Assembly (NCBI RefSeq): GCF_000738675.1
Contig: NZ_JPUX01000001.1
Span: forward strand, 3,720,001 to 3,784,000
DNA: 64,000 nt
Direction: 5' to 3'
DNA from: Serratia nematodiphila DZ0503SBS1
GTDB taxonomy: Bacteria; Pseudomonadota; Gammaproteobacteria; Enterobacterales; Enterobacteriaceae
The notes under the pieces were generated by a model. The model ran no database searches. It had not been told where the DNA came from and saw only the letters and a program-made list of their open reading frames with translations. Position 1 is the first letter of the stretch, and each line of letters opens with the position of its first letter. This document shows, in pieces, positions 1 to 64,000 of the stretch. A program made the position numbers and the translations under genes.

Positions 1-369
1 TTTTCTTCCTTGTGACGACCGGCCAAGCTCACCCGCGAAATAACCTGCGCCGATGAAACAAGGCTTTTTTGCCCAAACGCAAAGACCGGATTAAGCATAG
101 CAAGCCGCATGTCAACAGGCGGAGATAAAATACATTTTCAAATAAAAACAATTAATTAGTAATTAATCTAAAAGCATAGGCCGACGAAAGAGAATAAGAC
201 CCACGCTCAGCCTTCGCCGGCAGATTAATAGCAACCGTTTGCCTGCCAAAATAACATCGCGCCGCTGCACCTTGAATGGGCAGGCGAATATCTTCACGGC
301 GCACGGCTTATTTCAACAGCGCGCCTGAGGATTGAATCTCGGCCTAAGGACAACGGTCAAACTTGAAAC
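1..369. other. Intergenic region at window start
   Basis: No convincing gene is visible. The stretch from about 120 to 200 is AT-rich compared with the GC-rich coding DNA around it, as expected for a promoter region. It precedes the Fur box and fecI. Part of it could belong to a gene lying to the left of the window, which cannot be judged. Confidence 0.6.
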
Positions 370-389
370 GATAACCATTCTCAATTATC
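370..389 (+). promoter_or_regulatory. Fur box upstream of fecI
   Basis: The sequence GATAACCATTCTCAATTATC resembles the Fur consensus GATAATGATAATCATTATC in both halves. It lies 35 bp before the fecI start codon, where the E. coli fecIR promoter also carries a Fur site. Iron-replete repression of fecIR is inferred from this match. Confidence 0.75.
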
Positions 390-424
390 ATCCGCGCATC
401 TTTTTGACCAGCAATGCGAAAACC

Positions 425-949
425 ATGTCCGCCACCGCTTCTGCCCCGCACGCCGCGCTGTCGCGCCTTTACGCCACCCATCATGCCTGGTTGCAGGGAT
501 GGCTGCACCGCCGGCTGGGCTGCGCGTTCGATGCGGACGATGTGGCGCAGGACACCTTTATGCGCCTGCTGAGAAGCGACGCCGCGGCGACCCTGCGCGA
601 ACCGAAAGACTTTCTGGTCACCGTCGCCAAACGGGTGATGGTCGATCTGTTCCGCCGCAGAACGCTGGAGCGCGCCTATCTGGAGATGCTGGCGCTGATC
701 CCGGAAGGCTACGCCCCGTCGCCGGAGCAGCGCCAGAGCCTGCTGGACAGCCTGCAGCAGATCGACGCGATGCTCGACGGCCTGGGGCCGAAGGTAAAAC
801 AGGCCTTTCTGTTGTCGCAGCTCGAAGGTTTGGGCTATGTGGACATCGCCGCGCGCCTCGGCGTCTCGGTCAGCTCGGTTAAAAAATACATGGCCAAAGC
901 CACCGAGCATTGCCTGCTGTTCAGCCTCGAAAACGACGTTTATTCATGA
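425..949 (+). CDS. fecI: ECF sigma factor FecI
   Basis: A 174-residue extracytoplasmic-function sigma factor that directs transcription of the ferric citrate receptor gene. Sigma region 2 is seen around residues 20-80 (DADDVAQDTFMRLL, then KRVMVDLFRRRTLERAYLEM) and region 4 near residues 120-165 (GVSVSSVKKYMAKA), closely matching E. coli FecI throughout. The ATG at 425 is chosen because the N-terminus from there aligns with E. coli FecI; the reading frame stays open upstream to 332 but that part is unrelated. The stop overlaps the fecR start (ATGA), implying translational coupling. Confidence 0.95.
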   Translation: MSATASAPHAALSRLYATHHAWLQGWLHRRLGCAFDADDVAQDTFMRLLRSDAAATLREPKDFLVTVAKRVMVDLFRRRTLERAYLEMLALIPEGYAPSPEQRQSLLDSLQQIDAMLDGLGPKVKQAFLLSQLEGLGYVDIAARLGVSVSSVKKYMAKATEHCLLFSLENDVYS

Positions 950-1899
950 GCAACGCCATCACCCCCGAGCAGCGCCAGGCGCTGAAAATGGCCGCACACT
1001 GGTATGCGCTGCTGTGCGACGAGCACGTCACCGAACGCCAGCGCCAACAGTGGCAAGCCTGGCACCAGCAGCATGACGATCACCGCTGGGCCTGGCAGCG
1101 CGTCGAAGCGTTGCAGAGCCAGCTGCAGGGCGTGCCGGGCAAATTCAGCTATCGCGCGCTCGATCGCGCCGGCCGTCAATCGGCGATCGATCGCCGCACC
1201 CTGCTGAAAAGCCTGCTGTTATTGCTCGGCGTGGGCGGCGGCTTCCTTTACCAGTCGCCGTTCGGCCGGGAGCTACGCGCCGACTACCGCACCGCCACCG
1301 GCGAGATCAAACCCATTGTGTTAAGCGACGGCACCCAGCTGGTGCTGAACACCGCCAGCGCGGTGGACGTGCATTACGACGATCGTCAACGGCTGATCCG
1401 CTTGCACGCTGGGGAAATCAGCCTGATTACCGGACGCGACCCCCGGCCGCTGTGGGTGCAAAGCCCGCAGGGGGCGATGCGCGCGCTCGGCACCCGCTTT
1501 TTGGTGCGCGAGAGCGCTGGCGAGACGCGCCTGACGGTGCTGGAGCATGCGGTTGAAGCGCAGCTGGCGCAGGACGCGCGGCAAACGCGCCGGGTGAACG
1601 CCGGCGAACAGATTAGCTTCAGCGCCACGGCCTTCGGCGACAAGCAATCAGCTGCGGCGGAGGACGGCTGGCTGCGCGGCGTGCTGAGCGTCAGCCAGTG
1701 GCGGCTGGACCGGGTGATCGCCGAACTGGCGCGCTACCGGCGCGGCCACCTGAGCTGCGATCCGGCCGTCGCCGGCCTGCGCGTCAGCGGCAGTTTCCCG
1801 CTCAACGATACCGATCGCGCCCTCGTCCTGCTCAGCCAGACGCTGCCGGTTCGTCTGCAAAGCTTTACCCGCTATTGGCTGCAAATCGTCCCCGCCTGA
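946..1899 (+). CDS. fecR: FecR anti-sigma/signal transducer
   Basis: Inner-membrane regulator of 317 residues, the same length as E. coli FecR, that relays receptor occupancy from FecA to FecI. The cytoplasmic N-terminal part contains the conserved HWYALL and QWQAWHQQH tryptophan-rich segment. A single membrane span follows near residues 85-105 (LLKSLLLLLGVGGGFLY), then a periplasmic FecR domain ending RYWLQIVPA. The start at 946 overlaps the fecI stop. In the Fec paradigm the FecR N-terminus is needed for FecI activity rather than only inhibiting it. Confidence 0.94.
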   Translation: MSNAITPEQRQALKMAAHWYALLCDEHVTERQRQQWQAWHQQHDDHRWAWQRVEALQSQLQGVPGKFSYRALDRAGRQSAIDRRTLLKSLLLLLGVGGGFLYQSPFGRELRADYRTATGEIKPIVLSDGTQLVLNTASAVDVHYDDRQRLIRLHAGEISLITGRDPRPLWVQSPQGAMRALGTRFLVRESAGETRLTVLEHAVEAQLAQDARQTRRVNAGEQISFSATAFGDKQSAAAEDGWLRGVLSVSQWRLDRVIAELARYRRGHLSCDPAVAGLRVSGSFPLNDTDRALVLLSQTLPVRLQSFTRYWLQIVPA

Positions 1900-2014
1900 A
1901 TTTTTTTAAATAAAAATGATAAAAAATCGCATTCTTGATTGTCCCTTTTGCTTCGCTCATCCGACTCCCAGGAAAACACTGCAGCAATAAATAAAAAATG
2001 ATTCAGGAGAAGGT
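1900..2014 (+). promoter_or_regulatory. fecR-fecA intergenic region, expected FecI promoter
   Basis: The 115 bp are AT-rich at first and then contain the stretch TTGATTGTCCCTTTTGC (about 1934-1950), resembling my recollection of the region preceding E. coli fecA. In E. coli fecA is transcribed separately by FecI RNA polymerase, so a FecI-dependent promoter is expected here. I cannot define the -35 and -10 elements with certainty. A ribosome binding site (AGGAGAAGG) precedes the fecA ATG. Confidence 0.45.
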
Positions 2015-4366
2015 ATGAACAACGCTTGGGGAAAGGCCGCTCCGGCTTCGCTTTGGGGAAAACGGGCCACGCCGCTGGCCGTGGCCATTGGCCTGGTCTT
2101 CGCTGCACCGCAGATGGCGAGCGCCGCCAGCGCCGCTGCCGCCTACCACATTCCGGCCGGTGAGCTGGACGGCGCGCTGAACGCTTTCGCCGCGCGCGCC
2201 GGCATCGCGCTCTCGGTGGACGGCACGCTGACCGCCGGCAAACGTTCGCCGGGCCTGAACGGCAGCTACGGTGTCGACGACGGCCTGAACGCCCTGCTGG
2301 CGGGCAGCGGCCTGCAGGCTAAAACGCTCGGCAACAACGGTTACACGCTGGCCACACTGCCGCAGCCGCAGAAGGAAGAGGACATCACGGTAGTCGGTGA
2401 CTGGCTGGCGGAAGGCCGTCAGGCAGACGTGTTCGAACACCCCGGCGCGCGCGACGTGGTGCGCCGCGAAGACTTCGTCAAAACCGGCACCACCACCGTG
2501 CGCGAAGCGTTGAACCGCGTGCCGGGCGTGGTGGCGCCGGAAAACAACGGCACCGGTAGCCACGATATGGCGCTGAACTTCGGCATACGCGGCCTCAACC
2601 CGCGCCTCGCCAGCCGCTCCACCGTGCTGATGGACGGCATTCCGGTGCCCTTCGCCCCTTACGGCCAGCCGCAGCTATCGCTGGCGCCGGTCTCGCTCGG
2701 TAATATGGACGCGATTGACGTGGTGCGCGGCGGCGGCGCGGTGCGCTACGGGCCGCAGAGCGTCGGCGGCGTGGTCAACTTCGTCACCCGCGCCATCCCG
2801 AAAACCTTCGGCATGACGGCCGGCATGCAGGGGCAACTCAGCCCGACCTCGCGCCAGGATCACCCGAAAGGCACCGGCAACCTGATGATCGGCGGCACCG
2901 CCGACAACGGCTTCGGCGCGGCGCTGCTCTACTCCGGCACCCGCGGCAGCGACTGGCGCGAGCACAGCTCGACCAAAATCGACGACGTGATGCTGAAAAG
3001 CCGTTACGCGCCGAACGAGGTGCACACCTTCAACAGCCTGCTGCAATACTACGAAGGCGAAGCTGAAATGCCGGGCGGCCTGAGCCGGGCGGACTACAAC
3101 GCCAACCCGTTCCAGTCGACGCGCCCGTACGACAAGTTCTGGGGCCGCCGCCAGTTGGCGAACTTCGGCTACCAGTATCAGCCGGATCAGCAGCACAAGT
3201 TCGACGTGCAGAGCTTCTACACCTACACCCTGCGCAGCGGCTATCTGGATCAGGGCAAGAACCTGACGCTGTCGCCGCGCGAATACTGGGTGCGCGGCGT
3301 AGAACCGCGCTACAGCCAGAGCTTCCGCTGGGGCGACTCGGCGCACGAGGTCGGCGTCGGCTACCGTTACGTCAGCGAATCCACCCACGAGCTGCGCTAC
3401 TACACTAAAGCCAGCACCGGCAGGCTGCCGTCCACCGCCAGCCCGTACGATCGCGACACCCAGTCAGGCACCGAGGCGCACGCGTTCTATATCGACGATC
3501 GCATCGACATCGGCGACTGGACCCTCACGCCGGGCATGCGTTACGAATACATCAAGTCGTATCAGAACAACTACATCAAGAACAACCGCCTCGACGTCAG
3601 CTATAACGCGCCGCTGCCGGCGTTGAACGTGATGTATCACCTGAATGAATACTGGAACCTGTACGCCAACACCGAAGGCTCCTTCGGCACCGTGCAGTAC
3701 AGCCAGATGGGCAAAGCGGTCGACAGCGGCAAGATTGAACCGGAGAAGGCGCGCACCTGGGAGCTGGGCACCCGCTACGCCGGCGATGCGCTGACCGGCG
3801 AAATCGGGCTGTTCCTGATCAACTTCAACAACCAGTATGACTCCAACCAGGTGACCGACAGCGTGACCGCGCGCGGCAAAACCCGCCACGCCGGGCTGGA
3901 AGGCAGCCTGCGTTACGATCTGTCGCAGCTAACGCCGAAACTGGACGACCTGACTGCCTACGCCAGCTACGCCTACGTCAACGCCACCATCCGCGAAGAC
4001 GGCGGCTACAAAGGCAACCAGGTGCCTTTCTCGCCGAAGCATAAAGGCACGCTGGGGCTGGACTACACGCCGGGCAACTGGGCGTTTAACCTTAACGGCG
4101 AGTTCCAGTCCAGCCAGTTCGCCGACAACGCCAACACCGTGGCGGAAAGCGCCGACGGCAGCACCGGCCGCATTCCCGGCTACATGCTGTGGGGCGTGCG
4201 CGCCGCCTATGATTTCGGCCCGGAAATGGCCGGCCTGAATCTGGGCGTCGGCGTGAAAAACCTGTTCAACCACGAGTATTTCACCCGCGCCTATGACGAC
4301 AACAACAAGGGTCTGTACATCGGCCAGCCGCGCACGATTTATCTGCAAGGTTCGGTGAAGTTCTGA
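2015..4366 (+). CDS. fecA: Ferric citrate TonB-dependent receptor FecA
   Basis: Outer-membrane transporter and sensor for ferric dicitrate, 783 residues. After the signal peptide (cleavage near MASAASA) comes an STN signalling domain (about residues 45-120) that contacts FecR, a TonB box-like EDITVVG, the plug domain (NFGIRGLNPRLASRSTVLMD, VVRGGGAVRYGPQSVGGVVN) and a beta-barrel ending in QGSVKF with terminal Phe. Long stretches are identical to E. coli FecA, so substrate specificity is well supported. Unlike E. coli, no fecBCDE follows; the next gene is an acetyltransferase. Confidence 0.96.
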   Translation: MNNAWGKAAPASLWGKRATPLAVAIGLVFAAPQMASAASAAAAYHIPAGELDGALNAFAARAGIALSVDGTLTAGKRSPGLNGSYGVDDGLNALLAGSGLQAKTLGNNGYTLATLPQPQKEEDITVVGDWLAEGRQADVFEHPGARDVVRREDFVKTGTTTVREALNRVPGVVAPENNGTGSHDMALNFGIRGLNPRLASRSTVLMDGIPVPFAPYGQPQLSLAPVSLGNMDAIDVVRGGGAVRYGPQSVGGVVNFVTRAIPKTFGMTAGMQGQLSPTSRQDHPKGTGNLMIGGTADNGFGAALLYSGTRGSDWREHSSTKIDDVMLKSRYAPNEVHTFNSLLQYYEGEAEMPGGLSRADYNANPFQSTRPYDKFWGRRQLANFGYQYQPDQQHKFDVQSFYTYTLRSGYLDQGKNLTLSPREYWVRGVEPRYSQSFRWGDSAHEVGVGYRYVSESTHELRYYTKASTGRLPSTASPYDRDTQSGTEAHAFYIDDRIDIGDWTLTPGMRYEYIKSYQNNYIKNNRLDVSYNAPLPALNVMYHLNEYWNLYANTEGSFGTVQYSQMGKAVDSGKIEPEKARTWELGTRYAGDALTGEIGLFLINFNNQYDSNQVTDSVTARGKTRHAGLEGSLRYDLSQLTPKLDDLTAYASYAYVNATIREDGGYKGNQVPFSPKHKGTLGLDYTPGNWAFNLNGEFQSSQFADNANTVAESADGSTGRIPGYMLWGVRAAYDFGPEMAGLNLGVGVKNLFNHEYFTRAYDDNNKGLYIGQPRTIYLQGSVKF

Positions 4367-4372
4367 TCCTCA

Positions 4373-4409
4373 ACGGCGGGCGCGTTTAACCGTGCCCGCC
4401 GTCTTTCTC
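4373..4409 (+). terminator. fecA terminator
   Basis: A GC-rich inverted repeat ACGGCGGGC / GCCCGCCGT with a 12-nt loop lies a few bases after the fecA stop and is followed by CTTTCTC. It fits a Rho-independent terminator with a weak T tract. Confidence 0.65.
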
Positions 4410-4415
4410 ATCAAC

Positions 4416-4428
4416 GTGACACCGTCAC
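4416..4428. other. matS site (MatP binding)
   Basis: GTGACACCGTCAC matches the 13-bp matS consensus GTGACRNYGTCAC exactly. MatP binding at such sites organises the Ter macrodomain in enterobacteria. It lies between fecA and the acetyltransferase gene, and three further exact matches occur in the window. Confidence 0.85.
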
Positions 4429-4566
4429 ATAAAGCCGTTCCTCCGCGCCGCCGCAGCGGTGAAAAATAAGTCGCTTCTGCCGCCAATGCGCGTAATATCG
4501 ACGATCCGCCCCGATTTATGGGCGCGGACTTTTTTGCCATTCTGGCCTGAAAAGCGAGGGAATAAG

Positions 4567-5088
4567 ATGAATCATAATGACCTTTCTCAGTGCCGCGTTG
4601 ACACCGACCGTTTGTTGATTGCCCCCTTTACCGCAGCAGACGCCGACGATGTTTACCAGGCGATCACCCCCACTCTGACGCGCTTTATGACCTTTGAGCC
4701 GGAGGCGTCGCCGGAAGATTTCGCCAACGTCTGGCAAGGCTGGCTGCCGTTGATGCGCGAGGGTGAAGAAGTGATCTTCGTCGCCCGCCGGCGCGAAGAC
4801 CGGCAGTTCGTCGGCGTCGGCGGCGCGCATAATCTGCGCAGCCACACCCCGGAGCTGGGCATCTGGGTTAAAGAGAGCCTGCATGGCCAGGGCTACGGCC
4901 GCGAAATCGTGCAGGGCATCGCGCGCTGGGCCAGCGAGCGCTTTCAGCCGCCGCACTTTCTCTACCCGGTGGCCGAGCAGAATACCGCCAGCCGCCGCCT
5001 CGTCGAGTCGCTGGGCGGCGTGCTGGCCGGCCGTTGCGAGCGCATCAAGTATGACGCCGTGGTGTATCACCTGCCGCCTCAGCGCTAG
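4567..5088 (+). CDS. GNAT family N-acetyltransferase (RimJ-like)
   Basis: A 173-residue protein of the Acetyltransf_3/RimJ-RimL type. It begins with the typical TDRLLIAPFTAADADDVYQA and carries the acetyl-CoA binding loop in GIWVKESLHGQGYGREIVQG (Q/RxxGxG/A-like GQGYGRE) and the terminal NTASRRLVESLGG motif. The ATG at 4567 is preceded by GAGGGAATAAG; an in-frame upstream extension to 4459 lacks similarity. The acetylated substrate (protein N-terminus or small molecule) cannot be deduced. Confidence 0.85.
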   Translation: MNHNDLSQCRVDTDRLLIAPFTAADADDVYQAITPTLTRFMTFEPEASPEDFANVWQGWLPLMREGEEVIFVARRREDRQFVGVGGAHNLRSHTPELGIWVKESLHGQGYGREIVQGIARWASERFQPPHFLYPVAEQNTASRRLVESLGGVLAGRCERIKYDAVVYHLPPQR

Positions 5089-5213
5089 TCAGCATCGGGC
5101 CGCCGGCCCGGTGTCATCTTTTTTGCTTTCCGCCGTGATAACCGCTGCCACTGCCTGCGGGTTTGTGCTAATGATAGAGGCATGTAGGGTAAAAACAGTT
5201 GAGGAACAGCAAC

Positions 5214-5963
5214 ATGATTATTTTTGTTACCGGCGCCACCTCCGGTTTCGGCGAGGCCATCGCGCGCCGTTTTATCCGTGAAGGCCACCAGGTGATCGCC
5301 GCCGGGCGCCGCCTTGAGCGTCTTGAAGCGCTGCAGGAAGAACTCGGCCAAGCGCTGCACATCGTGCGGCTCGACGTGCGCAATCGCGCCGCCATTCAAC
5401 AGGCGATCGAAGCACTGCCGGCCGAGCTGCGCCAGATCGACGTGCTGGTGAACAACGCCGGGCTGGCGCTGGGGCTGGAGCCGGCGCACAAGGCCAACGC
5501 CGATGACTGGGAAACCATGATCGACACCAACGCCAAGGGGCTGGTGAACATGACGCGCGCGCTGTTGCCGGCCATGGTCGAGCGCAACGTCGGCCACGTG
5601 ATCAACATCGGATCCACCGCCGCCAACTGGCCTTACGCCGGCGGCAACGTGTACGGCGCCACCAAGGCGTTCGTCAAACAGTTCAGCCTGGGCCTGCGCG
5701 CCGATCTGCACGGCACGCGCATTCGCGTAACCGATATCGAGCCGGGCCTGGTGGGCGGCACCGAGTTCTCCAACGTGCGCTTCAAGGGTGATGACGGCAA
5801 GGTCAACAAAACCTACGAAGGCGCCGATGCGCTGACGCCGGAAGACATCGCCGAGTCGGTGTTCTGGGTCGCGACGTTGCCGGCGCGCGTCAACATCAAC
5901 ACGCTGGAAATGATGCCGGTCAGCCAGTCCTTCGCCGGGCTGAACATCCACCGCGGCGCCTGA
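5214..5963 (+). CDS. ydfG: NADP-dependent 3-hydroxy acid dehydrogenase YdfG
   Basis: Short-chain dehydrogenase of 249 residues that in E. coli oxidises L-allo-threonine, L-serine and 3-hydroxypropionate/malonic semialdehyde type substrates with NADP. Visible motifs are TGATSGFGEA (cofactor), NNAG, the catalytic Ser in INIGSTAANW and YGATK (YxxxK). AGRR after strand 2 suits NADP. The first codon is taken as ATG 5214 behind a GAGGAAC ribosome site; it matches the E. coli start. Length and sequence agree with YdfG over the full span. Confidence 0.94.
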   Translation: MIIFVTGATSGFGEAIARRFIREGHQVIAAGRRLERLEALQEELGQALHIVRLDVRNRAAIQQAIEALPAELRQIDVLVNNAGLALGLEPAHKANADDWETMIDTNAKGLVNMTRALLPAMVERNVGHVINIGSTAANWPYAGGNVYGATKAFVKQFSLGLRADLHGTRIRVTDIEPGLVGGTEFSNVRFKGDDGKVNKTYEGADALTPEDIAESVFWVATLPARVNINTLEMMPVSQSFAGLNIHRGA

Positions 5964-5970
5964 GCCGCGA

Positions 5971-5999
5971 CGGCGGGAGGCGACTCCCGCCGCGTTTCC
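5971..5999. terminator. Bidirectional terminator ydfG/ynfA
   Basis: Perfect 9-bp stem CGGCGGGAG / CTCCCGCCG with a GCGA tetraloop, followed by CGTTTCCT. It sits between convergent ydfG and ynfA and may serve both. Confidence 0.65.
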
Positions 6000-6326
6000 T
6001 CAGGCCGCGCGCCAGCCGGAAACGATAATCAGCATGCCCGCCAGCGCCACGCCGGCGCCGACCCAATCCAGCGCAGACAGCTTCACCCCGTCCACCACCC
6101 GCAGCCACAGCAGCGCCGTCGCCACATACACACCGCCGTAGGCCGCATAGACCCTCCCGCTGGCCGCCGGATGCAGCGTCAACAGCCAGACAAACAGCAT
6201 CAGGCTTAATGCCGCCGGCAGCAGCAGCCAGGCGCTGCCCTGCTTCTTCAGCCATAGGTAAGGCAGGAAACAGCCGATAATTTCAGCCAGGGCGGTGGCG
6301 AAAAACAACAGCGTGGTTTTTAACAT
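6000..6326 (-). CDS. ynfA: UPF0060 membrane protein YnfA
   Basis: Small inner-membrane protein of 108 residues with four predicted hydrophobic segments (starting [20 protein letters not shown]). The conserved [19 protein letters not shown] and final [16 protein letters not shown] segments identify the YnfA family, a small-multidrug-resistance-like fold. Its role is not firmly set, although a transport or efflux function has been proposed. The start at 6326 is the first Met giving the family N-terminus; an upstream open frame to 6458 is unrelated and overlaps the ynfB promoter region. Confidence 0.9.
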
Positions 6327-6474
6327 CGGTCGCAGTTTTCTCTCGGTAAAGTAAACGAATCGGCGCTTGGCTGGTGAATTCCAGGAGCGCGGTGGTATAT
6401 TTATCACCACGCCTGCGGGCGAGGTAACGCCAGTGTCGCCATCATCAGGCGCACTCACTCATAAGGATGAAACG

Positions 6475-6843
6475 ATGAAAACATTTTCGACCCAACGACT
6501 GCTGCGCGGGATGCTGCCGGTCGCCATGCTGGCCGTTATGGGCGCCTGGCAGGCGCCGGCGCTGGCCGCCACCTGCACGCAGGGCAGCACCTGCGTCACC
6601 GTCGATGGCAAAGGCAGCGGCGCGATGAGCACCGAAGAAGCGCGCCAGAGCAAAGAGCAGTGGAATGATACCAAATCCCTGCGCCACAAGGTTAACACCC
6701 GCGTCGAGAAAGAATTCGACAAGATCGATCGCGCGGCGGATGACGAAGACCGCTGCAACGACAGCAACAACGTCAACGCGTACTGGGAACCGGACACCCG
6801 TAAATGTCTGGATCGCCAGACCGGGCGTCGGATTAATCCTTAA
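6475..6843 (+). CDS. ynfB: YnfB/UPF0482 family exported protein
   Basis: A 122-residue protein with an N-terminal signal peptide (hydrophobic residues 12-31, cleavage near ALAA) and a mature part rich in charged residues. The segment KEQWNDTKSLRHKVNTRVEK and the end NAYWEPDTRKCLDRQTGR match E. coli YnfB (DUF1283). The function is unknown; periplasmic location is inferred. It is divergent from ynfA, as in E. coli, while the E. coli neighbours speG and ynfC are absent here. Confidence 0.9.
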   Translation: MKTFSTQRLLRGMLPVAMLAVMGAWQAPALAATCTQGSTCVTVDGKGSGAMSTEEARQSKEQWNDTKSLRHKVNTRVEKEFDKIDRAADDEDRCNDSNNVNAYWEPDTRKCLDRQTGRRINP

Positions 6844-6932
6844 TCCGCCTGCGGCGGGCGGGCAAGCGTGAAACCCGGCCGCCGTTGCTGCTATCCTGTT
6901 ACAGGAAGTTCATTGTCTAAAAGGATGACGTG

Positions 6933-7232
6933 ATGAAGAAAACGCTGATATTAACCGCTGTATTGCTGGCCGGCGCCCCATTGGCGGCTCTGGCCTCCTG
7001 TGAAAGCGTGAAAGCGGACATTTCGCAAAAAATCGTCAATAACGGCGTTCCGGAGTCCGGCTTCAAACTGGAGATCGTGCCTAACGATCAGGCCGATCAA
7101 GCGGGCGGCCAGGTGGTCGGCCACTGCGAAAACGACACCCAGAAGATCGTTTATACCCGCCTGAACAACGGCGACGATAGTGGTGACGCGGCGCAGACCG
7201 GCACCAGCCAGGACACCTCCAACGCGCAGTAA
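6933..7232 (+). CDS. ynfD: DUF1161 small exported protein (YnfD-like)
   Basis: A 99-residue protein with a signal peptide cleaved near ALAS and a short mature domain with two cysteines (SCESVKADI and GHCEND) that could form a disulphide. The conserved core KIVNNGVPESGFKLEIVPND identifies the DUF1161 family, of which E. coli YnfD is a member. ATG 6933 follows AAGGATGACGTG and is preferred over the GTG three bases upstream. The C-terminal tail is Ser/Thr/Asp-rich and probably disordered. No biochemical function is known. Confidence 0.85.
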   Translation: MKKTLILTAVLLAGAPLAALASCESVKADISQKIVNNGVPESGFKLEIVPNDQADQAGGQVVGHCENDTQKIVYTRLNNGDDSGDAAQTGTSQDTSNAQ

Positions 7233-7248
7233 GCCGCATCGGCTACCC

Positions 7249-7280
7249 AGGGCGCGCAACAGCCGCGCCCTTTCCTTTTC
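7249..7280. terminator. Terminator after ynfD
   Basis: Stem AGGGCGCG / CGCGCCCT with a short loop followed by TTCCTTTTC. It lies between convergent ynfD and the MFS gene. Confidence 0.7.
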
Positions 7281-7282
7281 CT

Positions 7283-8770
7283 TTACGTCTGCTCCGCCTC
7301 TTCCTCTTCGCCTTGCGGCCGACAACGCGCCGGGATCAGCATCGCCGCCGCCAGCGCCAGCAACGACACCAACGCCGATACCAGGAACACCCAATGCAGC
7401 GAAGCCGCCACCTGCTGGATAAGCTGCGCCAGCGCTTCGCTCCCCATGCTGTGCCGCACCGCCGGCTCCATCAGCCGCTGCACCGGATCGTCAATCTCCG
7501 GCAAACGCCACTGCAGGTTGAGGTTCAGCGTGGCGCCCAAAATCGCGGTGCCGATGGCCGAGCCCACCATGCGGGTAAACACCGTACAGGCGGTGGCAAT
7601 GCCGCGAATGCTGTAATGCGCCGCGTTCTGCACCGACACTAAAAACGTCGTGTTGCACAATCCCATGCCGGCGCCGACCATAAACGCCGCCACCCGGCCC
7701 CACAGCAGACCGCCGTTCGGCTGCAGCATCAGCAGGATCAGGCCGCCCGCCACCAACAGCAGTGCGCCCAGCAACGCCGTGGCGCGATACGAAGTCATCA
7801 GCATCAAACGGCCGCTCAGCGTGCTGGCCAGCGGCCAGCCGATCGACATCAAGGCCAGCGTGGTGCCCGCCTCCAGCGGTGAGCCGCCCATCACGCCCTG
7901 AATGAAGGTGGGCAGAAAGGCGCTGATGCCCATCATCGCCGCGCCGATCACCAGCCCGCCGATGTTGCCGGCGACGATCACCCGGCTTTGCCACAGCGCC
8001 AGCGGGAACAGCGGCTCAACCGCGCGCCGCTCCTGACGGATCAGCAGCGCCAGCGACGCCGCCGCCAGCGCCAGCAACGGCGCCACCCACCATCCGAAAC
8101 TTTCCATCTGCAACAGCGCCAGCAGCAGCGCCGAAACGAACAGCGTCAGCCAAGCGGTGCCCGCCAGATCCAGCGCGTGCCGCCGCAGTTGCTGATGCGC
8201 CGGCAGATAGCGCCAGAGGAAGAACATCGCCAACAGGCCGATCGGCAGGTTGACCCAGAACACCAGCGCCCACGGCAGGTGTTGCACGATAAACGCGCCC
8301 AGCAGCGGGCCGATGATCGCCGATACGCCCCACACGCTCGACAGGTAGCCCATCACCTTCGGCCGCTCGGTGGCGCTGTAGATGTCGCCGATGATGGTGG
8401 ACGCGATCGGCATGATGGCGCCGGCGCCCAATCCCTGCAATAAGCGGAAGCCGATCAGCCAATACATGTCGGGGGCGTAGCCGCACAGCACCGATCCCAG
8501 CAGGAACAGCGTCGCGCCGAAGAAAAACACCCGCTTGCGGCCGTAGAGATCCGCCAGCCGGCCGTAGATGGGAATGGTGATCGCCTGCGCCAGCAAATAG
8601 ACCGCGAACACCCAGCCCAGCAGCGAGAAGCCGCCGAGATCGCCGATGATGGTCGGCATGGCGGTGGCGACGATGGTGGCTTCGATCGCCGACATGAACA
8701 TCGCCAGCATGCAGGCGATCAGGATCAGCGGGCGGTGGGCAATGGGTGCGGGTGAAACGTTATTTGTCAT
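7283..8770 (-). CDS. DHA2-type MFS multidrug efflux transporter
   Basis: A 495-residue drug:H+ antiporter of the 14-TM EmrB/QacA branch. Motif A is seen as GRLADLYGRKRVF between TM2 and TM3, and the antiporter motif C as WGVSAIIGPLLGAFI in TM5. The N-terminal ATIVATAMPTIIGDLG is typical of the family. Start at 8770 (MTNNVSPAP) is preferred to the 17-residue extension, though neither has a strong ribosome site. No membrane-fusion partner gene is adjacent, so it probably acts as a single-component pump. Substrates are unknown. Confidence 0.85.
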   Translation of the reverse strand: MTNNVSPAPIAHRPLILIACMLAMFMSAIEATIVATAMPTIIGDLGGFSLLGWVFAVYLLAQAITIPIYGRLADLYGRKRVFFFGATLFLLGSVLCGYAPDMYWLIGFRLLQGLGAGAIMPIASTIIGDIYSATERPKVMGYLSSVWGVSAIIGPLLGAFIVQHLPWALVFWVNLPIGLLAMFFLWRYLPAHQQLRRHALDLAGTAWLTLFVSALLLALLQMESFGWWVAPLLALAAASLALLIRQERRAVEPLFPLALWQSRVIVAGNIGGLVIGAAMMGISAFLPTFIQGVMGGSPLEAGTTLALMSIGWPLASTLSGRLMLMTSYRATALLGALLLVAGGLILLMLQPNGGLLWGRVAAFMVGAGMGLCNTTFLVSVQNAAHYSIRGIATACTVFTRMVGSAIGTAILGATLNLNLQWRLPEIDDPVQRLMEPAVRHSMGSEALAQLIQQVAASLHWVFLVSALVSLLALAAAMLIPARCRPQGEEEEAEQT

Positions 8771-9279
8771 GGCGTTATGCAGGTTTCCTGGCGTTTTTAT
8801 TTTCCCTGAGTATATCAGCAAGCGCCTGTGCCAAGTCTATCCGCCCTCACATCCTGCCTTTGCCGGCGGCGAATCGCACCATTTGGACTAACTGTTACGG
8901 CGTAACGTTTTGCCGTGGATTTTTTTCATTTTACCCGCATCCCAGCGCTGACGCGGGCTGCGGCGCCAATACGGGCAAACTCAATCAGCTGATTTTGTTC
9001 ATAAAACTTGGCACGGTCAACGACAGGGTGCTATACCTTCCCTAGCCGGCGCCTTTGGGCTTCGTGCTTTCTCGGGTTTAAATATCAGTACCTTATGCTG
9101 ATTTACTCACGTATTGAGCCTACGTTCAGCACGCTGTGCCGAACGCACCCTTCGCTCAATGTCGCTAACCTCATGCGAAACGCCCGTTTTGTACCGCCAC
9201 GCCCGCCGGGCCGTGGGTAACAATCAGAGCGGAATGCGCCGTCTCGTCGGCCGCTCCGCGCAACGGAGGACGCAACATC
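8771..9279. other. Divergent intergenic region (MFS / osm operon)
   Basis: About 0.5 kb without a convincing gene. It separates the divergent MFS gene and osmoprotectant operon and must hold both promoters. The short open frames inside lack ribosome sites and family resemblance. A ribosome site GGAGG precedes the osmY ATG. No operator could be identified by eye. Confidence 0.6.
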
Positions 9280-9996
9280 ATGCACAAGTCAGCGCCATAC
9301 CGGCGCCTGCTCCTCGGGAGCCTGCTGTTTATCGCCGTCATCGCGCTGCTGGTTTACGGCATCGGTTGGGAAACCCTCAAGTCGCGCCGGGAAGATTTGA
9401 TTTACCTCGGTCAGCAGCACATGTTCCTGGTGGTGTGTTCGATGCTGCTGTCGCTGCTGGTCGGCATTCCCAGCGGTATCCTGCTGAGCCGCCCTTTCGC
9501 CCGCCGCTGGGCGGAGCACGTGATGCAGATCTTTAACGTCGGCAACACCCTGCCGCCGCTGGCAGTGTTGGCATTGGCGATGGTGATCATCGGCATCGGC
9601 GACCGGCCGGCGGTGGTGGCGTTGTTCCTCGCCTCGCTGCTGCCTATCGTGCGCAATACCTATGCCGGCCTGCGTTCGGTGCCGCCGGCGCTGGTCGAGG
9701 CCGCCAACGGTATTGGCATGACCGCCGGACAGCGGCTGCGCCAGGTCGAACTGCCTAACGCCCTGCCGGTGATCTTCGCCGGGGTGCGCATCGCGATGGC
9801 GATTAACGTCGGCACCGCGCCGCTGGCGTTTTTGATCGGCGCCAGCAGCTATGGCGAGCTGATCTTCCCCGGCATCTACCTGAACGACTTCCCGACGCTG
9901 ATCCTCGGCGCCGCCGCCACCGCGCTGATCGCCCTGCTGCTCGATCTGGCGCTGGCCGGTCTCGGCCGCCGGCTCAGCCCGCACACCGCATCCTGA
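9280..9996 (+). CDS. osmY: Osmoprotectant ABC transporter permease (OsmY-type)
   Basis: A 238-residue inner-membrane permease of the OpuBB/ProW family, the first gene of a four-gene importer. The BPD permease signature [20 protein letters not shown] forms the EAA loop that docks the ATPase; about six membrane spans are visible. The homologous OsmVWXY (OsmU) system of Salmonella takes up glycine betaine and choline-O-sulfate under salt stress. Which permease corresponds to OsmY and which to OsmW is assigned by position relative to the binding protein and ATPase. OsmY here is unrelated to the E. coli periplasmic chaperone of that name. Confidence 0.85.
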
Positions 9997-10009
9997 TGGG
10001 AGAAACGCG

Positions 10010-10918
10010 ATGACTCGATGGTTACAACGACTCCGCCACGCGCTGCTGTTCTCCTTGCTGATGACCGGCGCGGCCGCCTGGGCCGCCCCGCTGACGCTGG
10101 CGAGCAAGAACTTTACCGAACAGCGCATTCTGTCGGCGATCACCGTGCAATACCTGCGGGCCAAAGGTTTTCAGGTCGAACCCAAAACCAATCTGGCTAC
10201 GGTGATCACCCGCAACGCGATGATCAACAAGCAGATCGACATGACCTGGGAATACACCGGCACCTCGCTGATCATCTTTAACCACATCAATAAGCGCATG
10301 TCGCCGCAGGAAACCTACGAAACGGTGAAAAAGCTCGACGCCAAACTCGGCCTGGTGTGGCTGCAGCCGGCGGACATGAACAACACCTACGCCTTCGCCA
10401 TGCAGCGCCGGCGAGCGGAAAAAGAGCAGATCCGCACGATGTCGCAACTGGTGGCCAAAGTGGAACAGGTGCGTAAAACCGACCCGAAACACAACTGGCT
10501 GCTGGGGCTGGATCTGGAGTTCGCCGGCCGCTCGGACGGCCTGAAGCCGATGCAGGCGCTGTACGACATGCCGCTGGATCGCCCGCAAATCCGCCAGATG
10601 GATCCCGGCCTGGTCTACAACGCCATCCGCGATGGCTTCGTCGACGCCGGGCTGGTGTACACCACCGACGGCCGGGTGAAAGGCTTCGATCTGCAGGTGC
10701 TGGAAGACGACAAAGGCTATTTCCCGAGCTATGCGGTCACGCCGGTGGTGCGCGCCGACGTGTTGCAAAACACGCCGGGGCTGGAAGCGGCGCTGAACAC
10801 GCTGTCGAAACAGTTCAACAATCAGGTGATCACCGAGCTTAACGCCAAGGTGGATATCGACTACCAGACGCCGCAACAGGTCGCCGACGCGTTCCTCAAG
10901 CAGCGCGGCCTGATTTAG
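10010..10918 (+). CDS. osmX: Osmoprotectant substrate-binding protein OsmX
   Basis: Periplasmic binding protein of 302 residues with a Sec signal peptide (residues 1-26, cleavage near AWA). The mature domain is OpuAC-like: [17 protein letters not shown] at its start and [11 protein letters not shown] in the first lobe are the family hallmarks; the latter contributes to the quaternary-amine pocket. It lies 13 bp after the first permease and 8 bp before the second, so the operon arrangement is clear. Ligand choice among betaine, choline-O-sulfate and carnitine cannot be read from sequence. Confidence 0.88.
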
Positions 10919-10926
10919 GAGGCATG

Positions 10927-11577
10927 ATGAATACCTTACTTTACGCCTGGCAAAACTGGGCCTATATCGCCGGATTGACGCTGGAACACCTGCTGCTGGT
11001 CGGCATCGCCGTCGGCCTGGCGATCCTGATCGGCGTGCCGCTCGGCGTGCTGATCGTCCGCCACAAATGGCTGGCGACGCCGGTGCTGAGCCTGGCCACG
11101 CTGGTGCTGACCGTGCCCTCCATCGCCCTGTTCGGGCTGATGATCCCGCTGTTTTCCTTAATCGGCCACGGCATCGGCTACGTGCCGGCGATCACCGCGG
11201 TGTTCCTCTATTCGCTGCTGCCGATCGTGCGCAACACCCACACCGCGCTCGACAACCTGCCCGGCGGGCTGCGCGAAGCCGGCCGCGGCATCGGCATGAC
11301 GTTCTGGCAACGCCTGCGCTGGGTGGAGATCCCGGTAGCGCTGCCGGTCATTTTCGGCGGCATTCGCACCGCCGTGGTGATGAATATCGGCGTGATGGCG
11401 ATCGCCGCGGTGATCGGCGCCGGCGGCCTCGGCCTGCTGCTGCTCAACGGCATCAGCAGCAGCGACATCCGCCAGTTGATTACCGGCGCCGTGATGATCA
11501 GCCTGCTGGCGATCGTCCTCGATTGGTTATTGCACCGCTTGCAAATTGCGCTCACGCCCAAGGGGATCCGCTCATGA
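10927..11577 (+). CDS. osmW: Osmoprotectant ABC transporter permease (OsmW-type)
   Basis: Second permease, 216 residues, with the EAA loop REAGRGIGMTFWQRLRWVEI and about five to six spans. Two ATGs occur in tandem. The one at 10927 has proper spacing from AGGAGG at 10917-10922, whereas the one at 10924 is only one base away, so 10927 is chosen. The stop overlaps the ATPase start codon (ATGA), implying coupled synthesis. Together with the first permease it would form a heterodimeric channel. Confidence 0.87.
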   Translation: MNTLLYAWQNWAYIAGLTLEHLLLVGIAVGLAILIGVPLGVLIVRHKWLATPVLSLATLVLTVPSIALFGLMIPLFSLIGHGIGYVPAITAVFLYSLLPIVRNTHTALDNLPGGLREAGRGIGMTFWQRLRWVEIPVALPVIFGGIRTAVVMNIGVMAIAAVIGAGGLGLLLLNGISSSDIRQLITGAVMISLLAIVLDWLLHRLQIALTPKGIRS

Positions 11578-12713
11578 TTAAATTGGAAAATCTGACCAAA
11601 CAGTTCATGCAAAAGAACGGCACGCCGTTCAACGCCGTCGACAACATCAATCTGGACGTGCCGGAAGGCGAAATTTGCGTGCTGCTCGGCCCATCCGGCT
11701 GCGGCAAAACCACCACGCTGAAGATGATCAACCGCTTGATCGAACCCACCGGCGGCACCATTCTGATCAACGGCGAAGACACCAGCGCGCTGGATACCGT
11801 CAGCCTGCGCCGCAAAATCGGCTACGTCATCCAGCAGATCGGTCTGTTCCCCAACATGACCATCGAGGAGAACATCACCGTAGTGCCGCGCATGCTGGGC
11901 TGGGACAAAAAACGCTGCCACGATCGCGCCGAGGAGCTGATGAGCATGGTGGCGCTGGATCCCAAGCGCTTTTTGCACCGCTACCCGAAAGAGATGTCCG
12001 GCGGGCAGCAGCAGCGCATCGGCGTGATCCGCGCGCTGGCGGCCGATCCGCCGGTGCTGCTGATGGATGAACCCTTCGGCGCGGTGGATCCGATCAACCG
12101 CGAAACCATCCAAAACGAGTTTCTCGACATGCAGCGTCAGCTGAAGAAGACCGTGATGCTGGTCAGCCACGACATCGACGAAGCGCTGAAGCTCGGCGAT
12201 CGCATCGCGGTGTTCCGCCAGGGCAAGATCGTGCAGAACGCCAGCGCCGATGAGCTGCTGGCGCGCCCGGCGAACGACTTCGTCGCCTCCTTTGTCGGCC
12301 AGGATCGCACGCTGAAGCGCCTGCTGCTGGTGCAGGCCGGCGACGTGGCAGACCAACAAGAGACGGTGACGGTGCGCCGGGAAACGCCGCTGACAGAGGC
12401 ATTCGGGTTGATGGACGATATCGACGCCCGTTCGGTGACGGTAGTGGACGCCGACGGCAAACCGCTGGGTTACGTCAAACGCCGCGAGGCGCGCGGTGCG
12501 CCGGGGGTATGCGCCGACAGCCTGCACCGCTTTCGCGTCACCGCCCGCGCGGAAGAGAACCTGCGCGTGGTGCTGTCGAAGCTGTATGAGCACAATACGT
12601 CCTGGATGCCGATCGTCGATGAAGACGGCCGCTACAGCGGCGAAATCTCGCAGGATTATATCGCCGACTACCTCAGCTCCGGCCGCACGCGCCGGGTGCT
12701 GACGCCGCAATAA
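11574..12713 (+). CDS. osmV: Osmoprotectant ABC transporter ATPase OsmV
   Basis: ATP-binding subunit, 379 residues. Walker A is GPSGCGKTT (near residue 40), the signature is MSGGQQQRIG, Walker B is VLLMDEPFGAVD and the switch His is in LVSHDIDEAL. A C-terminal region after residue 270 contains a tandem CBS-type module, which in the related OpuA acts in ionic-strength sensing. The frame is open upstream to 11067, but that part is the shadow of osmW; ATG 11574 overlaps the osmW stop and gives the family start MIKLENLTKQF. Confidence 0.9.
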   Translation: MIKLENLTKQFMQKNGTPFNAVDNINLDVPEGEICVLLGPSGCGKTTTLKMINRLIEPTGGTILINGEDTSALDTVSLRRKIGYVIQQIGLFPNMTIEENITVVPRMLGWDKKRCHDRAEELMSMVALDPKRFLHRYPKEMSGGQQQRIGVIRALAADPPVLLMDEPFGAVDPINRETIQNEFLDMQRQLKKTVMLVSHDIDEALKLGDRIAVFRQGKIVQNASADELLARPANDFVASFVGQDRTLKRLLLVQAGDVADQQETVTVRRETPLTEAFGLMDDIDARSVTVVDADGKPLGYVKRREARGAPGVCADSLHRFRVTARAEENLRVVLSKLYEHNTSWMPIVDEDGRYSGEISQDYIADYLSSGRTRRVLTPQ

Positions 12714-12720
12714 CCTCCGC

Positions 12721-12739
12721 CGGGGCGCCGACCGCCCCG
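12721..12739 (+). terminator. Hairpin after osm operon
   Basis: Stem CGGGGCG / CGCCCCG with a five-base loop, eight bases after the osmV stop. There is no T tract, so it is a weak terminator or an RNA-stabilising hairpin. Confidence 0.4.
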
Positions 12740-12838
12740 CCCATGCCGCAGTTTGATAAAGATTCACTGGTCATCGGCCGGAGCGCCAAGCACAATGCGC
12801 TGATGACCCTTTGATTTTTCTCACGACGCCGCCCACGC

Positions 12839-14140
12839 ATGAAAAGATTGGTCCACCTGCACCACTATCGCGCCCTGCTGCGCAGCCTGTTTATCGCCGT
12901 GTTCATCGGCGTCGCCGCCGCCCTGGCGGTGTGGCTGTTCCACCGTTCGATGATTGGCCTCGAGTGGCTGTTGCTCGGCAATGCCGACGGCAGTCTGGTG
13001 GCCGCCGCCGCCGCGCTGCCCGGCTGGCGGCGCGCCCTGACGCCTGCGTTGGGCGGGCTGGCGGCAGGCCTGCTGCTGTATGTTCACCAGCGCTACCGCC
13101 ACCAGCGCCCGGCGGCGCCCACCGACTATATGGAAGCGATCGAGACCGGCAACGGCAAGCTGGATACCGGCGCCAGCCTGGTGAAGTGTCTGGCGTCGCT
13201 GCTGGTGGTGTCGAGCGGCAGCGCCATCGGCCGTGAAGGCGCGATGATCCTGCTGGCGGCGCTGGTGGGCTCGCTGTTCGCTCAGCGCTTTACGCACGAG
13301 AAAGAATGGAAACTGTGGGTGGCCTGCGCCGCCGCAGCCGGGATGGCCAGCGCCTACCATGCGCCGCTGGCGGGCAGCCTGTTTATCGCCGAGATCCTGT
13401 TCGGCACCCTGATGCTGGCCTCGCTCGGCCCGGTGGTGATCGCCGCGGTCAGCGCCCTGCTGATGACCAATCTGCTCAACGGCGGCCAGGCGCCGCTCTA
13501 CCTGGTGACGCCGCTCGCCGCCCCCTTGCCGACGCAATACCTGCTGATGGCGCTGGTCGGCGTGGTGGCCGGCGCCGGCGGGCCGCTGTTTTTGTGGTTG
13601 ATGACCGCCACCGGCCGCGCGTTCCGATCGCTGCGCCTGAAGCCGCCGCTGCAGCTGGCGCTGGGCGGCCTGATCGTCGGGCTGCTTTCGCTGTTGTTCC
13701 CGCAGGTATGGGGCAATGGCTACAGCGTGGTACAGGCGCTGCTGATCGCGCCGCCGGGAGTGTTGCTGCTGGGGGCGATCCTGGTATGCAAGCTGCTGGC
13801 GATCCTCGCCAGCAGCGGGTCGGGCGCGCCCGGCGGGGTCTTCACCCCGACGCTGTTCGTCGGCGCCGCGCTCGGTTCGATGATCGGTCAGCTGTTTGGC
13901 CTGTGGCCGGGCATGGATGCGGCGGTGCCGCTGCTGCTGGCGCTGACCGGCATGGCCACCCTGCTGGCCGCCACCACCCATGCGCCGATCATGGCGGCGC
14001 TGATGGTGTTTGAAATGACCGGCGAATACGCGCTGCTGCCCGGCATTCTGCTGGCCTGCGTGATCGCCACCACCGTGTCGCGCGGCCTGCGGCCGGTATC
14101 GGTCTACCACACCGCGCCGCCGCCCAAACGCGAGGCTTAA
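12839..14140 (+). CDS. clcB: ClC-type chloride channel/transporter ClcB
   Basis: A 433-residue ClC family membrane protein. The selectivity motifs are visible as [11 protein letters not shown] (G(K/R)EGP-like), [14 protein letters not shown] and an anion-binding Tyr region near the C-terminus ([15 protein letters not shown]). Over most of its length it follows E. coli ClcB (YnfJ). ClC transporters in enterobacteria support extreme acid resistance by acting as an electrical shunt. It has no C-terminal CBS domains, as in E. coli. The stop overlaps the end of the convergent MerR gene by 4 bp. Confidence 0.93.
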
Positions 14141-14529
14141 AACTCGCCCTGCTGCAGCAACTTCCTGAACTGCGGGCACTGCAGGTGCTCCGGTTCAGGG
14201 CAATCGACCATGTGCTGCAAACCGGCGCGCACCTGCCCCAGACGCCGCAGGGTGCGATCCAGTTCTTCAATCCGCGCCGCCAGCAGCCGGCGATCGAGGG
14301 CGATGCGCCCCCGCTCGTCAAACAGCGAGGCGATCTCATCCAGCGTAAACCCCGCCAGCCGCCCGAGGGCGATCAGCTTCAGTTGATCCAGCACGCCGGC
14401 GGCGTATTGGCGACGTAAACCGTTGCGGCCTATCGAGGCGATTAGCCCTTTTTTCTCGTAATGCCGCAGCGCCGAGGGCGCGATGCCGCTCAAACGCGCC
14501 ACCTCGCCAATATCCAGTTCTTTTCCCAT
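14137..14529 (-). CDS. MerR family transcriptional regulator
   Basis: A 130-residue regulator with the N-terminal winged helix MerR motif ([26 protein letters not shown]) followed by a coiled-coil dimerisation helix. The C-terminal tail has two cysteines ([14 protein letters not shown]), in a SoxR-like layout but spaced differently, so metal or redox sensing is possible but unproven. ATG 14529 gives the canonical start; a GTG at 14556 would add nine residues overlapping the operator. It is divergent from the DUF2938 gene, its likely target. Confidence 0.85.
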
Positions 14530-14559
14530 TGACTTGAAGTCGACTTTAAGTTGCACACT
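14529..14559 (+). promoter_or_regulatory. MerR-type operator/promoter
   Basis: A near-perfect palindrome ACTTGAAGTCGACTTTAAGT (14532-14551) lies between TTGACT (14529-14534) and CACACT (14554-14559). The spacing of 19 bp between these hexamers is the elongated spacer typical of MerR-activated promoters. It drives toward the DUF2938 gene and touches the regulator start codon, so autoregulation is likely. Confidence 0.7.
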
Positions 14560-14599
14560 GTGCGCACATTACACCATGAGTGACTTTAAGGGCACGAAA

Positions 14600-15094
14600 A
14601 TGACGACAGAAATTTTACTGATGATTATGCTGACCGGGGTGGGCGCCACGCTGTGCACCGATCTGTGGGCCATCGTGCAAAAGCGCGTGCTGGGCATCCC
14701 GCCCCTTAACTACGCGCTGGTTGGCCGCTGGTTTATCGGCCTGTTCGACGGCCGGTTTTATCACGCTCCGATCATGGCTGCGCCGGTGCGGCGGGGAGAA
14801 AAAGCGATGGGATGGCTGCTGCACTACGCGATCGGCGTCGCCTTCGCCTTTATCCCGCTCGGCCTGGCGGGCATCGCGTGGTACGCCGCGCCGACGCCGC
14901 TGGTCGCGCTGTTGAGCGGCTGGCTGAGCCTGGCGGCGCCCTTCTTCGTGATGCAGCCGGCGTTGGGCTTTGGCGTGGCGGCGGCGAATACCCCCAACCC
15001 GGCGCGTAGCCGCATCATCAGCCTGCTGGTGCATACGGTGTACGGCCTGGGGCTGTTTGTCTCCGCCCGTTTGTTGGCCCCTTTGCTGGCCTGA
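14600..15094 (+). CDS. DUF2938 membrane protein
   Basis: A 164-residue integral membrane protein with four hydrophobic segments. The N-terminal GVGATLCTDLWAIVQKRVLG and the central GWLLHYAIGVAFAF are features I associate with DUF2938. Function is unknown. It is divergent from the MerR regulator and sits directly behind a MerR-type promoter, so it is probably induced by the regulator's ligand. ATG 14600 follows AAGGGCACG; an alternative in-frame ATG at 14576 would add eight residues. Confidence 0.78.
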   Translation: MTTEILLMIMLTGVGATLCTDLWAIVQKRVLGIPPLNYALVGRWFIGLFDGRFYHAPIMAAPVRRGEKAMGWLLHYAIGVAFAFIPLGLAGIAWYAAPTPLVALLSGWLSLAAPFFVMQPALGFGVAAANTPNPARSRIISLLVHTVYGLGLFVSARLLAPLLA

Positions 15095-15099
15095 GCGCG

Positions 15100-15768
15100 C
15101 TAGCGCAGCAGCGTGGAGATGTCGAGATAGTGCGCCAGTTCGCGCTGCTCCGCGCGCGGCAGATACGGAATTTCACCCAGCAGCGGCGCGGAAATGCGCT
15201 GCTGCAGCGCCGCGATGGTTTCGGCATAGTGCGCCAACCCCGGGTTGATGCGGTTGGCGACCCAGCCCAGCAACGGCAGGCCGTCGTTGATAATCGACTG
15301 TGCCGTCAGCAACGCGTGGCTGACGCAGCCCAGCTTGATGCCCACCACCAACACCACCGGCAGCTGTTCCTGCACCACCCACTCGGCGTAAGGCCGTAGA
15401 TCGTTCATCAACACCCGCCAACCGCCGCTGCCTTCCACCACCACCGTATCGGCTTTGGCCGAAAGATCCCGCAGACCGCTGCTCATCACGCCATAGTTGA
15501 TGTCCTCGGTCGCATGCGCGTGAAACACCTCATCCAGGCAGGTGATGGGATTGATCTCCTCGTAGGACAGCGGCAGGGTTGAAGATGCTTGCAATACCAA
15601 AGCGTCTTTATTGCGGATGCCCTCGCTGGTTTCCTGGCAGCGCGCGGCGATCGGCTTGTAGCCGGCCACCGAACGGCCTTCGGCGGCCAGCGCCTGCATC
15701 AACCCGCGGGAAACCACGGTTTTACCGACGTCGGTATCCGTGCCTGTCACAAATAAACGCTTCAACAT
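15100..15768 (-). CDS. bioD2: Dethiobiotin synthetase homologue BioD2 (YnfK)
   Basis: ATP-dependent carboxylase-type enzyme of 222 residues that closes the ureido ring of dethiobiotin from DAPA and CO2. The P-loop is GTDTDVGKT, the DAPA-binding region KPIAARCQ, and VEGSGGWRV and VANRI are the other conserved segments. It lies next to mlc and near clcB as ynfK does in E. coli, so it is the second paralogue and not the bio-operon enzyme. Whether it contributes to biotin synthesis is unclear. ATG 15768 gives MLKRLFVTGTDT. Confidence 0.9.
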   Translation of the reverse strand: MLKRLFVTGTDTDVGKTVVSRGLMQALAAEGRSVAGYKPIAARCQETSEGIRNKDALVLQASSTLPLSYEEINPITCLDEVFHAHATEDINYGVMSSGLRDLSAKADTVVVEGSGGWRVLMNDLRPYAEWVVQEQLPVVLVVGIKLGCVSHALLTAQSIINDGLPLLGWVANRINPGLAHYAETIAALQQRISAPLLGEIPYLPRAEQRELAHYLDISTLLR

Positions 15769-15912
15769 GAATAAAATGCCCCAGAATGCCCCGTTAACAA
15801 TGTATCGCCGCACCGGCGGCGAAGAAGTCTTTCGGAAAAATTCTAGGGGATGCTGCCGCGTAGGGGCTTGAGGTAGCTCAATCTTTTGCGGGATTAATAA
15901 GAGGTTCTGATG

Positions 15913-17130
15913 TTAGCCTTGCAGCAGCTGCACCAACAATGAACCATTATACAGCGCCTCTTTCACCAGTGCCGCGCCGGGCATGGTGCCCTGATTGAAG
16001 AACTGCGTGGATTCGACCTTGACCTGCTCGCTGTAGGCCGGCAGCGCCTGTTGGCGAATGCAGGAGGCGATGGCCGGGTGCAGGATCTCCGCCGCGCGGT
16101 TGAGCGGCGAGCCCACCAGGATCTTCTCGGGATTGAACAGGTTGACCATGATAGCCAGAATGCGCCCCACGCTGTGGCCGACACCGAGAATGATGTCTCG
16201 CGCCAGTTGATCGCCCGCCAGCGCGGCGTCGCACAGCGATTCGACGGTCAGCGGCGCACCGTGCAGGCTGGAACTCATCGAGCCGCTCAGCCGCTGCTGG
16301 GCGATCTCCAGCATGTTCTCAATGCTGGCCACGGTTTCGAGACAGCCGTGGTTGCCGCAGTAGCAGCGTTTGCCGTAGGGATCGACCTGGGTGTGGCCGA
16401 TCTCCACCACGCTGTGGCTGCCGGCGTGCAACACATGGCCGCCGGTGATCACCCCGGCGCCGACGTTGTGGTCGATCACCACCTGAATCACGTTCTGGCT
16501 GCCGCGCGAGGCGCCGTACAGCGCCTCGGCCATGGTCCAGGCGCTGATGTCGTGCTGCAGGTAAACCGGCAGACCGGTGCGGGTTTCCAGCGCCGGGCCG
16601 AGCGGCATCTCCAGCACGTCGTAAAACGGCATGCGGTGCACCACGCCGGACTGGACGTCGATCATGCCCGGCAGCGTAATAGCGATCGCCGTCAGCCGTT
16701 CCAGCTTGCTTTGGTGGCGGATAAAGAACTGATCGACTTCGGTCAGGATGCGCTTCAGCAACGGTTCGGGATGTTCGGCCGCCAGCGGCAGCTGCTCCTC
16801 CACCACCAGCTTGCTGCTGAGATCGCGCAGCGCCAGCGTGATGCTGCCGCGGCTGATGCGGGCGGACAGGTAGTGCCAGGCTTCGGTGTCCAACACCAGC
16901 CCCACCGCCGGGCGCCCCCGGCTGCCGATCTCCTGGTACTCGGTTTCCTTGACCAGATGGGCTTCCAGCAGTTCGCGCACGATCTTGGTGATGCTGGCGG
17001 GCGCCAGCTGCGCGCGTTTTGACAGTTCGATGCGCGAAATCGGACCCAGTTGATCGATTAGCCGATAAACCGCCCCCGCATTGGTCTGTTTGATTTGATC
17101 GATATGCCCAGGCTGCCCAACCGCAATCAC
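15913..17130 (-). CDS. mlc: Glucose-responsive repressor Mlc
   Basis: ROK-family repressor of 405 residues that in E. coli controls ptsG, ptsHI, manXYZ and malT and is sequestered at the membrane by dephosphorylated PtsG. The winged helix (SKRAQLAPASITKIVREL) is N-terminal. The ROK zinc motif CYCGNHGCLET and the sugar-kinase-like GAGVITGGHV follow. It is near-collinear with E. coli Mlc over its full length. The start is GTG at 17130, which matches the E. coli N-terminus (QPGHIDQIKQTNAGAVYRL). Confidence 0.96.
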   Translation of the reverse strand: MIAVGQPGHIDQIKQTNAGAVYRLIDQLGPISRIELSKRAQLAPASITKIVRELLEAHLVKETEYQEIGSRGRPAVGLVLDTEAWHYLSARISRGSITLALRDLSSKLVVEEQLPLAAEHPEPLLKRILTEVDQFFIRHQSKLERLTAIAITLPGMIDVQSGVVHRMPFYDVLEMPLGPALETRTGLPVYLQHDISAWTMAEALYGASRGSQNVIQVVIDHNVGAGVITGGHVLHAGSHSVVEIGHTQVDPYGKRCYCGNHGCLETVASIENMLEIAQQRLSGSMSSSLHGAPLTVESLCDAALAGDQLARDIILGVGHSVGRILAIMVNLFNPEKILVGSPLNRAAEILHPAIASCIRQQALPAYSEQVKVESTQFFNQGTMPGAALVKEALYNGSLLVQLLQG

Positions 17131-17289
17131 AAACCGGCTCCTACTATTTTTCGCGCTTCTAAATAAAGACTAGGGGTTATGGTGGGGCTTTTGTCATACA
17201 GCGTCAACTATTTGATTCGTTATGTGATTTGCTGCACAAATTCCTCGCAATTTCAGCGTGAATTGATTTTTATTTGCCCAAGCTCAACG

Positions 17290-18180
17290 TCATTTCAGCA
17301 TCAACGCCATCAGCGACTGCGCCGCCGCGGTCAACGGCCGCCGGCGGTGGTGCACCAGCCACACTTCGGTGGTGGCGTCCGGCTCCGCCAGCGGCAAATA
17401 GCGCACGCCGTCCACCCGCACCCGGGCGAAAGACGCCGGCAGAATCGAGACTCCCAACCCGGCGGAGACCAGCCCGATGATAGTCATCGCTTCCCCCACT
17501 TCCTGGGTGATATACGGGGTGATGCCGGCCTTGCCGAGCAGCAGCAGAATTTCGTCGTACAGCGCGGTGCCCACTTCGCGCGAGAAGAACACGAACGGCT
17601 CCCGCGCCAAATGTTGAAACCGCAGCGCGCCGCCGGGCGTTTCCGCCAGCGGATGCCCTTCCGGCACCACCGCCACCAGCGGTTCACGCAGCAGCAGCTG
17701 ATAGTGCAGCGCCTCCGGCAGCCGCGTATTGCGCATCACCCCCAGATCCAGCTCACCGTTCAGCAGCGGTTCGATCTGCTGTTTGGTGTTGATTTCGCGC
17801 ATCTTGATGTGCACCTGCGGGGACTGCTGGCGAAAGGCGCGCAGGCTGCGCGCCACCACGCCGATAAAGGGCGCGGAGGAGGTAAACCCGATGGTCATTT
17901 CCCCCAGTTCACCGCGATCCAGACGCGCCGCCTTTTCCGCCGCGCGCCCGACCTGATCGAGCACCTGATAGGCTTCTTTAAGAAACATCTCCCCGGCCTG
18001 GGTCAAACTGACGTTGCGGTTGTTGCGCGCCAGCAGCCGCGCGCCGACCATCTCTTCCAGCGCCTGAATTTGCTGGCTGAGCGGCGGCTGGGAGATGCGC
18101 AACCGCTCGGCGGCGCGGCCAAAATGCAGCTCTTCGGCCACGGCGATAAAGTAACGCAGGTGTCTCAATTCGATATTCAT
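17290..18180 (-). CDS. ynfL: LysR family regulator YnfL
   Basis: A 296-residue LysR-type transcription factor. The N-terminal winged helix is MNIELRHLRYFIAVAEELHF...RLRISQPPLSQQIQ, followed by a periplasmic-binding-like effector domain. It is divergent from ynfM with a 117-bp gap, the same arrangement as E. coli ynfL-ynfM, so it probably controls ynfM. The inducer is unknown. Confidence 0.88.
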   Translation of the reverse strand: MNIELRHLRYFIAVAEELHFGRAAERLRISQPPLSQQIQALEEMVGARLLARNNRNVSLTQAGEMFLKEAYQVLDQVGRAAEKAARLDRGELGEMTIGFTSSAPFIGVVARSLRAFRQQSPQVHIKMREINTKQQIEPLLNGELDLGVMRNTRLPEALHYQLLLREPLVAVVPEGHPLAETPGGALRFQHLAREPFVFFSREVGTALYDEILLLLGKAGITPYITQEVGEAMTIIGLVSAGLGVSILPASFARVRVDGVRYLPLAEPDATTEVWLVHHRRRPLTAAAQSLMALMLK

Positions 18181-18297
18181 ATTTAAAAAGTCTTAATTGT
18201 AATTATTAATATATTAGACAAAAAATTCGCCGCTCCCTATCATTTTGTTATCTGCAAAATGTCTGTTTATCTCCCCGAAGTTCGGTAAGGAAACGCT

Positions 18298-19596
18298 GTG
18301 ACAACCCCTGTGCGTTCTGCGGCCGTGATGCCGTCGACGCTGGCCGCCAACGATGACGCGGCCGCTGCGCCTAAAGTAAAACGCTCCACCCTCAACAACA
18401 AACTCCCCTATATCGAACGCGGCACGCCGCAGTTTATGCGCGTTACGCTGGCGCTGTTTTCCGCCGGGTTGGCGACCTTCGCGCTGCTCTACTGCGTGCA
18501 GCCGATCCTGCCGGTGCTGTCGCAAGACTTCGGCGTCTCGCCGGCGGAAAGCAGCCTGTCGCTTTCGGTCTCTACCGGCCTGCTGGCGATCGGCCTGATG
18601 TTTACCGGGCCGTTGTCCGACGCCATCGGCCGCAAGTCGGTGATGGTGGTGGCGCTGCTGCTGGCGGCGGTTTGCACGCTGATTTGCGCCTTTATGACCA
18701 GCTGGCACGGCATTTTACTGATGCGCGCATTGATCGGCCTGTCGCTGAGCGGCGTCGCAGCGGTCGGCATGACCTACCTCAGCGAAGAGATCCACCCAAG
18801 CTTCGTCGCCTTCTCGATGGGGCTGTATATCAGCGGCAACTCGATCGGCGGCATGAGCGGCCGCCTGGTGACCGGGGTGTTGACCGACTTCTTCTCCTGG
18901 CGCGTATCGCTTGGCGTCATCGGCCTGTTCGCCCTCGCCGCCGCCTGCATGTTCTGGCGCATCCTGCCCGCCTCGCGGCATTTCCGCGCCAGCTCGCTGC
19001 GCCCGCGCACCCTGCTGATCAACTTTAAACTGCATTGGCACGATAAAGGGTTGCCGCTGCTGTTCGCGGAAGGTTTCCTGCTGATGGGCAGCTTCGTCAC
19101 CCTGTTCAACTACATCGGTTATCGCCTGCTGGCGGATCCTTATCACCTGAGCCAGGCGATCGTCGGCCTGCTGTCGGTGGTGTATCTCACCGGCTCCTAC
19201 AGTTCGCCCAAGGCCGGTGCGCTCACCTCACGCTTCGGGCGTGGCCCGGTGCTGCTGGCGTCGATCGTGATTATGCTGATCGGGATCCTGATTACCGCGC
19301 TGCCGCAGGTGCCGGCGATCTTTATCGGCATGATGCTGTTCACCGCCGGTTTCTTCGCCGCCCACTCGGTGGCCAGCAGCTGGATCGGCCGCCGTGCGCG
19401 CCGCGCCAAAGGCCAGGCGTCGTCGCTGTATCTGTTCTGCTATTACGTCGGCTCCAGCGTGGCCGGCACCCTGGGCGGCGTGTTCTGGCACAGCTTCGGC
19501 TGGAATGGCGTGGCGGCGTTTATCAGCCTGATGCTATTGCTGGCGCTGCTGGTGGTGCATTACCTGAAACGGCTGCCGGAAGCGGCGCGCCTGTGA
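18298..19596 (+). CDS. ynfM: MFS transporter YnfM
   Basis: A 432-residue 12-TM major facilitator protein. A hydrophilic N-terminal tail of about 45 residues precedes GTPQFMRVTLALFSAGLATF, which matches E. coli YnfM. Motif A is GPLSDAIGRKSVM. The segment SLSGVAAVGMTYLSEEIHPS is also highly conserved. Start is GTG 18298 behind TAAGGAAACGCT. In E. coli YnfM is reported as an arabinose or drug-type exporter; the natural substrate is not deducible here. Confidence 0.88.
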   Translation: MTTPVRSAAVMPSTLAANDDAAAAPKVKRSTLNNKLPYIERGTPQFMRVTLALFSAGLATFALLYCVQPILPVLSQDFGVSPAESSLSLSVSTGLLAIGLMFTGPLSDAIGRKSVMVVALLLAAVCTLICAFMTSWHGILLMRALIGLSLSGVAAVGMTYLSEEIHPSFVAFSMGLYISGNSIGGMSGRLVTGVLTDFFSWRVSLGVIGLFALAAACMFWRILPASRHFRASSLRPRTLLINFKLHWHDKGLPLLFAEGFLLMGSFVTLFNYIGYRLLADPYHLSQAIVGLLSVVYLTGSYSSPKAGALTSRFGRGPVLLASIVIMLIGILITALPQVPAIFIGMMLFTAGFFAAHSVASSWIGRRARRAKGQASSLYLFCYYVGSSVAGTLGGVFWHSFGWNGVAAFISLMLLLALLVVHYLKRLPEAARL

Positions 19597-19602
19597 ATGG
19601 AA

Positions 19603-19629
19603 AAAGCCGCGGTGGTTAGCCGCGGCTCG
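19603..19629. terminator. Terminator between ynfM and digH
   Basis: Stem AGCCGCGG / CCGCGGCT with a six-base loop, preceded by GGAAAA on the left and followed by CGTCAT. It lies between convergent genes; the A-run on its left supplies a T tract for the minus-strand gene. Confidence 0.6.
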
Positions 19630-19647
19630 TCATGCCAGAGCCCGTGA

Positions 19648-20934
19648 TTATTGACCGGGTTTCCAGCGAGTTTGCAGGTACTCCACCGCCTTGTCCGTTT
19701 GCGGCTCGGTCAGATAACGTTGCCGGAACAGGATGGTTCCCCCCATCCCCGGCAGGCTCTCGTTGAGATCCAACTGCCTTTTCAGCTCGGGGACGCCGCC
19801 GTCGACGGTCCAGGCCGGCTCGCTGGCCGATGGCGTGCCCACTTTATACAGCGCCACCCCGGCATAGAGCCGAACCGGCGTGTCTTTCACCACCTCGGCC
19901 CACCAGTTGGCCAGCACGTCGTAGCGAACAATTTCACGATCGAAAGGCCAGTACAGCTGCGGCGCGATATAGTCGAGCAGCCCCAGTTTGACCCACTGGC
20001 GCGTATCGGCATAGGCCGTATCGTACGACGGCGCGCCGGCCCGCGTCGCCGAGCCGGCAGGATCGTCCGCTTTGTTTCGCCATACGCCCGCCGGGCTGAC
20101 GCCAAACGCGACCGCGGGCTTCAGTGCTTTGACGGTGGCGGAAACCTGTTTTATCAATTGCAGCGTGTTGTCTCTTCGCCAGTCGGCCTTGTCTGCAAAC
20201 CCTTTGCCGTATGCGCGATACGTCTTTTCATCATCCAGCGGCGATTGCGGCGTTTCGTAATAGAAATAATCGTCAAACTGAATGCCGTCGACATCATAGT
20301 TTTTGACGACTTCAGCCACCACGCCGGTGATCCAGTTGCGCACCTCGGGCAGGCCGGGGTCGAGCACGAAGCGATCGCTGGCGGTGCGTATCCAGTCGGG
20401 ATGCAGCGCATAGACGCTGGCCGGCGGCGACTGCAGCGTATGATTGAGTGCATCAATCGTTTGCTGTCGGGTATTCATGGAAACCCGATAAGGGTTCAGC
20501 CAGGCATGCACTTTGATGCCGCGTCGGTGCGCTTCTGTCAGCATAAAGGCCAGCGGATCATAACCCGGATCCTGGCCCACGGTGCCGGTCAATACCTCCG
20601 ACCAGGGCAAGATGTCAGAACGCCACAGGGCCGTGCCGTCCGGTTTAACCTGAAAATACACCGTGTTAATCCCGGTTTTCACCATGTCGTCCAGCGCGTC
20701 CGTCAGCCCCTGCTGCTGCAGACGCACCCGCTCTTGCGTGGATTCCGCTTTCAGCGAGGCCGCCGGCGGCCAGTCCAAGCCAATGACCGTAGCCAGCCAG
20801 ATGCCCCGCATCGGCGTTGCCGGCGGTACAGGCTGCGGAGGCTTTTCCGGCTCAGGGGGTTTGGCGCATCCGCTCACGCCCAGCATGGCGGCCATCAACA
20901 GCCATCCGCCTAGTTTTGTTGCGCCTGTCGGCAT
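19648..20934 (-). CDS. digH: Divisome-localised glycosyl hydrolase DigH (YddW-like)
   Basis: Outer-membrane lipoprotein of 428 residues. The lipobox is LGVSGC (Cys about residue 24), followed by a Pro-rich linker and a GHL10/DUF187 TIM-barrel beginning MRGIWLATVIGLDWPP. GIQFDDYFYYETP and SPAGVWRNKADDP contain the likely acidic catalytic residues. The family member E. coli DigH cleaves denuded peptidoglycan glycan strands after amidase action at the septum. ATG 20934 follows AAGGAGAAC; an 18-residue upstream extension would bury the signal sequence. Confidence 0.9.
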   Translation of the reverse strand: MPTGATKLGGWLLMAAMLGVSGCAKPPEPEKPPQPVPPATPMRGIWLATVIGLDWPPAASLKAESTQERVRLQQQGLTDALDDMVKTGINTVYFQVKPDGTALWRSDILPWSEVLTGTVGQDPGYDPLAFMLTEAHRRGIKVHAWLNPYRVSMNTRQQTIDALNHTLQSPPASVYALHPDWIRTASDRFVLDPGLPEVRNWITGVVAEVVKNYDVDGIQFDDYFYYETPQSPLDDEKTYRAYGKGFADKADWRRDNTLQLIKQVSATVKALKPAVAFGVSPAGVWRNKADDPAGSATRAGAPSYDTAYADTRQWVKLGLLDYIAPQLYWPFDREIVRYDVLANWWAEVVKDTPVRLYAGVALYKVGTPSASEPAWTVDGGVPELKRQLDLNESLPGMGGTILFRQRYLTEPQTDKAVEYLQTRWKPGQ

Positions 20935-21060
20935 AAATGTTCTCCTTCCGTGAGTGACGGTTATCCCATCTCGCGGCGTGCGGAGCAAGAAACCGCCCGC
21001 TTTATCAACGCCATCCAGCGACCGGCGCCGCCCTTTCTGGCGACGCCGGTACTTATCCCA

Positions 21061-22857
21061 TCACCAGCTCAGCCCAGTCCCGCGAGGGAACGCCACCTTG
21101 CCGGTATTGGTTTGCTCATCGTAGTCATGCCAGGTATTAACCGGCAGTTTTCCGTGCGGTTTGATTTTCCCCGTCAGCACCTGCGCCAGCGATATCATCG
21201 AAGGGCCACGCCATACGCCGCTGTCATACCCGTAGTAAGAATAGGTGGCGACAGCCGCATCCACGTCTGCGGCATAGTTCACGATATCGTAAGGCGCGCG
21301 CAATGAGAGGTGAACGCTTTTTTTCCCCTGCTCGGCGGCGTATTTCAGCCAGCCCGGGTAAGGGCTGCTGTCATTACCCGATCCGGTGGCGGCGGTCACG
21401 ACGCCATCCTGCTCGGCAGGCGTAAAGCGGGTTGAGAGGGTTCCAAGCAAGAACACGTCGCAGCCGGCAATATGTTCCCTGACCTGGGCGTCGCTCAGTT
21501 CCGTTTCCTTCGCGGCCACGACGTTCTGATAGCCCTCCTGCGCCATCACGTTCGCAATGCCTTTGGCCTGCTCGCCCCACGGAGTCAGAATAAAGTAGCG
21601 CAGCGCTTTGTCCTTTAACGGCAGCAGGCATTGACGGTTGATAACCACGGTAATGGAACGATCGGCAATCCGTTTCTCCAGCTGATGCGCGGAGGACGAA
21701 ACGTCGTGGGAACAGGGTTTATCGCTATGGCCCATCAGGTGATGGCGCAATTTGAGGCGCAAAATGCGCTCGACAGAGGCATCAATATCGGCCTCGCTGA
21801 GATGCCCGGTTTTCACCCGCTGCGCAATGTAGCGGATAAGCTCGGGCAGCAGGCTCGCCTGCGCCGGCGAAGCGATGCTGACAGGCATCAGAGCAATATC
21901 CACCCCGGCGGTAAAGACGTTTTCAGCCGCCGCTTGCTGGCTGAAATGCTCGGCAATCGCGCCCATATCCAGCGCGTCTGAAATCGTTACGCCGGCATAA
22001 CCCAGCTCATTGCGCAGGATCTGGGTCTGGATTTCGCGCGACATGGTGGCCGGCACCGTGATTTTTTCACCGTTGCGGGTGTCGAGCTGGCTGTTATCCA
22101 GTGCAGGGTACTGAATATGCGCAGTCATGACCATGTCCGGCGCCGCGCAGCGATCGATGGCCTGTTTATAAGGGGCGATATCAATGGCAAAAGCTTCTTC
22201 CCGCGTACGATCGACGCGCGGCAAACCGGTATGCGAGTCGGTGGAGGTGCTGCCATGGCCGGGAAAGTGTTTGTACGCGGTGATCAGCCCCTGCTGTTTC
22301 ATGCCCGCCACCATTTTCTCGGCCAGGCGGGAAACGGCGCTCTTATCATCGCTGAAGGCGCGAACGTTAATCACCGGGTTGAACGGGTTGGTGTTGACGT
22401 CCACGACCGGGGCAAAGTTGGTATTGATATGCAACGCGCGCATATCCTGGGCCATCAGTTTGCCCTGTTCAACGGCGAGCTGTTTATCCGCAACGCCCTC
22501 GATCGCCGCCGCCAGCGCCATATTGCCGGGGAATGAGGCGTAGTCGCCGCGCGGCAGCCGGAAAACGTTACCGCCTTCGTTATCCGTGCCAATAAACAAA
22601 CGAACGCCCGCGTGGGTTTTCAGCGCGGCATACCAGGCCGTCAACGTTTTGATCTGCTGCTTGTCTTTCAGATTATTGGCAAACAGGATCACCCCACCGA
22701 TGTGGTTATCGGTGATCAGCTTGCCAATGGCTGCATCGGGAACGGTCATATCCTGATTGCTGCTACCGTTCTGATCCCAGTAGCGAAAATCCAGCATGAT
22801 TTTTTGCCCGATCTTCTCTTCCAGCGTCATGTTTTTGACTTTCTGTTTAATATCCAC
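21061..22857 (-). CDS. Glycoside hydrolase family 3, NagZ-like beta-N-acetylglucosaminidase
   Basis: A 598-residue two-domain GH3 enzyme. The barrel carries KHFPGHGSTSTDSHTGLP, holding the His/Asp acid-base dyad typical of NagZ-type enzymes, and the nucleophile segment TISDALDMGAI. A second alpha/beta domain of about 200 residues follows, as in Bacillus NagZ rather than the single-domain E. coli NagZ (about 340 residues). No signal peptide is visible, so it should be cytoplasmic. Start is GTG 22857 behind CGGAGG. It runs in the same direction as digH, 126 bp upstream of it. Confidence 0.85.
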   Translation of the reverse strand: MDIKQKVKNMTLEEKIGQKIMLDFRYWDQNGSSNQDMTVPDAAIGKLITDNHIGGVILFANNLKDKQQIKTLTAWYAALKTHAGVRLFIGTDNEGGNVFRLPRGDYASFPGNMALAAAIEGVADKQLAVEQGKLMAQDMRALHINTNFAPVVDVNTNPFNPVINVRAFSDDKSAVSRLAEKMVAGMKQQGLITAYKHFPGHGSTSTDSHTGLPRVDRTREEAFAIDIAPYKQAIDRCAAPDMVMTAHIQYPALDNSQLDTRNGEKITVPATMSREIQTQILRNELGYAGVTISDALDMGAIAEHFSQQAAAENVFTAGVDIALMPVSIASPAQASLLPELIRYIAQRVKTGHLSEADIDASVERILRLKLRHHLMGHSDKPCSHDVSSSAHQLEKRIADRSITVVINRQCLLPLKDKALRYFILTPWGEQAKGIANVMAQEGYQNVVAAKETELSDAQVREHIAGCDVFLLGTLSTRFTPAEQDGVVTAATGSGNDSSPYPGWLKYAAEQGKKSVHLSLRAPYDIVNYAADVDAAVATYSYYGYDSGVWRGPSMISLAQVLTGKIKPHGKLPVNTWHDYDEQTNTGKVAFPRGTGLSW

Positions 22858-23011
22858 AGTAAACCTCCGTTTAAAGCACCCGTTAATGACAGAAGAAAAG
22901 ATAACCCGAGGGGCTCATAGCGTCCTGCCATTCTGTTTGTTCCAGCAATTGGACAACGGCAAACGGAAAATGGATTAAACAGAAGACAAACGAACAGGAG
23001 AAAATCCATCA

Positions 23012-23171
23012 ATGAATCAAAACACTATGTATAGCGGGTGTATTGTGTGCCCTGCTGCCAAAAGCCGTTATGGCGTATTTTCTGCTGGTAAGCCGGGTGG
23101 CCAGTGAAGCCGCTCCCTCTTCGTTTGCCGATGTTGCCCCCAGTCGGCCACTCTTCTATAGTATGTTGTAA
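23012..23171 (+). pseudogene. Possible broken small exported-protein gene
   Basis: An AGGAG site at 22996 precedes ATG 23012, whose frame codes only 31 unremarkable residues. In the next frame, beginning directly after a TGA at 23013, residues IKTLCIAGVLCALLPKAVMA form a textbook signal peptide followed by a further 31 residues ending at 23171 inside the Ter site. A small indel just after the ATG would join start and signal peptide. This may be a degraded gene or coincidence. Confidence 0.3.
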
Positions 23172-23178
23172 CTAATAT
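23156..23178 (+). other. Ter replication fork arrest site
   Basis: The core AGTATGTTGTAACTA (23160-23174) is identical to the conserved core of E. coli Ter sites, including the position-6 G. It lies 12 bp upstream of tus, as TerB does in E. coli, so Tus binding here should also repress tus. With the G6 end on the left, forks moving rightward in window coordinates are expected to be blocked. Confidence 0.95.
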
Positions 23179-23189
23179 GGGAGTGTGCG

Positions 23190-24128
23190 ATGAGCAGATA
23201 CGATGTGATTGGCCGAATGAACGCCTGCTTTGCCGAGCTGGAGCAGGCGCTCGGCGCATTGCAGCAGCAGATCGCCCCGCTGCGGTTGCTGGCGGCGCGG
23301 GTGTTCAGCCTGCCGGAGGTTGAAAAAGGCCAGGAACATCAGGCCATTTCGCATATCGCGGTCGAGCAGCATGTGGGGCAAGCGGCGCGCGATCTGGCGC
23401 TGGAGCATTATCAACGGTTGTTCATCCACCATAACCGGGAGAATGTCAGCAGCAAGGCCGCCGTGCGCCTGCCCGGCGTCATCTGTCTGGCAGTGGAGCA
23501 ACCGGAATATCAGACGTTGCAAATGCAGCTGGCGCTGATCAACCGCCTGAAGGGTGAACTGGAACAGATTATCACCGTCGATTCCGGCCTGGCGCCGGAG
23601 CAGCGTTTCGAGTTCGTGCACACCCATCTGCACGGGCTGATTACCCTCAGCGCCTATCGCACCCTCACCGCCCTGACCAATCCCGACTCGGTGCGCTTCG
23701 GCTGGGCCAACAAGCACATCATCAAAAACGTCAAGCGGGACGACATTCTGGCGCAGCTGGAGAAAAGCCTGAAAGCCGGCCGCGCGGTGCCGCCGCACAG
23801 CCGTGAACAGTGGGCCGCCCTGGTCAGCCGCGAAATAGACGACGTCAGCCGGCTGCCGCAGCAGGCGACGCTGAAGATCAAACGGCCGGTAAAAGTGCAG
23901 CCGATCGCCCGGGTGTGGTATCAGCAGCAGCAAAAACAGGTGCAGCACCCCTGCCCGCTGCCGCTGATCGCCCTGTGTCAGGTTGAAAGCGGCGCCGCGG
24001 TGCCGAAGATCGGCGAACTGCTCAACTACGACGCCGAGGCGGTGAAACACCGTTACAAACCCGACGCCAGGCCGCTGCGGCTGCTGGTGCCGCGTCTGCA
24101 CCTGTACACCGACGACGCTACTCGCTGA
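23190..24128 (+). CDS. tus: Replication terminus site-binding protein Tus
   Basis: Monomeric DNA-binding protein of 312 residues that traps replication forks at Ter sites by blocking the DnaB helicase from one side. It follows E. coli Tus throughout: [35 protein letters not shown], the DNA-contacting [17 protein letters not shown] and the terminal [13 protein letters not shown]. The ATG at 23190 follows GGAG, itself adjacent to the Ter site. Its presence marks the window as the chromosome terminus. The end overlaps the convergent VOC gene by 11 bp. Confidence 0.97.
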
Positions 24129-24486
24129 GAGCATACACCCGCAGGCGATGGCCGTCCGGATCTCGCGCCACGAAGGTGTAACCGAACTCCATCTCGGTCG
24201 GCGTTTGCTCGATAGTCAGCCCAAGCTCACGCCACTGGTTATAGCGCGCCTCCACCTCTTGCGGATCCAGGCATAAAAAGCCCAGTTCACCGCCGCCGCC
24301 GGTCAGCGTGGCGGCGGGTTTTACCCCCTGTTTGGCCCACATCCCCAGCTTGAAGCCGTTGTTGAGCACGAACAGGGCAAAGCCGGGTGAAAGCTCCACC
24401 GGCGCCTGCCCCAGCAGGCGTTGATAAAAGGCGGCGCTGTTGAGCGGGTTGTCGACATAAAGCAGGGTCATGCAGGGAAGAGTCAT
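24118..24486 (-). CDS. VOC family protein (glyoxalase/phenazine resistance-like)
   Basis: A 122-residue vicinal-oxygen-chelate fold protein. It has the two beta-alpha-beta repeats: [20 protein letters not shown] at the start and [18 protein letters not shown] at the end. The metal-binding His/Glu set of true glyoxalases is incomplete, which suits binding proteins such as the phenazine-resistance protein EhpR. The ligand is not known. The ATG at 24486 is followed by the family-typical start. Confidence 0.78.
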
Positions 24487-24576
24487 TGGTCTGTCCTTTG
24501 GGTGATGGGAACCGGCCGGTTCCCGATAGGCACAGACTAAGGCGCGCGACTGACAGTTTATGGCAGCAGCGTGCCG

Positions 24577-25266
24577 CTATTGCTCCGCAATGCCCTCGCT
24601 GAGGCGCCACTCTTGCAGCAGCCGCCGCCGGCCACGCGGATAGCGCTGTTCAAGCGGCGTAGCGGCCTGAATGCGATCGAGACGAAAATGGCGAAAGGCC
24701 TGACGCAGCTCGCACCAGGCGACCAACATCTGAAACTGATCGAAAAAACCCAGCGCAAAGGGCCACAGCAGGCGTTCGCTGCGCCGCCCCGCCAGATCGA
24801 GGTAGTCGATATGCAGTTTGCGCTCGCAGCGGATGGTGTCTCGGATCAGCACCCGCATCTCATCCGCCACCGGCGGCGCCTGAACCGGCGCGATAAGCAG
24901 CGTATTGGCCTCCAGCTCCTCCCGCAGCGCCGGCGGCAACACCGCGGCGATCTTGGCCAGCGCCTGACCCGCCGCGCTCGCCAGTTGGCTGTCGCCGCGG
25001 CGGCTGACCCAGCGCATCCCCAGCACCAGCGCTTCTGTCTCCGCCGGCGAGAACATCAGCGGCGGCAGCATAAAGCCGGGGCGCAGCACATAGCCGACGC
25101 CCGCCTCACCGGCGATTTCCGCCCCCTGCTGCTGCAGCGTGGCGATATCGCGGTACAGGGTGCGCATGCTGATGCCCAGCGTCTGCGCCAGCGCATGGCC
25201 CGCCACCGGATAACGGTGGTTGCGCAGCAGCTGCATCAGATCGAGTAAACGTTGTGCGCGCGACAT
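24577..25266 (-). CDS. YafY-type HTH/WYL transcriptional regulator
   Basis: A 229-residue protein with an N-terminal DeoR-type helix-turn-helix (RAQRLLDLMQLLRNHRYPV, LGISMRTLYRDIATLQ) and a C-terminal WYL domain (residues 130-200, RKLHIDYLDLAGRRSERLLWP). WYL regulators usually sense nucleic-acid or nucleotide ligands. It ends 91 bp before the VOC gene on the same strand, so co-control is possible. ATG 25266 gives MSRAQRLLDL; an upstream 14-residue extension overlaps the LysR gene. Confidence 0.83.
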   Translation of the reverse strand: MSRAQRLLDLMQLLRNHRYPVAGHALAQTLGISMRTLYRDIATLQQQGAEIAGEAGVGYVLRPGFMLPPLMFSPAETEALVLGMRWVSRRGDSQLASAAGQALAKIAAVLPPALREELEANTLLIAPVQAPPVADEMRVLIRDTIRCERKLHIDYLDLAGRRSERLLWPFALGFFDQFQMLVAWCELRQAFRHFRLDRIQAATPLEQRYPRGRRRLLQEWRLSEGIAEQ

Positions 25267-25267
25267 A

Positions 25268-26161
25268 TCACGGCTCCCTGCATAGCGCGGTTTGGACAAA
25301 ATCGGCAAAGGCCCGCGCCTTGGCCGAAACGAAATGGCCGCCGGGGAACACCGCCCACAGCGCCAGCGGCGGCAGTTGCCAGTCCGCTAATACCGCGATC
25401 GCCGCCCCGCTTTGCAGCTCGCTGCGAAACAGGCCTTCGCTGGCGACGGTGGCGCCAAAGCCCGCCAGCACCAGCTCGCGTACGCACTCCGCCGCGTTAA
25501 CCCGCATGCGCCCCGGCAGCCGCAGCGCGCGCTGTTCCCCTTCGCGGCTGAAGCGCCACAGTTCACAGCCGCCGCCACGGCGATGGTAAATCACCATCTC
25601 GTGCTGCAACAGATCTTCCGGCCGCTGCGGCATACCGGCAGCGGCAAAATAGCCGGGCGTGCCGATCACGCATTGCTTTACCTCACCCAGCTTGCGGGCG
25701 GTAAAACCGGAATCCTCCAACTCGCCAACACACAGGGCAATATCGATGCCTTCTTCAATCAGCGACAGATTGCCGTCATCCAGCAGCAGATCAACATGCA
25801 ACCGTGGATTGGCGCGCATAAACGCCGTCAAATCAGGCAAGGGAACGATGCGGGCAAACACCGCCGCCGAAGCGACCCGCAACCGGCCGCTCAGTGTCTC
25901 GCCGGCGCTCTGCACCAGCGCTTCCGTCTCCGCCAGCTCGTTCAGGATGCGCCGGGTGCGTTGATACAGCTGCTGTCCCGCATCCGTCGGCTGCAGGCCG
26001 TGGGTCGAGCGCAGCATCAGGCGCGTGCCGAGCTGCTGTTCCAGCCGCGCCACCGCTTTTGAGACCGCCGGCTGCCCCACGTGCAGCCGCCGCGCCGCCG
26101 CGGTAAAGGAGCCGCTCTCGTAAACGCAGGCATAGGTTTCGTAATCGGCAAATTTACCCAT
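25268..26161 (-). CDS. LysR family transcriptional regulator
   Basis: A 297-residue LysR-type regulator with the winged helix at residues 1-65 (SFTAAARRLHVGQPAVSKAVARLEQ) and a substrate-binding-like C-terminal domain. It is divergent from the peroxiredoxin-like gene with about 100 bp between, which makes that gene its probable target. It starts one base from the end of the WYL gene region on the same strand, so the two regulators may be cotranscribed. The effector is unknown. Confidence 0.85.
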   Translation of the reverse strand: MGKFADYETYACVYESGSFTAAARRLHVGQPAVSKAVARLEQQLGTRLMLRSTHGLQPTDAGQQLYQRTRRILNELAETEALVQSAGETLSGRLRVASAAVFARIVPLPDLTAFMRANPRLHVDLLLDDGNLSLIEEGIDIALCVGELEDSGFTARKLGEVKQCVIGTPGYFAAAGMPQRPEDLLQHEMVIYHRRGGGCELWRFSREGEQRALRLPGRMRVNAAECVRELVLAGFGATVASEGLFRSELQSGAAIAVLADWQLPPLALWAVFPGGHFVSAKARAFADFVQTALCREP

Positions 26162-26264
26162 GACATTCCTTACTGGAATAACGGTTAGCATTTATTGCAG
26201 TCTACACGCGCTATTTCGGAATGGGCAAGATGAGCGCTCCCCCTCATTCCTGTCAGGAGAACGC

Positions 26265-26930
26265 ATGACACTGCAAGACAAACTCGATGCCTTCAAAGCG
26301 GCATTCGAAGCCGACCAACTGCCGTTCAAACTCGCGGCGCAAGATCACGCGCTGATGCGTGAGGCGATCCAGGCGCAGATCGCGTCGGGCATGGCCGAAC
26401 GCGCCCTGAAGGTCGGCGACGCCGCGCCCGGCTTTACTCTGTCGGACAGCGAAAACCGACCATGCTCTTCCACGGCGCTGTTGGCAAAAGGGCCGCTGGT
26501 CGTCAGTTTCTATCGCGGGATCTGGTGCCCTTACTGTACGCTCGATCTGCAGGTGCTGCAGGCCGCACTCCCCGCCATCACGCAGTACGGCGCGCAGCTG
26601 TTGGCCGTTTCGCCGCAGAGCGCGGTGCATAACCGCAAGGCCGCGCGCGATCACGATCTCACCTTCCCGTTGCTCAGCGATACAGGCAACCGTCTGGCGG
26701 CCCAGTTCGGCCTGCGTTACCGCCTGCCGGACACGCTGATCGCCCTGTATCAACAGCGGCTCGGCCTCGATCTGGCGCAGTTCAACCAGGATGACAGCTG
26801 GACGCTGCCGCTGCCGGCGCGATTCGTCATCGCCCGCGATGGCCGTATTGTCTACGCCGAAGCGCACGCCGATTACACCCAGCGGCCGGAGCCGCAGGCG
26901 CTGTTATCGGTGCTAGAGATGTTGGCTTGA
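26265..26930 (+). CDS. AhpC/TSA-family peroxiredoxin-like protein
   Basis: A 221-residue thioredoxin-fold protein. After an N-terminal helical extension of about 60 residues, GDAAPGFTLSDSENRP opens the AhpC/TSA domain. FYRGIWCPYCTLDL holds the peroxidatic Cys position as a CPYC motif, so it could act through a CxxC disulphide. LAVSPQSAVHNRKAARD follows. ATG 26265 lies behind CAGGAGAACGC. Peroxide or bacterioferritin-comigratory-type reductase activity is likely, but the electron donor is unknown. It is divergent from a LysR regulator, consistent with stress induction. Confidence 0.83.
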   Translation: MTLQDKLDAFKAAFEADQLPFKLAAQDHALMREAIQAQIASGMAERALKVGDAAPGFTLSDSENRPCSSTALLAKGPLVVSFYRGIWCPYCTLDLQVLQAALPAITQYGAQLLAVSPQSAVHNRKAARDHDLTFPLLSDTGNRLAAQFGLRYRLPDTLIALYQQRLGLDLAQFNQDDSWTLPLPARFVIARDGRIVYAEAHADYTQRPEPQALLSVLEMLA

Positions 26931-26936
26931 AAAGAC

Positions 26937-26954
26937 GGGGCGCAACCGCGCCCC
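26937..26954. terminator. Bidirectional hairpin peroxiredoxin-like/fumC
   Basis: Perfect 7-bp stem GGGGCGC / GCGCCCC with loop AACC, flanked by GAAAAGAC on the left and CATTTAGG on the right. It lies between convergent genes; the left A-run gives a T tract for fumC. Confidence 0.65.
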
Positions 26955-26971
26955 ATTTAGGCATGACGTCA

Positions 26972-28369
26972 TTATTTCTGCATGCTGCCGACCATCGCTT
27001 CCGGCCGCACCCACTCGTCGAACTGCGCTTCGGTCAGGTAGCCGAGCTTCAGCGCCGCGGCTTTCAGCGTCAGCCCTTCCTTGTGCGCTTTCTTGGCGAT
27101 TTCCGCCGCCTTGTCATAACCGATATGGGTATTGAGCGCCGTCACCAGCATCAGCGATTCGTTCAGCAATTGGGAGATGCGATCGCGGTTCGGTTCAATT
27201 CCCACCGCGCAGTGCTCGTTAAAGCCCTGCATGCCGTCGGCCAGCAGGCGAATCGACTGCAGGTAGTTGTGGATCACCATCGGGCGGAACACGTTCAACT
27301 CGAAGTTGCCGGAAGCGCCGCCGATGTTCACCGCCACGTCGTTACCCAGCACCTGAGCGCACAGCATGGTCATCGCTTCGCACTGGGTCGGGTTGACCTT
27401 GCCCGGCATGATGGAGCTGCCCGGCTCGTTCTCCGGGATCGAAATCTCACCAATGCCGCAGCGCGGGCCGGACGCCAGCCAACGCACGTCGTTGGCGATC
27501 TTCATCAGCGAAGCCGCCAGCCCTTTCAGCGCGCCATGCCCTTGCACCAGCGCATCGCAGGTCGCCAGCGCTTCGAACTTGTTCGGCGCCGTGACGAACG
27601 GCTGATGGGTCAATTCCGCCAGCGCTTTAGCGACGCGCACCGCGTACTCCGGATGGGTGTTCAGGCCGGTGCCGACCGCCGTGCCGCCCAGCGCCAGCTC
27701 GGCAATGTGCGGGATACTGTCCTCGATGTGTTTCAGATTGTGCGCCAGCATCGCCGCCCAACCGGATATCTCCTGCCCCAGGGTCAGCGGCGTGGCGTCC
27801 TGCAGATGGGTGCGGCCGATTTTGACGATATCGCGGTAGGCTTCGGCCTTGTCGCTCAGCGTCTTGTGCAGCACTTTCAGCTCGGGGATCAAGTGTTCAC
27901 GCAGCGCAATCACCGCCGCCACGTGCATCGCGGTGGGAAACACATCGTTGGAGCTCTGGCTTTTATTGACGTCGTCGTTCGGGTGCACCTTGCGCTCTTC
28001 ACCGCGCACGCCGCCCAGCAGCTCGCTGGCGCGGTTGGCCAACACTTCGTTCATGTTCATGTTGGTCTGGGTGCCGGAGCCGGTTTGCCAGATTGACAAC
28101 GGGAACTGGTCGGCATGGCTGTCCGCCAGCACTTCGTCGGCGGCATTGATGATAGCGGCGCCCCGCTCGGCCGGCAGCAGCCCCAGATCCACGTTCACCT
28201 GCGCGGCGGCGCGCTTGGTCAACGCCAGCGCGTGGATCAGCGCGGTCGGCATTTTTTCGGAGGAAATACGGAAATGCGCCAACGAACGCTGGGTTTGCGC
28301 GCCCCACAGCTTGTCGGCCGGTACTTCGATGGGGCCCATAGAGTCTTTTTCGATACGAACGCCTGCCAT
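26972..28369 (-). CDS. fumC: Class II fumarate hydratase FumC
   Basis: Iron-independent, oxidant-stable fumarase of 465 residues interconverting fumarate and malate in the TCA cycle. The superfamily signature [11 protein letters not shown], the active-site [24 protein letters not shown] and [16 protein letters not shown] are all intact. In E. coli fumC lies downstream of fumA next to tus and is induced by SoxS/Rob under oxidative stress; here fumA is absent between manA and fumC. ATG 28369 follows AGGAGATCGTG; the GTG directly before it is less likely. Confidence 0.96.
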
Positions 28370-28599
28370 CACGATCTCCTTAGCATAATTCCTAAAATTG
28401 TAGGGTTAGGCCGACGCGCTCCCCCTCGTCGGCATGCACTCCCAGTATAGTGACATAATAACTATTCGCATTAAGAGAGTTATCTCACAGCACGTTTCAT
28501 CTCTTTTACCCATTAACGACGCGGTTATTTTCCGCCGGTTAACCCGCGGTGAAATAAACGGCCGGGAATGAGCCTGGAGAATAAAAATCTGGATAACCA
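28370..28599. other. fumC upstream region
   Basis: About 230 bp between fumC and a small same-strand gene. It should contain the fumC promoter. I could not identify a clear Mar/Sox box by eye. Confidence 0.5.
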
Positions 28600-28932
28600 T
28601 TAACGCGGATGACGCGCATTAAAATTATTGATGCGCTGCGCCTGTAAATGATTGAGCTCATCGATCCGTTGCTGCTGCAGATGATTGATCTCGTTGTAGG
28701 CGTCCTGCCGTTCATGATGCCGATACGCCCCGGTCGCCACCGCACCGGCGGTGAGTGCCAGCGGATGCGCCACAGGCGCGATCGCGGCGGGAACCGCGAC
28801 CGGCGCGGGTGCAACGACGATCGGCGCCGGCGCGATCACCACGGCGCGCGGCGCCACGTAGGGATAGGCGACAATCACCGCCGCCTGTGCTGCGCCGGTG
28901 CAAAACCCCAACAGCAACAACAGTGTTTTCAT
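28600..28932 (-). CDS. Small exported Ala/Pro/Val-rich protein
   Basis: A 110-residue protein of unknown function. A signal peptide (residues 1-18, cleavage near AQA) precedes a low-complexity stretch rich in Ala, Pro and Val (about residues 20-55). A hydrophilic C-terminal helix follows, containing two near-repeats of NHLQQQRIDE and NHLQAQRINN. Periplasmic or surface location is likely. It is preceded by a ribosome-site-like AAGAGGTC. It is not a shadow of another gene, since no alternative gene is present on either strand here. Confidence 0.65.
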   Translation of the reverse strand: MKTLLLLLGFCTGAAQAAVIVAYPYVAPRAVVIAPAPIVVAPAPVAVPAAIAPVAHPLALTAGAVATGAYRHHERQDAYNEINHLQQQRIDELNHLQAQRINNFNARHPR

Positions 28933-29211
28933 GCAACAGACCTCTTGTTTCGTTAAATCGACGTGTTAGCCGTTACGGTAAATGGGTCTGACGCCCAGGT
29001 TTAAGCTCAGCGTGTGATAGCCCGGTGCAGCGCGAGAATAATAATAAGGGAATGGCTCAGACGGTAAAAAATAAATTCAGCCGACATAGTTTGACATGCT
29101 GAAAAAATAAATAATGACGTAGAATGACCAGGCTAACGGCAATAATCCCCGTTGGGCCACATAATAATCGATCGGCGGGTTTTCCGGGCCGCCTTGAGAC
29201 CTGCGCGCCAA
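28933..29211. other. Intergenic region upstream of manA promoter
   Basis: AT-rich DNA between the divergent small exported-protein gene and manA. No gene is supported; short open frames here have no ribosome site. It probably carries the promoter of the small gene. Confidence 0.5.
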
Positions 29212-29241
29212 TTGAGACCCCGATCGTTATCACGTTATACT
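29212..29241 (+). promoter_or_regulatory. Candidate sigma-70 promoter of manA
   Basis: TTGAGA (29212-29217) and TATACT (29236-29241) are separated by 18 bp and oriented toward manA. Transcription would start near 29248, giving a leader of about 160 nt. This is by inspection only. Confidence 0.5.
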
Positions 29242-29410
29242 TTGGCCCCATTGCCGGGCGCGACGTTATCCGGCGTTTTTTTGATCGCGCCCATGATTTT
29301 TCCTGCCGACGCGGGCGTAGGATAGCTGTCGGCACAGATTTAGTTAACCGTATAAAATTAGTAAGTTATTGTCATCCAGTGCGACAATGACGTTAAGGAC
29401 GTTTATCGAC

Positions 29411-30589
29411 ATGCAAAAAATGACCAACGCGGTACAGAATTACGCCTGGGGCAGCCACGATGCGCTGACCCGTCTTTACGGCATCGCCAACCCGGATAAT
29501 CAGCCGATGGCCGAACTGTGGATGGGCGCCCATCCCAAAAGCCCTTCCCGCGTGCCGGGCGCCGACGGCGAACTGCGTTCGCTGCGCGAGTTGATCGATG
29601 AAGACCAGCCAAAACAGCTGGGCGCCAACGTCGCCAGCCGTTTTGGCGAGCTGCCGTTCCTGTTTAAAGTGCTCTGCGCCGATCAGCCACTGTCGATCCA
29701 GGTTCACCCAAGTAAAGCGGCTGCCGAGGTCGGCTTCGCGAAAGAAAATGCCGCCGGCATCCCGCTGAGCGCCGCCGAACGCAACTATAAAGATCCCAAC
29801 CACAAACCCGAGCTGGTGTTCGCCCTGACGCCGTTCCTGGCGATGAACGGCTTCCGCGAACTGGCCGATATCGTTTCCCTGTTGCAACCGATCGCGGGCG
29901 CGCACCACGACATCGCCGCCTTCCTGCAACAGCCGGACACCGCGCACCTCGCGACCCTGTTCGCCAGCCTGTTGACGATGAGTGGCGAACAAAAAGCGCT
30001 GGCGCTCGGCGTGCTGAAAGCCGCGCTCAACAACCAGCAGGGGGAACCCTGGGATACCGTGCGCTTTATCGCCGGCTTCTATCCGGACGACAGCGGTCTG
30101 TTCTCACCGCTGCTGCTGAACGTGGTGCAGCTCGCGCCGGGCGAGGCGATGTTCCTGTATGCCGAAACGCCGCACGCCTACCTGAAAGGCGTAGCGCTGG
30201 AGGTGATGGCCAACTCGGATAACGTGCTGCGCGCGGGCCTGACGCCGAAATTCATCGACGTGCCCGAGCTGCTGGCCAACCTGCAGTTCCGCCCGCAACC
30301 GGCTTCCGGCCTGCTGACCCAACCGGAGCAACGCGGCAACGAGCTGTTCTTCCCGATCCCGGTGGAGGATTTCGCCTTCTCACTGCACGATTTGACCGCC
30401 GCACCACAGGCGCTGGCACAGCGAAGCGCCGCCATCGTGTTCTGCGTCGCCGGCGAAGCGACGCTGGAGAAATCCGGGCAACGCCTGACGCTCAAACCGG
30501 GCGAATCCTGCTTTATCGGGGCGTTCGAATCCCCAGTCAACGTCAGCGGCAGCGGCCGCATCGCCCGTGTTTATAACCAGCTGGCCTAA
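29411..30589 (+). CDS. manA: Mannose-6-phosphate isomerase ManA
   Basis: Type I phosphomannose isomerase, 392 residues (E. coli 391), linking mannose-6-P and fructose-6-P for mannose catabolism and GDP-mannose supply. Zinc ligands lie in SIQVHPSK (Gln, His) and NHKPELVFAL (Glu), with a further His in AETPHAYLKG. The type I signature YKDPNHKPE is present. ATG 29411 gives MQKM...VQNYAWGS as in E. coli; the open upstream extension from 29369 is dismissed. Confidence 0.96.
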   Translation: MQKMTNAVQNYAWGSHDALTRLYGIANPDNQPMAELWMGAHPKSPSRVPGADGELRSLRELIDEDQPKQLGANVASRFGELPFLFKVLCADQPLSIQVHPSKAAAEVGFAKENAAGIPLSAAERNYKDPNHKPELVFALTPFLAMNGFRELADIVSLLQPIAGAHHDIAAFLQQPDTAHLATLFASLLTMSGEQKALALGVLKAALNNQQGEPWDTVRFIAGFYPDDSGLFSPLLLNVVQLAPGEAMFLYAETPHAYLKGVALEVMANSDNVLRAGLTPKFIDVPELLANLQFRPQPASGLLTQPEQRGNELFFPIPVEDFAFSLHDLTAAPQALAQRSAAIVFCVAGEATLEKSGQRLTLKPGESCFIGAFESPVNVSGSGRIARVYNQLA

Positions 30590-30602
30590 CCGTTGATAAA
30601 TT

Positions 30603-30665
30603 TCAGCAAATTGCTTGCTGAAAGCGAGAGCTACCCCCACAATTAAACGCCTGCGGGCGTTTTTT
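30603..30665 (+). terminator. manA terminator region
   Basis: Two hairpins follow manA. TCAGCAA / TTGCTGA (30603-30621) has no T tract. The second, AACGCC / GGCGTT (30646-30661) followed by five or more Ts, is a classical Rho-independent terminator. Confidence 0.85.
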
Positions 30666-30729
30666 ATCGGCCCCTATTTGCCCCTCCCATGCAACGGAGG
30701 GTGATAAGAAAAAAGGATGAAACAGAGCT

Positions 30730-32262
30730 ATGAAAAAATCGTTAGTCGCTGTCAGCGTCATTGTCGTTCTTGGCGCAGCATGGACCGGGGCATCCTGGTA
30801 CACCGGGAAACAGATCGAGCAGCACATGGGCGAAGTCGTCGACAACGCCAATGGCCAACTGAAAGCCTACCTGCCGAAAGCCGGCGTCAAGCTGAGCTAT
30901 GAAAATTACCAGCGCGGCCTGTTCAGCAGTAAAGTGCGTTATGTGCTGCGTTCCGACGGCACGGATACCAGCGAAAACGCGGCGCTGAAAGCCGGTGAAG
31001 AAGTGGCGTTCCTGGAAACCATCGATCACGGTCCGTTCCCGTTCGCGCAGCTGAAAAAATTCAACCTGCTGCCGAGCATGGCGTCAGTGCATACCGAGCT
31101 GGAAAACACCCCGGCGGTGAAAGGCCTGTTTGAAACCACCAAAGGCAAATCGCTGTTTACCGCCGATTCGCGCATCTCGTACAGCGGCGATACCGCGTCC
31201 ACCATCGACTTTATCCCACTGGACTACCAGAAGGATAAATCTTCGCTGAAATTCAGCGGCGCCACCATTGACGCCGATGTGTCCCGCGATCTGAAAAAAT
31301 TCGCGCTGGACGCCAATAGCGACACTATCGTGTTCGCCAGCCCGAACGAATTCGGCCAAAACGAGCAGATCACCTTCCAGGGCTTCAACCTGAAAGGCAA
31401 CAGCAACGAAAGCAAGTTCGGCGTGAAGCTCGGCGATCAGACGATGACGCTGAAGCAGTTCAAACTGACGATCGACGGTAAAGATACCGTGGCGTTGGAC
31501 GGTTTCAATCTGGTGAGCAAGTTTGGCGAGCAAGGCAGCAGCAATATCGGCGGCCAGATCGACTACACCATGGACGCGCTCAAGGTGCAGGGCAACGACT
31601 TCGGTGCCGGTAAACTGACGCTGAAAATCGACAACGTCGACGGCAAGGCGCTGAAAGACTTCTCCGACAGCTACAACCGCCAAACCATGGCGCTGCTGCA
31701 GCAGGGCGAGAACCTGGATCCGGACGTCTACGAACAGCAGACCTCCGAGATGCTGCAAAAGAACCTGCCGATGCTGCTGAAAGGCAACCCGAGCCTCAGC
31801 ATCGCCCCGCTGAGCTGGAAAAACAGCAAGGGTGAGAGCGTCTTCACGCTGGATCTGGCGATGACCGATCCGAGCAAGGCCGCCTCCCCGGCACAGTCGC
31901 CGGATCAGCTGATCGCTCAGGCGGTTAAAAAGCTGGATATCAACCTGACCATTCCGGAAGCGATGGCTACCGAAGTGACCGCGAAGACCGCCTTGTTGCA
32001 GGGCTATAATGCGGAAGACGCGCAGAAACTGGCGCAGCAGCAAGTGCAGGGCCTGGCGGCCATGGGTCAGATGTTCAAGCTGACCACCCAGAAAGACGGC
32101 GTGATCGCGAGCAAGTTCCACTACGCTGACAATCAGGTTGACCTGAACGGCAACAAGATGTCGCTGCAGGAGTTCATCGGCCAGTTCGCCATGCTGGGCG
32201 CCCCGGCGGAAGACGCTGAACCGGCTCAGGAAGCGGAACCCGCTCCGGTACCGGCGCAGTAA
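30730..32262 (+). CDS. ydgA: DUF945 protein YdgA
   Basis: A 510-residue protein of the YdgA/DUF945 family, located after manA as in E. coli. An N-terminal hydrophobic segment (VSVIVVLGAAWTGASWYTG) acts as a signal anchor; the long remainder is periplasmic and of mixed alpha/beta character. The NYQRGLFSSKVRYVL and IDHGPFPF segments are family marks. The C-terminal tail is rich in Glu, Pro and Ala. The molecular function is not established. A ribosome site AAAGGATGAAACAGAGCT precedes the ATG. Confidence 0.88.
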   Translation: MKKSLVAVSVIVVLGAAWTGASWYTGKQIEQHMGEVVDNANGQLKAYLPKAGVKLSYENYQRGLFSSKVRYVLRSDGTDTSENAALKAGEEVAFLETIDHGPFPFAQLKKFNLLPSMASVHTELENTPAVKGLFETTKGKSLFTADSRISYSGDTASTIDFIPLDYQKDKSSLKFSGATIDADVSRDLKKFALDANSDTIVFASPNEFGQNEQITFQGFNLKGNSNESKFGVKLGDQTMTLKQFKLTIDGKDTVALDGFNLVSKFGEQGSSNIGGQIDYTMDALKVQGNDFGAGKLTLKIDNVDGKALKDFSDSYNRQTMALLQQGENLDPDVYEQQTSEMLQKNLPMLLKGNPSLSIAPLSWKNSKGESVFTLDLAMTDPSKAASPAQSPDQLIAQAVKKLDINLTIPEAMATEVTAKTALLQGYNAEDAQKLAQQQVQGLAAMGQMFKLTTQKDGVIASKFHYADNQVDLNGNKMSLQEFIGQFAMLGAPAEDAEPAQEAEPAPVPAQ

Positions 32263-32277
32263 TCGCCTGAAAACCTA

Positions 32278-32307
32278 ACAAGGGCCCCCTGCGGGGCCCT
32301 TTTTATT
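32278..32307 (+). terminator. ydgA terminator
   Basis: Strong stem AGGGCCCC / GGGGCCCT with a short loop followed by TTTTTATTT. Classical Rho-independent terminator; the AACA on the left makes it less suited to the opposite strand. Confidence 0.9.
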
Positions 32308-33461
32308 TACGCCGCATAAACCGCATCGCGGATCTGCTGCGGGTAGCGGCCGCACATGCCCTCAAATGCGGTATTGGTCAAGACAACCACGCTCAGCTGC
32401 GCCTGTGGATCAAAGAACCAGCTGTGGCCGTAAACGCCGCCCCAGGTCAGCGTGCCGGCGTGCTGCGGCGTCTGCGCGGCGTCTGGATCCACCAGCAGCG
32501 CGCCGCCAAAGCCGAAGCCCCAGCCCGGCCCTTGCGTTTGCGCCTGCGCGCCCACGTGCGGGCTGCGCAGCAACGCCACCGTGTCCGGCTGCAACATGCC
32601 CTGCCCGCCGCTGCGCAGCGCTTCCACCAGCTTCAGCACGTCGTCGGCATCGCCGACCATGCCCGCGCCGCCGGAAGGATAAGCCTCCGCGTTAAGCGCC
32701 CGCGCGGGTGAAAACAGCACCTCGCCCCCCGCCATCTCCTCCGGCAGCGCCACCCGCAGGTCTTCATACATGCGCAGTGGCCCTTGCGGGGTGTTGTAAT
32801 ACGGCGTCGCCAGGTTCGCGGCGTCCGTCGCATGGAATGCGGTGTTGCCAAGCCCCAGCGGCTGCGCCACCCATTCGACAAACAGTTGCGGCAGCGACAT
32901 GCCCGTCACCCGCTCCAGCACCGCGCCAAGCACATCGATCGCCAGCGAATAATTGAAGCGCTCCCCCGGCGCCGACAGCAACGGCGCCTGCGCCAACAGC
33001 CGCAGGTTTTGCTCCAGCGTCAGCGTCGACAGCTCCACGCCGTCCTGGATCCCCAACTGATGGTAAACGCCCGCCGGCGGTTGGTTCAGCCGATAGTCCA
33101 GCCCGGCGGTATGGCTCAGCAAATGACGGATCTTGATCGTCGGGCGCCGGCCGTCCGCCAGTGCCGGGGTAAACCACGGCAGCCAGTCGCTGACCGCATC
33201 GTCCAGGCTCAGCTTGCCTTGCTCAATCAAACGCAACGCCGCCAGCGTGGTATAGGGTTTGGAAACCGACGACAGCCGAAACTGCGTTTCCCGCCGCATC
33301 GGTTGCCGCGCTTCGCGATCGGCATAGCCGGCCGCATCGGCGTAGCAAATTTCACCCCGCCGCGCCACCAGCACCACGCTGCCCACGATGCGCCCTTCGG
33401 CCATCGCCTGTTGATCGATCGCCGCGATCCTTTCTGTTAACGCCTGTTGTATTGCCGACAT
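32307..33461 (-). CDS. Serine hydrolase, beta-lactamase/EstB-like family
   Basis: A 384-residue penicillin-binding-like serine hydrolase without signal peptide, so probably a cytoplasmic esterase. The catalytic SxxK is SVSK (about residue 64), the second motif is Tyr-Ser-Leu in FNYSLAID, and a HSWFFDPQAQLSVVVLTN segment ends the fold. The YSL in place of YxN and absence of KTG separate it from true class C beta-lactamases such as the AmpC two genes away. It is divergent from a LysR gene that may control it. Start ATG 33461 follows CAGAGAGATT. Confidence 0.83.
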   Translation of the reverse strand: MSAIQQALTERIAAIDQQAMAEGRIVGSVVLVARRGEICYADAAGYADREARQPMRRETQFRLSSVSKPYTTLAALRLIEQGKLSLDDAVSDWLPWFTPALADGRRPTIKIRHLLSHTAGLDYRLNQPPAGVYHQLGIQDGVELSTLTLEQNLRLLAQAPLLSAPGERFNYSLAIDVLGAVLERVTGMSLPQLFVEWVAQPLGLGNTAFHATDAANLATPYYNTPQGPLRMYEDLRVALPEEMAGGEVLFSPARALNAEAYPSGGAGMVGDADDVLKLVEALRSGGQGMLQPDTVALLRSPHVGAQAQTQGPGWGFGFGGALLVDPDAAQTPQHAGTLTWGGVYGHSWFFDPQAQLSVVVLTNTAFEGMCGRYPQQIRDAVYAA

Positions 33462-33564
33462 GATTTTAATCTCTCTGAGGGAAAGTAAAAATCAGTCTAA
33501 AACGTTCTTCATAAATTAAAATAAGGCATAATTTAATGAATCATTAAGCACAGGTTATTGATAG

Positions 33565-34473
33565 ATGAGTTCACTCCTGCAACTGCTGCCCTATTTCGAA
33601 GCCGTGGCACGCCTGGGCAACTTTACCCGCGCGGCCAGCCAACTGGGCGTCACGCCGCCGGCGGTGTCGCAAAACATTCAGGCGCTGGAGAATCAGCTGG
33701 GAGTGCGGTTATTTCACCGCACCAGCCGCTCGGTGCGCCTCAGCGACGAAGGCCGGTTGTTCTATCAGAAGGTATCGCCGGCCATGGGCCAGATCGATGT
33801 GGCGGCGGACGATGTGCGCGCCCTGGGCGCACAGCCGGCAGGCCTGCTGCGCATTACGCTGCCGCAGTTGGCCGCTTCGCTGCTGGTGATGCCGCATCTG
33901 GCGGCGTTTCAGCGGCGCTATCCCGAGGTGCAGCTGGAGCTGTTTACCGAAGACCGCTTTTCCGATCTGGTGCTGGGCAGTTTCGATGCCGGCATTCGCA
34001 TGCACGCCATGCTGCAAAAGGACATGATCGCCGTGCCGATCGATAACGGCCAGCGCCGGGTGCTGGTCGCTTCGCCTGACTATCTGGCGCGCTGCGGCGC
34101 ACCGGCCACGCCGGACGATCTGCTCGCGCACCATTGCCTGCGCTACCGTTTTCCCGGCAGCGGCAAACTGGAACCCTGGTATTTCAGCCTGGGCGACGAT
34201 GAACGCGCGCTGGACGTCAGCGGCAGTTTGATTTTTAACGAAGACAGGCTGATCAAGGATGCGGCGTTGGCGGGGCTGGGTATCGCACAGCGTTTTCAGG
34301 GCACGGTGTTGCAGGAGCTGGCACAGGGGCAACTGGTGGAAGTGCTGCCGGGTTACGCCAGCGAAGCATCGGGATTTTTCATCTACTTCCCCGCCGGCAG
34401 ACATCTGCCGCTCAAACTGCGCGCCTTTATCGATTTCATGCGCGAGCAACGTGAACGGCAGCATCGGTGGTAG
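33565..34473 (+). CDS. LysR family transcriptional regulator
   Basis: A 302-residue LysR-type regulator of the CrgA/DmlR-like group. The winged helix is N-terminal (GNFTRAASQLGVTPPAVSQNIQAL), followed by the effector domain. It is divergent from the serine hydrolase across a 103-bp AT-rich gap and converges on ampC, separated by 26 bp. The natural target is therefore more likely the hydrolase than ampC, which has its own AmpR. Confidence 0.85.
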   Translation: MSSLLQLLPYFEAVARLGNFTRAASQLGVTPPAVSQNIQALENQLGVRLFHRTSRSVRLSDEGRLFYQKVSPAMGQIDVAADDVRALGAQPAGLLRITLPQLAASLLVMPHLAAFQRRYPEVQLELFTEDRFSDLVLGSFDAGIRMHAMLQKDMIAVPIDNGQRRVLVASPDYLARCGAPATPDDLLAHHCLRYRFPGSGKLEPWYFSLGDDERALDVSGSLIFNEDRLIKDAALAGLGIAQRFQGTVLQELAQGQLVEVLPGYASEASGFFIYFPAGRHLPLKLRAFIDFMREQRERQHRW

Positions 34474-34499
34474 GGGCGCCCCGCCGGCGCCCCTGATTG

Positions 34500-35636
34500 T
34501 CAGCGCTTCTCCAGCGCCTGGATGATGCGATAAGTCGCCTCGACCCGATCGTCGTTCGGGAACCATTTGTTGGCCAGCATCACCACGGCGATATTCTTCG
34601 CCGGGATGAACACCGCGTAGGTGGAGAAACCGCCGGTAGAGCCGGTTTTGTTATACCAGCCGGCGCGCAATTCCGGCTGCGGCGGCGTGATGGCGGTAGC
34701 CGGCGTGCCGTTCATGATCATCCCGGCGTTGTTGCCCTCGATCAAACGCGACAGTTTCACCGGATACGGGTAGTTCTCCCACATCAGATCCTGCGTGAAC
34801 GCGCCCGCCTTATAATAGCCGACGTGCGTCCCGGCCAGCGCGTCGCGCCACGGCTGTGCGACCTTCACCTGCTGCAGGTTGGCGTCCAGATAGCGAATCA
34901 GATCGCGAGCGTTGGACTTGATGCCGTAAGACTCGGCGTCCAGCGGGCCGGGATTGACCCGCACCGGCTTATCGTCCTTGTTGTAACCCTGCGCATAGTT
35001 GGCCATCTGCGCCGCCGGCACCTGAACGTAGGTGTGGCTCATGCCCAGCGCCGGCAACATCCCCTGTTCCATCGCCTGGATAAACGGCTGGTCGAGGCTT
35101 TTGGCGGCGATCATGCCCAGCATGCCGATACCGAGATTGGAATAGACCCGGTAGCTGCCCGCCGGATGTTTCGGCTGCCAGGCCCGGTAGTAGGCCATCA
35201 ATTGCGCGTTGTCGGTGACGTCGTCCGGCACGAACAGCGGCAGGCCGGAGGTATGCGTCGCCAGATTCAGCAGGCTGACGCCGTCGAAGGCGCTGCCGCG
35301 CAGCTCGGGCAGGTAGCGGCTGGCCGGATCGTTGAACGACAGCTTGCCCTGCTGCTGCGCATAGACCGCCAGCGTCGCAGTGAAGGTTTTGCTCAGTGAG
35401 CCCACTTCGAACAGCGTCTGCTCGGTGATCGGTTTGCCGGTCTGCTTCGAGGCCACGCCATACGGGTAAATCTGCTGTTTGCCGTCGACCGACACGGCGA
35501 TCGCCATGCCCGGCACGCCATATTTTTTCATCAGCGGCTGAATAACGGCGTCGATATCCTGCTGCTGCGCGGCCTGTGCGGTCGGCAGGATCAGCGCGGC
35601 GATCAACGCGGCCGCCAGGCGGTTCATTTTCGTCAT
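34500..35636 (-). CDS. ampC: Class C beta-lactamase AmpC (SRT/SST type)
   Basis: Periplasmic cephalosporinase, 378 residues with signal peptide cleaved near AQA. The three active-site motifs are intact: SLSK, YSN (RVYSNLGIG) and KTG (YNKTGSTGG). The sequence [18 protein letters not shown] and the mature protein are those of the chromosomal S. marcescens enzymes, which is the strongest species marker in the window. ATG 35636 matches the known start. It is divergent from ampR and carries a leader of about 123 nt. Confidence 0.96.
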
Positions 35637-35765
35637 GATAGAAGCTCTCAGGTTGCAGGGCATCGGCCGCGGCCAAAAGTTTTTATTGGCGTTATGCACG
35701 GCGCTTTCCCTGGTTGATGATGTCATTCCTTTACGGCTGCCGCGACGCTCTCAGCAGCCGCGCCA

Positions 35766-35818
35766 AATATCGGATTTTGCCGCCGGGTTGACAAGCGATA
35801 ATAATTTCAGCCAGCATA
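35766..35818 (-). promoter_or_regulatory. ampC promoter and candidate AmpR site
   Basis: On the minus strand TTGTCA (35794-35789) and GATATT (35771-35766) are 17 bp apart, placing the start near 35759 and giving a leader of about 123 nt. This agrees with the 126-nt leader I recall being reported for S. marcescens ampC. Upstream, TGCTGGCTGAAATTA (35816-35802) resembles the AmpR operator TCTGCTGCTAAATTT with one inserted base. Confidence 0.65.
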
Positions 35819-35842
35819 AAGAAAAACTTATGGCTATCGACA

Positions 35843-36724
35843 ATGCGCAATCGACTTCCCCTCAACGCCCTGCGGGCGTTCGAATCCTCCGCCCGCCACC
35901 TGAACTTCACCCGCGCCGGCCTGGAGCTGCGCGTCACCCAGGCCGCCGTCAGCCAGCAGGTGCGCATGCTGGAAGAACAGCTGGGCATTCAGCTGTTCCG
36001 CCGCCTGCCGCGCGGGCTGGATCTGACCGAAGAAGGCCAGGCGCTGCTGCCGGTGTTGAACGACGCCTTCGACCGCATCGAGGCGGTGCTGCAACAGTTC
36101 GAAGGCGGGCATTTCCACGAGGTGCTGACGGTGGCAGTGGTCGGCACCTTCGCCGTCGGCTGGCTGATGCCGAGGCTGGCGGCGTTCCGCACGGCGCACC
36201 CGTTTATCGATCTACGGGTGCTGACCCACAACAACCTGGTCAATCTGTCGGCCGACGGCATGGATTTCGCCATCCGCTTCGGCGAAGGCCTCTGGCCCGC
36301 CACCTGCAATATCAAGCTGTTCGACGCGCCGCTGACGGTGCTCTGCCCGCCGGCGGTCGCCGCGCGCCTGCGCACGCCGCAGGATCTGCAGCACGAGCAG
36401 CTGATGCGCACCTACCGCAAAGATGAATGGGAGCGCTGGTTCACGGCTGCGCAGGTGACGCCGTGGCGGATCAACGGCCCGGTGTTCGACTCGTCAAGAC
36501 TGATGGTGGAAGGCGCGATCCAGTGCGACGGTGTGGCGCTGGCGCCGGTCAGCATGTTCCGCCGCGAACTGGCCGCCGGCGTGCTGCAGCGGCCGTTCGC
36601 CGCCGAGGCCGCGCTTGGCGCCTATTGGCTGACCCATTTGAAGTCGCGGGACCTGACGCCGGCGATGAAAACCTTTATCGGCTGGATCCGCCGGGAGGCG
36701 GAAGAGGAACAGCGGCGGGATTAG
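35843..36724 (+). CDS. ampR: AmpR, LysR-type regulator of ampC
   Basis: A 293-residue LysR regulator divergent from ampC. The winged helix begins LPLNALRAFESSARHLNFTRAG, typical of AmpR. The effector domain retains the segments for muropeptide binding (VVGTFAVGWLMPRLAAFR, FAIRFGEGLWP). AmpR activates ampC when anhydro-muropeptides rise and represses it with UDP-MurNAc-pentapeptide. The ATG at 35843 lacks a strong ribosome site but matches the family start. It overlaps the end of malI by 4 bp. Confidence 0.93.
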   Translation: MRNRLPLNALRAFESSARHLNFTRAGLELRVTQAAVSQQVRMLEEQLGIQLFRRLPRGLDLTEEGQALLPVLNDAFDRIEAVLQQFEGGHFHEVLTVAVVGTFAVGWLMPRLAAFRTAHPFIDLRVLTHNNLVNLSADGMDFAIRFGEGLWPATCNIKLFDAPLTVLCPPAVAARLRTPQDLQHEQLMRTYRKDEWERWFTAAQVTPWRINGPVFDSSRLMVEGAIQCDGVALAPVSMFRRELAAGVLQRPFAAEAALGAYWLTHLKSRDLTPAMKTFIGWIRREAEEEQRRD

Positions 36725-37752
36725 GCGGAGCCACGCCGGATCAGCGTCGGCGGCAGAATGACGTTCTGCGCCGGCAGGTCGGCGTCACCGATGCGCTGCA
36801 GCAGGCGCGCGGCGGCGCTGCGCCCCACTTCCCGCGCCGAGCTGGAGACGAAGGTCAGCGGCGGCTCGGTCAGCTCGGCCTCCGGCACGTCGCCGAAGCC
36901 GATCAGCGCCACCTGCCGGCCGTAGTAGGCGTCGACCCCGTCCGAGCCGATGCTGCGGCCGCTGCGCGTCAGGCCAAAATAGGCGCCAAGCGCCACCGAA
37001 GCCTTGTGGCAGACGACAGCGGTAATGTTCGGGTAGTGGCGCAGCAGCTGTTCCGCCGCTTGCGCCGCCTCACGCTGCCGGCAATCGCACTCGACGATCC
37101 ATTCGCTGCGAAACGGCAGGCCGTACTGCACCAGCGTGGCGCAAAAGCCGCCCAACCGCTCGGCACGCGTCAATGAGTCGCTCTGGCCGCCAAGGTAGGC
37201 GATTTGGCTGTGGCCGCGTTTGATCAAAAATTCGGTGGCCAGTTTGGCGGCCTGCATGTTGTCCGGCCGCACCACGTCCACCCCATCGAGACCGCTGGAG
37301 CGCGCCACGCACACCAGCGGTACGCCCTGCTCGGCCGCCTTCTCCTTCAACCCAGCCGCCGCGCGAATGCCGCCGGCCAGCACGATACCGTCGACGCCCT
37401 GCGCCAGCAGCGCGTCAAACGCCCGCTGCAAGCCCTGGCCGTCGCGCCCGCTCTGGGTTAAAAACAGCAGTTTGTCGTGCGCCTCCAGCGCTTCGCTCAG
37501 CCCGGCGGTCATTTCGGCATAGAAGGGTTCGCAAATGTCGCGCAGAACGAGGCCGATCACCCCGGATTCACCGCCGCGCAGCGTCGCCGCCTGACGATTG
37601 CGCACGTAGCCCAGCAGCTCTATCGCCTGATTGACCTTCTCGACGGTGGTCGGCGAAATCCGCCCCTTGCCGCTCAACACCAGGGAAACCGTGGTGACCG
37701 ACACGCCCGCCTGCTGCGCCACATCGGTGATGGTGATTTTTTTGATGCTCAT
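36721..37752 (-). CDS. malI: LacI-family repressor MalI
   Basis: Repressor of malXY, 343 residues. The LacI helix-turn-helix is ITITDVAQQAGVSVTTVSLV with the hinge LGYVRNRQAATLRG, followed by a periplasmic-binding-like effector domain. Position divergent from malX and adjacent to malY matches E. coli. ATG 37752 gives MSIKKITITDVA. The natural inducer of MalI is not known. Confidence 0.94.
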   Translation of the reverse strand: MSIKKITITDVAQQAGVSVTTVSLVLSGKGRISPTTVEKVNQAIELLGYVRNRQAATLRGGESGVIGLVLRDICEPFYAEMTAGLSEALEAHDKLLFLTQSGRDGQGLQRAFDALLAQGVDGIVLAGGIRAAAGLKEKAAEQGVPLVCVARSSGLDGVDVVRPDNMQAAKLATEFLIKRGHSQIAYLGGQSDSLTRAERLGGFCATLVQYGLPFRSEWIVECDCRQREAAQAAEQLLRHYPNITAVVCHKASVALGAYFGLTRSGRSIGSDGVDAYYGRQVALIGFGDVPEAELTEPPLTFVSSSAREVGRSAAARLLQRIGDADLPAQNVILPPTLIRRGSA

Positions 37753-37820
37753 AGTCTCTGCGAACCCGTTCCTGGGCAACCCGCGCCGTAATGATCAAGG
37801 GTATACCGAATCCGTTAGCT

Positions 37821-37915
37821 CAGTAAAACGTTTTACTGCCTGCCGCATTGTCGCCAAAAACCGGGCGGCAGATTTGTGATTGGTGGCGCATTTTTGCTAG
37901 GTAAAACGTTTTATC
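37821..37915. promoter_or_regulatory. MalI operators in the malI-malX divergon
   Basis: Two palindromes are present: CAGTAAAACGTTTTACTG (37821-37838, perfect) and GGTAAAACGTTTTATC (37900-37915). Both share AAAACGTTTT with the reported E. coli MalI operator GATAAAACGTTTTATC. Their centres are 78 bp apart. Between them TTTGTGATTGGTGGCGCATTT (from about 37874) has one good CRP half-site. Confidence 0.85.
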
Positions 37916-37975
37916 TTCTTTTTACCTAATCAACAGTCCCCTTTTTGCTCGTCTTTTCGCCAGGAGAAGTCGGTT

Positions 37976-39595
37976 ATGTCAGCAGCCAACAAACCCAAAA
38001 TCACCCTCTGGGAGTTCTTCCAGAGCCTGGGCAAAACGTTCATGTTGCCCGTCGCCTTGCTCTCTTTCTGCGGCATCATGCTGGGGATCGGCAGCTCGCT
38101 GAGCAGCCGCGACGTGATCACCCTGATGCCGTTTATCGGCCACCCGATCTTCCAGCTGATCTTCACCTGGATGAGCAAGGTTGGCTCCTTCGCCTTCAGC
38201 TTCCTGCCGGTGATGTTCGCCATCGCCATTCCGCTGGGCATGGCGCGCGAAAACAAAGGCGTCGCCGCGTTCTCCGGTTTCGTCGGCTTCGCCGTGCTGA
38301 ATCTGGGCACCAACTTCTACCTGACCGCCGCCGGCGTGCTGCCCACCAGCGATCCGCTGGTGCTGAAAGCCAACAATATCCAGAACATCCTCGGCATTCA
38401 GTCGATCGATACCGGCATCCTCGGCGCGGTGATCGTCGGCATCATCGTCTATCGCCTGCATGAACGCTTCCACACCATCCGCCTGCCGGACGCACTGGCG
38501 TTTTTCGGCGGCACGCGCTTCGTGCCAATCGTCACCACCGTAGTGCTGGGCCTTTGCGGCCTGGTGATCCCGCTGATCTGGCCGTGGTTTGCCGCCGGCA
38601 TCACCGGGCTGGGCTGGGTGATCAACAGCGCCGGCGCCTTTGGCCCGATGCTGTTCGGCACCGGCGAACGCTTGCTGCTGCCGTTCGGCCTGCAGCACAT
38701 TCTGGTGGCGCTGATCCGCTTTACCGAGGCGGGCGGCACGATGGAGGTGTGCGGCCACAGCGTCAGCGGCGCCCTGACCATCTTCCAGGCGCAGCTCTCC
38801 TGCCCGACCACCACCGGCTTCGCCGAGAGCGCCACCCGCTTCCTGTCACAGGGTAAAATGCCGGCATTCCTCGGCGGCCTTCCGGGCGCGGCGCTGGCGA
38901 TGTACCACTGCGCCAAACCGGAGAACCGCCATAAAATCAAAGGGCTGTTGATTTCCGGCGTGGTAGCCTGCGTGGTCGGCGGCACCACCGAACCGATCGA
39001 ATTTTTGTTCCTGTTCGTCGCGCCGTTCCTGTATCTGATCCACGCGCTGCTCACCGGGTTGGGCTTTACCGTGATGGCGCTGCTGGGCGTGACCATCGGC
39101 AACACCGACGGCAACATCATCGACTTCGTGGTGTTCGGCATTCTGCACGGCACCGCCACCAAGTGGTATCTGGTGCCGGTGGTGGCCGCCGTCTGGTTCG
39201 TCGGCTATTACGCCATTTTCCGCTTCGCCATCCAGCGCTTTAACATCAAAACGCCGGGCCGCGAAAGCGACAGCGCCGTCAGCCAAAGCGCGCCGAGCGG
39301 CGCGGTGGGCAAATCCGGCTACAACGTGCCGGCGATTCTGGCGGCCCTCGGCGGCCCGGGCAACGTTATCACGCTGGACAACTGCATCACCCGCCTGCGC
39401 CTGTCGGTCAACGACATGAGCCGGGTGGACGATGCGGCGCTGAAGGCCAACCGCGCCATCGGCGTAGTGCATCTCAACGACCATAATCTGCAGGTGGTGA
39501 TCGGCCCGCAGGTGCAATCGGTGAAAGATGAATTAGACTCACTGATAGCCACGGCGCAACCTGCCGCGGCGCTGCAGGGAGCCACCCATGTTTGA
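37976..39595 (+). CDS. malX: PTS glucose/maltose-type EIICB MalX
   Basis: PTS permease of 539 residues that can transport glucose and maltose in E. coli when derepressed. The EIIC domain spans residues 1-430 with about ten membrane segments and the TGERLLLPFGLQHILV and GGTTEPIEFLFLF loops. The EIIB domain at the C-terminus contains the phosphorylation Cys in TLDNCITRLRL. A linker with Ser/Ala separates them. AGGAGAAG precedes the ATG. It overlaps malY by 8 bp. Confidence 0.94.
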   Translation: MSAANKPKITLWEFFQSLGKTFMLPVALLSFCGIMLGIGSSLSSRDVITLMPFIGHPIFQLIFTWMSKVGSFAFSFLPVMFAIAIPLGMARENKGVAAFSGFVGFAVLNLGTNFYLTAAGVLPTSDPLVLKANNIQNILGIQSIDTGILGAVIVGIIVYRLHERFHTIRLPDALAFFGGTRFVPIVTTVVLGLCGLVIPLIWPWFAAGITGLGWVINSAGAFGPMLFGTGERLLLPFGLQHILVALIRFTEAGGTMEVCGHSVSGALTIFQAQLSCPTTTGFAESATRFLSQGKMPAFLGGLPGAALAMYHCAKPENRHKIKGLLISGVVACVVGGTTEPIEFLFLFVAPFLYLIHALLTGLGFTVMALLGVTIGNTDGNIIDFVVFGILHGTATKWYLVPVVAAVWFVGYYAIFRFAIQRFNIKTPGRESDSAVSQSAPSGAVGKSGYNVPAILAALGGPGNVITLDNCITRLRLSVNDMSRVDDAALKANRAIGVVHLNDHNLQVVIGPQVQSVKDELDSLIATAQPAAALQGATHV

Positions 39596-40769
39596 TTTCT
39601 CCACCCCGATCGACCGCCACGGCACCTGGTGCACCCAGTGGGACTATATCGCCGATCGTTTCGGCAGCGACGACCTGCTGCCGTTCACCATCTCCGATAT
39701 GGATTTCGCCACCGCGCCGTGCATTCTCGAGGCGTTGCAGCAACGCCTGCAGCACGGCGTGCTGGGCTACAGCCGCTGGCAGCACGAAGATTTTCTCGGC
39801 GCGCTGCGCCACTGGTATCAGCAACGTTTCAACGTCGCCATCGACACCGCAACGGCGGTGTACGGCCCCTCCGTTATCTACATGGCGGCGCAGCTGATCC
39901 GCCAATGGTCCGTACCGGGCGATTATGTGGTGACCCATACCCCGGCCTACGACGCCTTCTACAAGGTGATCCTCGCCAACCAACGCCAGCTGTTGGCCTG
40001 CCCGCTGCACAAGGCCGGCGACGACTGGCGCTGCGACATGGCGCACCTTGAGGCGTTGCTGGCGCGGCCGCAAACCAAGATCCTGCTGCTGTGCAGCCCG
40101 CATAATCCCACCGGCAAAGTGTGGCGCCGCGACGAGTTGCAGCAGATGGCCGAACTGTGCGAGCGCCACGACGTGCGCGTCATCAGCGATGAGATCCACA
40201 TGGATATGGCATGGGGTGAACACCGCCATACACCGTGGAGCCAGGTGGCGACCGGCGCCTGGGCCTTGCTGACCTCCGGCTCCAAGAGTTTCAACATTCC
40301 GGCACTGACCGGCGCCTACGGCTTTATCAGCGACGACGCCAGCCGCGAAGCCTACTTCCAGCAGCTCAAAGCCCGCGACGGCCTCTCCTCGCCGGCGGTG
40401 CTGGCGGTGGCGGCGCATGTGGCTGCCTATCGCCACGGCGAACCCTGGCTGAACGCCCTGCGCGACTATCTGCAGGATAATCTGAGCTACGTCGCCGAAC
40501 GGCTGGAGCAGGCGTTTCCCGCGCTGGGCTGGCGCCCGCCGCAGGCCACCTACCTGGCCTGGATCGATCTGCGGCCGCTGGCCGTAGACGATCGGGCGCT
40601 GCAGCAGGTGCTGATTGAGCGCGAAAAGGTGGCGATCATGCCGGGCTTTACCTACGGCGAGGAAGGCCGCGGGTTCCTGCGTCTCAACGTCGGCTGCCCG
40701 CGCGGCAAGCTGGAGGCCGGCATGGACAAGCTGATCGCCGGATTAAGGGTGGTGCTGGACGAGCAATAA
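39588..40769 (+). CDS. malY: MalY, PLP-dependent cystathionine beta-lyase/mal regulator
   Basis: A 393-residue fold-type I PLP enzyme with C-S lyase activity on cystathionine that in E. coli also binds and inactivates the maltose activator MalT. The PLP Lys is in TSGSKSFNIPAL; CSPHNPTGKVW and ISDEIHMDM contain the PLP-ring and pyridine-nitrogen contacts. FTISDMDFATAP at the N-terminus is typical of MalY/PatB. It overlaps malX, so the two are translationally coupled. Confidence 0.94.
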   Translation: MFDFSTPIDRHGTWCTQWDYIADRFGSDDLLPFTISDMDFATAPCILEALQQRLQHGVLGYSRWQHEDFLGALRHWYQQRFNVAIDTATAVYGPSVIYMAAQLIRQWSVPGDYVVTHTPAYDAFYKVILANQRQLLACPLHKAGDDWRCDMAHLEALLARPQTKILLLCSPHNPTGKVWRRDELQQMAELCERHDVRVISDEIHMDMAWGEHRHTPWSQVATGAWALLTSGSKSFNIPALTGAYGFISDDASREAYFQQLKARDGLSSPAVLAVAAHVAAYRHGEPWLNALRDYLQDNLSYVAERLEQAFPALGWRPPQATYLAWIDLRPLAVDDRALQQVLIEREKVAIMPGFTYGEEGRGFLRLNVGCPRGKLEAGMDKLIAGLRVVLDEQ

Positions 40770-40801
40770 TGCGAGGGGGCGAGCCTCTGCCCGCCCCTCG
40801 G

Positions 40802-41170
40802 TTACGCCTGAACAGACGGAATTTCCTCCAGATGACGATAGACCGTCAATCCCCATTCGTTAGCCAACCGCACGTCGTTATCGGCCCCCGCAGATGCCCC
40901 TTCGATGCGATACACCGCCTGACACTGCGCAATCAGCCGATGGGCCACCGGGTAAAGAAACGCCTCGCTCACCGCATCGCCAACCTGAGTGGAGCCTGCC
41001 GCCGCCGCCAAAGGCAGCGCCAGCCACTCGCCGATCACCGGCACGTGCCCACGCAGGTAGACCGCCAGCGCCGCCTGTTCCAGGCGCGCCAGATTGGCGG
41101 CGATACGCTGCGGATCGCCATCGGTGCCGCTGCGATAGGGGCCGGCGATCAGGATTTGTTGTGCTTTCAT
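40802..41170 (-). CDS. Nucleoside 2-deoxyribosyltransferase-like small protein
   Basis: A 122-residue protein resembling the DUF4406/nucleoside 2-deoxyribosyltransferase-like group: it opens with ILIAGPYRSGTDGDP (phosphate-binding-like loop) and contains VIGEWLALPL and SAGADNDVRLANEWG. Its start codon overlaps the stop of nudK (ATGA), so it is translated with that hydrolase. A role in nucleotide or nucleoside-sugar handling is inferred from this pairing only. Confidence 0.7.
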   Translation of the reverse strand: MKAQQILIAGPYRSGTDGDPQRIAANLARLEQAALAVYLRGHVPVIGEWLALPLAAAAGSTQVGDAVSEAFLYPVAHRLIAQCQAVYRIEGASAGADNDVRLANEWGLTVYRHLEEIPSVQA

Positions 41171-41763
41171 CGTTCTTCCTCCAACGTCCGGTTCAAGGCG
41201 ACAAACTGCAGCAGCATGATGGTCTTGGCGTCAACAATCGCGCCCTGACGAATCGCCTGCAGGGCCTGCGCCAGCGGCAGCTCGATCACCTCCAGATCCT
41301 CGCCCTCCGCCGCCACCCCGCCGCCCTCGTTGACGCGATCGCCCGCCTGATATTCACCGACGAAAAAGTGCAGCTTCTCGGTGACCGAACCTGGGCTCAT
41401 GTAGGCTTCAAACACTTTCTCCACGTTCTGCACGAAATAGCCGGTTTCCTCTTCCGCTTCGGCTCTGATGCGCGCCTCCGGCGACGCGTTGTCCAGCAGC
41501 CCGGCGGCGGCCTCAATCAGCATGCCGTCATGACCGTTGACGAACACCGGAAAGCGGAACTGGCGCGTCAGGATCACCGTCTGCGCCTGCCGGTTGAACA
41601 GCAAAATCACCGCGCCGTCACCGCGATCGTAAGTCTCACGGCTTTGCCGCTGCCAGACGCCGTCGCGCCGCAGAAAATCAAAGGTGGTTTTTTTCAGCAG
41701 GTACCAGTCATCGGACAACACCCGGGTTTCGACAATGCGAACTCGGTCTTTGGTGGCTATCAT
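41167..41763 (-). CDS. nudK: GDP-mannose pyrophosphatase-type Nudix hydrolase NudK
   Basis: A 198-residue Nudix hydrolase similar to E. coli NudK, which splits GDP-mannose into GMP and mannose-1-P. The YDRGDGAVILLFN, TRQFRFPVFVNG and AYMSPGSVTEKLHFF segments match. The Nudix box is GLLDNASPEARIRAEAEEET (followed by GY), with the metal-binding Glu cluster intact. ATG 41763 matches the E. coli start; the longer frame to 41889 runs into the DeoR gene. It is cotranscribed with the small downstream gene and divergent from deoR-like regulator. Confidence 0.87.
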   Translation of the reverse strand: MIATKDRVRIVETRVLSDDWYLLKKTTFDFLRRDGVWQRQSRETYDRGDGAVILLFNRQAQTVILTRQFRFPVFVNGHDGMLIEAAAGLLDNASPEARIRAEAEEETGYFVQNVEKVFEAYMSPGSVTEKLHFFVGEYQAGDRVNEGGGVAAEGEDLEVIELPLAQALQAIRQGAIVDAKTIMLLQFVALNRTLEEER

Positions 41764-41796
41764 CGGTTTACTCCGCCAGAGGAAGGAAATTGATAC

Positions 41797-41835
41797 TATC
41801 GTGCAGTTTCGTGTATGATCAAGATATTTCGTGCA
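41797..41835. promoter_or_regulatory. Phased direct repeats between nudK and DeoR-type gene
   Basis: Three 9-mers occur: TATCGTGCA (41797-41805), TTTCGTGTA (41807-41815) and TTTCGTGCA (41827-41835). Start-to-start spacings are 10 and 20 bp, so all lie on one helix face. The position in the divergent promoter region and the TTTCG theme fit a DeoR-family operator. Confidence 0.6.
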
Positions 41836-41854
41836 ATGCAAATTTGAGGGAAAA

Positions 41855-42616
41855 ATGGCCATGTTGACCAGCCAGCGCAAGAAAATCATCCTGGAGAAAC
41901 TGGCTCAGGACGGCCAGGTGTTGGCCAAGCAGCTCAGCGAGCTGTTCGGGCTGTCGGAAGACACTGTCCGGCGCGATCTGCGCGAACTGGACGCCGAGGG
42001 GTTGCTGCAGCGGGTGCACGGCGGCGCCCTGCCGGTTTCATCCGCCATCGCCAGCTTCGCCGAACGCAATCAGTTGGAATCCGGCGCCAAACGCGCGATC
42101 GCCAAAGCGGCGGCGGCGCTGATCGCCCCCGGCCAGGTGGTGATCATCGACGGCGGCACCACCTCCGCCGAGCTGGTCAGGCAGCTGCCAGCCAACCTCA
42201 ACGCCACCATCGTCACCCACAGCCCCAGCGTCGCCGTGGGCCTGGCCGATCATCCCACGGTGGAGGTGATCCTGATCGGCGGCCGGTTGTACAAGCATTC
42301 GATCGTCAGCGTCGGCGCCGCCGCGGTGGAAGCGATGTCGCATATTCGCGCCGATATCTATTTTATGGGCGTGACCGGCGTGCACCCCACCGCGGGGCTG
42401 AGCACCGGCGATCTGGAAGAGGCCTACATCAAGCGGGCGCTGGCGGCCCGCGCGGCGGAAACCGTAGTGCTGGCCTCCGCCGCCAAGCTTAACGCCGCCT
42501 CACAGTATGCGATCGGCGATATTACGCTGGCGCACACTGTCATCGTTGAGCGGGCCACCGACGACGCGCTGCTCGCGCCGTTGCAGCAGGCGGGCGTCAG
42601 CGTGTTGAAAGCCTGA
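41855..42616 (+). CDS. DeoR/GlpR family transcriptional regulator
   Basis: A 253-residue regulator. The HTH is N-terminal (RKKIILEKLAQDGQV, LFGLSEDTVRRDLREL, DAEGLLQRVHGGAL), followed by the DeoRC sugar-phosphate-sensing domain with VIIDGGTTSAELVRQL and YFMGVTGVHPTAGLST. ATG 41855 is preceded by GAGGGAAAA and preferred over ATG 41861. It is divergent from nudK and 136 bp upstream of add. The regulated pathway is probably one of its neighbours, with nudK most likely. Confidence 0.85.
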   Translation: MAMLTSQRKKIILEKLAQDGQVLAKQLSELFGLSEDTVRRDLRELDAEGLLQRVHGGALPVSSAIASFAERNQLESGAKRAIAKAAAALIAPGQVVIIDGGTTSAELVRQLPANLNATIVTHSPSVAVGLADHPTVEVILIGGRLYKHSIVSVGAAAVEAMSHIRADIYFMGVTGVHPTAGLSTGDLEEAYIKRALAARAAETVVLASAAKLNAASQYAIGDITLAHTVIVERATDDALLAPLQQAGVSVLKA

Positions 42617-42648
42617 TTCGCGTCGATAATGCGATATATCGCGCATTA

Positions 42649-42668
42649 TTTGTGACTCACATCACTTT
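42649..42668 (+). promoter_or_regulatory. Candidate CRP site upstream of add
   Basis: TGTGA-CTCACA-TCACT (42651-42666) agrees with the CRP consensus TGTGA-N6-TCACA at nine of ten positions. It lies about 90 bp before the add start codon. Just before it, an AT-rich inverted repeat (ATAATGCG ... CGCGCATTAT, about 42627-42650) may terminate the DeoR-type gene. Confidence 0.6.
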
Positions 42669-42752
42669 TTTATGCAACGAGATGGTAAGTTTCATTCATT
42701 TGTTTTTATACTGTTCTGCACTTTACCTACGATAAATTAGCGAGTGCCCAGC

Positions 42753-43751
42753 ATGATCGATCCCCGCCTACCGCTTACCGACATTCACCGCCATCTCGAC
42801 GGCAACATCCGCGCGCAGACTATTCTCGACCTCGGTCGCCAGTTCAATCTCGCCCTGCCGGCCAACGATTTGGAGAGCCTGCGCCCGCACGTGCAGATCA
42901 CCCACGCCGAACCGGATCTGGTCAGCTTCCTGCAGAAACTGGACTGGGGCGTAGCGGTGCTGGGCGATCTGGACGCCTGCCGCCGGGTGGCCTACGAAAA
43001 CGTCGAGGACGCCGCCAACGCCGGCCTGCACTATGCCGAGCTGCGTTTCTCCCCTTACTACATGGCGATGAAGCATCAGCTGCCGGTCGCCGGCGTGGTG
43101 GAAGCGGTGATCGACGGGATCCGTTCGGGCTGCCGCGATCGCGACATCGACATTCGCCTGATCGGCATCATGAGCCGCACCTTCGGCGAGGCCGCCTGTC
43201 TGCAGGAACTGGAAGGATTGCTGGCGCACCGCGACGGCATTACCGCGCTGGATTTGGCGGGCGATGAGCTGGGCTTCCCCGGCAGCCTGTTCCTCAGCCA
43301 CTTCAACCGCGCCCGCGACGCCGGCCTGCGCATCACCGTGCACGCGGGCGAAGCCGCCGGCCCGGAAAGCATCTGGCAGGCGATCCGCGAGCTGGGCGCC
43401 GAACGTATCGGCCACGGGGTGAAAGCGATCGAAGATCCGGCGCTGATGGACTTCCTGGCGGAACACGGCATCGGCATCGAATCCTGCCTGACCTCCAACA
43501 TCCAGACCAGCACCGTGCCGTCACTGGCGCAGCATCCGCTGGCCACCTTCCTGCGCCATGGCGTGCTGGCGTCGATCAACACCGACGATCCGGCGGTTCA
43601 GGGCATCGAGATCGAGCATGAATACCGCGTCGCCGCGCCGCAGGCCGGGCTGACGCCGGAAGAAATCCGCACCGCGCAGGAAAACGGCCTGAAGCTGGCC
43701 TTCCTCAGCGAGCAGGAAAAACAGGCGCTGCGCGCCAAAGTTCAGGGCTAA
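42753..43751 (+). CDS. add: Adenosine deaminase Add
   Basis: Zinc enzyme of 332 residues that deaminates adenosine and deoxyadenosine to inosine forms in purine salvage. Metal and catalytic motifs are intact: [40 protein letters not shown] and SINTDDPAV. It matches E. coli Add over the whole length and occupies the same place after malXY. ATG 42753 gives [14 protein letters not shown]; the GTG nine bases upstream is less likely. Confidence 0.96.
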
Positions 43752-43758
43752 TCTCCCC

Positions 43759-43780
43759 AGGCGCCAAACGGCGCCTTCTT
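43759..43780 (+). terminator. add terminator
   Basis: Stem AGGCGCC / GGCGCCT with an AAAC loop followed by TCTTCTC. Rho-independent terminator with an interrupted T tract. Confidence 0.7.
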
Positions 43781-43860
43781 CTCATCCCCCGTTTTCCTCC
43801 GCCTGTTCGTCTTTATCGCTGTTTTCACCCCATCACTCTGTTGCAAGAGAGGAATTCCGC

Positions 43861-44405
43861 ATGTCTGACAAACTACGCCGTATCGTGCTGACCGGCGGCC
43901 CGGGTTCGGGCAAAAGCACGCTCATCGACGTTCTTCATCGCCGCGGTTACCCGCATTCCCAGGAGGCGGGCCGGGCGATTATTCAGGATCAGGTGAGTAT
44001 TGGCGGCAATGCGCTGCCGTGGGGCGATCGCCAGGCTTTCGCCGAGCGGATGCTCGATTGGGAACTGCGTTCATGGCGCGAAGCGACGGGCGCAACATGC
44101 TGGTTCTTCGATCGCGGCCTGCCGGATATCGCCGGTTACCTGACGCTGTGCGGATTATCGATCCCCGCCCCTTAACGGCGGCGATCGACGCCTTTCGCTA
44201 TGCCGATACGGTGTTCATCGCCCCGCCGTGGCGAGCGATTTATGCGCAGGACAGCGAGAGAAAACAGTCTTTCGCCGAAGCCGAGCAAACCTATCGGGCG
44301 ATGGTGGCCATCTATCGCCGTTATGGCTATCGGCTGCAAGAGCTGCCGCGCGCCTCACCCGATGAGCGCGCCGACTTTCTGCTCGACGCGCTGAGCCACC
44401 GTTAG
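43861..44405 (+). pseudogene. AAA family ATPase, frameshifted
   Basis: A P-loop protein of the small AAA_28-type family, about 180 residues when rejoined. Frame one encodes RIVLTGGPGSGKSTLIDVL (Walker A) to YLTLCGLSIPAP and stops at 44173. The correct continuation (LTAAIDAFRYADTVFIAPPW, then RKQSFAEAEQTYRAMVAIYR) is in the next frame and ends at 44405. One missing base near the CCCCTTAA run at 44168-44175 explains the break. It could be a true mutation or a sequencing error. AGAGAGGAATTCCGC precedes the ATG. Confidence 0.85.
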
Positions 44406-44416
44406 CGGCCTGCGGC

Positions 44417-45421
44417 CTATTTGGCCGCCAGCGCCTCCGCCTCGGCCCGCTGTTTGGCGGTTTTACGCGCATAGCGCTGCGCCAGCACCGCGCACACCAT
44501 CAGTTGCACCTGGTGGAAAATCATCAGCGGCAGCACCATGGCGCCCACCGCCGCGGCCGGGAACAGCACGTTGGCCATAGGAATGCCGTTCGCCAGGCTC
44601 TTTTTCGAACCGCAGAAGACGATGGTGATTTCATCGGCGGTGTTGAAGCCCAGCCAGCGCGCCGCGTAGGTGTTGATCACCAGCACCACCGTCAGCAGCA
44701 CCAGCGACATCACCAGGATGGTCAGCAGCGACCAGCCGTCGATACGGTGCCAAATCCCTTCCACCACCGCCGCACTGAACGCGGTATACACCACCAGCAG
44801 GATCGACGAACGGTCGGTCAGGTTAATCAGTTTGCGATGGCGGTCGATCCACTTGCCGATCAGCGGCCGCGCCAGATGGCCGATCACGAACGGCACCATC
44901 AGTTGCAGAATGATTGAGCCAATGGCGTGCAGCACGTCGGTATTGCCGCCCTGGGTATGCATCAACGCTCCCACCAGCAGCGGCGACAGGAACACGCCAA
45001 GAATGCTGGACGCCGAGGCGCTGCAGATCGCCGCCGCCACGTTGCCGCCCGCCGCCGAGGTAAAGGCGATGGCCGACTGCACCGTGGCCGGCAGCGCGCA
45101 CAGATAGAGGAAGCCGAGATAGACCGTCGGCGTCATGATGCCCGGCACCAGCAGATTCATCGCCAGCCCGAGCAGCGGGAACAGCGCAAAGGTGCTGAGG
45201 AACACCAGCAGATGCAGCTTCCAGTGGCTCATGCCGGCGACGATCGCCTCGCGCGACAGCTTGGCGCCGTGCATAAAGAACAGCAGCGCGATGGCGGCGG
45301 TGGTCAGGTGTTCAAAGAAGGTTTTCCAGATGCCTTCGCAGGGGAACAGCGAGGCGACGATCACCACCAAAATCAGAACCAGCAAAAATTTATCAATGCG
45401 CAAACGCTGCAACCAGGACAT
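44417..45421 (-). CDS. Bile acid:sodium symporter-like protein YfeH family
   Basis: A 334-residue membrane protein of the SBF-like/YfeH family with about nine to ten spans. Conserved features are LLFFMHGAKLSREAI, LYLCALPATVQSAIAFTSAAGGN (cross-over region) and VFCGSKKSLANGIPMANVLF. YfeH homologues are placed in the BART superfamily; the substrate is not established. It converges on the broken AAA gene, with 11 bp between them. Confidence 0.85.
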   Translation of the reverse strand: MSWLQRLRIDKFLLVLILVVIVASLFPCEGIWKTFFEHLTTAAIALLFFMHGAKLSREAIVAGMSHWKLHLLVFLSTFALFPLLGLAMNLLVPGIMTPTVYLGFLYLCALPATVQSAIAFTSAAGGNVAAAICSASASSILGVFLSPLLVGALMHTQGGNTDVLHAIGSIILQLMVPFVIGHLARPLIGKWIDRHRKLINLTDRSSILLVVYTAFSAAVVEGIWHRIDGWSLLTILVMSLVLLTVVLVINTYAARWLGFNTADEITIVFCGSKKSLANGIPMANVLFPAAAVGAMVLPLMIFHQVQLMVCAVLAQRYARKTAKQRAEAEALAAK

Positions 45422-45493
45422 GAAACGAATTTCCTTGCACGTAAAGTCGTAAAAAGGCCCGACGCTTCGCCGGGCACAGAGAAATGGGCGGTA

Positions 45494-46534
45494 TCAAACC
45501 ACCGGCAGCGCCTGCTGCAGCCGGGCCGATTCCAGCCCCAGTTCAATCAATGCCATCACCGCGATGGCGTCGGCGGCCGGCACCGGGTTTTCGCCTATGC
45601 CGGTGATCGCGTCGCGCACCGCCGCGTAATAAGCCGGATAATTGCCGGGAATGTTGAGCAGCGGTTGCTCCGCCAGCAGATCGTCACGTGACAGCGTCAC
45701 CACGCCGTCGCGCATGTCATAGCCCCAATCGGCCTGCGGCAAACGCTCGCCGGCCTTCAGCCGGTCCTCCTGCGGATCGAGGCCGTATTTGACATAGCTG
45801 CCGCGGGTGCCGTGCACGACGTAGCGCGGGCTCTCCGCCGCCGCCAGCATGCTGGCGTGCAGCACCACGCGGCGATCGCCATAGCTCAGCAGCGCGTGAA
45901 AATAGTCCACCGCCTGCGCCCCCGGCCGCAGCTCACCCAGATCGACGAACAGCCGCTCGGGTTTGCCGAAGAGTTGCAGCGCCTGATCGAGCAGATGCGG
46001 CCCCAAATCGAACCAGATGCCGCTGCCGGCGCCGCCCTGTTCGCGCCAGCGCTGGCGCACCTGCGGCCGGTAGCGATCGAAATGCGACTCGAAATACACC
46101 ACCTCGCCCAACGAACCGTCGTTCAGCAGCGCCTTAAGGGTAAGGAAATCGCTGTCCCAGCGACGGTTGTGGAACACCGACAGCAGTAAACCGCTCTGCT
46201 GCGCCTGCTGTTGCAGCGCCTGTGCTTGTGACAGCGTCACGGTAAATGGTTTATCCACCACCACGTGCTTGCCGGCGGCCAGCGCCTGTTGCGCCAGCGG
46301 GAAATGGGTATCGTTGGGGGTGGGAATTACGATCAGATCGAGGGCCGGATCGGCGAACAGCGCTTGCGCATCCCCCACGACCGTCATCGACGGCCAGTCG
46401 GCGTGCACTTTGCCGGCATCGCTGCTGGAAACGGCGGCCAGTTCCAGCCCCGGCGTACCGGCGATTAGCGGCGCATGAAAGGTTTTACCGGCGTAGCCGT
46501 AACCGACCAGCCCGACACGAATTTTTTCAGCCAT
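45494..46534 (-). CDS. ydgJ: Gfo/Idh/MocA family oxidoreductase YdgJ
   Basis: NAD(P)-dependent oxidoreductase of 346 residues, the same as E. coli YdgJ. The Rossmann motif is RVGLVGYGYAGKTFHAPLI, the conserved EKP-like loop appears as HVVVDKPFTVTL, and the catalytic region includes GSGIWFDLGPHLLDQALQLF. The substrate, probably a sugar or cyclitol, is unknown. ATG 46534 gives MAEKIRVGLVG behind AGGAAATCCC. The gene contains two matS sites, at 45688 and 46228. Confidence 0.92.
   Translation of the reverse strand: MAEKIRVGLVGYGYAGKTFHAPLIAGTPGLELAAVSSSDAGKVHADWPSMTVVGDAQALFADPALDLIVIPTPNDTHFPLAQQALAAGKHVVVDKPFTVTLSQAQALQQQAQQSGLLLSVFHNRRWDSDFLTLKALLNDGSLGEVVYFESHFDRYRPQVRQRWREQGGAGSGIWFDLGPHLLDQALQLFGKPERLFVDLGELRPGAQAVDYFHALLSYGDRRVVLHASMLAAAESPRYVVHGTRGSYVKYGLDPQEDRLKAGERLPQADWGYDMRDGVVTLSRDDLLAEQPLLNIPGNYPAYYAAVRDAITGIGENPVPAADAIAVMALIELGLESARLQQALPVV
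45688..45700. other. matS site inside ydgJ (distal)
   Basis: GTGACAGCGTCAC matches the matS consensus GTGACRNYGTCAC exactly. It lies within the ydgJ reading frame where it encodes VTLS plus flanking codons on the minus strand. An identical 13-mer occurs 540 bp away in the same gene. Confidence 0.8.
46228..46240. other. matS site inside ydgJ (proximal)
   Basis: Second GTGACAGCGTCAC, identical to the copy at 45688, again in the ydgJ frame and encoding VTLS. Exact consensus match. Confidence 0.8.
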
Positions 46535-46758
46535 GGGATTTCCTCTTGCAGGCTCACGACAGACCCTTTCGATTTGACACCATGCGGCCGGATGGAACAA
46601 GAAGTAAATGAGATGTTAATTTGAAGCGAGGCCGGAGTAGCCAAACGTGCGGCCTGGCGTCGCGATGCCGAGCTATCCGCTTGATAGAGATGACGAAGCC
46701 TATATTACCCGCTAAGCTATGCCGCCTGTGATCCCCGATTCAATCAGGAAGCCGTTTT

Positions 46759-47199
46759 ATGTCTCAAGCTGAATACTCTCGTATCGGCGGTTGGTTGCTG
46801 GCCCCGCTGGCCTATCTGATCGTTACCCTGCTCAGCGCCAGCCTGATGCTGCTCCTGTACGCCATGGCGATCTTCATGCCCGAGTCGCGCGACTATCTGT
46901 TGACCAACGCCCAGGCGTTTACCCTGCAATGGTACTTTTCGGTGCTGACCACGCTCTTGATGTGGGGCTTTACCCTGTGGCTGGTGTTTCTGTTCTGCCA
47001 GCGATCGCAGCGCTTCCCTAAACTGTTCCTGCTGTGGCTGCTGATCACGGTGATCCTGGCGGTGAAAGCCTTCGCCTTCGCGCCGGTGCCGGACGAAGTG
47101 GCGGTGCGCAGCCTCGGCTGGCCGCTGCTGATGGCGGCGTTGCTGGTGCCTTACATCAAGCGTTCGCAGCGGGTCAAAGGCACCTTTACCGAACGTTAA
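46759..47199 (+). CDS. ydgK: DUF2569 membrane protein YdgK
   Basis: A 146-residue inner-membrane protein with four hydrophobic segments, beginning YSRIGGWLLAPLAYLIVTLL, which is the DUF2569 hallmark. Function unknown. It lies immediately upstream of rsxA as in E. coli and on the same strand. ATG 46759 follows CAGGAAGCCG. A gap of 135 bp separates it from rsxA, enough for an rsx promoter. Confidence 0.88.
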   Translation: MSQAEYSRIGGWLLAPLAYLIVTLLSASLMLLLYAMAIFMPESRDYLLTNAQAFTLQWYFSVLTTLLMWGFTLWLVFLFCQRSQRFPKLFLLWLLITVILAVKAFAFAPVPDEVAVRSLGWPLLMAALLVPYIKRSQRVKGTFTER

Positions 47200-47334
47200 A
47201 GGCGGTTGCAGCACGTTTTATCGGGTATTTTGTGTAAATTTTCGCCAAAAAAGGCAATACCCCTGCGATTCATATGTTGTCGTCCGGCCGCCGATTCCCG
47301 ATAATAGGCGGCTTTTATTTTTTTAGGCATCGCA

Positions 47335-47916
47335 ATGACCGAATACCTGCTCCTGTTTGTCGGCACCGTACTGGTGAACAACTTCGTTCTGGTGAAGTTT
47401 CTTGGCCTGTGCCCGTTCCTCGGCGTTTCCAAGAAGCTGGAAAGCGCCATCGGCATGGGAATGGCCACCACCTTCGTCATGACGCTGGCCTCCGTCAGCG
47501 CCTGGGTGATCAACACCTTTATTCTGGTTCCGCTGGATCTGGTGTATCTGCGCACGCTCTCTTTCATTCTGGTGATCGCCGTCGTCGTGCAGTTCACCGA
47601 GATGGTGGTGCGCAAAACCAGCCCGGCGCTCTACCGCCTGCTGGGCATCTTCCTGCCGCTGATCACCACCAACTGTGCGGTGCTGGGCGTGGCGCTGCTT
47701 AACGTCAACCTCGGCTACAACTTCCTGCAGTCCGCCGTTTACGGCTTTAGCGCCGCCGCCGGTTTCTCGCTGGTGATGGTGCTGTTCGCCGCCATTCGCG
47801 AACGTCTGGCGGTCGCCGACGTGCCGGCGCCGTTCCGCGGCTCCTCGATCGCGCTGATCACCGCCGGGCTGATGTCGCTGGCCTTTATGGGCTTTACCGG
47901 GCTGGTGAAATTCTAA
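47335..47916 (+). CDS. rsxA: Electron transport complex subunit RsxA
   Basis: Inner-membrane subunit of 193 residues with six spans, homologous to NqrE/Rnf[14 protein letters not shown] and GLCPFLGVS are conserved, each with the Cys that coordinates the intramembrane Fe-S cluster with RsxE. The Rsx complex in E. coli keeps SoxR reduced and thus inactive; Rnf relatives couple ferredoxin:NAD electron flow to ion transport. The stop shares one base with the rsxB start. Confidence 0.96.
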
Positions 47917-48488
47917 TGACTGCGTTGTGGATAGCTATCGCGGCTCTAAGCGCGCTCGGGCTGCTGTTCGGACTGGTGCTGGGCTACGCTGCGCGCCGTT
48001 TTGAGGTGGAAGAGGATCCGGTCGCCGAGCAGGTCGATGCGATCCTGCCGCAGAGCCAGTGCGGCCAGTGCGGCTACCCCGGCTGTCGCCCCTATGCCGA
48101 GGCGGTGGCCAACGGCGAGATGATCAACAAATGCGCGCCGGGCGGCGAACAGGTGATGCTGAAACTGGCGGAGCTGCTCAACGTAGAACCGCAGCCGCTG
48201 GGCAGCGAAGCCGCCGCCGAGCCGGAGCGTAAAGTGGCCTATATCGACGAGGCCAACTGCATCGGCTGCACCAAGTGCATTCAGGCCTGCCCGGTGGATG
48301 CCATCGTCGGCGCCACCCGCGCCATGCACACCGTCATCACCGACCTCTGTACCGGCTGCGATCTGTGCGTCGCCCCTTGCCCTACCGACTGTATTGAAAT
48401 GAGACCGGTCGCTACCACCACCGCCAACTGGAAGTGGGACATGAAGACGATCCCGGTGCAAGTGATCCACGTGGAGCAACATGCTTAA
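47916..48488 (+). CDS. rsxB: Electron transport complex ferredoxin RsxB
   Basis: A 190-residue Fe-S protein with an N-terminal membrane anchor ([18 protein letters not shown]). A 4Fe-4S domain with CGQCGYPGC follows, then two ferredoxin motifs [12 protein letters not shown] and [12 protein letters not shown]. All cysteines are present. It is the electron entry/relay subunit of Rsx/Rnf. It overlaps rsxC by 8 bp. Confidence 0.96.
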
Positions 48489-50682
48489 TCTGTTCGCCGC
48501 CTTTAAAAAAGACCGGATCTGGGATTTCGACGGCGGGATCCATCCACCGGAAATGAAAACGCAGTCCAGCGGTGCGCCGCTGCGTGTCGCGCCCCTGCCC
48601 AAGACCTTTATCATTCCGCTGCAACAGCATCTGGGGCCGGAAGGCGAGCTGTGCGTCAGCGCCGGCGATCGGGTGTTGAAAGGCCAGCCGCTGACCGTCG
48701 GCCGCGGCCGCACCGTGCCGGTGCACGCCCCGACCTCGGGCACCGTCAGCGCCATTACGCCGCACATCACCGCGCACCCGTCCGGGCTGACGGAGCTGTG
48801 CGTGATTATCGAGGCAGACGGGGAAGACCGCTGGTGCGAGCGCGATCCGGTGGCGGACTATCGCCAATCGCCCGCCGCGGAACTGATTCAACGTATTCAT
48901 CAGGCCGGCATCGCCGGCCTGGGCGGCGCAGGTTTCCCGACCGCCAGCAAACTGCAAGGCGGCATGAGCGGCGTGGAAACGCTGATCCTCAACGCCGCCG
49001 AGTGTGAGCCTTACATTACCGCCGACGACCGTCTGATGCAGGAACATGCCGCTCAGATCATTGAAGGCACGCAGATCCTGCAACACATTCTGCAACCCAA
49101 GCTCACGCTGATCGGCATCGAAGACAATAAACCGGAGGCAATCGCGGCGCTGAAACAGGCGTTGCGCGGCCAGCCCGGCATTGCGCTGCGCGTCATCCCG
49201 ACCAAATACCCATCCGGCGGCGCCAAGCAGCTGACCAAAATTTTGACCGGCAAGGAAGTGCCGCACGGTAAGCACTCCTCCGCTATCGGCGTATTGATGC
49301 AAAACGTCGGCACCGCCTTCGCCATCAAGCGAGCGATCGTCGACGGCGAACCGCTGATTGAGCGCGTAGTGACCCTGACCGGCGAGGCGATCGAGCGCCC
49401 CGGCAATCTGTGGGCTCGCATCGGCACGCCGGTGCAGCACCTGCTCGACTTCGTCGGTTTCCGCCCGCAGGCGCAGCAGATGGTGGTCATGGGCGGCCCG
49501 CTGATGGGCTTCACCCTGCCCGCGCTGAACGTGCCGATCGTCAAGATCAGCAACTGCATTCTGGCACCGACGGTGGATGAAATGACGCCGCAGGAACCGG
49601 AGCAGTCCTGCATCCGCTGCGGCCTGTGCGTAGACGCTTGCCCTGCCGGGCTGCTGCCGCAACAGCTGTACTGGTTCAGCCGCGGGCAGGAGCACGACAA
49701 GGCGCGCAACCATAACCTGTTCGACTGCATCGAATGCGGTGCCTGCGCGTTCGTCTGCCCCAGCAATATCCCGCTGGTACAGTACTACCGGCAGGAAAAG
49801 GCCGAAATCAAGGCTATCGATCTGGAAGCGGCGCGCACCGCCGAGGCCAAGGCGCGTTACGAGGCCAAGCTGGCGCGTCTGGAGCGTGAAAAACTGGCGC
49901 GTGAAGAGCGACATAAAAAGGCCGCCGTCAAACTGACCGACGACGATCAGGGCGCAGTGCAGGCCGCGCTGGCGCGCGTGCGCAGCAAGAATGCCGAAGC
50001 GGCGGTTACGCCGGTCAACGGCCAGCAGCCGGATAACAGCGAGATGATCGCTGCCCGCGAAGCACGTAAAGCGCAGGCGCGCGAACGTCGTGCCCAGCTG
50101 GCCGCCGAGGTGGAAACGGAAGCGCCACCGGCGACCGCTGGCGACGACGCGCGTAAAGCCGCCGTGGCCGCGGCGCTGGCCCGCGTGAAAGCGCGCAAAG
50201 AGGCGCCGGCAGCAGACAGCTCCGCCCCGGCGGCAACAGAGGACGATCCGCGTAAAGCGGCAGTCGCGGCGGCACTGGCGCGCGTAAAAGCCAAGAAAGC
50301 GGCGCAGCAGGCGGATGCTCCTGCATCGGCGGAACCGGCGCCGGCTGCAGCCGAAGAAGATCCGCGCAAGGCGGCGGTCGCGGCGGCACTGGCGCGCGTA
50401 AAAGCCAAGAAAGCGGCACAGCAGGCGGATGCCCCTGCATCGGCGGAACCGGCGCCAGCTGCAGCCGAAGAAGATCCGCGCAAGGCGGCGGTCGCGGCGG
50501 CTATCGCCCGCGCCAAAGCCAAGAAAGCGGCGCAGCAGGCGGATGCCCCTGCGCCGGCGGAACCGGCGCCGGCTGCAGCCGAAGAAGATCCGCGCAAGGC
50601 GGCGGTCGCGGCGGCTATCGCCCGCGCCAAGGCAAAAAAAGCCGCCAGAGAATCGCTGGCGGCGGAAACGGAAGACAAATAA
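48481..50682 (+). CDS. rsxC: Electron transport complex subunit RsxC
   Basis: A 733-residue peripheral subunit with NADH- and FMN-binding region ([28 protein letters not shown]) and two 4Fe-4S motifs ([24 protein letters not shown]). The conserved part ends near residue 450. The tail is a long Ala/Lys-rich region with at least four 38-residue near-identical repeats beginning [10 protein letters not shown]. Such tails vary greatly in length between strains and species and are likely helical or disordered. The next rsx gene, rsxD, is 1.3 kb away because of an inserted regulator. Confidence 0.95.
50245..50645 (+). repeat. 114-bp tandem repeats in the rsxC 3' end
   Basis: Units begin at 50245, 50359, 50473 and 50587 (last one partial), each starting GATCCGCG and encoding [10 protein letters not shown](L/I)AR(V/A)KAKKAA. 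A degenerate copy precedes at about 50143. The 114-bp period keeps the reading frame. Confidence 0.92.
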
Positions 50683-50689
50683 TGATAGC

Positions 50690-50713
50690 GGCGCCTGGCT
50701 GACGCCTGGCGCC
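50690..50713. terminator. Hairpin between rsxC and the AraC-type gene
   Basis: Inverted repeat GGCGCC (50690-50695) and GGCGCC (50708-50713) with a 12-nt loop between converging genes. There is no T tract, so terminator function is uncertain. Confidence 0.35.
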
Positions 50714-50715
50714 AT

Positions 50716-51609
50716 TTAATCGATAGAAATCAGGTAGGTGTAATCCACTTCAATCTGACGCAGTTTGGATTCAGGATTCCACTCTTTGGTTTGAATGATC
50801 TCCATTTCCATACTGCCACGCACTTTATCCTTCAACCCCGGCATCACATGCGACATCAGGTAGCCGAAAAACTGCAAACACTCTTTCGCCGACCCCTTAT
50901 GGTTGATAGAGATAAACTCGCGGCTCGGCAAATGGAAGGTGTCTATCTGATGGTTGGAAAGAATATCCTTTCTGTGTTCAGGATCGACCGCCATCACCAG
51001 CGTGGATGAGAGCTCGTCGCCCTTCCCGGCATGAGGGGAGTAGATGCTGTAAATCCGCCGACAGTCGACGTGCAGCCCCTTGAAGAAGTCGTTGAAAATC
51101 TCATCCTTCATCGCCATGCAGGAAGAGTACTCCAGCTCCTGTTCGGAGGCGAAATCCAGCCGGCGCGTGAAGCCGACCAGCTGCATGTCGGGCAGCGTCA
51201 GCCGCTTCACTTCCGGGTAATAACCGGCGCCGTAGCTGGCTTCGAAGTTAAAGCGCGGCATCAGGTTTTTCACGTCCCAGTGCTCCATCGAGCGGTAGCG
51301 ATTGGGGGTGGTGCCGAAGCGCTGCTTGAACATGCGGGTAAAGGTCTGCTGAGAGTCGAAGCCCAGCTCATCGGAGATGTCGATGATCGAGCGACGAGTA
51401 ATGCGCAACGCCACCGCGGCGCGCGTCAGGATGCGCGAACGGATATAGGTGGCGAGTTGAATGCCGGTAATACGCTTGAATTTACGCTGCAGATGCCACT
51501 TGGAATAGCCCGAAATACGCGCGACTTCATCCAGGTTTGGCCGTTTCTCCAGATGTATCTCCACCCACTCAATTAGCTCTTCAATAAAAAAAATGTCTTC
51601 ATTTGTCAT
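50716..51609 (-). CDS. Rob-like AraC/XylS regulator inserted in the rsx cluster
   Basis: A 297-residue regulator. The N-terminal AraC double HTH (residues 5-105) closely resembles Rob/SoxS/MarA: ISGYSKWHLQRKFKRITG, and FDSQQTFTRMFKQRFGTTP. A C-terminal domain of about 180 residues has the Rob/GyrI-like layout (LTLPDMQLVGFTRRLDF at its start). Size is close to Rob (289). It lies on the opposite strand between rsxC and rsxD, which are adjacent in E. coli. A role in redox or drug stress is inferred from its relatives; I do not assign it as Rob itself, since rob normally sits elsewhere. Confidence 0.85.
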   Translation of the reverse strand: MTNEDIFFIEELIEWVEIHLEKRPNLDEVARISGYSKWHLQRKFKRITGIQLATYIRSRILTRAAVALRITRRSIIDISDELGFDSQQTFTRMFKQRFGTTPNRYRSMEHWDVKNLMPRFNFEASYGAGYYPEVKRLTLPDMQLVGFTRRLDFASEQELEYSSCMAMKDEIFNDFFKGLHVDCRRIYSIYSPHAGKGDELSSTLVMAVDPEHRKDILSNHQIDTFHLPSREFISINHKGSAKECLQFFGYLMSHVMPGLKDKVRGSMEMEIIQTKEWNPESKLRQIEVDYTYLISID

Positions 51610-51974
51610 TATTATGGATTCACTGACTCAATAATGTTCGCGATAGTAACCTACACGGATTATGTGAAAGTTGTTATTTTGTGCGGAAATCTGGAGAAAA
51701 ATGATATCTCATTCAGACATTTACCCCATTTCCCGCGGTCGATGGCGGCACAAGTTCCACTGACAATTCCTCACGTTAGCCCATTTCCCGGCCAAAAAAA
51801 AATCAAATCGCGCCACCCCGATCGCCAGATGTGCGGAAAGCCGAATACCCCTATCAATAAGGCGTATTACCCTCGCATCGAATCAGGTAGAATGCTCGGC
51901 TATCATTTTTGCCGCGCCCGCAGTATGGCGCATCGAAACTGCCGCAGGCGCGGCGCAGAAGGTATCGTTACTCT
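51610..51974. promoter_or_regulatory. Divergent region: Rob-like regulator / rsxD
   Basis: This 365-bp region is AT-rich near the regulator and holds no supported gene. Because the regulator on the other strand splits the rsx genes, rsxDGE-nth must be transcribed from a promoter here unless read through from rsxC. I could not recognise a clear marbox. Confidence 0.55.
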
Positions 51975-53060
51975 ATGAAGTTCAGGCCGGTATCACCCAC
52001 AGCCGCCAAAGGCTTACACATCGCCAGCTCGCCTTTCACCCACAACCAGCAAAGCACCAGCCGCATTATGCTATGGGTCATGTTGGCGTGCATTCCCGGC
52101 ATTGCGGCGCAGATTTGGTTTTTCGGCTACGGCGTGCTGATTCAGGTGGCGCTGGCGGCGATCGTCGCGCTGGCCGCAGAAGGCGCGATCCTCAGGCTGC
52201 GCAAGCTGCCGGTGCGCAGCCGGCTGGCGGATAACTCCGCCCTGCTGACCGCGCTGCTGCTTGGCATCAGCCTGCCGCCGCTGGCGCCGTGGTGGATGAT
52301 CGTCATCGGCACCTTCTTCGCCATCGTTATCGCCAAACAGCTGTATGGCGGCCTCGGGCAGAACCCGTTCAACCCGGCGATGGTCGGTTACGTAGTGCTG
52401 CTGATCTCCTTCCCGGTGCAGATGACCAGCTGGCTGCCGCCGGATGAACTGCGCGCCACCGCGCTGTCGCTCCACGACACGCTGCTGGCGATTTTCAGCG
52501 GCCATACCGCACAGGGCGCGACGCTGCACGAACTGCAGATGGGCGTGGACGGCATCAGCCAGGCCACGCCGCTCGACGGCTTCAAAACCGGCCTGCGCAG
52601 CGGCCACAGCGTGGAACAGGTGTTGCAGCAGCCGCTGTTCGGCGGCGCGCTGGCCGGTATCGGCTGGCAGTGGGTCAACCTCGGTTTCCTGGCCGGCGGC
52701 CTGTTTATGCTGGCGCGCCGCCTGATCCATTGGCAAATCCCTTTCAGCATGTTGGCCGCCATCGCCTTCTGTTCCGGTCTGGCCTGGTGGATCGATCCGG
52801 CGCATCAGGCTTCACCGCTGATCCACCTATTCTCCGGCGCCAGCATGCTGGGTGCGTTCTTTATCGCCACCGATCCGGTCAGCGCCTCCACCACGCCGAA
52901 GGGCCGCTTAATCTACGGCGCGCTGATCGGCGTGCTGGTCTGGCTGATCCGCGTCTATGGCGGCTACCCTGATGGTGTGGCCTTCGCCGTGCTGCTCGCC
53001 AACATCACCGTCCCGTTAATCGACCACTACACGCAGCCGCGCGTGTACGGCCATCGCTAA
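51975..53060 (+). CDS. rsxD: Electron transport complex subunit RsxD
   Basis: Integral membrane subunit of 361 residues related to NqrB, with about nine spans. From [17 protein letters not shown] onward it follows E. coli RsxD. The FMN attachment Thr is in [13 protein letters not shown], and [15 protein letters not shown] and [13 protein letters not shown] are conserved. Start ATG 51975 gives a somewhat longer N-terminus ([15 protein letters not shown]) than in E. coli; further upstream extension is unlikely. Confidence 0.94.
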
Positions 53061-53069
53061 GGAGCCGCC

Positions 53070-53699
53070 ATGCTGAATTCCATGAGAAAGCACGGCACCA
53101 CGCTGGCGGTGTTTGCGGCGGTCACCACCGGCCTGACCGCCGTAGTTTACGCCCTGACGAAAACCACCATCGCCCATCAGGCGGCGCTGCAGCAAAAAGC
53201 GCTGCTCGATCAGGTGGTACCGCCGGAAAACTACGACAACATCATGCAGAACGAATGCCTGCTGGTCAGCGATCCGGCGTTGGGCGACGGCGCGCCGCAC
53301 CGCTTGTACCTGGCGCGCAAAAACGGGCAACCGACCGCCGCCGCGCTGGAAGCCACCGCGCCGGACGGCTACTCCGGCGCCATCAAGTTGCTGGTCGGCG
53401 CCGATTTCAACGGCACGGTACTCGGCACCCGGGTGATTGAACACCATGAAACCCCGGGGCTGGGCGACAAGATCGAACTGCGCATTTCCGACTGGATTTC
53501 CTTCTTCAGCGGCAAGAAAATCGACGGCCCGGACGACAAACGCTGGGCGGTGAAGAAAGACGGCGGCATGTTCGACCAATTCACCGGCGCCACCATCACC
53601 CCGCGTGCGGTGGTCAATGCGGTGCGCCGCACGGCGTTGTATATGGAAACGCTGCCGCCTAAACTTGAAAGCTTACCTGCGTGTGGAGCCAGCGAATGA
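53070..53699 (+). CDS. rsxG: Electron transport complex subunit RsxG
   Basis: A 209-residue subunit with one N-terminal membrane span ([20 protein letters not shown]) and a periplasmic FMN-binding domain. The flavin is expected to be covalently linked to the Thr in [23 protein letters not shown] is conserved with NqrC/RnfG. AAGGAGCCGCC precedes the ATG. It overlaps rsxE by 4 bp. Confidence 0.95.
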
Positions 53700-54394
53700 G
53701 TGAAGCCAAAGAATTAATCGTCCAGGGGTTGTGGAAGAACAACTCCGCCCTGGTGCAGCTGCTGGGCATGTGCCCGCTGCTGGCGGTGACCTCCACCGTC
53801 ACCAACGCGCTGGGCCTGGGGCTGGCCACCACGCTGGTGCTGACGCTGACCAACGCCTCCATCTCAGCGGTGCGCCGCTGGGTGCCAAGCGAAGTGCGTA
53901 TTCCGATCTACGTGATGATCATCGCCGCGGTGGTGAGCATCGTGCAGATGCTGATCAACGCCTATGCCTTCGGCCTGTATCAGTCGCTCGGCATCTTTAT
54001 TCCATTGATCGTGACCAACTGCATCGTGGTCGGCCGCGCCGAAGCGGTGGCCGCCAAGAAGCCGGTCGGCCTCTCGGCGCTGGACGGCATGGCCATCGGC
54101 CTTGGCGCCACCGGCGTGATGGTGACGCTGGGCTCGATGCGCGAACTGTTGGGCAACGGTACGCTGTTCGACGGCGCCGACCAACTGCTGGGCGGCTGGG
54201 CCAAGTCGCTGCGCATCGAAGTGGTGCATTTCGACAGCCCATTCCTGCTGGCGATGCTGCCGCCGGGCGCCTTTATCGGCCTGGGGCTGCTGCTGGCGGT
54301 CAAATATCTGATCGACGAAAAAATGAAGGCGCGCAAAGCCCGCGCCGTGGCGGCGGAACCGCTGCTGGAACAAGGACGTGCTGAGAAGGCCTGA
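53696..54394 (+). CDS. rsxE: Electron transport complex subunit RsxE
   Basis: A 232-residue membrane subunit, paralogue of RsxA/NqrD, with six spans. [13 protein letters not shown] and [13 protein letters not shown] contain the conserved Cys residues paired with those of RsxA. ATG 53696 overlaps the rsxG stop (ATGA). The stop overlaps nth by one base. Confidence 0.95.
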
Positions 54395-55035
54395 TGAACA
54401 AGCAGAAGCGACTGGAAATTCTGACCCGGCTGCGCGACAACAACCCGCACCCGACCACCGAGCTGGTGTACACCACCCCGTTTGAACTGCTGATTGCCGT
54501 GCTGCTGTCTGCGCAGGCCACCGACGTGAGCGTCAACAAGGCGACCGCCAGACTTTACCCGGTCGCCAACACCCCCGCCGCCATGCTGGCGCTGGGGGTT
54601 GATGGCGTCAAGGAGTACATCAAGACCATCGGCCTGTTCAACAGCAAGGCCGAAAACGTGATCAAAACCTGCCGTATGCTGCTGGAGCTGCACGGCGGCG
54701 AAGTGCCGGAAGATCGCGCCGCGCTGGAAGCGCTGCCGGGCGTCGGCCGCAAGACCGCCAACGTGGTGCTCAATACCGCCTTCGGCTGGGCGACCATCGC
54801 CGTGGACACCCACATCTTCCGGGTGTGCAACCGCACCCACTTCGCGCCGGGCAAGAACGTCGATCAGGTGGAAGAGAAGCTGTTGAAGGTGGTGCCCGCC
54901 GAATTCAAGGTCGATTGCCACCACTGGCTGATCCTGCACGGGCGCTACACCTGCATCGCGCGCAAACCGCGCTGCGGCTCCTGCATCATCGAGGACCTAT
55001 GCGAGTATAAAGAGAAGGTTTATCCAGAATCCTGA
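54394..55035 (+). CDS. nth: Endonuclease III Nth
   Basis: Base-excision DNA glycosylase/AP lyase of 213 residues removing oxidised pyrimidines. The helix-hairpin-helix LPGVGRKTANVV holds the catalytic Lys, AVDTHIFRV the catalytic Asp. The 4Fe-4S loop is CIARKPRCGSCIIEDLC together with an upstream Cys in KVDCHHW. It is translationally coupled to rsxE, as in E. coli. Confidence 0.97.
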   Translation: MNKQKRLEILTRLRDNNPHPTTELVYTTPFELLIAVLLSAQATDVSVNKATARLYPVANTPAAMLALGVDGVKEYIKTIGLFNSKAENVIKTCRMLLELHGGEVPEDRAALEALPGVGRKTANVVLNTAFGWATIAVDTHIFRVCNRTHFAPGKNVDQVEEKLLKVVPAEFKVDCHHWLILHGRYTCIARKPRCGSCIIEDLCEYKEKVYPES

Positions 55036-55639
55036 GTCTGACGGGTGCGGCAAACCGCACCCGTCGCCGCCACTCCCCCCGCCAGCGCCTCTTTTTTATC
55101 GGAAATGTGATATCGCGCAGCAGTAACCCCGGCGTTATCGCGGTTTTCAGTGAAAAACTCAGTGCCGCGTTATTTTCAAGCGAAAAATTAGTCAAAAATT
55201 GCGGTGAACGTCACGCTTTCAGGATCACAAGGCGTTCACAAATGCCAGCCCCGTTTTCCTAAATTTCTATAATTTTACAAAACGCTGCATATGCACAACA
55301 TTCCAATGGATTAACAACCACACATACACTGATGCGCTAAAAAATAGCAATTCAGCAGAATATATCCCTGCTTAAAATCCGTATAGCTTTTAATCAAAAC
55401 AAAAAATCGGCAAACCATTAAAACCCGAAAGTTAATACTGCATAACATTTGCAACATCGCAGCATAATCCTGCGAGCGTTAAATGTAACCGAATATGACA
55501 AACTGCTTGCCACGTTGACAAAGATAGTGAACATTAACCGCCGTCCCCATCCTATAACAACGCAAAAGGATGCCGTTCCGCATCAACTTTTGTACTTTCC
55601 CGTCCTCCAAAGACGGGCTGCGAAAAAACAGAGGTACCA
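55036..55639. promoter_or_regulatory. nth-dtpA intergenic region
   Basis: About 600 bp without a supported gene, distinctly AT-rich from 55200 to 55560. It must contain the dtpA promoter. Long dtpA leaders are known in E. coli, where OmpR acts, but I could not place operators. An open frame at 55449 lacks a ribosome site and family features. Confidence 0.5.
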
Positions 55640-57154
55640 GTGTCAACAGCAAACAACCAACACCCGGAGAGCGTTAGCCTTAACGCGTTCAAACAACCGA
55701 AAGCGTTCTACCTGATCTTCTCGATCGAACTGTGGGAGCGTTTCGGCTATTACGGCCTGCAGGGCATCATGGCGGTTTATCTGGTCAAGATGCTCGGCAT
55801 GAGCGAAGCCGATTCCATCACCCTGTTCTCTTCTTTCAGCGCCCTGGTATACGGCTTCGTCGCCATCGGCGGCTGGCTGGGCGACAAGGTGCTGGGCGCC
55901 AAACGCGTGATCGTGCTCGGCGCACTGGTGCTGGCCGCCGGTTACGCCATGGTGGCCTACTCCGGCCACGACATCTTCTGGGTTTACATGGGCATGGCGA
56001 CCATCGCCGTGGGCAGCGGCCTGTTCAAGGCTAATCCGTCCTCCCTGTTGTCCACCTGCTATGAGAAAGATGACCCGCGCATCGACGGCGCTTTCACCAT
56101 GTACTACATGTCGGTGAACATCGGTTCCTTCTTCTCCATGCTGGCCACCCCGTGGCTGGCGGCGAAATATGGCTGGAGCGTGGCGTTCTCCCTGAGCGTG
56201 GTCGGCATGCTGATCACCCTGGTCAACTTTATGATGTGCCACAAGTGGGTGAAGGAAAACGGCTCCAGACCTGACTTCAAGCCGCTGCATCTGCCGAAGC
56301 TGCTGATGGTGCTGGTCGGCATCGTGGCGTTGATCGCCGTGTCCAGCTGGCTGCTGCACAACCAGGTGATCGCGCGCTGGGCGTTGGCCCTCGTTTCCGC
56401 CGGTATCGTTCTGGTGTTCGCCAAGGAAACCTTCGCCCTGCACGGCGCCGCACGCCGCAAGATGATCGTCGCCTTCCTGCTGATGCTGGAAGCGGTGGTG
56501 TTCTTCGTGCTGTACAGCCAGATGCCAACCTCGCTGAACTTCTTCGCCATCCATAACGTGGAACACAGCATCTTCGGCGTCGCCTTCGAGCCGGAGCAGT
56601 ATCAGGCGCTGAACCCGTTCTGGATCATGCTCGCCAGCCCGATTCTGGCCGCGCTGTATAACAAAATGGGCGATCGCCTGCCGATGCCGCACAAGTTCGC
56701 TTTCGGCATGATCCTCTGCTCCTGCGCCTTCCTGGTGCTGCCATGGGGCGCCAGCTTCGCCAACGAACAGGGCATCGTGTCGGTCAACTGGCTGATCCTG
56801 AGCTACGCGCTGCAGAGCATCGGCGAGCTGATGATTTCCGGCCTGGGTCTGGCGATGGTGGCACAGCTGGTGCCACAGCGTCTGATGGGCTTCATCATGG
56901 GCTCCTGGTTCCTGACTACCGCCGCCGCCGCGCTGATCGCCGGTAAGGTTGCCGGTCTGACCGCCGTGCCAAGCGACATCAACGACGCGCACGCTTCGCT
57001 GGCCATCTACAGCCATGTGTTTATGCAGATCGGCATCGTCACCGCCGTCATCGCTATCCTGATGATGCTGACCGCGCCGAAGCTGTACCGCATGACGCTG
57101 GACACCACCGAAGACGCCAATCAGAAAGCGCAGGAAGCCACTGCGGCTCGCTGA
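55640..57154 (+). CDS. dtpA: Di/tripeptide permease DtpA
   Basis: Proton-coupled oligopeptide transporter (POT/PTR2) of 504 residues. The family motif is [22 protein letters not shown] (first half ExxERFxYY type), followed by [13 protein letters not shown] and the second signature [16 protein letters not shown]. Fourteen spans are expected. It imports di- and tripeptides. The start is GTG 55640 behind AGAGGTACCA and gives [20 protein letters not shown] as in E. coli. Position after nth is conserved. Confidence 0.95.
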
Positions 57155-57179
57155 CCGCCGGCGGATTGAGCGTAAGTAA

Positions 57180-57790
57180 AAGACCACCTCCTGAGGAGGT
57201 GGCTTTACACGACGCCCCCTAAAAGGGGGCCATTTTCGAGTTAATCCTGCAACAGCTCCATCTGCTGTTCGATCTCTTGGTCCTTCTTATCCTGATACTT
57301 CACGTATCGCCTGATAATTTCTTCGTTTACCCCTACCGTATCGACAAAGTATCCCCTTGCCCAAAAATGATTGCCCCACAACTTCTTTCGTATATGTGGG
57401 AAACGATTGTAAAGCCGGATTGCACTGCGTCCTTTCAGGACGCCCATCAACGTCGAAATCGATAGCTTCGGGGGGACTATCACGACCAGATGCACATGAT
57501 CTGGCTGAATATTTAGCTCAAGAACTTCACAGTCCTTCATGTTGCAGAGGATATAAATTGTTCGGTAGAGCTCTTTGCCCACCTTGTCGCGGAGGATTTT
57601 AAATCGATACTTTGGCGTCCAAACCAGGTGGTATTTGCAACGCCAGAACACATGTGATGAACTCCTGTATAAACCCATGTTGGTGATTTCCTTCTTACTT
57701 GTGGTGAGTAAGCTGGAATATTCCGGCATGGGTTTCCTTCAGGCTAGAGCCTCACAGGTTCAATCACCACCTCCTTAGGAGGTGGTTTAA
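57180..57790. mobile_element. IS200-type insertion sequence
   Basis: An element of about 0.6 kb: one transposase gene on the minus strand bounded by two near-identical hairpins, CCACCTCC-TGA-GGAGGTGG (57184-57202) and CCACCTCC-TTA-GGAGGTGG (57767-57785). Subterminal hairpins without inverted terminal repeats or target duplication are the IS200/IS605 design. A further hairpin GCCCCC/GGGGGC (about 57212-57230) follows the transposase end. Exact borders need an empty-site comparison. Confidence 0.85.
57241..57678 (-). CDS. tnpA: IS200/IS605-type transposase TnpA
   Basis: A 145-residue HUH single-strand transposase. The HUH motif is PDHVHLVV (His-Val-His), and the catalytic Tyr is in RRYVKYQDKK. 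CKYHLVWTPKYR and FWARGYFVDTVG are family marks. Length is normal, so the copy looks intact. ATG 57678 is chosen; upstream in-frame codons to 57729 reach toward the end hairpin. Codon use and lower GC differ from the neighbours, as expected for a mobile gene. Confidence 0.93.
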   Translation of the reverse strand: MGLYRSSSHVFWRCKYHLVWTPKYRFKILRDKVGKELYRTIYILCNMKDCEVLELNIQPDHVHLVVIVPPKLSISTLMGVLKGRSAIRLYNRFPHIRKKLWGNHFWARGYFVDTVGVNEEIIRRYVKYQDKKDQEIEQQMELLQD

Positions 57791-57800
57791 GGCTTACAAT

Positions 57801-57835
57801 AAAAACACCGGGGTTAACGCCCCGGTGTTTTTTTA
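57801..57835. terminator. Bidirectional terminator (dtpA / S9 peptidase)
   Basis: AAAAACACCGGGG / CCCCGGTGTTTTTTT with a TTAACG-type loop is a strong bidirectional terminator. It ends the S9 peptidase gene and was probably also the dtpA terminator before the IS200 element separated them. Confidence 0.9.
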
Positions 57836-57852
57836 TGCCGCAAGAAAAAGGT

Positions 57853-60012
57853 TTACGCTGACTTGGGTTTGCCGCTCAGGTTGGCCCACATGAATTCGCT
57901 TACCAGTGCGCTGTGGAACGCCGCCTGCTGCTTGTCGGCGGCGGCGCTGTGCCCGCCTTCGGTATTTTCATAGAAATAGGCCTGCTGATACCCCATCGCC
58001 TGCATGCGCGCGGCCATTTTGCGGGCGTGGGCCGGGTTGACCCGATCGTCGCTGGTCGCGGTATAGAACAGCACCGGCGGATAGGCCGTCTGCGCCTGAA
58101 TGTTGTGGTACGGCGAGAAGGTCTTGATGTAGGCCCACTCCTCCGGCTTGCTCGGGTCACCGTATTCGGCGATCCACGACGCGCCGGCGGAAAGCTGGGT
58201 ATAGCGCTGCATGTCCAGCAGCGGCACTTCGCAGACGATGCAGCCGAACAGCTGCGGATACAGCGTCAGCATATTGCCCACCAGCAGGCCGCCGTTGCTG
58301 CCGCCGCGCGCCCCCAGATGCGGCGCCGAGGTCACCTTGCGTGCGATGAGGTCTTCGGCCACGGCGGCGAAATCCTCATAGGCGCGATGGCGTTTCTGCT
58401 TGAGCGCCGCCTGATGCCACGCCGGACCATACTCGCCGCCGCCGCGGATGTTGGCCACCACGTACACCCCGCCGCGCTCCAGCCAGGCCGGCGCCTTGCC
58501 GCCGAGATAGCCCGGCAACAGCGGCACTTCAAACCCGCCGTAGCCATACAGCAGCGTCGGCGTGCTGCCGTCCAGCTTGAGATCTTTGGCGGCGATCTGG
58601 AAATACGGCACGCGGGTGCCGTCCTTGGAGCGCGCGAAATGCTGGCTGACCTGATAGCCGGCGGCGTCAAAGTCCTGCGGCGCCTGTTTCAACAGCGTCG
58701 CCTCACCGCCGTCCAGATTGCCCATATACAGCGAGGTCGGCTGCAGGAACCCGCTGACGGTCAGGAAATAGGCGTTGCTCTCTTCGTCGATGCCGCCGGC
58801 GGAAAGGGTGCTGATGGCGCCGGGGTTGCCTAGCGGGCGACGTTGCCAGCTGCCGCCCTGCGGCGTCAGCACCTCCAGCCGGTTGACCACGTTATCCATG
58901 ATGCTGAGGATCAGATGATCGCGGGTGCCGCTGTAGCCGCTCAGCGCCTGCTCGGTGGTCGGGGTAAACAGCAGCTGCAGCTCGCGCTTGCCCGCCAGAT
59001 AGTCGTCGAAGTTAGCCGCCAGCAGTGCGCCGGACGGATAACGCTTGCCGCCCACTTCCCAGTCGCTGCTCGGTTTGATCAGCAGCCATTCCCGATGCGT
59101 GTCCAGCTCAGCGTCGGCCGGGATGTCGATTTTTTTCTGCCGGCCGTCCTGAGCCAGCAAGAAATAGTCACGGCGATAGAAGTCCAGGCTGCGGCCGACG
59201 AAATCGCGCTCAAAGCCCGGCGTGCGATCGTGATAGGCGAAGACCGCCATGTCCTCGGGCTGCGCTTCGTACAGCGTTTCGGCTGCGCTCAGCGGCGTGC
59301 CGCGCCGCCAGCGTTTGGCGATGCGCGCGTAGCCGGACTGGGTCATCGAGCCGGGGCCGAAATCGGTGGCGATGAACAGCGTGTCCCGATCGACCCAGGA
59401 AACCCGGCTTTTCGCCACCGGCACGTTGAAACCGTCTTTGACGAAACGTTTGGCAACCAGATCGAATTCGCGGATTTCGGTGGCGTCACCGCCGTCCGGC
59501 GACAGCTGCATCAGGCAGTAACGGTATTCCGGCGCCAGCGGTTGCGAGCCCTGATAAACCCAATCCTTGCCCTCCGCTTTGCCCAACGCATCGATATCCA
59601 GCACCGTCTCCCAGGCCGGTTTGGCCTTGCGGTACTCGTCCAGCGTGGTGCGCCGCAGCAGACCACGCGGGTTGGCCTGATCCTGCCAGAAGTTGTAATA
59701 GTACTCGCCGCGTTTGCTCACCCACGGGATCTGGGTGTCTTTATTGAGGATATCCAGGACTTCGCGCTCAATGCGCTGAAAGTCTTCGCCCTGACCGAAA
59801 CGTGCCACGGTGCGCTGATTTTCCTGCTGCACCCATTGCAGCGCTTTTTTACCCTGCAGCTCTTCCAGCCACAGGAATTCATCGCCGGCGGCCGCGCCGC
59901 CCTCCGCCGCCATCGCCAGGCGGATACTGTTGGGTAATGAAGTCATCGCGAATACGGCTCCTGCGGTTTGCGCACTGAGTTTAATGAACTGACGTCGATT
60001 GGTGACCGGCAA
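57853..60012 (-). CDS. Prolyl oligopeptidase family S9 peptidase, Tat-exported
   Basis: A protein of about 719 residues of the S9A prolyl oligopeptidase/oligopeptidase B family. An N-terminal beta-propeller is followed by the alpha/beta hydrolase with catalytic Ser in GARGGSNGGLLVGN, Asp in SDDRVNPAH and His in ENTEGGHSA. The N-terminus TNRRQFIKLSAQTAG is a Tat signal. The likely start is TTG 60012, seven bases behind AAGGAG; an ATG at 60054 would put a 14-residue extension before it. Periplasmic peptide hydrolysis is inferred. Confidence 0.85.
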   Translation of the reverse strand: MPVTNRRQFIKLSAQTAGAVFAMTSLPNSIRLAMAAEGGAAAGDEFLWLEELQGKKALQWVQQENQRTVARFGQGEDFQRIEREVLDILNKDTQIPWVSKRGEYYYNFWQDQANPRGLLRRTTLDEYRKAKPAWETVLDIDALGKAEGKDWVYQGSQPLAPEYRYCLMQLSPDGGDATEIREFDLVAKRFVKDGFNVPVAKSRVSWVDRDTLFIATDFGPGSMTQSGYARIAKRWRRGTPLSAAETLYEAQPEDMAVFAYHDRTPGFERDFVGRSLDFYRRDYFLLAQDGRQKKIDIPADAELDTHREWLLIKPSSDWEVGGKRYPSGALLAANFDDYLAGKRELQLLFTPTTEQALSGYSGTRDHLILSIMDNVVNRLEVLTPQGGSWQRRPLGNPGAISTLSAGGIDEESNAYFLTVSGFLQPTSLYMGNLDGGEATLLKQAPQDFDAAGYQVSQHFARSKDGTRVPYFQIAAKDLKLDGSTPTLLYGYGGFEVPLLPGYLGGKAPAWLERGGVYVVANIRGGGEYGPAWHQAALKQKRHRAYEDFAAVAEDLIARKVTSAPHLGARGGSNGGLLVGNMLTLYPQLFGCIVCEVPLLDMQRYTQLSAGASWIAEYGDPSKPEEWAYIKTFSPYHNIQAQTAYPPVLFYTATSDDRVNPAHARKMAARMQAMGYQQAYFYENTEGGHSAAADKQQAAFHSALVSEFMWANLSGKPKSA

Positions 60013-60140
60013 AATCAAGCTCCTTTTGAGTCGGCTGCAACGCCGCCCCGTCATGGGCGACAGCCTGTGAAATAAGAGTCATTTTCAACAAGGTAGGCGT
60101 TTGGCGGCGCGGAGTCAAAGCCCACGGCCGCCGCGTTGAG

Positions 60141-60704
60141 TCAGGATTGAGGATAGTGGATCAGATCGTGGATACGCACCGTTTGTGAACCGGCGTTGCG
60201 GTAGGCATGCGGCCGATCTGCCTGAAAGCGCATCGCCTCGCCGGCCGCCAGGCTGTGCCACGCGCCGTCTATCGCCAATTCCAACCGGCCGCTGATCACG
60301 ATCACATGCTCGATCACGCCCGGCTCATGCGGCGACGATTCGCTGAACGCACCCGGCGCGAGATCGATGACGAACATATCGAAACCCAGCTGGCGATCGT
60401 AGGGAAACAGCGGCACCACGCGCATGTCGGCGTTGTCCTGATCGTACACCGGCAGATCGCCATAGCGGTGCAACGTCGCCTGCTGCTGCGCGGGTGAGGC
60501 CTCAAGAAAGGCGGAAAACGCCACGTTGAAACCGGTGGCGATCTTCCACAGCGTCGCCACCGTCGGGCTGGACTCGCCGCGTTCAATCTGCCCGAGCATC
60601 GCCTTGCTGACGCCGGTGAATTCCGCCGCCTGCGTCAGGCTCCAGCCGCGCTGTGCGCGCAGCGTGCGAAGGGTGTGCGCCAAATGGCCGGCAAGTTCCT
60701 GCAT
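60141..60704 (-). CDS. sutR: SutR (YdcN), XRE-cupin regulator of sulfur utilisation
   Basis: A 187-residue regulator with an N-terminal XRE HTH (GWSLTQAAEFTGVSKAMLGQ, followed by IERGESSPTVATLWKIATG) and a C-terminal cupin (PHEPGVIEHVIVISGRLEL). It matches E. coli YdcN/SutR closely and is divergent from ydcO as in E. coli. SutR is reported to control sulfur-utilisation genes. Two perfect palindromes in the intergenic region are its likely operators. Confidence 0.92.
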   Translation of the reverse strand: MQELAGHLAHTLRTLRAQRGWSLTQAAEFTGVSKAMLGQIERGESSPTVATLWKIATGFNVAFSAFLEASPAQQQATLHRYGDLPVYDQDNADMRVVPLFPYDRQLGFDMFVIDLAPGAFSESSPHEPGVIEHVIVISGRLELAIDGAWHSLAAGEAMRFQADRPHAYRNAGSQTVRIHDLIHYPQS

Positions 60705-60744
60705 CCAGTTCTCCTCTGCGTGTCGAGCCCGATTATACCCGCTT

Positions 60745-60798
60745 GTGCGCTATAGCGCACGATGCTATGCTGATTTCTTGCCGTGCGTTATAACGCAC
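60745..60798. promoter_or_regulatory. Paired palindromes in sutR-ydcO divergon
   Basis: GTGCGCTATAGCGCAC (60745-60760) and GTGCGTTATAACGCAC (60783-60798) are both perfect 16-bp palindromes sharing GTGCG-YTATAR-CGCAC. Their centres are 38 bp apart. As they lie between an XRE regulator and its usual divergent partner, they are probably SutR operators. Confidence 0.85.
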
Positions 60799-60819
60799 AA
60801 CCACCGATTGGAGCTGCTC

Positions 60820-62007
60820 ATGCGCCCTGCCGTCACCCTGCGTCATCTGACCCTGCCCGCCGTCATGGCCGGCTTTGTCGCCGTTCTGGTTGGTTACACC
60901 AGCTCTGCCGCCATCATTTTCCAGGCCGCCGCCGCCGCAGGCGCTACGCCGGCGCAGATCGGCGGCTGGCTGAGCACGCTTGGGATCGCAATGGGCGTCA
61001 CTTCCCTCGGGCTGTCGCTTTACCATCGCACCCCGATCCTCACCGCCTGGTCGACGCCCGGCGCGGCGCTGCTGGTCACCAGCCTGCCCGGCACGCCGAT
61101 CAACGAGGCGATCGGGGTGTTTATCTTCGCTTCCGGTCTGATCCTGCTCTGCGGCATCACCGGGCTGTTCGCTCGCCTGATGGATTATATTCCGCAGGCG
61201 ATTTCCGCCGCGATGCTGGCGGGGATCCTGCTGCGTTTCGGGCTGGACGCCTTCGCTTCGCTGCAGCTCAATTTCCTCCTCAGCGCCGGTATGGGGCTGA
61301 CCTATCTGCTCAGCCGCCGTTACCTGCCGCGCTACGCCATCGTATTGACGCTGGCGATTGGGCTGGCGATCGCCACGCTGCAGGGCGATATCCAACTGAC
61401 GCAACAGACGCCGGCGTTCGCCGTGCCGGAATTTATCGCGCCGCATTTCAGCTGGCCGACGCTGCTCGGCATCGGCGTGCCTTTCTTCGTGGTGACCATG
61501 GCTTCACAGAACGCTCCCGGGATCGCTACGCTGCAGGCGGCGGGTTACCGTGTCCCCACCTCACCGCTGATCGCCTGGACGGCGCTGACCGCGCTGCTGC
61601 TGGCGCCATTCGGCGGTTTCTCGGTGTGCATCGCCGCCATTACCGCCGCCATTTGCATGGGGCCGGACGTGCATCCCGATCCGCAGCGGCGCTATATGGG
61701 CGCGGTGGCCGCCGGCGGCTTTTACCTGCTGGCCGGGTTGTTCGGCGGCGCCATCGGCCTGCTGTTCAGCGCGTTGCCGGTCGCCTTGATCCACACCATC
61801 GCCGGGCTGGCGTTGCTCGGCACCATCGGCGGCAGCCTGCAACGCGCGCTGCATGATGAAAAACAGCGCGACGCGGCGCTGATCGCCTTCCTCATCACCG
61901 CCTCCGGCGTCACGCTGCTCGGCATCGGTTCTGCATTCTGGGGCATTGTCGGCGGCGCCATCGCTCATCTGCTGCTGTCGCTGCCGCGGCGAACCTCCGA
62001 GGCGTAA
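60820..62007 (+). CDS. ydcO: BenE family membrane transporter YdcO
   Basis: A 395-residue membrane protein of the BenE (benzoate:H+ symporter-like) family with about twelve spans. VAVLVGYTSSAAIIFQAA near the N-terminus, TAWSTPGAALL and MASQNAPGIATLQAAGY are family-typical. The substrate is unlikely to be benzoate in this setting, since no ben genes are near and the partner SutR acts on sulfur metabolism. ATG 60820 follows TTGGAGCTGCTC. Confidence 0.9.
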   Translation: MRPAVTLRHLTLPAVMAGFVAVLVGYTSSAAIIFQAAAAAGATPAQIGGWLSTLGIAMGVTSLGLSLYHRTPILTAWSTPGAALLVTSLPGTPINEAIGVFIFASGLILLCGITGLFARLMDYIPQAISAAMLAGILLRFGLDAFASLQLNFLLSAGMGLTYLLSRRYLPRYAIVLTLAIGLAIATLQGDIQLTQQTPAFAVPEFIAPHFSWPTLLGIGVPFFVVTMASQNAPGIATLQAAGYRVPTSPLIAWTALTALLLAPFGGFSVCIAAITAAICMGPDVHPDPQRRYMGAVAAGGFYLLAGLFGGAIGLLFSALPVALIHTIAGLALLGTIGGSLQRALHDEKQRDAALIAFLITASGVTLLGIGSAFWGIVGGAIAHLLLSLPRRTSEA

Positions 62008-62083
62008 CGGGCGGTCTACATTGACAAGCGACGCCGTGGCGCCTTCACTTTCTCTGTCGTTTGACTGTCAATTCACCTAATAA

Positions 62084-62096
62084 GTGACGCCGTCAC
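62084..62096. other. matS site upstream of cupin gene
   Basis: GTGACGCCGTCAC is an exact match to the matS consensus GTGACRNYGTCAC. It ends one base before the AAGGAAG ribosome site of the cupin gene. Confidence 0.85.
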
Positions 62097-62107
62097 CAAG
62101 GAAGCTT

Positions 62108-62611
62108 ATGACTGAGAAAGCCGCGCTGTTGGCTCAGCGCCTGATACGCAATGTCGAACAGGTAGAGATGAAACATGACCGGCGGCCGCCGTTGTATGAC
62201 AGCGTCGGCGCCCGTCTCGGCACCGGCACCGCCGCCGACAAGCTGGGCGCCTCTTTCGATTGTGTGGCGCCGGGCATGCGTTCCTGCCCCTACCATTTTC
62301 ACTACGCTCAGGAGGAAATGTTCATCATTCTGGAAGGCAGCGGTACGCTGCGGGTGGCAGGAGAAATGCTGCCGATCGTCAGCGGGGATGTCATTTTCAT
62401 TCCGCCGGGCCCGGAATACCCGCACCAGATCATCAACACTTCCGATGCGCCGCTGAAGTACCTGTCCGTCAGCACGCGCGAACAGCCGGAGCTGGTGATG
62501 TACCCGGATTCCGGCAAATACCAGGCGATGGCGCGCAGCGCAGACGGCGAGCAGGTGCGCTACCTGCAGCGCCCTTCAACCTCGCTCGATTACTGGCAGG
62601 ATGAACCCTGA
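62108..62611 (+). CDS. Cupin-domain protein
   Basis: A 167-residue protein with one cupin domain (residues 45-130). The two metal-binding motifs are CPYHFHYAQEEMFIILEG (two His and Glu) and PGPEYPHQIINTS (His). A metal-dependent enzyme such as a sugar isomerase or dioxygenase-like protein is possible; no substrate can be assigned. ATG 62108 follows AAGGAAGCTT. The 3' end overlaps the convergent kinase gene by 36 bp. Confidence 0.82.
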   Translation: MTEKAALLAQRLIRNVEQVEMKHDRRPPLYDSVGARLGTGTAADKLGASFDCVAPGMRSCPYHFHYAQEEMFIILEGSGTLRVAGEMLPIVSGDVIFIPPGPEYPHQIINTSDAPLKYLSVSTREQPELVMYPDSGKYQAMARSADGEQVRYLQRPSTSLDYWQDEP

Positions 62612-63430
62612 ATCGCCGTCCGGCAACGGGATATCCAACGCGCGCGCCGCCAGTTCGGCCACGCGAAAGTCAATGTCAGCCGCCTGCCCGTCTTCCATGA
62701 ACCAGGCGGCGGAGAGCCCCGACCAGGCCAGGATCCATTGCAGCAAGCGCCGGCGATCCAACCCGGCCAACCGGCACACCTGTTCCACGCGGCGCTGGAA
62801 AATGGCTGGATCGGTGGCGATACCGTAGTTGGGATTGCAGAAGATATTGGCGTAATCGAAACCCCGTTCACCGTACAAACGCTTGGGGTCGATCGCCAGC
62901 CAGCCGCGTTCGCCAAAGTCGAGCACATTGTCATGGTGGATGTCGCCGTGCAGCACGCTTTCTTCTCGCGGGCTGCTGAGCAATTCCGCCGCCGTTGTGG
63001 CGCTGAGACGCAGCATGCCGCCGTGCGCCTGCGCCGCCGGCCACAGCGAGCTGAACCACTCCTGCAGCGGGATCAATTCGGGCAGCGGTGCCTCTCGCGG
63101 CGCATGCAAGGCGGCGATCGCCCGGCACAGGATCTGCGTGGCCTGCTCATCGTCGCCATCACGCACCAGCTGCGCCAACGAACCTTCGCCCTGCGCGCGC
63201 TCCAGCAGAATGCCGTCGTCGTGCCACGCCAGCACCAGCGCGGCGCCTTCCCCGCGCCACCAGCACATGAGCCGGCCACCGAAGCGCTCCTCCTGCTCGC
63301 GGGCGATCTTCAACATGGCGGCCTCGCCCCGGTAACGCACCGGCATCAGCAGACTGCTGTGGGTTTCGAAGGCTTTGCCATCCTGTTCCAGTTGCCAGCG
63401 TTGCAGGTAGGGAGTAAAAATCGGGTTCAT
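62576..63430 (-). CDS. APH(6)-like aminoglycoside/hydroxyurea phosphotransferase
   Basis: A 284-residue kinase of the APH fold related to streptomycin 6-phosphotransferases (StrB/APH(6)). The catalytic loop is LHGDIHHDNVLDF (HxDxxxxN type), the metal Asp lies in WLAIDPKRLYGERGFDYAN, and ARALDIPLPDG ends the protein. The level of similarity to true resistance enzymes cannot be measured here, so it may phosphorylate another compound. ATG 63430 starts MNPIFTPYLQRW; an upstream 32-residue extension is dismissed. Confidence 0.8.
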   Translation of the reverse strand: MNPIFTPYLQRWQLEQDGKAFETHSSLLMPVRYRGEAAMLKIAREQEERFGGRLMCWWRGEGAALVLAWHDDGILLERAQGEGSLAQLVRDGDDEQATQILCRAIAALHAPREAPLPELIPLQEWFSSLWPAAQAHGGMLRLSATTAAELLSSPREESVLHGDIHHDNVLDFGERGWLAIDPKRLYGERGFDYANIFCNPNYGIATDPAIFQRRVEQVCRLAGLDRRRLLQWILAWSGLSAAWFMEDGQAADIDFRVAELAARALDIPLPDGDSGFILPVIERG

Positions 63431-63611
63431 CGTCTCATGCGTCCTTGTGGCCGAGCTGCGCCGCACTGTCACATTCGGGTGAAGACGACGTATAAAATAA
63501 AGAGGGATGATACTCTCAAATATCATCGGTGCGCGGCGCCTGGCCGCCGTTTCTTCAGTATCCTAACCAAGTTTGTCGATTTTATTAACCGGTCTTGCGC
63601 GGGGTTTGACC
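63431..63611. promoter_or_regulatory. Divergent promoter region (kinase / Rid protein)
   Basis: This 181-bp region separates the divergent kinase and Rid-family genes. It holds an AT-rich stretch around 63490-63520 and must carry both promoters. No specific operator recognised. Confidence 0.45.
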
Positions 63612-63992
63612 ATGACATCATTAAAACGCACGAATTATCCGCAGTTGCCGACGCCGGGCGGCCCCTATGTGCATGCGGTGCGCCACGGCGATCGCTTATA
63701 CGTTTCCGGATTGACGGCCTTCGCCACCGACGCTCAGGGGTTGAGCGCGCCGGAGCAAACGCAGGAGATCCTCGAACAGCTGGCCACCATTGCCGCCAGC
63801 GAAGGCGTCAACCTCAAGGCATTGATTAAAATCAGCGTGTTCCTGACCGACATCGCCGATCTGGCGGGCGTGCGCCCGGTGCTGTTTGACTATTTCGATG
63901 GCGCGCTGCCGGCCTGTTCACTGATGGCGGTCAGCGCGTTGTTCTCACCCGCGGTGTGTGTGGAAATAGAGGCGGTGATGGCGTTGCAGTAA
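63612..63992 (+). CDS. Rid (YjgF/YER057c/UK114) family protein
   Basis: A 126-residue Rid-family protein that ends 8 bases before the window edge region. The fold markers GPYVHAVRHGDRLYVSG, VFLTDIADLAGVRPVLFDYF and VEIEAVMAL are present. At the position of the catalytic Arg of RidA (Arg105 in the PARS motif of E. coli) this protein has PACS, so archetypal imine/enamine deaminase activity is doubtful and it belongs to another Rid subfamily. ATG 63612 gives MTSLKRTNYPQLP. Confidence 0.85.
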   Translation: MTSLKRTNYPQLPTPGGPYVHAVRHGDRLYVSGLTAFATDAQGLSAPEQTQEILEQLATIAASEGVNLKALIKISVFLTDIADLAGVRPVLFDYFDGALPACSLMAVSALFSPAVCVEIEAVMALQ

Positions 63993-64000
63993 TGCGTGGC

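Follow-up and report, generated by a model that had tools for sequence, protein, structure and literature searches.

A Rob-type AraC-family regulator lies between rsxC and rsxD in Serratia and Yersinia

We have analyzed a stretch of 64,000 nucleotides from the genome of Serratia nematodiphila DZ0503SBS1, hereafter called the window, which contains a complete set of the rsxABCDGE genes together with nth. Reading along the plus strand, a YdgK-like gene is followed by rsxA, rsxB and rsxC. A gene in the reversed orientation, here termed REG, comes next, and is followed in turn by rsxD, rsxG, rsxE and nth. The features of the locus are as follows.

47335-47916, plus strand: rsxA (open reading frame list; NCBIfam RsxA over cut-off)
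47916-48488, plus strand: rsxB (open reading frame list and tblastn, 74% to E. coli RsxB)
48481-50682, plus strand: rsxC, 733 amino acids, convergent with REG (NCBIfam over cut-off)
50690-50713: putative two-way terminator hairpin between the stop codons of rsxC and REG (folding and covariation)
50716-51609, minus strand: REG, Rob-type AraC-family regulator of 297 amino acids (open reading frame list, Pfam, NCBIfam and PDB matches)
51643-51648, minus strand: predicted REG -10 element, TACTAT (read from the sequence; kept in the Serratia-type alignment)
51669-51685, minus strand: marbox-like site, forward, predicted class II geometry (conservation and consensus match)
51862-51893, plus strand: predicted rsxD promoter block, with -35-like TATTAC at 51865-51870, a 17-bp spacer and -10 TAGAAT at 51888-51893 (conservation)
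51975-53060, plus strand: rsxD, with ATG at 51975 (NCBIfam over cut-off)
53070-53699, plus strand: rsxG (NCBIfam over cut-off)
53681-54394, plus strand: rsxE, likely in-frame ATG at 53696 (NCBIfam over cut-off)
54394-55035, plus strand: nth, endonuclease III (NCBIfam Nth over cut-off)

The rsxC and REG genes converge, with their stop codons 33 bp apart, and REG and rsxD diverge from a single gap of 365 bp (51610-51974) that holds the predicted promoters of both. In two papers on E. coli, the rsx genes are described as a single operon with a part in resetting SoxR (PMC11729352, PMC12594620). The window matches that operon in gene content and gene order and in the YdgK-like gene that precedes rsxA, and its downstream open reading frame of 504 amino acids looks dtpA-like by eye. 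It differs in that the reversed gene splits the operon, a hairpin follows rsxC, and rsxD is preceded by a second, predicted promoter. The E. coli rsxC and rsxD genes (1766-3988 and 3989-5047 in locus L133) are contiguous. An earlier sequence-only reading of this DNA had set the contiguous E. coli genes against a Rob-like AraC regulator that splits rsxABC from rsxDGE-nth, and both halves of that statement are borne out, the second by the Pfam domains of REG and by the naming of the rsx genes with NCBIfam.

A scan of species genomes gave 31 loci. In 29 of these (19 Serratia, 10 Yersinia) a match spanning REG adjoined an rsxD gene on the opposite strand, including one match with a frameshift (L070) and one that starts at REG residue 7 (L045). 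RsxC was seen on the other side of REG in 22 of the 29, the contig ending first in the other seven. The remaining two loci, from Hafnia and Citrobacter, matched the DNA-binding domain only and had no rsx match. Among 392 genomes of the family, 23 matched the REG profile at 1e-60, and REG was found between rsxC and rsxD in 18 of them, one of which (G170) has a frameshifted REG. The synteny that the sequence-only reading had proposed to survey over Serratia and Yersiniaceae is upheld at all 29 Serratia and Yersinia loci. The other five profile matches (G048, G103, G221, G294 and G355) are to a more distant relative, 35-40% identical, that does not adjoin rsxD within the DNA examined; it lies ~9 kb beyond nth in G048 and ~68 kb from rsxD in G103. 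A large protein search returned 38 proteins. Those named by organism were all from Serratia, Gibbsiella or Yersinia, and their annotations were helix-turn-helix protein, AraC family, or Right origin-binding protein. One family genome (G087, L016) is probably Gibbsiella, having the same 75% identity as the Gibbsiella protein match. In the record of S. rubidaea NCTC12971 (L070) there are frameshifts in REG, RsxC, RsxB and Nth alike, and these look like sequencing error. Misassembly, or an event confined to a single strain, is ruled out by the agreement of the 29 loci and the 18 genomes.

We also examined the junction of rsxC and rsxD from the side of RsxD, which was matched in 107 of the 149 genomes searched, 108 times in all. 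Thirty of these loci were read, seven with REG and 23 without. In 19 of the 23 loci without REG, the rsxC frame ends no more than 9 nt from the first aligned RsxD codon, or reaches that codon; in the other four the gap is 15, 39, 151 and 525 nt (L127, L118, L117 and L116, respectively). Because rsxC and rsxD abut in E. coli and in most of the loci read that have no REG, the presence of REG in the rsx locus looks like a derived state.

REG matches HTH_18, HTH_AraC and the GyrI-like family over the Pfam cut-offs. The DNA-binding domain occupies residues ~8-107 (PF12833 at 30-107) and the GyrI-like domain residues ~133-282 (PF06445 at 133-282), i.e., the domain layout of RobA, in which an AraC-type DNA-binding domain is followed by a GyrI-like domain. 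RobA is also the best NCBIfam match, with a score of 203.9 bits against a cut-off of 380, while the other RobA model gave 180.1 bits against 426 (NF012228/NF011701); REG was likewise below the NCBIfam cut-offs of SoxS, MarA and RamA. The nearest matches by sequence in the PDB are E. coli Rob (7vwy, 1d5y), followed by SoxS, MarA and RamA. The predicted model of REG, with moderate scores only (mean pLDDT 71.7, pTM 0.64), contains seven helices and, after residue 130, two strand-strand-helix-strand-strand units. Inspection of REG by eye revealed no metal-binding motif.

The recognition helices of REG, GYSKWHLQR and FDSQQTFTR, are near-identical to those of RobA and do not vary among the orthologues compared (19 of 19). 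Comparison of the Serratia and Yersinia proteins gave 76.8% identity in the DNA-binding domain and 43.4% in the C-terminal domain. Values of dN/dS against 11 relatives were 0.04-0.12, corresponding to purifying selection, with synonymous sites near saturation in eight of the 11. Against the eight more distant relatives the values, which are rough on account of this saturation, were ~0.005-0.02 for the DNA-binding domain and 0.06-0.20 for the C-terminal domain. Thus REG appears to be a maintained regulator in which DNA recognition is fixed and the sensor is drifting.

In a phylogenetic tree REG forms a single clade with support of 100/100, apart from RobA, and its sister group (99/97) is formed by the REG-like proteins of G048, G103, G221, G294 and G355. 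L023, a short open reading frame, was left out of the tree, and own_L003, own_L005, own_L006 and own_L009 are on long branches where their placement is unsure. The genome encodes its own RobA as a separate gene (L002), which passes the two RobA cut-offs with 496.6 and 534.8 bits, and at least four further close relatives of marbox binders, most of them with near-identical recognition helices. The possibility that REG is a relocated RobA is ruled out, since the genome has its own RobA and the tree separates the two. REG resembles RobA in its two-domain layout and its nearly identical recognition helices, but it is 36% identical to the RobA of its own genome, belongs to a separate clade, and is encoded within rsx, behind a predicted marbox-like promoter of its own. 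It resembles SoxS, MarA and RamA in having a DNA-binding domain 40-50% identical to the stand-alone relatives in the genome, and in the marbox logic and class II geometry predicted for its promoter; those proteins have no sensor domain, whereas REG has one. We assign REG to a new subfamily of the Rob-type regulators, and regard its rsx locus as a novel variant. Two MarA-like regulators of Yersinia pestis, MarA47 and MarA48, are named in two papers (PMC6176095, PMC8272246), and one of them could be the Yersinia orthologue of REG.

The border between rsxC and REG contains a hairpin (50690-50713). Its two strands gave folding free energies of -19.4 and -20.7 kcal/mol as 43-nt folds, with z = -3.2 and -3.9 relative to dinucleotide shuffles. 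Thirty rsxC-REG gaps were found, the end of rsxC being missing in six of 36 loci, and 22 of them were tested. Of these, 21 gave z ≤ -2.5 against mononucleotide shuffles, the exception being L062. The gaps outside the test were either long or unclear (L051, L056, L015, L070), near copies (L017, L014), or only 4 bp in length with no hairpin (L063, L018). L048, L049, L054 and L068 were shortened for the test, and for seven of the 30 (L043, L051, L057, L017, L062, L070, L015), where the tail is not in the RsxC frame, the position at which the gap begins is only approximate. In ten Serratia-type hairpins, six of 12 base pairs have changed on both sides. The covariation score of 0.370 compares with 0.145 in shuffles, none of 500 reaching it, and with a maximum of 0.167 for slid versions; the ten hairpins had been cut and centered by hand, which favors structure. 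T-runs are present at the hairpin in several relatives, with no clear T-run in the window copy, and a terminator scan called no terminator at 50690-50713. Judged by folding and covariation, the hairpin is likely to be a two-way terminator. In L048, L049 and L056 the gaps are 91, 95 and 172 bp in length, and contain additional sequence with long hairpins beside the terminator-like one, perhaps small mobile repeats.

Upstream of REG, the sequence at 51669-51685 is the most conserved of the 349 17-mer windows of the Serratia-type gaps, at 98.2% compared with a mean of 74% (20 of the 25 Serratia-type rows, near copies and L070 having been dropped). On the sense strand of REG it has one mismatch to a SoxS consensus form, VGCAYWWWNKRHCAAAH, in 22 of the 25 Serratia-type gaps; the exceptions, L056, L057 and L017, retain a variant of the site. 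A longer form of this consensus was not found in the open-licence literature. Allowing no more than one mismatch to the SoxS form, there are two sites in the 64-kb window where 1.04 are expected, the second being at 37218 inside an open reading frame that looks LacI-type by eye. Two consensus forms of the marbox are printed in the literature, AYnGCACnnWnnRYYAAAY (PMC2064960) and gcannwwntgnnaaa (PMC12052159). To these the REG site has three mismatches (536 of 20000 block shuffles were as good) and two mismatches (601 of 20000), respectively, and such matches are no commoner in the window than by chance (79 found, 83.9 expected). The fit of the site is thus strong with the SoxS form and modest with the printed ones.

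According to two papers, a class II site is a forward marbox that overlaps the -35 and has its center 30-42 or 36-55 bp before the start of transcription (PMC10268841, PMC12052159). Taking TACTAT as the -10, the marbox-like site is forward and centered at ~-41 of a start of transcription (~51636) that is predicted only, and this matches class II geometry. A promoter scan gave no sigma-70 match in 50500-52100; both the promoters and the terminator were assigned by conservation rather than by promoter or terminator scan. In the 11 Yersinia-type gaps we found no good marbox before REG. Nine of these have a loose reverse candidate that starts 28 bp before REG, with two or three mismatches to the 19-bp form. 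Nothing comparable to the marbox-like site was found upstream of the REG-like genes of L098, L099 and L101. Self-regulation of REG is plausible in Serratia, and for these reasons it is not extended to the whole group. The Yersinia-type gaps have a conserved block of their own around GATATRAATTGCAAG, at ~238-254 in the numbering of L065 from REG.

The predicted promoter block before rsxD was matched in 34 of the 36 gaps with no more than three of 26 positions off, the exceptions being L055 and L015. The pattern was written from the same sequences, so that 34 of 36 is a measure of conservation only. A looser form of the block was found in six of the seven REG carriers among 149 genomes and in none of the 142 others, and the reversed control gave none; the carrier without it is G016 (L015). 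The block is unique in the genome of the window. This pattern of conservation supports the existence of a separate promoter for rsxDGE, as the sequence-only reading had supposed. In L015 the REG-rsxD gap is 667 bp, ~300 bp longer than those of its relatives, and the block has been lost.

In the putative rsxD promoter the -35 is poor, and a conserved stretch upstream of it is a possible activator site. In G029 (L136), a reduced genome of 1.2 Mb, there is no REG match and rsxC and rsxD are 151 nt apart. Upstream of rsxD (~6146) an element related to the block, with TATAAT as its -10 and partly repeated in tandem, can be seen by eye, though in the pattern search its longer spacer made it score no better than chance. 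The occurrence of this element without REG suggests that the rsxD promoter can outlive REG. At one mismatch or fewer to the SoxS form, no marbox was found at rsxA or rsxD in the 64-kb window. Looser searches covered the gaps in which the promoter block occurs (34 of 36). With the loosest printed form (two mismatches of 10), 10 of the 23 Serratia-type gaps, that of the window included, had a forward match, placed at -63 or -70 relative to the predicted start of rsxD (~51900 in the window); four of 11 Yersinia-type gaps had a match between -63 and -84. Forward matches to the 19-bp form (three mismatches of 14) were found before rsxD in three of 23 and three of 11 gaps, and matches to the SoxS form with two mismatches in 0 of 23 and one of 11. 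The loose matches lie outside the most conserved windows of the gap, and they are forward, whereas class I sites should be reversed. There may be a weak or unusual marbox at rsxD. The feedback loop put forward in the sequence-only reading, in which the regulator controls both its own gene and rsxDGE, thus survives in part. Self-regulation is plausible, given the marbox-like site before REG, but control of rsxDGE is not upheld, the matches being loose and non-canonical in orientation and a related promoter being kept without REG in G029.

SoxR is over cut-off in 167 of the 392 family genomes, a set that includes many reduced genomes, but in only five of the 18 genomes with REG, each of them belonging to the genus group of the window. 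In 16 selected genomes (14 REG carriers, six named Yersinia) SoxR was found in one only. SoxS was over cut-off in none of the 15 REG carriers searched and in neither of two others, three carriers being outside the search; a stand-alone SoxS/Rob-like protein (L004) that reaches ~150 of the 174 bits required for SoxS occurs in several carriers. The SoxR of the window's genome is divergent from genes encoding DoxX, an RND adaptor and an RND permease (L146, G000:C1:4222000-4232500), a mexGHI-like setting of a kind known from Pseudomonas. No Rob-family or AraC gene was found in this 3.4-kb SoxR locus and no soxS nearby; the absence of an adjacent soxS is a difference from the Rsx-SoxR-SoxS circuit of E. 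coli. The sequence-only reading had joined REG to the machine that reduces SoxR. Given SoxR in so few carriers, SoxS in none of those searched, and a SoxR that lies beside a DoxX-RND efflux operon, SoxR-SoxS wiring of REG fails for most carriers and the proposed link is weakened. A SoxR-centered reading as the general explanation is ruled out by the distribution of SoxR and SoxS together with the SoxR neighborhood.

The explanation we prefer is that REG is a lineage-specific Rob paralogue, probably controlled by a marbox, that has lodged in rsx, and taken as a whole we think it somewhat the better supported side of an even question. A Rob paralogue would have entered rsx on the stem of the Serratia-Yersinia group, to be inherited vertically and kept in place. 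By analogy with its family, REG would act as a one-component regulator, binding marboxes through its MarA/SoxS/Rob-type domain and taking its signal through the faster-evolving GyrI-like domain. In the Serratia part of the group REG would be turned on from its class II promoter, the marbox being occupied by REG, in a positive self-regulatory loop, and/or by RobA and other marbox binders. As suggested by sequence conservation, the hairpin behind rsxC would end both the rsxABC and the REG transcripts, and rsxDGE-nth would be transcribed from a promoter of its own, acquired when REG was inserted. REG would most likely serve a mar/sox/rob-type regulon elsewhere, and be a mere lodger in rsx.

The long-conserved position of REG inside rsx could nevertheless be a sign of a functional link. 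REG might bind the shared gap, controlling its own gene and rsxDGE-nth and so tuning Rsx to the signal of its C-terminal domain. Divergent promoters with conserved blocks in one short gap, an arrangement that has lasted in Serratia and Yersinia, and the poor -35 and possible activator site of rsxD are all in keeping with such local feedback. So are the matches to the loosest form before rsxD, seen in 10 of the 23 Serratia-type gaps (forward, -63 or -70) and in four of 11 Yersinia-type gaps, which led us to raise our estimate of it slightly and to lower that of the preferred explanation by the same small amount. Yet these matches are oriented against class I rules, they dwindle with the tighter forms (3/23, and 0/23 for the SoxS form), they lie outside the most conserved windows, and the rsxD promoter is retained, partly duplicated, in REG-less G029. 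We regard local feedback as unlikely, but as deserving serious attention. It is also conceivable that the marbox serves RobA and its paralogues, with REG as their target and no self-regulation, the insertion site being accidental and REG and rsx selected separately. The genome has RobA and at least four other relatives of marbox binders, with mostly near-identical recognition helices, that could fill this role, but the recognition helices of REG are preserved equally well, and its DNA-binding domain has dN/dS of only ~0.005-0.02 against the eight distant relatives. This seems to us distinctly doubtful.

Two further explanations make REG a replacement for SoxRS. In one, which we consider improbable, REG took over redox or drug sensing in a SoxRS-poor lineage, and Rsx activity acts on the REG signal. 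The scarcity of the two proteins in the carriers (SoxR 5/18, SoxS 0/15) and the retention of rsxC and rsxD in all 18 are what this would lead one to expect. However, SoxR is missing in 225 of the 392 family genomes, so that REG carriers are not unusual in lacking it; the SoxS/Rob-like protein at ~150 of 174 bits could play the part of SoxS, REG has no metal-binding motif by eye, and the group to which the window belongs has both SoxR and REG. The other, which we think very improbable indeed, has a Rob-type one-component sensor captured by rsx and replacing SoxR-SoxS in a Serratia-Yersinia lineage that is largely free of SoxRS, such that Rsx activity would keep the ligand of REG low, and loss of that activity would free REG to turn on REG and the marbox regulon.

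There is thus an enterobacterial group in which rsx is cut into two predicted transcription units by a SoxS-class regulator, and in which most of the members checked have no SoxR. The split locus makes it possible to test the role of Rsx in enterobacteria that lack SoxR, and to ask whether a long stay in a foreign operon reflects a regulatory link or a shared address only. It also offers a clean example of an operon that was split and in which terminator-like and promoter sequences then arose anew, and it can be compared with outgroups where rsxC and rsxD abut. We found no description in the open-licence literature of an AraC-family gene between rsxC and rsxD in Serratia, though one may exist elsewhere.

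Some smaller features of the locus can be added. The C-terminus of RsxC (within 48481-50682) contains five near-identical alanine/lysine repeats, by eye, and in seven relatives the contig ends after REG before the main part of rsxC is reached, as is to be expected where repeats interrupt an assembly. The N-terminal region of RsxD in Serratia and Yersinia (51975-52010) includes ~12 residues that are not in E. coli RsxD; these are also aligned in some genomes without REG (G138, G148). Downstream of nth, at 57241-57729 of the window, there is a putative IS200-like transposase gene, flanked by a transporter open reading frame and a peptidase-like open reading frame.
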